Positions 1 to 21,803 of a DNA stretch of 21,803 bases are shown here, piece by piece; positions within the stretch are counted from its first letter, which is position 1, and each line of letters opens with the position of its first letter. This stretch comes from a virus: the IMG/VR virus record IMGVR_UViG_3300032820_000144, positions 1-21,803 of that record; one strand, written 5' to 3'. Position numbers and translations under genes: made by a program. Below the pieces are notes generated by a model. The model saw only the letters and a program-made list of their open reading frames with translations. It ran no database searches and had not been told where the DNA came from.

Positions 1-1
1 C

Positions 2-352
2 TTTTCACCTAGCTTAGGTTGGAGCTCTGGACCTACTGCTCTTGGACTGGCTAGTAAGCATGGTCATAAGGTAATTTATATCCTAGGCTTTGATTTCCAC
101 GGATCTCCTAGTGGTAAAATGAATAACATATACGCAGATAGTAAAAATTATAAAAAGAGTTCAGACGTAGCAACATATCACGGAAACTGGAACAGGCAAA
201 CTTGTATAACTTTACAAAAAAATCCGTCCAAAGAGTATATTAGAGTGGTCAGTGATAGAACATTAGAAGATTTTAAAACAAAAGATCTCGAAAAATTTGC
301 AAATTATCGAGAAATAACTGTCTCCAAGTTTAAAGAAAAGTACCATCTGTAA
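2..352 (+). CDS. Partial conserved phage protein, C-terminal part (5' end outside window)
   Basis: The reading frame is open from base 2 to the TAA at 350-352, so this is the last ~116 residues of a longer protein. The ATG at 119 is probably internal, because the codons before it read as good protein (around WSSGPTALGLASKHGHKVIY, then ILGFDFHG). The pattern of Ser/Gly-Pro-Thr followed by an Ala/Leu-rich helix, then a hydrophobic strand ending LGFDF, resembles the nucleotide-sugar-binding region of DUF115/GT42-type enzymes. That resemblance is by eye and may be only a shared fold. The rest (NNIYADSKNYKKSS, then a Lys-rich tail) is not recognised. It lies just upstream of the head cassette, where T4 relatives carry portal gene 20 and small head genes. 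Function is unknown. Confidence 0.7.
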   Translation, partial: FSPSLGWSSGPTALGLASKHGHKVIYILGFDFHGSPSGKMNNIYADSKNYKKSSDVATYHGNWNRQTCITLQKNPSKEYIRVVSDRTLEDFKTKDLEKFANYREITVSKFKEKYHL

Positions 353-362
353 AATTTGTTCA

Positions 363-382
363 AAAAAGGGCCTTTTGGGCCT
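363..382 (+). terminator. Weak hairpin, possible terminator
   Basis: An A-tract is followed by a short GGCC-rich hairpin (GGGCC, loop TTTTG, GGCCT; 4-5 bp including one G-U pair). No T-tract follows on the + strand, so termination of the upstream gene here is doubtful. On the minus strand the A-tract would become a U-tract, but no minus-strand gene needs it. Confidence 0.25.
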
Positions 383-408
383 AAATCTACTCGTATTTGC
401 CCATTTAG

Positions 409-416
409 AGTAAATA
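409..416 (+). promoter_or_regulatory. Putative phage late promoter (AGTAAATA)
   Basis: AGTAAATA resembles the T4-type late promoter TATAAATA and lies 43 bases before the start of the prohead core gene. The presumed leader holds a small GAC-GGACA-GTC hairpin and an AAGGAG ribosome binding site. The same TAAATA core recurs in front of most transcription units in this window, which supports the call. Confidence 0.5.
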
Positions 417-458
417 AATGGACGGACAGTCTAAAGAATCACTTAAAGGAGAAAACTA

Positions 459-1532
459 ATGTCAGATAAAAAAGAAACGGCTACTCCTGTTGAGTCAAAA
501 AGCAAATTTGAGCAAATGCTCGAAAAAGTTGTTGCGGATGACAGAACAGGTGCGGACGACATATTCCACGAAATCGTGGTAGAAAAATCAAGAAAAATTT
601 ACGAAGACCTCTTAGAAGATGACATCAAAGAAGTTGATGTTCCTGAGGCTAGTAAGGACGAAAAAACAGCAGAAGCTACAACTACTGAAGCTACAAAAGA
701 AGACAAAGCTGAAGAAAAAGCAGATGCTAAAGAAGAAGATACAAAAGAAGCTACAAAAGAAGACGACAAGAAAGATGAAGAAGTAAAAGAAAAGTCTAAA
801 GAAGATCAAAAAGACGAAAAAGCAACTTCAGAAACACTTGTTGACATTCAACCAGTAGAACAACCACAAAAGGTTGAACTGGCACCAGTAGCAACACCAA
901 CACCAACAGAAGATGGCATAGGCGGTGACGCAACAGACGACATGGTCGGTGACATTGAAGTTGATAAAGACAATGGCGACGAAGCGCCTTCAGATGGTGA
1001 AGACCTTGAAGATCGTGTAGTTGACCTTGAAGATGCAATTGACGAGCTAAAAGCTGAATTTGACGCAATGATGTCAGATGGTGGCGATGACGCAGAAGCT
1101 CCAGCAGACGACGAAGCTGGTGACGATGAAGAAGGCTCTGATGATGCAGAGGAAGAAGGTAATTTACCTACTTCCGAACTTGGAAGCGAAGAACAAAAGA
1201 TCGTTCCTAGAGTAGAAAGCAAACAAGCACAAGCTAAATCCCCTAGAGAAGAAATGAGAGAGTATGTTAATAAAGTATCAGCTAAAACATCTGATGGTAC
1301 AGACAATAGCAAATCTCCAGTTGCATCTAAAGGTGGAGCAAGTACAACTGAAGCTTCAGGTGTGAAAATATCTGGATCTGAAGAAAAAGGTGGAAAAGCG
1401 CCTAAGGCAAAACAAGAAGATGCTGGAAACGTTAATAAACCTGGTGCGAGTGCGGCTAAACTACACGCGGCCAAAGGCTCAACAGCTGACGGAACTGATG
1501 GTTCTAGTAATAAATCAGCTATTGGCAGTTAA
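459..1532 (+). CDS. Acidic prohead core protein (gp67/gp68 position)
   Basis: This 357-residue protein is very rich in Glu, Asp, Lys, Ala and Thr. Its position directly before gp21 and gp22 is that of the T4 prohead core genes 67 and 68, so a role in the internal scaffold of the prohead is inferred. Residues ~1-55 look like an ordinary helical domain. Residues ~60-115 are a low-complexity Glu/Lys/Ala/Thr stretch with near-repeats of EATKED. Residues ~150-235 are Asp/Glu/Gly-rich and contain a short predicted coiled coil (LEDRVVDLEDAIDELKAEF). The C-terminal ~120 residues are Ser/Gly/Ala/Lys-rich and probably disordered. The start is set by AAGGAG seven bases upstream of ATG. It is far larger than T4 gp67 or gp68. 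Sequence alone does not prove homology; the call rests on gene order and composition. Confidence 0.65.
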   Translation: MSDKKETATPVESKSKFEQMLEKVVADDRTGADDIFHEIVVEKSRKIYEDLLEDDIKEVDVPEASKDEKTAEATTTEATKEDKAEEKADAKEEDTKEATKEDDKKDEEVKEKSKEDQKDEKATSETLVDIQPVEQPQKVELAPVATPTPTEDGIGGDATDDMVGDIEVDKDNGDEAPSDGEDLEDRVVDLEDAIDELKAEFDAMMSDGGDDAEAPADDEAGDDEEGSDDAEEEGNLPTSELGSEEQKIVPRVESKQAQAKSPREEMREYVNKVSAKTSDGTDNSKSPVASKGGASTTEASGVKISGSEEKGGKAPKAKQEDAGNVNKPGASAAKLHAAKGSTADGTDGSSNKSAIGS

Positions 1533-1555
1533 TAAACTAGTAGGACATAGTATTG

Positions 1556-2188
1556 ATGATATCATTACGTGAGACGCTGACTTTCGACCAAGCTAAGATA
1601 GTCGTTGAAACGAAGGAAGAAAATAACGGGAAGTCCTTATACATGAAGGGCATTTGCATTCAAGGTGGTGTGAAAAACGCTAACCAAAGATTGTACCCTG
1701 TAAGTGAAATCCATCGGGCTGTCAGTACACTTAACGACCAAATCGAGGGCGGTTATTCAGTGTTAGGCGAAGTGGATCATCCAGAAGGTCTTACTATTAA
1801 TTTGGATCGTGTTAGTCACATGGTTAATTCTATGTGGATGGACGGACCTAATGGTTACGGAAAATTAAAAGTATTACCAACGCCGATGGGACAACTAGTA
1901 AAAACAATGCTTGAAAGCGGAGTTAAATTAGGAGTTTCATCGCGTGGTAGTGGTAACGTAAAAGAAGACGGCATGGGACCTTATGGTTCAGGTGAAGTAA
2001 ATGACTTTGAAATTATCACAGTTGATATCGTAGCTCAACCAAGTGCTCCGGGAGCCTATCCAACTCCCATTTATGAGCATTTGTTAAATTCAAAAGGTGG
2101 ATATAAGGCTTTAAATTTGGCAAGAGATAATGAGGCACAGAATTACTTAAAGGATAACTTGATTAATATAATCAACAAACTCCAATAA
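1556..2188 (+). CDS. 21: Prohead core protease gp21
   Basis: This is the T4 gp21-type maturation protease of the prohead, which cleaves scaffold and capsid proteins before DNA packaging. Its 210 residues match the usual length. The family signatures are clear: GEVDHPEGLTINLDRVSHMV with the catalytic His at about residue 75, GVSSRGSG with the catalytic Ser at 128/129, and VDIVAQPSAPGA downstream. The ATG at 1556 is preferred over the TTG immediately before it, with AGGA about ten bases upstream. It follows the acidic core gene by 23 bases and precedes gp22 by 20, giving the canonical order core-21-22-23. Its likely substrates are the three neighbouring gene products. Confidence 0.93.
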   Translation: MISLRETLTFDQAKIVVETKEENNGKSLYMKGICIQGGVKNANQRLYPVSEIHRAVSTLNDQIEGGYSVLGEVDHPEGLTINLDRVSHMVNSMWMDGPNGYGKLKVLPTPMGQLVKTMLESGVKLGVSSRGSGNVKEDGMGPYGSGEVNDFEIITVDIVAQPSAPGAYPTPIYEHLLNSKGGYKALNLARDNEAQNYLKDNLINIINKLQ

Positions 2189-2208
2189 AAAAAAAGGAGA
2201 CAACAATA

Positions 2209-3300
2209 ATGTTAGATGCACTGAAATCACTTTTTGAGAACGAAGCAATTTCGAAAGAGATCAGAGCGGAAATAGAATCAGCATGGGACAAAAAGATTGG
2301 TGAAAACCGTCTTGAAGTTACTGCGGAACTTAGAGAAGAGTTTGCAAAGAAGTATGAGCACGATAAAGCAACATTAACTGATGCCTTAGATGCCATGGTT
2401 CAAGAAAAACTTGAAAAAGAAATCGCAGAGTTCGCCGATGACCGTAAACAACTTGCAGAGCAAAAAGCCAAGTATGCGGTTCATATGAAAGAACATTCAG
2501 ATAGATTGAAAGCATTTGTTTTCGAACAATTAAAATCTGAAATTGCTGAATTACACGAAGACCAAAAAGTTATGGCAACTAATTTTGCTAAACTTGAGGA
2601 CTTTGTGGTAGACGCTTTATCTAAAGAAATAGCGGAATTCCACGAAGATAAGAAAGACGTTACTGAAACAAAGGTACGTTTAATTCGTGAAGCAAAAGCA
2701 CATTTTGAAAAAGTTAGACAAAAATTTATTCAGAAAGGTGCTTCAAAAGTATCAGAAATAGTTGGCAGACACTTGAAAAAAGAAATCAGCCAATTAAAAG
2801 ACGATATTGATGCATCACGTAAAAATGACTTTGGTCGTAGGTTGTTTGAGTCTTATGCACAAGAATATACTAATTCATTCTTGAATAGCAAATCTGAAAC
2901 AGCTAAACTTTTAAAAGTTGTAGACGTAACAAAACAACAATTAGAAGACGCGAAAAGCACAGCCAACGAGAAAGAAAAAATCATCGATTCTAAACAAGTT
3001 GAAATTGATGGTCTTAAAACTAAGGCTGAAAGAGAAGCTGTAGTTAACGAGTTAGTTACTCCGTTGAATACAGAACAAAAAGAAATAATGACAAACTTAC
3101 TGGAAAGCGTATCTACTGGAAAATTGCGTAAGCAATTTGACAAGTATATGCCCTCTGTAATAAATGGTAGGAGTCCAGCGAAAAAGGCAAGTTCAACTAT
3201 AGGCACAGAAGTAACAGGCGACAAAATTCAAACAAACATTGGTAATGTGAGTCAATTCAATAGAAATATTGTAGATATAAAAAGACTCGCAGGAATCTAA
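2209..3300 (+). CDS. 22: Prohead core scaffold protein gp22
   Basis: This 363-residue, almost wholly helical, charged protein lies between the gp21 protease and the gp23 capsid gene, which is the place and character of T4 gp22, the main internal scaffold around which the capsid shell assembles. The N-terminus (MLDALKSLFENEAISKEIR) is typical of marine gp22 proteins. Long coiled-coil segments cover about residues 20-290. A three-fold internal repeat is visible as EIAEFADDRK, EIAELHEDQK and EIAEFHEDKK, spaced ~35-40 residues apart. The C-terminus ends in FNRNIVDIKRLAGI. An AAAAAGGAG ribosome binding site precedes the ATG, implying strong translation. The protein is expected to be degraded by gp21 during maturation. 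Confidence 0.9.
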   Translation: MLDALKSLFENEAISKEIRAEIESAWDKKIGENRLEVTAELREEFAKKYEHDKATLTDALDAMVQEKLEKEIAEFADDRKQLAEQKAKYAVHMKEHSDRLKAFVFEQLKSEIAELHEDQKVMATNFAKLEDFVVDALSKEIAEFHEDKKDVTETKVRLIREAKAHFEKVRQKFIQKGASKVSEIVGRHLKKEISQLKDDIDASRKNDFGRRLFESYAQEYTNSFLNSKSETAKLLKVVDVTKQQLEDAKSTANEKEKIIDSKQVEIDGLKTKAEREAVVNELVTPLNTEQKEIMTNLLESVSTGKLRKQFDKYMPSVINGRSPAKKASSTIGTEVTGDKIQTNIGNVSQFNRNIVDIKRLAGI

Positions 3301-3316
3301 AAAGGAGAAAAATACA

Positions 3317-4480
3317 ATGTCAGAACTAACAGAAACTCGCTGGCAGGATACAAAGAGTGCGTTACTAGAAGGCCTATCAGGCAATAAAAAGTCTGTAATG
3401 GAAGCAACTTTAGAAAATACTAGAAAGTATTTGTCTGAGGCGGCTACAGCTGGAGCAACTTCGGCTGGTAACGTAGCAACTTTAAATAGAGTGATCCTAC
3501 CGGTGATAAGACGGGTTATGCCGACTGTAATAGCTAACGAATTGGTTGGAGTTCAACCAATGACTGGCCCAGTTGGACAAATCCACACACTAAGAGTGAG
3601 ATATGCTGATACAACAACAGGTGGTAGCACAACTACTACTGCTGGTGAAGAAGCACTATCTCCGTTTAAGATAGCAGAAGCTTATTCTGGAGCAAATCCA
3701 TCTAATGCGGCATCAACAGCCACTTTAGAAGGTACTGCAGGTAACAGGCTATCAATTCAAATCTTGAAACAGGTTGTAGAAGCCAAAACTAGAAAACTAT
3801 CAGCTAGATGGACTTTTGAATCTGCTCAAGATGCTCAAGCACAACAAGGCGTTGACGTTGAAGCGGAAATCATGGCGGCATTAGCACAAGAAATTACTGC
3901 TGAAATCGACCAAGAAGTAATAGGTTCTCTAAGAACTTTAGCTCCAACTGAAGAAGCGTACAATCAAGCATCTGTATCAGGAACTGCTACATTTGTTGGT
4001 GATGAACACGCCGCTTTAGCTGTGTTAATTAACAGAGTAGCAAATAAAATAGCTCAACGTACAAGACGTGGTGCTGGTAACTGGACTGTTGTAAGTCCAC
4101 AAGCACTTACAGTACTTCAATCAGCAACAACTTCAGCGTTCGCAAGAACAACTGAAGGAACTTTTGAAGCGCCAACTAACCAAAAATTAGTAGGAACTTT
4201 GAATGGCTCGATGAAGGTGTACGCTGACACATACGCGGCTGACGATACGGCTGTATTAGTAGGATATAAAGGCTCATCTGAAGCAGATGCCGCCGCTTTC
4301 TACTGCCCATACATTCCGTTAATGTCTTCAGGCGTTGTACTTGATCCAGGTACTTTCGAACCAGTTGTATCTTTTATGACTAGATACGGCTACGTAGAAT
4401 TGTCAAACACTGCATCTTCACTAGGAAATGCGGCTGACTACTTGGGTGAAATCTCTGTAACAGGAGTTACATTCCAATAA
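3317..4480 (+). CDS. 23: Major capsid protein gp23
   Basis: This is the T4-type (HK97-fold) major capsid protein, 387 residues against 521 in T4, a short form like those of marine relatives. The family core is unmistakable: LNRVILPVIRRVMPTVIANE followed by LVGVQPMTGPVGQIHTLRVR at residues ~56-97, then the region of WTFESAQDAQAQQGVDVEAE and the C-terminal VSFMTRYGYVELSN. A gp21 cleavage site of the T4 type (Leu/Ile-x-Glu) is available at YLSE, residues 38-41, which would release a 41-residue N-terminal propeptide; this is inference. An AAAAGGAG ribosome binding site lies ahead of the ATG. A strong terminator follows at 4509-4537 and closes the head operon. No gp24-like vertex gene follows in this window. 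Confidence 0.96.
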   Translation: MSELTETRWQDTKSALLEGLSGNKKSVMEATLENTRKYLSEAATAGATSAGNVATLNRVILPVIRRVMPTVIANELVGVQPMTGPVGQIHTLRVRYADTTTGGSTTTTAGEEALSPFKIAEAYSGANPSNAASTATLEGTAGNRLSIQILKQVVEAKTRKLSARWTFESAQDAQAQQGVDVEAEIMAALAQEITAEIDQEVIGSLRTLAPTEEAYNQASVSGTATFVGDEHAALAVLINRVANKIAQRTRRGAGNWTVVSPQALTVLQSATTSAFARTTEGTFEAPTNQKLVGTLNGSMKVYADTYAADDTAVLVGYKGSSEADAAAFYCPYIPLMSSGVVLDPGTFEPVVSFMTRYGYVELSNTASSLGNAADYLGEISVTGVTFQ

Positions 4481-4508
4481 GGATTGAGTAAATTAATTAA
4501 ACAATACG

Positions 4509-4537
4509 AAAAAAGGCGGCTTTATGTCGCCTTTTTT
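4509..4537 (+). terminator. Strong rho-independent terminator after gp23
   Basis: Six A, then GGCGGC, loop TTTAT, GTCGCC (one G-U pair), then six T. The A and T tracts extend the stem, and the hairpin also looks valid on the opposite strand. It closes the head-gene transcription unit. Confidence 0.9.
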
Positions 4538-4708
4538 CATGACTTCTTCATCAATTTCTAACATAGTTTTATACTAACATAATATTTTTATCCATTAATT
4601 GCGGCATCTGTCAAAAATATAGTAGTTTTACTTCTAAAACTCTATACCTAAATAATGTCACGTTCCCAAGTTTTGGGAAAGTACTTTAAACGAAAAGGGA
4701 GGTCCATT
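4538..4708 (+). promoter_or_regulatory. Intergenic stretch with putative late promoter (4648-4654) and leader hairpin (4663-4679)
   Basis: Bases 4538-4640 are AT-rich with nothing recognised. CTAAATA at 4648-4654 resembles the phage late promoter and is followed at the expected transcript start by a perfect 7-bp hairpin, TTCCCAA-GTT-TTGGGAA (4663-4679). A strong ribosome binding site, GGGAGG at 4698-4703, then lies six bases before the ATG at 4709. The hairpin would sit at or near the 5' end of the mRNA and may protect it. Confidence 0.5.
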
Positions 4709-4942
4709 ATGGATATTCTTAATAAAGTTAAAGGATGGGCAAAAGCATTAACCGATTTAGGCATAAGTTTACTTGCCATGGGAATCGTTTTTGAAATCCT
4801 ATTCAACGGTCAAGGTATTCCGTTCTGGCCACACATTTCTGTGATAGGAAATGTTCAGGGCGTATTGCAAGGTTTTTCAGATCAAGGTCTGATGGGCTTG
4901 GTAGCAATATGGGTACTATATCATATCTTCAACAAGAAATAA
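4709..4942 (+). CDS. Small two-helix membrane protein
   Basis: This 77-residue protein starts MDILNKVKGWAKALTDLG. The ATG at 4709 is chosen over the in-frame ATG at 4655 because GGGAGG lies six bases ahead of it and because the first ATG overlaps the putative late promoter. Two hydrophobic segments (about residues 16-33 and 58-74) are separated by a short, Gly- and Pro-containing loop (GQGIPFWPHISVIGNVQG). The C-terminus is basic (FNKK). Size and topology are compatible with a holin or a virion membrane-interacting protein, but no specific family is recognised. It is expressed from its own late promoter between the gp23 terminator and the sigma-70-driven HemB unit. Function is unknown. Confidence 0.75.
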   Translation: MDILNKVKGWAKALTDLGISLLAMGIVFEILFNGQGIPFWPHISVIGNVQGVLQGFSDQGLMGLVAIWVLYHIFNKK

Positions 4943-4969
4943 TATAGACATTTAGAATACTAACCTAAT

Positions 4970-4999
4970 CTTGGGTGGCGCTTCGATGTGCCACCTAAG
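4970..4999 (+). terminator. Stable 12-bp hairpin, possible terminator or 3' end stabiliser
   Basis: CTTGGGTGGC at 4970-4979 pairs with GCCACCTAAG at 4990-4999, with one G-U pair and two further pairs inside, around a TTCGAT loop. It lies 27 bases after the membrane-protein stop codon. No U-tract follows, so it may be an RNA 3' end or a processing signal rather than a classical terminator. Confidence 0.5.
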
Positions 5000-5101
5000 C
5001 CATTAATTATGATTACACTATTCATTTTATCTAAATTCGGAATCCAAATTTCAATATTTGTAATATTCACCAACATATTATCTAGCATATTAGGGTTTAC
5101 T

Positions 5102-5135
5102 TTTTGGTAAATCAAAACTTGACTTTTTACCAAAA
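5102..5135 (+). promoter_or_regulatory. Putative operator: 10-bp perfect inverted repeat over the sigma-70 promoter
   Basis: TTTTGGTAAA (5102-5111) and its exact complement TTTACCAAAA (5126-5135) are separated by 14 bases. The -35 box lies between the arms, and the right arm fills most of the -35/-10 spacer. This arrangement suits binding of a dimeric repressor. The repressor is not in the window, so the operator role is inference. Confidence 0.5.
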
Positions 5136-5146
5136 TACGTTATAAT
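5119..5146 (+). promoter_or_regulatory. Near-consensus sigma-70 promoter
   Basis: TTGACT (5119-5124) and TATAAT (5141-5146) are separated by 16 bp. This is the best host-type promoter in the window and is quite different from the TAAATA late motifs. The -10 box ends six bases before the ATG at 5153, so transcription should begin at or within a base of the start codon, giving a leaderless mRNA. Confidence 0.8.
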
Positions 5147-5152
5147 GTAACT

Positions 5153-5344
5153 ATGAAAACAATAGCTACATTATTTCTTTCATTGTTTGTACTAACAGCT
5201 TGTTCAGTAAAAAATCCTGCATTAGATTTAGGCAAAAGATGTATGCAAAAAGGTGATCAAATTGTATATTCTTATCTTTGGGTTTATGACAAAGAAGCTG
5301 GAAATAAAGCAACAAAAGAAATGTGCGATCAAATCGCAGAATAA
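5153..5344 (+). CDS. Small lipoprotein
   Basis: This 63-residue protein has a typical lipoprotein signal peptide: a basic N-terminus (MKT), a hydrophobic stretch, and the lipobox LTAC with the lipidated Cys at residue 17. The mature part is about 46 residues and has two more cysteines (C30 and C58) that could form a disulfide. It should be membrane-anchored on the periplasmic side. It is the first gene of the sigma-70-driven unit and has no leader and no ribosome binding site. The next Met (residue 33) would remove the signal peptide, so ATG 5153 is kept. Small phage lipoproteins sometimes block superinfection or act as the outer spanin. Nothing here is specific to either, and its proximity to HemB could mean a linked role. 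Function is unknown. Confidence 0.8.
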   Translation: MKTIATLFLSLFVLTACSVKNPALDLGKRCMQKGDQIVYSYLWVYDKEAGNKATKEMCDQIAE

Positions 5345-5350
5345 AAATAA

Positions 5351-6160
5351 ATGGAATTAATCCAGCCCATCTTTGTCAACCAATCTGGTGAAACATATGA
5401 GGCTGGGTTAGGTCCAGACAATTCAAGTTATAGTCTTAAAGACATTAATAACAAAATTCAACAAGATATAAACGAAGGTGGAGAATCTTTTTTACTATTC
5501 GTAGTCCCAAATAAAAAAACAAAAAATCCTGATTGGAAATTTAATGGTGAAGTAGTATCTCAAATTAAATCTAAATTTGGAAGTAAAGTAGAATTGTTTA
5601 CAGATATTTGTTTATGTTCTACAATGACAGATGGTCATTGTTGTGTAATAGATAATCCTAAAAAGACAGAAGAATTATTACAAAATCTTGCAAGTGTTTA
5701 TTATAAAGCAGGTGCAGATTCTTTAGCCCCTTCTGATATGCAACCAAATACAGTTAAAAATATTAAACAAGAATTCCCTAAAGCTCACGTAACAAGTTAT
5801 TCCACAAAATTTCGTAGTTCATTTTATAAAGGATTTAGACAAATTGCTGACAGTTCACCTAGTTCAAAAAGATTTTATCAATTAGATGTATCAAATGCAG
5901 GAGCGGCCATTCAAAGTTCTATAAAATATGATAAAGACGGAGCAGATTTTTTAATGGTTAAGCCAGCAATGACATCATTGGATTTAATTGACAAAATAAA
6001 AATGGCTACACATAAGCCAGTAGGTGCATTTCAAGTATCTGGAGAGTATCTTGGACTAGCTGATGACGATCAATTGCTAGAAACCTATAAAGTGATGAAA
6101 AGAGCCGAAATTGACTTTTTAATCTCATATGGTGCTAGAAAACTACTAAAACTGCTATAA
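5351..6160 (+). CDS. hemB: Phage-encoded porphobilinogen synthase (delta-aminolevulinate dehydratase), short form
   Basis: HemB condenses two 5-aminolevulinate molecules to porphobilinogen, the first common step to heme, cobalamin and chlorophyll. The 269-residue product carries the family motifs in order: DICLCSTMTDGHC with the zinc-ligand cysteines C87, C89 and C97; AGADSLAPSDM (120-130); SYSTKF with Schiff-base Lys K153; FR (R163); KRFYQ (R174, Q177); GADFLMVKPA with the second catalytic Lys K204; QVSGEY (S230); and a C-terminal RAEIDFLISYGA (Y260). Typical enzymes have ~320-340 residues. This one begins at the first core strand (LIQPIFV), so it lacks the N-terminal arm that ties subunits into octamers, and it is shortened after APSDM. 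It starts six bases after the lipoprotein stop, has no clear ribosome binding site, and is probably translated by coupling. Family assignment is firm; activity is inferred. Confidence 0.92.
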   Translation: MELIQPIFVNQSGETYEAGLGPDNSSYSLKDINNKIQQDINEGGESFLLFVVPNKKTKNPDWKFNGEVVSQIKSKFGSKVELFTDICLCSTMTDGHCCVIDNPKKTEELLQNLASVYYKAGADSLAPSDMQPNTVKNIKQEFPKAHVTSYSTKFRSSFYKGFRQIADSSPSSKRFYQLDVSNAGAAIQSSIKYDKDGADFLMVKPAMTSLDLIDKIKMATHKPVGAFQVSGEYLGLADDDQLLETYKVMKRAEIDFLISYGARKLLKLL

Positions 6161-6186
6161 TATTTTTATTGCTAGTAAATATTTGT

Positions 6187-6471
6187 ATGATACAAGAAAT
6201 TGAAACAGAAGAACTATACAATCAGTATACAGAATACAGAAACAGACTAAATGTTTGGAAGAAAAACCATGGTTTGTTTATCAATGATATTATAAAATTA
6301 GAGAAGCACTTAGACAAATTATTAAATGAAAGACTAGATCATTTAATAATGTTAAGGCAAACTAAAAGACAAATGTACCAAGAACGTGCTGATCAAAAAT
6401 TAATAGAAGCAATCAAATCCTTAAAATATTTCAGTAAAATAGAACTATTAGCCTCCCTTTCAAAGAACTAA
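6187..6471 (+). CDS. Small helical protein of unknown function
   Basis: The protein is 94 residues from the ATG at 6187; an in-frame TTG at 6169 would add six residues. It is rich in Lys, Glu, Leu and Asn with no Pro, and reads as two long amphipathic helices (IKLEKHLDKLLNERLDHLIM, then KRQMYQERADQKLIEAIKSL), probably a coiled coil. No family is recognised. It follows hemB by 26 bases with no ribosome binding site, and AGTAAATA at 6174-6181 could be a weak late promoter or chance. It most likely belongs to the same unit as the lipoprotein and hemB. Confidence 0.6.
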   Translation: MIQEIETEELYNQYTEYRNRLNVWKKNHGLFINDIIKLEKHLDKLLNERLDHLIMLRQTKRQMYQERADQKLIEAIKSLKYFSKIELLASLSKN

Positions 6472-6551
6472 ATACACTTGAACTAGACGCCTTGTCTGGT
6501 CTTATGCGGACAGAACCGCGTATAACATAGAACGTTAAAGGGAGAAAAAAA
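6467..6551 (+). promoter_or_regulatory. Putative late promoter (6468-6474) with a two-hairpin leader
   Basis: CTAAATA at 6468-6474 overlaps the end of the previous gene. The leader that follows is noticeably richer in G and C than its surroundings and folds into two adjacent hairpins: CTAGAC-GCCTT-GTCTGG (6483-6499) and TATGCGG-ACAGAA-CCGCGTA (6503-6522, one G-U pair each). GGGAG at 6540-6544 then precedes the ATG at 6552. The hairpins may stabilise the mRNA or control its translation. Confidence 0.5.
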
Positions 6552-6989
6552 ATGGGAAGACCTCTAAGAGAAGCAAAAGTAGTAGTGGGAGACACAGGTA
6601 GTACAACTAAAACTGGTCCAACAGGAACAGTATCAGTTGCAGGTGAACAAATTACTATGGACGCTCATATCGGTGGTAGCTCAGCGACAGCTACAGCAAT
6701 GACACAAGTATCAAGTCGTAGATTTAATATTACCAACGCTGGTGGTACTAAAGTTTGTACATTAACAGCAAAGGCATCAAATGCCATTGCGAATGGTGAA
6801 TGTATGCTTTTGCTAACAGATAGTCAAAGTAAAACATATTACGCAAGTAAAATTACGCAAAATTTTGTAACTATTGGCGCACTAGGTACAGGCTCACCAA
6901 CTCAATTCGCAGTCGGTACTAGAGTAAAATGGGTAGATGATCAAACATCAGCAACAGTAGATGAAACTGTACAAGTTCCAACTGCTTAA
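6552..6989 (+). CDS. MGRP-type virion structural protein A
   Basis: This 145-residue, Thr/Ala/Gly/Val-rich protein begins MGRPLREAKVVVGDTG. Small proteins starting MGRP are common in the structural region of marine T4-like phages. Their exact role (neck, tail or fibre adaptor) is not something I can state from sequence. The composition suggests beta-structure, and the end (FAVGTRVKWVDDQTSATVDE) aligns by eye with VRYKWSITDDSTSSQMV of the next gene, so the two are probably paralogues. GGGAG is the ribosome binding site. The gene forms a single-gene unit between its own late promoter and the terminator at 7018-7046. Confidence 0.75.
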   Translation: MGRPLREAKVVVGDTGSTTKTGPTGTVSVAGEQITMDAHIGGSSATATAMTQVSSRRFNITNAGGTKVCTLTAKASNAIANGECMLLLTDSQSKTYYASKITQNFVTIGALGTGSPTQFAVGTRVKWVDDQTSATVDETVQVPTA

Positions 6990-7017
6990 TAATTAATTTA
7001 AAATAGCAACACACTCT

Positions 7018-7046
7018 AAGGGGAAGTTTTTACACTTCCCCTTTTT
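7018..7046 (+). terminator. Strong rho-independent terminator
   Basis: GGGGAAGT (7020-7027) pairs with ACTTCCCC (7034-7041) in a perfect 8-bp stem, extended by two A-T pairs, with loop TTTTAC and a run of five T. It ends the MGRP A transcript two bases before the next late promoter. Confidence 0.92.
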
Positions 7047-7047
7047 G

Positions 7048-7055
7048 CATAAATA
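7048..7055 (+). promoter_or_regulatory. Putative phage late promoter (CATAAATA)
   Basis: CATAAATA differs from the T4 late consensus at one base and starts right after the terminator's T-tract. The next ATG is only 20 bases downstream with no clear ribosome binding site, so the transcript would have a very short leader. Confidence 0.65.
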
Positions 7056-7074
7056 AGTATAATATAATAAGAAT

Positions 7075-7452
7075 ATGGGTAGACCGGTTAATAAACGTAA
7101 TTTTGGACGAATAGATGGCTCAGACAATAATTTTGTTGTCACAGTCAAAGTCGGTTCAAATGCCGTTTCAGCCGTAGGAATTATTAAAAGACAGCGTGGG
7201 TCTAATAAATTTATGGTAGATGACGCAAATAATGATTCCGGTAATGAAGGAGTATGTAGGTTGGTAGACAAAGATATTAATGATTTGAATAATGATGAAA
7301 TGTCTTTAACAGGTTACATAGCTGGAGCCGGTAACGGAGTTAGACTTAGAAAAGTGTTTAATAGAACCGCAAGTGACTTTTCAGGTGTCCGTTATAAGTG
7401 GTCAATAACAGATGATTCCACTTCTAGCCAAATGGTTTTAACAGCGGTATAG
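7075..7452 (+). CDS. MGRP-type virion structural protein B
   Basis: This 125-residue protein begins MGRPVNKRNFGRIDGSDNNF, the form most often seen in marine T4-like phages. It is a likely paralogue of the preceding MGRP protein, sharing the N-terminal MGRP and a C-terminal RYKW/RVKW-x(2)-D-D segment. It is rich in Val, Gly, Asn and Asp and probably beta-structured. No enzyme motif or membrane segment is seen. It is the first gene of a long run of structural genes and is followed ten bases later by the fibre-like gene at 7463. A virion role is inferred from context; the exact location in the particle is not known. Confidence 0.75.
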   Translation: MGRPVNKRNFGRIDGSDNNFVVTVKVGSNAVSAVGIIKRQRGSNKFMVDDANNDSGNEGVCRLVDKDINDLNNDEMSLTGYIAGAGNGVRLRKVFNRTASDFSGVRYKWSITDDSTSSQMVLTAV

Positions 7453-7462
7453 GGATTTATAA

Positions 7463-8437
7463 ATGTCAAGATTTGTTACAGTACCAAATGGTGATTATAA
7501 AATAAAAGTTCAATCTGGAGGAGAAATTACTTTAGATACTGGTGTAACAACTGGTGCTGTTAGAGTAACAGGTGACTTAATTATCGAAGGTACAAGAACT
7601 CAAGTAACGTCAAATGAATTATCTGTTAAAGATAATATTATAGAAGTTAACAGTGGTGAAAATGGCGTAGGTGTAACACTTCTTCAAGCAGGATTAAGAA
7701 TAGACAGAGGTAGTTTAGTTGATACTCAAATACTATTTGACGAACAATTATCTTGGAATAATCCTGATAATCAAACAGTTCAAACAGGTGCTTTTACATT
7801 TGTTGATGTAAATGGAGCATTACTAGGTTTAAGAACTAATAGTATTAGTACTGGTGGAGCACTTTATTTTCAACCAGGTGGAAGTGGTTCTATTAGAATA
7901 ATTAAAACAAATTATGAAACTTACGTAACAGACAATAATGATATTCCAAATAAAAAATTCGTTGATGATGAAATTTTAGGTGCAATTCAAAATTTATCTT
8001 ATCCATTTATTGCAAATCAAGATTCAGAAATAAGAATTACTGACGGTACAAATCTTTCAAGTGATATTAGCTTTAAAATTGATGGTGTATTAAAAGCTAA
8101 AATGACTGACAACTGGTTTCAAATGTATAATACTACAGTTGATATAGGTCAAATTAGAATAGAAGATAATATTATATCTAATACTGTAAGTAATGGTGAT
8201 TTAAAAATTCATGCACCAGGTACAGGTTCAGTAAAAGTAGATGACTCTTTCACAATTACACATACACCTGGCGTATTAGACCCTGCTACAGACCCAGCAT
8301 ATGATACTGAAGGTGTTAAATTATATGCTAAATTGCCAGCAGGCGGTAATACTGGGCTATATTATGTAAATACAAATAATGAAAGAGATGAAGTAATTGG
8401 TAGAAATAGATCATTGCTTTTTAGCATGATGTTTTAA
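7463..8437 (+). CDS. Fibre-like virion structural protein, 324 residues
   Basis: The N-terminus (MSRFVTVPNGDYKIKV) is followed by a region typical of phage fibre or baseplate-peripheral proteins: VTGDLIIEGTRTQVTSNELS and VKDNIIEVNSGENG at residues ~33-70, reminiscent of beta-helical tail proteins. Residues ~228-265 carry the motif IRIEDNIISNTVSNGDLKI followed by APGTGSVKV, which recurs in both large fibres downstream (I-x-N-x-I-x-T, S/N-x-DL-x-L, GTG-x-I/V). It therefore belongs to the same repeat-built family, probably part of a trimeric fibre or a connector. An AGGGAT ribosome binding site lies inside or just after the previous gene's end. The order 7463-8447-8818-9659 looks like one translational unit. 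Confidence 0.75.
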   Translation: MSRFVTVPNGDYKIKVQSGGEITLDTGVTTGAVRVTGDLIIEGTRTQVTSNELSVKDNIIEVNSGENGVGVTLLQAGLRIDRGSLVDTQILFDEQLSWNNPDNQTVQTGAFTFVDVNGALLGLRTNSISTGGALYFQPGGSGSIRIIKTNYETYVTDNNDIPNKKFVDDEILGAIQNLSYPFIANQDSEIRITDGTNLSSDISFKIDGVLKAKMTDNWFQMYNTTVDIGQIRIEDNIISNTVSNGDLKIHAPGTGSVKVDDSFTITHTPGVLDPATDPAYDTEGVKLYAKLPAGGNTGLYYVNTNNERDEVIGRNRSLLFSMMF

Positions 8438-8446
8438 GGATAAAAG

Positions 8447-8818
8447 ATGGCTATAACAAATAATGAAATTACAGTAGGATCAACAGTAAACGTTTTACCA
8501 AATAATGCGGCAGTGCCGGCAGGTAAAAATTATGCAATTACCGGATTATTGTTAACTAATATTGGAGCAGAAGATCCAACTGGAGCCAACGATTCAGTAT
8601 TCACAATCCACGCAATTGCAAGTGGTGGTGTAGGTGATGCTTCCAATTACATAGTTAATACAGCCTTACTTCCAGGTGCCGAAACATTTACATTAGATAC
8701 AGAAAAAATAATATTAGGTGCAGGAGATCATATAGATATTAGTGTTGCAGGAACTGGTCAGGCAGGAAATACTGCGCCAAAAAATGTTTCAGCTGTTCTT
8801 AGTTATTTGGAGGTATAA
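8447..8818 (+). CDS. Small virion structural protein (beta-sandwich-like), 123 residues
   Basis: This small protein, beginning MAITNNEITVGSTVNVL, is rich in Ala, Gly, Thr, Asn and Val and has no charge clusters or membrane segment. It resembles the 109-residue product at 16415 in layout: an N-terminal strand and a T/V-V-x-LP segment, a central A-I-x-GL-x-L-x-N strand, a LP/PG or APN-x-S turn followed by a GEK/GAG-x-L/D strand, and a C-terminal (V/A)-x-x-SY-x-E(V/L). The two are probably paralogues. Each follows or lies among fibre genes, which suggests a fibre-adaptor or tip-attachment role; this is inference. Its stop overlaps the next start (TAATG), so the two are translationally coupled. 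Confidence 0.7.
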   Translation: MAITNNEITVGSTVNVLPNNAAVPAGKNYAITGLLLTNIGAEDPTGANDSVFTIHAIASGGVGDASNYIVNTALLPGAETFTLDTEKIILGAGDHIDISVAGTGQAGNTAPKNVSAVLSYLEV

Positions 8819-9618
8819 TGAGATACCTAAAAAGACACAACACAAATAGAAGATTACTTCGTGGCAAAGGAATAGTATTTGATCAATACGAAAATATCGA
8901 AGTACAATCCACAGGAACACTTCAAGTCCCAAAAGGAACAACATTAGAAAGACCCCCATTACCAGTTGTAGGTCAACTACGATATAATACAACAACTAAA
9001 AATTTCGAAGTTTATGAAGACGTAGCGGCTGGTGGAACCATGTGGAAATCATTTAGATTAAGTGAACCATTTGGAATAACTGTTCAAGCATTAGGAAACG
9101 GAAATGACATCGAAATAAATTTTGGTGCATTAGATTCAAATGATGGTGGTATGAAACAAGAACCAACAACTGCTCAAGCAGTATTAGTAATGATTGAAAA
9201 CGTTTTACAAATTCCAACAACAAATTATATGCTTGTTCAAAATCCTTGTTCTTATGCCAGCTCTTATATAAAAGTAGTTCAAAATTATAATGCTACAGGT
9301 GTTGGAGCATTTCAAAGTAAAGATTTAGGATTTGTTGATTGGGTAGCAGGTGGATATCATATAGGTCAAGATGTTGTAGTAACAGGAGCAGGTGTACAAA
9401 ATAACAATGGAACATGGACAGTTACCGCTGTTACTCAAGAATATTTAAGCGTTGATCAATTACTTACTAATGACACTAATATAGGTAATGCTGTTTATAG
9501 TGTTGCAGGACAAAGTACAATAACAAGTTCGGCCTATCCAACAGGATTTTATCTTACATTTGGTACACCAGTTCCTACTGGAAAACCTATCACAGTTTTA
9601 CACAACTTTGACAAATAA
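8818..9618 (+). CDS. Virion structural protein with fibre repeat motif, 266 residues
   Basis: The ATG shares one base with the previous stop, and GGAGG lies inside the upstream gene. Residues ~36-78 carry the fibre motif seen in the larger proteins: GTTLERPPLPVVGQLRYN followed by TTTKNFEVYED and W (G-T-x(3)-RP-x(4)-GxLRYNT-x-T-x-x-FE-x-Y-x-x(4)-W). The central part (about residues 105-150) and the C-terminal half, with HIGQDVVVTGAGVQNNNGTW, look like beta-rich domains. The protein ends in ITVLHNFDK. No enzymatic motif is seen. It lies directly before the 961-residue fibre gene, and a role as its hinge, adaptor or fibre segment is inferred. Confidence 0.75.
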   Translation: MRYLKRHNTNRRLLRGKGIVFDQYENIEVQSTGTLQVPKGTTLERPPLPVVGQLRYNTTTKNFEVYEDVAAGGTMWKSFRLSEPFGITVQALGNGNDIEINFGALDSNDGGMKQEPTTAQAVLVMIENVLQIPTTNYMLVQNPCSYASSYIKVVQNYNATGVGAFQSKDLGFVDWVAGGYHIGQDVVVTGAGVQNNNGTWTVTAVTQEYLSVDQLLTNDTNIGNAVYSVAGQSTITSSAYPTGFYLTFGTPVPTGKPITVLHNFDK

Positions 9619-9635
9619 TTAATCCCACAAATACA

Positions 9636-9642
9636 ATAAATA
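9636..9642 (+). promoter_or_regulatory. Putative late promoter (ATAAATA) with a very short leader
   Basis: ATAAATA is preceded by ACA and followed by an AAAAAGGAG ribosome binding site and the ATG at 9659. Only about 16 bases separate the motif from the start codon, so any transcript from here would begin close to the ribosome binding site. Readthrough from upstream is also possible. Confidence 0.5.
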
Positions 9643-9658
9643 CGTAAAAAGGAGTATT

Positions 9659-12544
9659 ATGCCTTATCCAACACAATACGGTAGAATATCGGGACCATTA
9701 CTTAGAGAGAATCTAACTAGATCTTCTGATCTAGCATTTGAAACAGATTTACTCTTTATAGGGCATACTAATGACAAAATAGGAATTAGAACAGATGCTC
9801 CTACAAGAGAATTAACTATAGTTGGTACAACTAAAATTCCTCAAGATTTACTTGCAACAAATAGTACTACATTTGGCAATATGTTGTTTGACCAAGATGG
9901 TATTAGAGCTTTAACAGGACCTATTACAATATCAACTGGTGCTGGTGGATCTATAAATTATGATGAATTAAGAACAGAACATATTTCTTTTACAAATAGC
10001 ACAATAAAAGCATTTAATACAAATTCAGATATTGAATTTCATCCAGGACCTGGAGGATTATTTAGAATTACAGGTGGACTTAAAACTATTAATGATAGTG
10101 ATATTCATGCTACAGGAGATATTACATTTGATGGTAATGTTTTTATAGGTGGAGATTCAGACGAAGATACTATAAAATTTGAAGGTGATATAACTTCAAA
10201 CTTAAATCCAGATCAATCATTAACATATGATATAGGTGAAAATTCAAAAAGATGGGGATACTTCCACGTAAAAAGTATGCCTAACTTAAACAATATTACT
10301 ATTGATAACTTTATAAGTTTGAATGGTGTAGCTGTTAACTTAGGTATAACAAACAAATGGTATGTTACTACAGATGGTACTGATTCTTTATCAGGTACTC
10401 ACCCTAACTTTGCATTTGGAACTATCAAACACACATTAGATCAACTAGAATCAAGTACAGGTGGCCCACATGAAATTCATGTTTTTCCAGGAACATATGA
10501 AGAAAATTTTCCAATGGAAATTCCTGAAAATGTTACTATAAAAGGTGTAGGTCAAGGAACTGTTCTTATAAAATCTCCAGTTATAACTGGTGATACAGCA
10601 TTTTATTTAAATGATAATACTTCTGTACAAAATGTTACAATTGATGTTACTGGAAGTAACGCCGCTTTTAGATTTGCCACAGGAACCAGTTCTGTTATAA
10701 ACACAGGACCTTACATAGCAGACGTTAAAGTAAAAGGTCTTTTAGGTGTTTTGAATGCTGAGCAAACTAATAGTGCTACCTATCCACCAGCACCAGGTTC
10801 TCAACCTAGTATAACATTTAAAAATGTTGATTGTAATTATGGTGGTGGTAGTGGCTCGGCAATTCTAGCATCAAATGGTGTACGAGTAGAAATGATAGAC
10901 TGTACTATTGAAAATGCTAACAGTGTAATTTCTGCATCTCATGGACTTTTTGGTTTTGGAAATTTTGCTTATTCAGGTAACCCTTCTCATGATAATTCTG
11001 ATCACATATATGGTACAGATATAAGAGCAGTAGGATGTATATTTCGAGATATAACAGATGCAGTAATTCAAGCAGGTTATCATGGCCATGTAGGTGATGA
11101 TATTCTAATTAATCTTATTGGTTGTACATTTATTAATGTAGAACAAACTACATCAATAACTGAGTGTCTTGATAATAAGAATCCTATAATATACACAAAC
11201 ATATTTGATGATAAAGGTATTTTTAGAATGGGGCAGGAAGAAGTTACTATATCTTCTGGAGATATACCTACTCCATATAATTTAACAATAAGAGATGATG
11301 AAACTACTTTTAAATCAAGTTCAATGACTTTAGAATATTCTCATATAAATTTTAGAGCTCCTGATAGTACATTCATTGCTAGTGATTGGGTAGAAGCAGG
11401 TGATTTTACTCTTACAGAAAATACAATCCAAAGTAATTTTGGAGATATGAATTTAAAAGCAACATCTGGAACAACTAATATTCAAACAGATACAAAAATT
11501 CATTCAGATCTAGATGTAACAGGAAATACTATAATAGGTGGATCAATGATTACTTTAGGTGATCAGCCAACAGATACTATTGATTTTTCTATGCAAATGA
11601 CACAAGATTTAATGCCTACTGGAAGTACTGTACAAAATTTAGGATCAGCAACTAAAAATTGGTTTAAAACTAATTTTTCTACAGTAGATGTTGGAGACAT
11701 TACTGCTTACAATAATGTTATGACTACAACTGTATCTAATGCTGATTTAGAAATGAGAGGCAGTGGTACTGGTAATGTTATTGCAGTTGATTTAACATTT
11801 GGAACAGGAATTGATTCTCCAAATGATATAGTTTTAGATGCAGGATCATCAACAGTTACAATTGATAGTACATCAGCATTGAATCTTCCTACAGGTACAT
11901 CTGCACAAAGACAAGCACTAACTAGGGAATTAAGATTTAATACAGACACAAATTTATATGAAACTTATTCAACAGGAGTAGCCCACGTTGGCGGAGTTAG
12001 AGATGCCGATTTAGACACATATATTGATGTATCTAGCAATAATGAAATGACATTTTATGGTGGTGGTAATAACATTGCTACTTTAGATGGAGCAGGAGTA
12101 TTAACAGCAACAAAATTTAGTAGTCAAGATGAATTTGCACTTGACGGAAATTCAGTAACTGTTGGAAGTCCAGGAGCTGAAGCAGGATTAGAAGCAAATG
12201 GAAGTGGTAAAGTAATATTAGATACATCTAATTTTACAATGTCAGGAGGTGTACTTCTTAACACAGAAAGTGGTAGTGATACAGTTTTTACAGGAACAGG
12301 ATTAAAAATAGATAGATCTATTAAAGTTGACGCTCCAGCAATAAAATTTGGTAGTGGTACATCAGCAGAACAACAACAAAAAGCTGATTTAAGACAGGGT
12401 GAATTGTTCTGGAATACAGATGTTAGTATTCTTCAAGTTTACACAGGAGTAGATTGGAAGTCTGCAACAGGGCAAGAAGAATCTCAAATAACCATCGAAG
12501 ATTTAGAAGCAATTAACTTAACATATAACTTAATAATTAATTAA
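9659..12544 (+). CDS. Large fibre protein with beta-helix domain, 961 residues
   Basis: The N-terminus (YGRISGPLLRENLTR, then LAFETDLLFI and IGIRTDAPTRELTI) closely matches that of the 1235-residue protein at 12700 and probably anchors both to the same site. Residues ~233-470 form a right-handed parallel beta-helix of the DUF1565/pectate-lyase-like kind, opening KWYVTTDGTDSLSGTHPN and containing IHVFPGTYEENFPMEIPE, NVTIKGVG and repeated ITFKNVDC-like turns; such domains bind or cleave polysaccharides. Repeat units follow: LGS-x(3)-NW, NNVMTTTVSNADLEMRGSGT, a GTSAQR-x(5)-ELRFNTDTNLYETY unit near residue 746 and a related unit near 905. The end (ITIEDLEAINLTYNLIIN) matches the paralogue. It is probably a trimeric receptor-binding fibre; no catalytic residues could be assigned. 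Confidence 0.85.
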   Translation: MPYPTQYGRISGPLLRENLTRSSDLAFETDLLFIGHTNDKIGIRTDAPTRELTIVGTTKIPQDLLATNSTTFGNMLFDQDGIRALTGPITISTGAGGSINYDELRTEHISFTNSTIKAFNTNSDIEFHPGPGGLFRITGGLKTINDSDIHATGDITFDGNVFIGGDSDEDTIKFEGDITSNLNPDQSLTYDIGENSKRWGYFHVKSMPNLNNITIDNFISLNGVAVNLGITNKWYVTTDGTDSLSGTHPNFAFGTIKHTLDQLESSTGGPHEIHVFPGTYEENFPMEIPENVTIKGVGQGTVLIKSPVITGDTAFYLNDNTSVQNVTIDVTGSNAAFRFATGTSSVINTGPYIADVKVKGLLGVLNAEQTNSATYPPAPGSQPSITFKNVDCNYGGGSGSAILASNGVRVEMIDCTIENANSVISASHGLFGFGNFAYSGNPSHDNSDHIYGTDIRAVGCIFRDITDAVIQAGYHGHVGDDILINLIGCTFINVEQTTSITECLDNKNPIIYTNIFDDKGIFRMGQEEVTISSGDIPTPYNLTIRDDETTFKSSSMTLEYSHINFRAPDSTFIASDWVEAGDFTLTENTIQSNFGDMNLKATSGTTNIQTDTKIHSDLDVTGNTIIGGSMITLGDQPTDTIDFSMQMTQDLMPTGSTVQNLGSATKNWFKTNFSTVDVGDITAYNNVMTTTVSNADLEMRGSGTGNVIAVDLTFGTGIDSPNDIVLDAGSSTVTIDSTSALNLPTGTSAQRQALTRELRFNTDTNLYETYSTGVAHVGGVRDADLDTYIDVSSNNEMTFYGGGNNIATLDGAGVLTATKFSSQDEFALDGNSVTVGSPGAEAGLEANGSGKVILDTSNFTMSGGVLLNTESGSDTVFTGTGLKIDRSIKVDAPAIKFGSGTSAEQQQKADLRQGELFWNTDVSILQVYTGVDWKSATGQEESQITIEDLEAINLTYNLIIN

Positions 12545-12699
12545 GCAATATTCTAGCATACTACTACCTAATATCAAAATCCGTATAAATAGTATTAATG
12601 TTTAAATTAGACCATATTTTAGACAGGACAAACTGTGGTTCAACCCGCAAGGTAATGTGGTTGGTGGGACAAGATCCCCGTGCTATAAGGAGATAGAGA
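12545..12699 (+). promoter_or_regulatory. Intergenic stretch with consensus late promoter (12584-12591) and ~100-base structured leader
   Basis: TATAAATA at 12584-12591 is an exact match to the T4 late promoter. The leader is unusually long and G/C-rich for this DNA. It can form three short hairpins: ACAG-GACAAA-CTGT (12623-12636), CAACC...GGTTG (12641-12663) and GGGA-CAAGA-TCCC (12666-12678). AAGGAG at 12687-12692 then precedes the ATG at 12700. The leader may set stability or timing of the fibre mRNA. Confidence 0.7.
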
Positions 12700-15600
12700 A
12701 TGGCCGTTGGTCGAATTTCGGGACAGCTCTTAAAGTCCAACTTGCTTCGTAATGGAGTAAACCTGGCCTTCGAGACTGACCTTTTATACATTGATGTTAA
12801 TAATTCTCGAATAGGAGTGAAAACTGCTACTCCTCAATATCCATTAGACATAAATGGAACAGCACGTACAACAAATTTAGAAGTCACAAATCAAGCAGTA
12901 ATCAACAATATCACAATTGGTGCTAATACAATATCAACTACTGCATCAGTTCTTAATATTACTTCACCAGACAGTATATTATACAATAATAAACTAGTAA
13001 TAGATGACCTTATAATTGAAGGTAACACTATTACAGCCACAGAGTCTAATCAAAATTTTGAAATTATAACAAGTGGTACAGGTATTGTACACGTAGATGC
13101 TGATATGAGAGTGGAAGGTAATATCCACGCTACAGGAGATATCAGAGCAGATGGTGATATTCAAATAGGTGACGCAGATACAGATTCAATTTCTATTGCG
13201 GCAGATTTTACAAGTAATATTACTCCAGATTTAACTGACACATATAATATGGGTTCCGCAGGAAAAAGGTGGAATGACGTATTTGCAAATAATTTAATTG
13301 TAGATAATCTTACATTGAATGGTAACATTACTGTACAAGGTCTTGACTTAACAGCCAGACCAGGTAAAATTTATTATGTTGCAACTAATGGTGATGATGC
13401 TAAAACAGGAACTCACCAAAATGATCCTTTTGAAACAGTTAAAAAAGCAACAGAAACAGCAACAAATGGAGATTTAATTTATGTTTATCCGGGAACATAT
13501 GTAGAAATTTTTCCATTAACAATTCCATCTGGAGTATCAATAAGAGGAGATGGAGTTAGAGCAGTTTTAATTACACCACATCCAAGTGTAATAGATAAAG
13601 ATGCATTTCTTCTTAATGGTGAAACTACTATAGAAGATTTAACTGTTACAGGTTTTCGTTATGATAGTGCAGGTAATACAGGACACGCATTTAGATTTAA
13701 CACAGGTGCAGATAGCACTTATTTTGCACTTACTAGTGATATTCCTTTAATTAAAAATGTTTCAGTTATTACAGAAGGATCTGTAACGTCAGAGTCTGAT
13801 CCAAGAGGATTTGATCAAGGAGATGCAGGAAAAGCCGCATTACTTGATGGATCAGTTATTTCAGGAGCTGACTTAGAACTTAGAGTTAGATTTCAAAATT
13901 GTACATTTATTACTCCAGGTATGAATGCATTAACAGTAACAAATGGTGTAAGAGTAGATTGGATTAATTCATTTACATATTTTGCAGATGAAGGAATTAG
14001 AATTGAAGATGGTCCTACAGGAATAGCGGCGGCAGGAGAAACAAAAATAAAATATGCACAATTAGTAGGATCTACTCCAACGGCTACTGAAACAATTACT
14101 TACTATGATACAAATGGATCTACAAAATTAGGAGAAGCAACAATTAATTCAATTGATGGAAATGGAACATTACATATTACTGGAAAATCTACAGGATTTG
14201 CACTAGCATCTACAAGAACAGTTAAAAAAGTTATACCAACAGGAACTACAATAGATTCTTCAACTAAAAAATATGGAAGTGGAAGTTTTAAAAATGGTTT
14301 TATAAATGCAAATACAGATCATTTAAAAGTTGAAGGACATACAGATTTTGGTTTTGGTACTGGAGATTTTCAAATAGAAGGATGGTTTAATCCATCATCA
14401 GTACAAAGTAAAACTTTATTTAAAATAGGTAGACTTGAAGTTGATTTAAGTGGTAATGCTCCAAGAGTTAGACTTGATGGAAATGTTGTTGTAACTTCTG
14501 GAACAGGTCTTAATATTAATTCTTGGACACATTTAGTTGTAATGAGACAAAGTGGTAACTTAAGAATGTTCATTGGTGGTAATAATGAAGTAGATCAAAA
14601 TGGTTGGAGTGCAGATTTAAAAAGTGCAAGTCCAGTTTATATTGGAAATAATGATATTTTTACTTCAGCTTTTTATGGTCATATAGATGATATTAGAATA
14701 ATCAACGGTAGTACAACATATACAGCAAATTTCACACCGCCTAGTTCACAATTAGTTAGTACAGATGTTTCGCAAGAAACTGTATTAATGTTAAATGGTA
14801 ATGACTTTTCAGACAATGGAACTAGAGGACAAGACATTAGATTTTCAGGTGGTTCAACTGCTTCAGAAATTACTTTAGCTGATTATTCAGACTTTGGATC
14901 AGATTTTAGAAGTATGTCGAGTACATCTGTTTATGGAAATAAAGGAATTGTTGCACAAGGTCCTGGTGCAAATGTAACTTTAGTTAATCATAATTTTGCA
15001 TATATAGGTAGCGGTAAAAGTTATGAAAATGATGATACAGCGGCTATTCAAGCAAATGAAGTTGTAGCAACAAATAGTGCAAAAGTAAATTACAATTCAA
15101 CTGATCAAAGTGGTGATTTTAGACTTGGTGAATTATTTCATGTTAATCAAAAAACAGGTGTAGTAGAATTTAAAAGTGCTGATATAAGAATAGACACTGC
15201 AGGTTCTATGACAATTAATAATGGTTCAGACGCAACAGTAATAGATTCAACAAAAATAGAAACAAATAAATTAAGAATGAGTGGACAAACTATTCAAAGT
15301 CTTGCAGGGGATCTTAATCTTAATTCATCTAGTAATTTAATTAATATATTGAATAATGTTAATATTCAAGGTCATTTAGAAGTTGTAGGTAATATAACAA
15401 TAGGTGGTAACATAACAATAGGTGATGAAACTACTGATACTGTTACTATTACAGCAGGAATAGGAAGTGATATGACGCCTGCAATAGATAATACATATAA
15501 TCTTGGTAGTTCAATTAATAGATGGAATACATTATTTGCAAATCAAATGCAAATAGATAGTATTAATATTACTAATAATGTAATAACAACTACAGACAGT

Positions 15601-16407
15601 AATGCTGATTTAGAATTAAGAGCAAATGGAACTGGCGGAATTAGATTAGAATCATTTAGATTTGATCAAAGTACTATTACTAATGATTCAGGAGATATGA
15701 CACTTACTCCTGCATCTGGAGTAGCAAGAGTTGATGGTACTGGAAGTATAAGAATTTCTTCAGGTACAACTGCACAAAGACCTGGAACTCCTGTTGCAGG
15801 TATGATACGTTATAATACAGATACAAGTTTATTTGAAGGTTATGATGGATCTATTTGGATAGCACTAACAGGTGTATATGACATAGATAGAGACACTTAC
15901 ATAACAGCAGAACTTACACCAGGTGCAGATGATGATACTATTAGATTTTATGCTGGTGGAACTTTAGTTGCAAATGTAAATTCTACAAGATTTGATATAA
16001 CAAAATTAATAGTAGATGACATAGAAATTAGTGGAAATACCTTAAAAACTACTGGGGTAAACCAGGATTTAATATTGAATGCAAACGGAACAGGTAGTAT
16101 TAGGATTGAAGACTTTAAATTCGAAGGAAATACGATAACTAATACTATATCGGACCCTATCGTAATAAGAACGAGTGGAAATGGGTATGTAGACGTTTCA
16201 GATGCTGGAGGATTTGTACTTCCTTCAGGAACTGTAGTAGATAGACCTGCTGTTGCAGAGTTGGGTATGACAAGATACAATACTCAAGATAGCAGGGTAG
16301 AACTTTATGATGGAAATCAATGGGGTTCTATTGCAGGTTCTTCTGGTGCAATTAGTGTATTAGATGCTACTGAAATTTCAATAACATACGCGATAGCTTT
16401 AGGATAA
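12700..16407 (+). CDS. Giant fibre protein with beta-helix and inserted LamG-like domain, 1235 residues
   Basis: This is a paralogue of the 961-residue fibre. It shares the N-terminus (VGRISGQLLKSNLLR, then LAFETDLLYI), the IHATGDI-x-x-DGD/DGN segment, the LGS/MGS-x(3)-RW motif, the beta-helix start (IYYVATNGDDAKTGTHQN, residue ~222; PGTYVEIFPLTIPSGVSI) and the C-terminal I-x(3)-TY-x-I-x(2). Residues ~520-685 form an inserted LamG/concanavalin-like jellyroll (YGSGSFKNGF, DFQIEGWFNPSS, SWTHLVVMRQSGNLRMFIGG, GHIDDIRIINGSTTYTANF), a fold that commonly binds sugars. Two RP-x(5)-GM-x-RYNT-x(4)-x-E-x-YDG-x-W modules lie near residues 1021-1057 and 1177-1212. The paralogue lacks the LamG insert, so this protein probably has an extra receptor-binding head. 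It is likely a trimeric long tail fibre or related appendage. Confidence 0.85.
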   Translation: MAVGRISGQLLKSNLLRNGVNLAFETDLLYIDVNNSRIGVKTATPQYPLDINGTARTTNLEVTNQAVINNITIGANTISTTASVLNITSPDSILYNNKLVIDDLIIEGNTITATESNQNFEIITSGTGIVHVDADMRVEGNIHATGDIRADGDIQIGDADTDSISIAADFTSNITPDLTDTYNMGSAGKRWNDVFANNLIVDNLTLNGNITVQGLDLTARPGKIYYVATNGDDAKTGTHQNDPFETVKKATETATNGDLIYVYPGTYVEIFPLTIPSGVSIRGDGVRAVLITPHPSVIDKDAFLLNGETTIEDLTVTGFRYDSAGNTGHAFRFNTGADSTYFALTSDIPLIKNVSVITEGSVTSESDPRGFDQGDAGKAALLDGSVISGADLELRVRFQNCTFITPGMNALTVTNGVRVDWINSFTYFADEGIRIEDGPTGIAAAGETKIKYAQLVGSTPTATETITYYDTNGSTKLGEATINSIDGNGTLHITGKSTGFALASTRTVKKVIPTGTTIDSSTKKYGSGSFKNGFINANTDHLKVEGHTDFGFGTGDFQIEGWFNPSSVQSKTLFKIGRLEVDLSGNAPRVRLDGNVVVTSGTGLNINSWTHLVVMRQSGNLRMFIGGNNEVDQNGWSADLKSASPVYIGNNDIFTSAFYGHIDDIRIINGSTTYTANFTPPSSQLVSTDVSQETVLMLNGNDFSDNGTRGQDIRFSGGSTASEITLADYSDFGSDFRSMSSTSVYGNKGIVAQGPGANVTLVNHNFAYIGSGKSYENDDTAAIQANEVVATNSAKVNYNSTDQSGDFRLGELFHVNQKTGVVEFKSADIRIDTAGSMTINNGSDATVIDSTKIETNKLRMSGQTIQSLAGDLNLNSSSNLINILNNVNIQGHLEVVGNITIGGNITIGDETTDTVTITAGIGSDMTPAIDNTYNLGSSINRWNTLFANQMQIDSINITNNVITTTDSNADLELRANGTGGIRLESFRFDQSTITNDSGDMTLTPASGVARVDGTGSIRISSGTTAQRPGTPVAGMIRYNTDTSLFEGYDGSIWIALTGVYDIDRDTYITAELTPGADDDTIRFYAGGTLVANVNSTRFDITKLIVDDIEISGNTLKTTGVNQDLILNANGTGSIRIEDFKFEGNTITNTISDPIVIRTSGNGYVDVSDAGGFVLPSGTVVDRPAVAELGMTRYNTQDSRVELYDGNQWGSIAGSSGAISVLDATEISITYAIALG

Positions 16408-16414
16408 AATAGAG

Positions 16415-16744
16415 ATGGCAACATATTTTAAAAATGCAATAGTAAAAAACATTGGAACACTACCGGTGACAATTTATACGCCACCTGTAGGAACTAATGC
16501 AATTGTGTTGGGTCTTAATCTTGCAAATTTAATATCTAGTGTAGTAAAAGTTAGTGTAACATTACAAGACCTTACTAGTGCGTCAGGATTTCTTATTAAA
16601 GATGTAATGATTGCACCTAATTCGAGTTTAAGAGTTTTAAGTGCTGGAGAAAAATTAATAGTAGCGGCTCAAAGCACGTTATCAGTAAATTCTGATATTA
16701 CTGATTCTGTAGATGTAGTCGCAAGTTATGTGGAGTTAACGTAA
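16415..16744 (+). CDS. Small virion structural protein, 109 residues
   Basis: The protein begins MATYFKNAIVKNIGTLPVTI and contains a YTPP-x-G-x-(N)AIVLGLNLAN segment, a MIAPNSSLRVLSAGEKLIVA segment and a C-terminal SYVEL. All of these suggest a compact beta-sandwich. It is probably a paralogue of the 123-residue product at 8447. It starts seven bases after the giant fibre's stop, and its own stop is one base before the next ATG, so all three should be co-translated. An attachment or capping role for the fibre is inferred from position only. Confidence 0.7.
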   Translation: MATYFKNAIVKNIGTLPVTIYTPPVGTNAIVLGLNLANLISSVVKVSVTLQDLTSASGFLIKDVMIAPNSSLRVLSAGEKLIVAAQSTLSVNSDITDSVDVVASYVELT

Positions 16745-16745
16745 A

Positions 16746-17204
16746 ATGAGTGCAATAGGACAAGGAGTATCAGCATATTTAAAAGCCGGAGTTAAAGATA
16801 GATATTTTTACGGTTTAAGAAGAACTGATGAAGGTGAACTATATATAGGAAAAGTTGACCAAATGTTAACTGGCGATGGTGTATCAGTTAATGTTCCTGG
16901 AGATCCTGCAAAGAATTTTAGTGAGTTTGACCAAGGACAAGATTTTTATGAAGGCAGAGGACCTAACCATGATAAGGTTTTTGCAAATTTAAAATATGAA
17001 CAATTTAGATGGGATGATGTTAATTTAAATTATTATGTTAATAGTGAAGGAGAACTAGTAGTAAGAATTAATAGCCAACAAACTGATGGAACAGTGGCAT
17101 ATCCTAATACAGATGAACAAGTTGTATATGATAAAACTATATTTTCTTTTGATAGAGACGTATACTACTTTGATAGTAATGAAGTAACATTTGACAAACA
17201 TTAA
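16746..17204 (+). CDS. YFYGLRR-family small structural protein, 152 residues
   Basis: The core reads RYFYGLRRTDEGELYIGKVD, then DGVSVNVPGDPAKNFSEFDQ-G-x-DF-(Y)EGR, YEQFRWDD and YYVNSEGELVVRIN. The same motifs, in the same order and spacing, are present in the product at 19823, so the two are clear paralogues that flank the 863-residue fibre gene. The additional C-terminal tail here (residues ~118-152, rich in Asp/Tyr/Phe) is absent from the paralogue. No function is known to me. Aromatic, charged composition and position between fibre genes suggest a virion component. GTGGAG, within the previous gene, is the ribosome binding site. Confidence 0.75.
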   Translation: MSAIGQGVSAYLKAGVKDRYFYGLRRTDEGELYIGKVDQMLTGDGVSVNVPGDPAKNFSEFDQGQDFYEGRGPNHDKVFANLKYEQFRWDDVNLNYYVNSEGELVVRINSQQTDGTVAYPNTDEQVVYDKTIFSFDRDVYYFDSNEVTFDKH

Positions 17205-17224
17205 GGAGACATGGGAGCAAACAA

Positions 17225-19816
17225 ATGACAAAACAGATAATACAAGATGGTATAATACCTAATGACGGTCAAGGTGACAGTCTTAGAACAGGTGCACAGA
17301 AAATAAACACAAATTTTGATGAGTTATATACTGCACTAGGAAATGGTAGTGCTTTAACTTCTATTTCAGATAATTTATTTAATTCAACAGGTTCTAACAA
17401 GATTGCGTTTCACTTTGATACGCTAGGAGATTTACCAGATGCCACAACCTATCACGGAATGTTCGCCCATGTACATAGTGAAGGTACAGGTTATATGTCT
17501 CATGCAGGAGCCTGGGTTAAACTCGTAGATGCAAATAAATCTATTGATGCTTTAGCAGATGTTAATACAACTAACACTACACCAACAGATGGACAAGCAT
17601 TACTTTGGGATAACGCAAATAGTTATTGGAAACCAGGTGACGTACAAGCATCAGGTGGTGGAACTTTTGTTTCATTATCAGATAGTCCTTCTACTTTTTC
17701 TGGAGCAAATAATAAATTTGTAACAGTTAATAGTGGAGCAAGTGCTATAGAATTTACAACTCCAGTTATTGATAAAATTGGAGATGTAGATACAACTACA
17801 ACACCTCCAACAGCTGGTCAAGTATTAAAATGGAATGGATCTAATTGGGTTCCGGCTCAAGATTCTACATCAGGTGGAAGTGGATCAGACGCTGACACAT
17901 TAGATGGTTTAGATAGTCCATATTTTTTAGATTATAATAATTTTACTAATAAACCAACATCTTTTGGTAAATCTTTTAACGTATCTGCCGCAACATATAC
18001 AGCCGCGTCAGGTATAATGCAATTAACTATTGGAGCACACGATTTAGTAATTGGTGACAATATTAAAATTGCTCCATTAAGTTTAACATTTTCTTGCGAC
18101 ATGGATAATCATGCTACTAATACGCAATATCCAAGAGCAACTGGAAGTGCCGCACCTGGTGGAATGGATTATGTATATAATAAACCAGTTGCAATTACGG
18201 GTGCAGATGCAACAACAATTACAATGAATGTTGGAACTGGAAATCTTAAATCTTTTACTCCAACAGCCGCAATATACACACCAGCAACAGGTGTAATGGA
18301 ATTAACTATTGGTACACACAATTACATAGCTGGTAACAAAGTTAGTATTACTACAGAAAGTTTAACTTTCACTTGCGCCTTAGATGGTCATTCATCACAA
18401 AAAGCATATCCAAGAGCAACAGGTTCAGCCGCTCCAGGTGGAGCTGACTATGCCTACGAAACACTACAAACTCTTACATCAGTAAGTGCAACAACAATTA
18501 CAATGAATGTTGGAATATCAAGTAATACATCTGCACATACATTTGTAAGTGCTTCTGCTGGTGCTATAACAAGTTCAAATATTCATACATTTATAAGTGC
18601 TACTTCTAATTGTATAACATTTGCAAAAAGATTTACAGAGTTATCAGATGCTCCATCTAGTTTTAGTGGATATGGAGATTATTATCTTAAAGTAAACACT
18701 GGTGGAACAGCTTTAGAACTTGTAACAAAACCTGGCGGAGCAACTAATTTATCAGGACTTTCTGATATAACAACATTAGGAAATTATTACAATACATCAA
18801 ATGCAGTATATACACCTGCGACAGGAGTAATAGTATTAACTATTGGACAACACAATTTACAAGTTGGTCACAATGTAAAAATTGCTTCAAACAGTTTAAC
18901 ATTTACTTGTGCAATGGATAGTAATGCAACAGAACATACATATCCAAGAGGAAGTGGATCAGCATATGCAGGTGGAAAAGATCCTGCTTATACTTCAGCA
19001 AGTACAATTACGGCAATAACTGCAGATTCAATTACTGTAAATGTTGGAATATCAAGTAATACAACAACACACACATTTATAAGATCTACTGAAAATAATA
19101 TATCAGTAGTTGATCAATCTTACAGTACATCAAATGCAACATATACACCTAACACAGGACAATTGCAATTAACTATCGGAAACCATGCCATACAGGCTGG
19201 ACATTCTGTTATGATTGCCGCAAATAGTTTAACATTTACCTGCGCCTTAGATAGTAATACTACACAATCAACTTATCCAAGAGCAACTGGATCAGCGGCA
19301 CCAGGTGGAATGGACTATGCTTACGAAAGACCTGTATTAATTACAGCCGTAAGTGCGACAACAATTACAATGAATTGTGGTGTATCAAGTAATACATCAG
19401 CACATACATTTGTAAGTGCTGTTGCAAATAATATAAAAGTTGCACCAACACAAGGTGATTCATTGTACTTCAATGGAGTATCATGGTTAAGAAGAAACGG
19501 ACCAGTATCAAGATATGAAATAATAAATGACAGTAGCAATAACTTTACTTGGACAGGACCTGGTTTAACATCAGCAACTAATGATCCAGTAATGTATATG
19601 AACAGAGGTCATACATATTATTTGATTAATCAAGCAGGAAGTTCTCATCCTTTAGAAATAAGAACTAGTAATGGTGGTAGTGGATATACATCAGGAGTAA
19701 CAGGTAGTCAATCAGGTACACAAATATTTGAAGTACCAATGGATGCACCTGCTACATTGTATTACCAATGCACAATTCATTCTGCAATGGGTAACACAAT
19801 TAACATATTGAGTTAA
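17225..19816 (+). CDS. Fibre with four ~90-residue repeats and C-terminal cupredoxin-like domain, 863 residues
   Basis: The N-terminus (GIIPNDGQGDSLRTGAQKIN-x-NFDELY) is the standard start of many T4-like phage fibres. Next come LADV...PTDGQALLWD/IGDV...PTAGQVLKWN units and two LSD-x-PS-x-FSG units. Four repeats lie at residues ~256-339, 349-443, 527-621 and 638-732. Each has a YT-x(2)-(S/T)G...LTIG-x-H start, SLTF(T/S)C-x-(M/L)D in the middle and YPR-x(2)-GSA. The last ~100 residues (from ~760) look like a cupredoxin: H808 (SSHPLEI), then C849, H852 and M855 in YYQCTIHSAM, the spacing of amicyanin-type type-1 copper sites. GGGAG seven bases upstream sets the start. It is probably a tail-fibre or receptor-binding protein; copper binding is inferred. 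Confidence 0.85.
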   Translation: MTKQIIQDGIIPNDGQGDSLRTGAQKINTNFDELYTALGNGSALTSISDNLFNSTGSNKIAFHFDTLGDLPDATTYHGMFAHVHSEGTGYMSHAGAWVKLVDANKSIDALADVNTTNTTPTDGQALLWDNANSYWKPGDVQASGGGTFVSLSDSPSTFSGANNKFVTVNSGASAIEFTTPVIDKIGDVDTTTTPPTAGQVLKWNGSNWVPAQDSTSGGSGSDADTLDGLDSPYFLDYNNFTNKPTSFGKSFNVSAATYTAASGIMQLTIGAHDLVIGDNIKIAPLSLTFSCDMDNHATNTQYPRATGSAAPGGMDYVYNKPVAITGADATTITMNVGTGNLKSFTPTAAIYTPATGVMELTIGTHNYIAGNKVSITTESLTFTCALDGHSSQKAYPRATGSAAPGGADYAYETLQTLTSVSATTITMNVGISSNTSAHTFVSASAGAITSSNIHTFISATSNCITFAKRFTELSDAPSSFSGYGDYYLKVNTGGTALELVTKPGGATNLSGLSDITTLGNYYNTSNAVYTPATGVIVLTIGQHNLQVGHNVKIASNSLTFTCAMDSNATEHTYPRGSGSAYAGGKDPAYTSASTITAITADSITVNVGISSNTTTHTFIRSTENNISVVDQSYSTSNATYTPNTGQLQLTIGNHAIQAGHSVMIAANSLTFTCALDSNTTQSTYPRATGSAAPGGMDYAYERPVLITAVSATTITMNCGVSSNTSAHTFVSAVANNIKVAPTQGDSLYFNGVSWLRRNGPVSRYEIINDSSNNFTWTGPGLTSATNDPVMYMNRGHTYYLINQAGSSHPLEIRTSNGGSGYTSGVTGSQSGTQIFEVPMDAPATLYYQCTIHSAMGNTINILS
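17990..19420 (+). repeat. Four-copy ~250-285-bp repeat inside the fibre gene
   Basis: Copies lie at about 17990-18241, 18269-18552, 18803-19086 and 19136-19420. Copies 1 and 2, and 2 and 4, share long near-identical DNA segments, for example the segments encoding ATTITMNVG (18207-18234, 18486-18513) and SSNTSAHTFVSA (18517-18552, 19385-19420). Copy 3 is the most diverged. Such repeats can recombine and change fibre length. Confidence 0.85.
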
Positions 19817-19822
19817 TAATTT

Positions 19823-20170
19823 ATGAGTGGTGAATTAGATATAGAACAAATAACAGAGACACTTGGTAACTCTAGATATTTTTATGGACTTAGACGTACT
19901 AGTGAAGGTGAATTGTTTATTTCAAAAGTAGATTTACTAGAATTAAAAGATGGTGTACAAGTTAATAGACCTGGTGCAGTGTCAGATAATTTTAATGATT
20001 TTTCTAGAGGCGTAGATTTTTTTGATGGAAGAGATGGACAACATAGAAAAAATTATAAAAATTTAGTTTATGAACAATATAAATGGGATGGCAGAAATAT
20101 TTTTTATTATGTTAATACTGAAGGTGAATTAGTTTTAAGAATTAACGAACAATATACATACGAAGCATAA
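19823..20170 (+). CDS. YFYGLRR-family small structural protein, 115 residues
   Basis: This is a paralogue of the 152-residue product at 16746, with the same blocks: RYFYGLRRTSEGELFISKVD, DGVQVNRPGAVSDNFNDFSR-G-x-DF-(F)DGR, YEQYKWDGRN and YYVNTEGELVLRIN. It lacks the other protein's C-terminal tail and has a different N-terminus (MSGELDIEQITETLGNS). It starts six bases after the fibre stop with no strong ribosome binding site, so coupled translation is likely. A virion role is inferred from its repeated association with fibre genes. Confidence 0.75.
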   Translation: MSGELDIEQITETLGNSRYFYGLRRTSEGELFISKVDLLELKDGVQVNRPGAVSDNFNDFSRGVDFFDGRDGQHRKNYKNLVYEQYKWDGRNIFYYVNTEGELVLRINEQYTYEA

Positions 20171-20180
20171 AATGGAGAAA

Positions 20181-20187
20181 ATAAATA
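20181..20187 (+). promoter_or_regulatory. Putative late promoter (ATAAATA)
   Basis: ATAAATA is preceded by AAA and followed by C, the same context as the motif at 9636. It lies 18 bases before the ATG at 20206, and AGGGAT at 20192-20197 could act as ribosome binding site. This again gives a very short leader. Confidence 0.5.
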
Positions 20188-20205
20188 CTTTAGGGATATA
20201 ATTCG

Positions 20206-21803
20206 ATGGCAGATTTCAAAATAGATAGGATACGATTTAGATGGAGAGGTGACTGGGTAGCAGGTACTTCTTACATTAAAGATGATATCGTTAGATATGG
20301 TGCAAAAATATTTGTCTCTATCGAAATGCATACAGCAGATGCTAACTTTTATAATGATTTAGATAATATAGTTCCAAGATGGTCACAAATGATGGATGGT
20401 CAAAGTTGGACTGGTAATTGGAAAACAAGTAATTTTTATAAAGTAGGTGAAGTAGCAAAAGTTGGAGCGGCAGTTTATAAATGTATAGAAGGTCACTTAT
20501 CAAATGCAAGTGAAGCCAATGGATTATTAGGTGATGAAAATAAATGGGTTTACTTTGCAAGAGGTGAAAAATGGACATCTTTATGGCAACCTAATACACT
20601 TTATAACGTTGGTGAAACAATTGTTTATGGTGGATCAGTTTGGAAATGTATAACATCACATACTTCTTCAACTACAGCCGCAGGTATAGAATATCATCAA
20701 GCCAATTGGGTTCAATATCATAGATCAGATTTTTACAGAGGTTATTGGGCACCAAATATAAGATATTATCCAGATGATATAGTAAGAAATGGTGGAGTAA
20801 TTTACAGAGCTGTAACAGGACATACAAGTGCCGCAGTAGATTATTGGAACGATTTAGATAGTACAGATTATACAACAAATTCATCAAGTGGTTCTGGTGC
20901 AGTTATAAATGTTTTCAGAGTTGGCACAACTTATTATGTAAAATTTACAAATGCAGGAGTAAACTTTGCGGCGGCAGAAACTATTTCTATAGTAGGTAGT
21001 AAAATTGGTGGAGCCGATGGTACAAATGATTTATCAATCACTATTAATACAGTAAACAGTGGAGCAATAGCAACAACATCTGCAAATGGTACTGCTGTTT
21101 CAGGTAGTGCAGGTTTAGAAGCCGATCAAGCAAAATGGGAAATAGTTCTTGATGGTATTGAATATGAAGATGATTGGGCATACGGAAAAAAATATAATAA
21201 AGGTGCTCTTGTATCTTGGAGTCCGGGAATTTGGCAAGTAACTACTAGTCACTGGTCAATAACGGATTACATGAATGAAGCTAATTTTTCATTATGGGTT
21301 CCAGGTGCAGAATACGAAGGAACTTACTCTACTACACAATATTATCAAAAAGGTGACGTTGTACATTATGGTGGTTATAGTTATGTTGCTTTAGTAAGCA
21401 ATACAAATATTATTCCAGGGGTTACAGATAGTACAAATACTTGGGAATTAATTCAAACAGGTTATAATTTTAGAAGCGAATGGAATAGTTCAACTGCATA
21501 TAAAACAGGAGATGTAGTTAGAGCAGGTGGTAACTTATTCATAGCAGTACAAGATAGTACTGGAGCAGATCCTGATACAACTTTTATCTATGATCCAGGT
21601 AGTGATGCTCCTGATCCTTGGCAATTATTAGTAACTGGTAAAGCATTTAAAGGTTCTTGGAAAGAAAGTGATTCCAACGGAGCAATTACTTACTTTGTAG
21701 GTGATGTAGTTACAGTAGCAGGAACAGTATACGCTTGTATTAAAACACATGAGTCATCATCATCTGATTCTAAACCAACTTTAGATGAAGAAAGTGAAAA
21801 TGT
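20206..21803 (+). CDS. Multi-module carbohydrate-binding-like fibre protein, 3' end outside window
   Basis: The frame is open from the ATG at 20206 to the window end (532 codons, no stop), beginning MADFKIDRIRFRWRGDW. At least eight copies of a short aromatic module, W-x(5-10)-Y-x(2)-(G/D)D-x-V-x-x-G-x-x-(Y/F/W)-x(3)-x-x-H, start near residues 11, 66, 121, 175, 318, 369, 418 and 480. The pattern is that of chitin-binding CBM5/12 modules (small all-beta domains with exposed aromatics), which suggests binding of polysaccharide or peptidoglycan-like glycans. Residues ~226-300 are a different beta-domain (TTYYVKFTNAGVNFAAAETI, then GGADGTNDLSI). No catalytic domain is visible in the part present. 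It follows the fibre cluster and is probably a receptor-binding or tail-fibre component. Confidence 0.85.
   Translation, partial: MADFKIDRIRFRWRGDWVAGTSYIKDDIVRYGAKIFVSIEMHTADANFYNDLDNIVPRWSQMMDGQSWTGNWKTSNFYKVGEVAKVGAAVYKCIEGHLSNASEANGLLGDENKWVYFARGEKWTSLWQPNTLYNVGETIVYGGSVWKCITSHTSSTTAAGIEYHQANWVQYHRSDFYRGYWAPNIRYYPDDIVRNGGVIYRAVTGHTSAAVDYWNDLDSTDYTTNSSSGSGAVINVFRVGTTYYVKFTNAGVNFAAAETISIVGSKIGGADGTNDLSITINTVNSGAIATTSANGTAVSGSAGLEADQAKWEIVLDGIEYEDDWAYGKKYNKGALVSWSPGIWQVTTSHWSITDYMNEANFSLWVPGAEYEGTYSTTQYYQKGDVVHYGGYSYVALVSNTNIIPGVTDSTNTWELIQTGYNFRSEWNSSTAYKTGDVVRAGGNLFIAVQDSTGADPDTTFIYDPGSDAPDPWQLLVTGKAFKGSWKESDSNGAITYFVGDVVTVAGTVYACIKTHESSSSDSKPTLDEESEN

Follow-up and report, generated by a model that had tools for sequence, protein, structure and literature searches.

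The window analysed here is an entire virus record of 21,803 bases (IMGVR_UViG_3300032820_000144), in which a hemB gene is carried together with phage structural genes. The features of the locus on which the following analysis draws are listed below by position and strand.

1553–2188, plus strand: prohead core protease gp21 (Peptidase_S77, PF03420, 7.9e-26; phrog_207, 1.5e-57)
3317–4480, plus strand: major capsid protein gp23 (PF07068, 5e-98), which marks the locus as phage
4655–4942, plus strand: orf95, predicted to be a small membrane protein, lying between gp23 and the cassette, with 78–79% identity in L211–L220
5119–5146, plus strand: sigma70-like promoter TTGACT-N16-TATAAT with an internal ACCAAAA, 6 bp 5' of the lipoprotein start codon
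5153–5344, plus strand: putative lipoprotein of 63 aa, with a signal peptide and LTAC lipobox recognised by eye, ending 6 nt 5' of hemB
5351–6160, plus strand: hemB, a porphobilinogen synthase (ALAD) homologue of 269 aa with no N-terminal arm and a zinc-type cysteine triad
6169–6471, plus strand: orf100, the third gene of the lip-hemB-orf100 cassette, with only a weak match to phrog_29039

Baseplate and tail-fibre genes lie downstream of the cassette and gp21 and gp23 upstream of it, so that hemB does stand among structural genes, as the original prediction had it. In relatives of the locus, the lipoprotein gene beside hemB is kept in many cases at 39–97% identity, and orf100 is found immediately 3' of hemB at 36–78% identity. 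At the 5' end of the window, a partial ORF (positions 2–352) has matches in phage families whose label is sialyltransferase or unknown, and relatives likewise keep it 5' of their head genes. The local gene order around hemB was recovered from viral metagenomes in tens of independent contigs, which does not fit the assembly artefact from host DNA that the prediction had named as its possible refutation.

The description of the phage as T4-like was broadly right, with the correction that the gp23 of the window is closest to those of the jumbo myophages PA5oct (287 kb), Vibrio phage 2.275.O (349 kb) and Sinorhizobium phage Phosso (469 kb), at 68–70% identity. One further gp23 relative, with 80% identity, lies on a 374-kb contig, and the source is therefore probably a large (jumbo) T4-like phage, of which the window is only a fragment. 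The nearest large relative (IMGVR_UViG_3300022227_000002, L245–L247) carries genes for ribosomal protein L7/L12, ClpP, IMPDH, GTP cyclohydrolase I and PTPS.

The promoter pattern with its internal ACCAAAA occurs once in the window, compared with a shuffle mean of 0.02, and the plain sigma70 pattern without ACCAAAA also matches just this site, compared with 0.33 expected; the expectations come from simple two-base block shuffles and a pattern with flexible spacing, and the promoter scan gave 11/12 matches. The motif precedes the lipoprotein gene or hemB in many relatives of the gp23 locus despite divergence of the surrounding sequence. Conservation of this sigma70-like promoter suggests that the cassette is expressed by the host sigma70 polymerase, separately from the late structural genes; it is from the motif, too, that we infer the timing of expression.

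HemB is porphobilinogen synthase (PBGS), which catalyses the second shared step in making heme, the conversion of two molecules of 5-aminolevulinate (5-ALA) into porphobilinogen. The hemB ORF of the window opens with ATG and runs without an internal stop. That it is a true ALAD/HemB homologue, as originally predicted, is borne out by the Pfam ALAD profile (PF00490, E = 2.4e-56, 191.6 bits with a gathering score of 24.6) and by a search of PDB sequences in which every match was ALAD (best 1b4e, 1.6e-31). Against the NCBIfam equivalog NF006762 (PRK09283) the protein scores 175.8 bits, which is under the cut-off of 297, and the PHROG profile search gave no match for it. Structure prediction agrees with the assignment: the AlphaFold2 model, for which 31 relatives were used, has a mean pLDDT of 96.3 and a pTM of 0.93, and ALAD entries account for 50/50 among the Foldseek PDB matches listed, with a best TMq of 0.93. 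The predicted fold is the TIM barrel of ALAD.

The residues singled out in the original prediction (C87, C89, C97, K153, R163, R174, K204, S230 and Y260) are all found in the window HemB, and none of them varies within the phage family. Alignment with E. coli HemB equates the zinc triad C87/C89/C97 with C120/C122/C130, the Schiff-base lysines K153 and K204 with K195 and K247, and R163, S230 and Y260 with R205, S273 and Y312. We compared 51 distinct full phage HemB, taken from 130 loci, many of them overlapping on shared contigs. Thirteen catalytic and zinc positions (D118, C120, C122, C130, S165, K195, R205, Q220, K247, Q271, S273, E275 and Y312 in E. coli numbers) are unchanged in every one of these proteins, while identity to the window HemB drops to 47%. 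These positions include the cysteine triad that defines the zinc-dependent PBGS subgroup, both Schiff-base lysines, S273 and Y312 of the P-site, and R205 and Q220 of the A-site. Throughout both 5-ALA sites, all tested residues except R216 are invariant or conservatively replaced.

The exception qualifies one of the predicted contacts. R174 aligns to E. coli position 217, one residue off the lid arginine at 216; Arg occupies position 217 in 51/51 phage proteins and position 216 in 0/51. The active-site lid of phage HemB is 1–2 residues shorter, and the shifted arginine may therefore still reach the substrate. Further changes are the replacement of the MMDGR motif of cellular HemB by MQPNT in the window protein, a deletion C-terminal to QVSGEY in the same protein, and the substitution of QVSDEY for QVSGEY in about half of the phage members. 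Over 113 pairs of phage HemB, dN/dS has a median of 0.15 and a maximum of 0.28. With its core residues in place, no stops and a low dN/dS, the gene is not decaying, as had been proposed; judged from the alignments, the catalytic core of the window HemB is intact and under purifying selection.

In cellular HemB, about 28 residues at the N-terminus form an arm that wraps around the adjacent subunit. This N-terminal arm is absent from 51/51 phage proteins, which begin at the barrel. In the alignment, the first residue of the window HemB matches E. coli residue 29–30, and the frame 5' of its ATG holds two stops. A Pfam match that extended upstream across two TAA codons was judged spurious. In one subclade, whose usual start is not an ATG, the closest upstream start codons give about 9–11 extra residues. 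The phage proteins also have Glu in 0/51 cases in the column of the allosteric magnesium glutamate, E232, which we take to be the Mg-binding glutamate of E. coli HemB. In the cellular enzyme, the hinge between arm and barrel sets the octamer or the hexamer, and secure closure of the lid requires the octamer (Jaffe review, PMC7729013); the HemB of Rhodobacter capsulatus is a hexamer and highly active (PMC535902). As this hinge decides between octamer and hexamer, an armless HemB should, by analogy, escape octamer/hexamer control or else be weak.

HemB had been presented as lying outside the usual set of phage tetrapyrrole genes, and in this respect the picture has to be revised from an isolated oddity to a widespread phage gene. 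IMG/VR scans with phage HemB alignments returned 35 and then 154 matching viral contigs; the best 80 of the 154 were kept, all with at least 47% identity. The phage HemB clade is present in at least 80 IMG/VR contigs, with 47–58% identity to the window protein. Two gp23 relatives, L104 and L162, have HemB at the matching place with 54% and 49% identity, and hemB is found in 1/39 surveyed gp23 relatives having at least 3 kb downstream, which makes it an accessory gene. A host-type metabolic enzyme encoded among phage genes and with such an accessory distribution, the window hemB has the defining traits of an auxiliary metabolic gene. A further genomic position for hemB is seen in L350/L371 (IMGVR_UViG_3300021089_000029): the region is syntenic with G014, and the phage-clade hemB has as a near neighbour the counterpart (74% identity) of an 888-aa G014 protein that is probably the DNA polymerase B of G014.

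An IMG/VR scan with the window HemB alone gave no match, and one with a mixed alignment gave five contigs only (L092–L096), the peptide patterns in both cases being unsuited to the phage clade. For these five contigs, host DNA or an unrelated capture is the probable source of hemB, and the three that were placed in the tree (L092, L094 and L095) group with bacterial HemB. HemB matches from INPHARED were rejected as probable host contamination, one lying in a clearly bacterial neighbourhood and the others on unannotated assembly nodes.

The trees place phage HemB in a single clade (100/99), on a long stem of 0.75–1.1 changes per site and separate from the sampled cellular HemB. The nearest cellular sequence found is the HemB of Leptospira, with 38–41% identity, which is sister to the phage clade in one midpoint-rooted tree and adjacent to it in the other. 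Because the branches are long on both sides, this placement is uncertain and Leptospira is a candidate donor at most. Donor searches covered the phyla to which three genomes belong, namely a Spirochaetes genome (198 genomes searched), G005 (379) and, in calibrated form, a Bacteroidia genome (247), and they gave nothing clearly closer. Within the phage clade, the first 40 codons of the window hemB (5351–5470) share 90% DNA identity with L211:1131–1250 and the remainder 47–78%, while the flanking genes of the L211 group are 76–97% identical to those of the window (lipoprotein 94–97% and gp23 91–92% at the protein level). This pattern points to a recombination junction within hemB and to a mosaic history of the gene.

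Relatives of the window gene occur in heme operons of other phages. The order hemF-hemC-hemE-hemB is found on contigs L321, L324, L336–L338, L344, L347 and L348; in L321 the Pfam E-values are 3e-80 for hemF, 6e-64 for hemC, 1e-62 for hemE and 3e-51 for hemB, and the hemC/hemE and hemE/hemB junctions are ATGA overlaps. Beside this operon lies an ORF resembling orf95 by eye (L321:444–713, minus strand). One contig with the four-gene order, G849, also encodes members of the ribonucleotide reductase and phage head maturation protease families. A shorter hemF-hemB arrangement is present on L266/L317, and on a 48-kb contig pyrF, hemF, hemB and heme oxygenase touch or overlap, together with genes for a UvsX-like recombinase, a DnaB-like helicase and peptide deformylase. 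Contigs L267–L275 carry hemE and hemF, plus hemC where the contig allows, adjoining T4 gp46/gp47-, topoisomerase- and UvsW-like genes recognised by eye; phage-clade hemB was not detected on the stretch examined. An IscA/ErpA-like ORF (by eye) is found near hemE-hemF-hemC in L273 and L274. An IscU-like ORF, likewise recognised by eye, lies 3' of stand-alone phage hemB in L300:3375–3761, L312:4080–4466 and L353:7816–8202, and this neighbour may hint at iron handling.

The large gp23-type contigs G014, G015, G016 and G853 have none of hemC, hemE and hemF, and no further heme gene was seen in gp23-type phages on contigs, which are fragments, of up to 134 kb. Nor was hemD seen alongside phage hemB, hemC, hemE and hemF. 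A single clade holds the HemB of the operons together with that of the gp23 phages, and in it operon and stand-alone forms share one side of a 100/97 branch. Since hemB of the same clade stands in operons with hemF, hemC, hemE or heme oxygenase, tetrapyrrole synthesis is the best reading of its role. These operons are, at the level of gene content, the strongest evidence for it, and they largely support the original proposal that the phage assists heme or other tetrapyrrole synthesis.

Compared with the zinc-type enzymes of E. coli and human (PF00490), phage HemB has the same TIM barrel, two Schiff-base lysines, three zinc cysteines, P-site Ser/Tyr and R205, with about 31–36% identity to E. 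coli HemB. Unlike them, it has no N-terminal arm, a shorter lid with the arginine shifted by one, no MDGR motif and no allosteric magnesium glutamate; Leptospira HemB, too, differs from it in having the arm and the MMDGR motif. The HemB step may draw on host 5-ALA, as originally proposed; some other phages encode their own 5-ALA synthase, sometimes beside heme oxygenase, and the viral enzyme of aquatic phages (valaS) was shown to be active (PMC11480375, 2024). Like phage HemB, valaS is the product of a phage tetrapyrrole gene and makes the HemB substrate, but it is a different enzyme. The same paper mentions further heme and B12 genes in phages in general terms; HemB, HemF and coproporphyrinogen are absent from its main text, and HemB likewise from some cited phage papers. 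The cyanophage and pelagiphage genes ho1, pebS and pcyA/pcyX and the ferrochelatase of pelagiphage Mosig, which is annotated with heme oxygenase and bilin reductase as well, function at the end of heme synthesis or beyond it, whereas HemB acts near its start. Phage tetrapyrrole genes as such are therefore already known; for phage HemB or an operon of the hemF-hemC-hemE-hemB type we found no published report in titles and abstracts, subscription papers being mostly outside the search.

Overall, we consider it highly probable, on sequence grounds, that the window hemB encodes an active porphobilinogen synthase and serves the phage as an auxiliary metabolic gene. Homology, fold, the invariant site, purifying selection, phage location, the promoter and the hem operons of relatives all count in favour of activity, as does, by analogy, the precedent of the active viral 5-ALA synthase (PMC11480375). 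Counted against it are the missing arm, given that lid closure in the cellular enzyme depends on the octamer (PMC7729013), the one-position shift of R216 in a shortened lid, the NF006762 score, and the lack of other heme genes on the gp23-type fragments. Loss of the arm in all members, the register shift at R216 and the loss of MMDGR and of the Mg-site glutamate would also suit a protein that kept the Schiff-base pocket and changed its role, either as a binder of 5-ALA or host HemB (an inhibitor or decoy) or as the catalyst of another aldol-type condensation, and the long stem branch and the QVSDEY variant are in line with such a change. We regard this as unlikely: a decoy would have no need of zinc cysteines, yet the triad is invariant in the 51 proteins, the tested 5-ALA-site residues other than R216 are preserved with it, and the operon partners hemC, hemE and hemF encode enzymes of the same pathway. 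Far less credible still is the notion of host DNA joined by assembly error, or of a recently transferred and decaying host gene. The contamination apparent in several INPHARED matches shows that such cases occur, but the recurring phage-specific gene order, the monophyly of the phage clade far from every sampled cellular HemB, the low dN/dS and the absence of stops all speak against it.

An active enzyme could serve a non-heme tetrapyrrole (bilins, siroheme or B12), or chiefly iron handling, and not cytochrome heme. HemB stands upstream of all tetrapyrroles, heme oxygenase adjoins hemB in one relative, and the annotated gene set of Mosig fits the same idea; hemE and hemF, however, act after the siroheme/B12 branch point, on the protoheme/chlorophyll branch, and we give this possibility a minority share only. 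For the preferred reading, an active phage porphobilinogen synthase, we propose that host sigma70 RNA polymerase would transcribe the cassette independently of the late structural genes, and that its HemB would condense two 5-ALA into porphobilinogen. Although armless, the enzyme would function, and it would thereby be free of the octamer/hexamer and magnesium control that cellular HemB is under; the supply of porphobilinogen to heme or other tetrapyrroles could be kept up for respiration during the shutdown of host gene expression. A more far-reaching version, to which we give slightly less than even chances, is a T4-like phage lineage with its own route from 5-ALA to protoporphyrinogen (hemB, hemC, hemE and hemF), an early-type promoter in the late region of the gp23 group, and a HemB that would be always on because the armless enzyme could not form the regulated octamer.

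Taken together, the occurrence in related phages of hemB alone or with up to three more heme genes suggests that these viruses run part of the host heme pathway during infection. Known phage tetrapyrrole genes belong mainly to the end of the pathway (heme oxygenase and bilin reductases) or to its first committed step (5-ALA synthase). If our reading is true, a widespread phage HemB and the hemF-hemC-hemE-hemB operons would represent a viral takeover of the core of heme synthesis, beyond its ends. With the arm lost from all phage copies, the family would also provide a natural experiment on the octamer/hexamer switch, showing whether activity itself or just its control depends on it.
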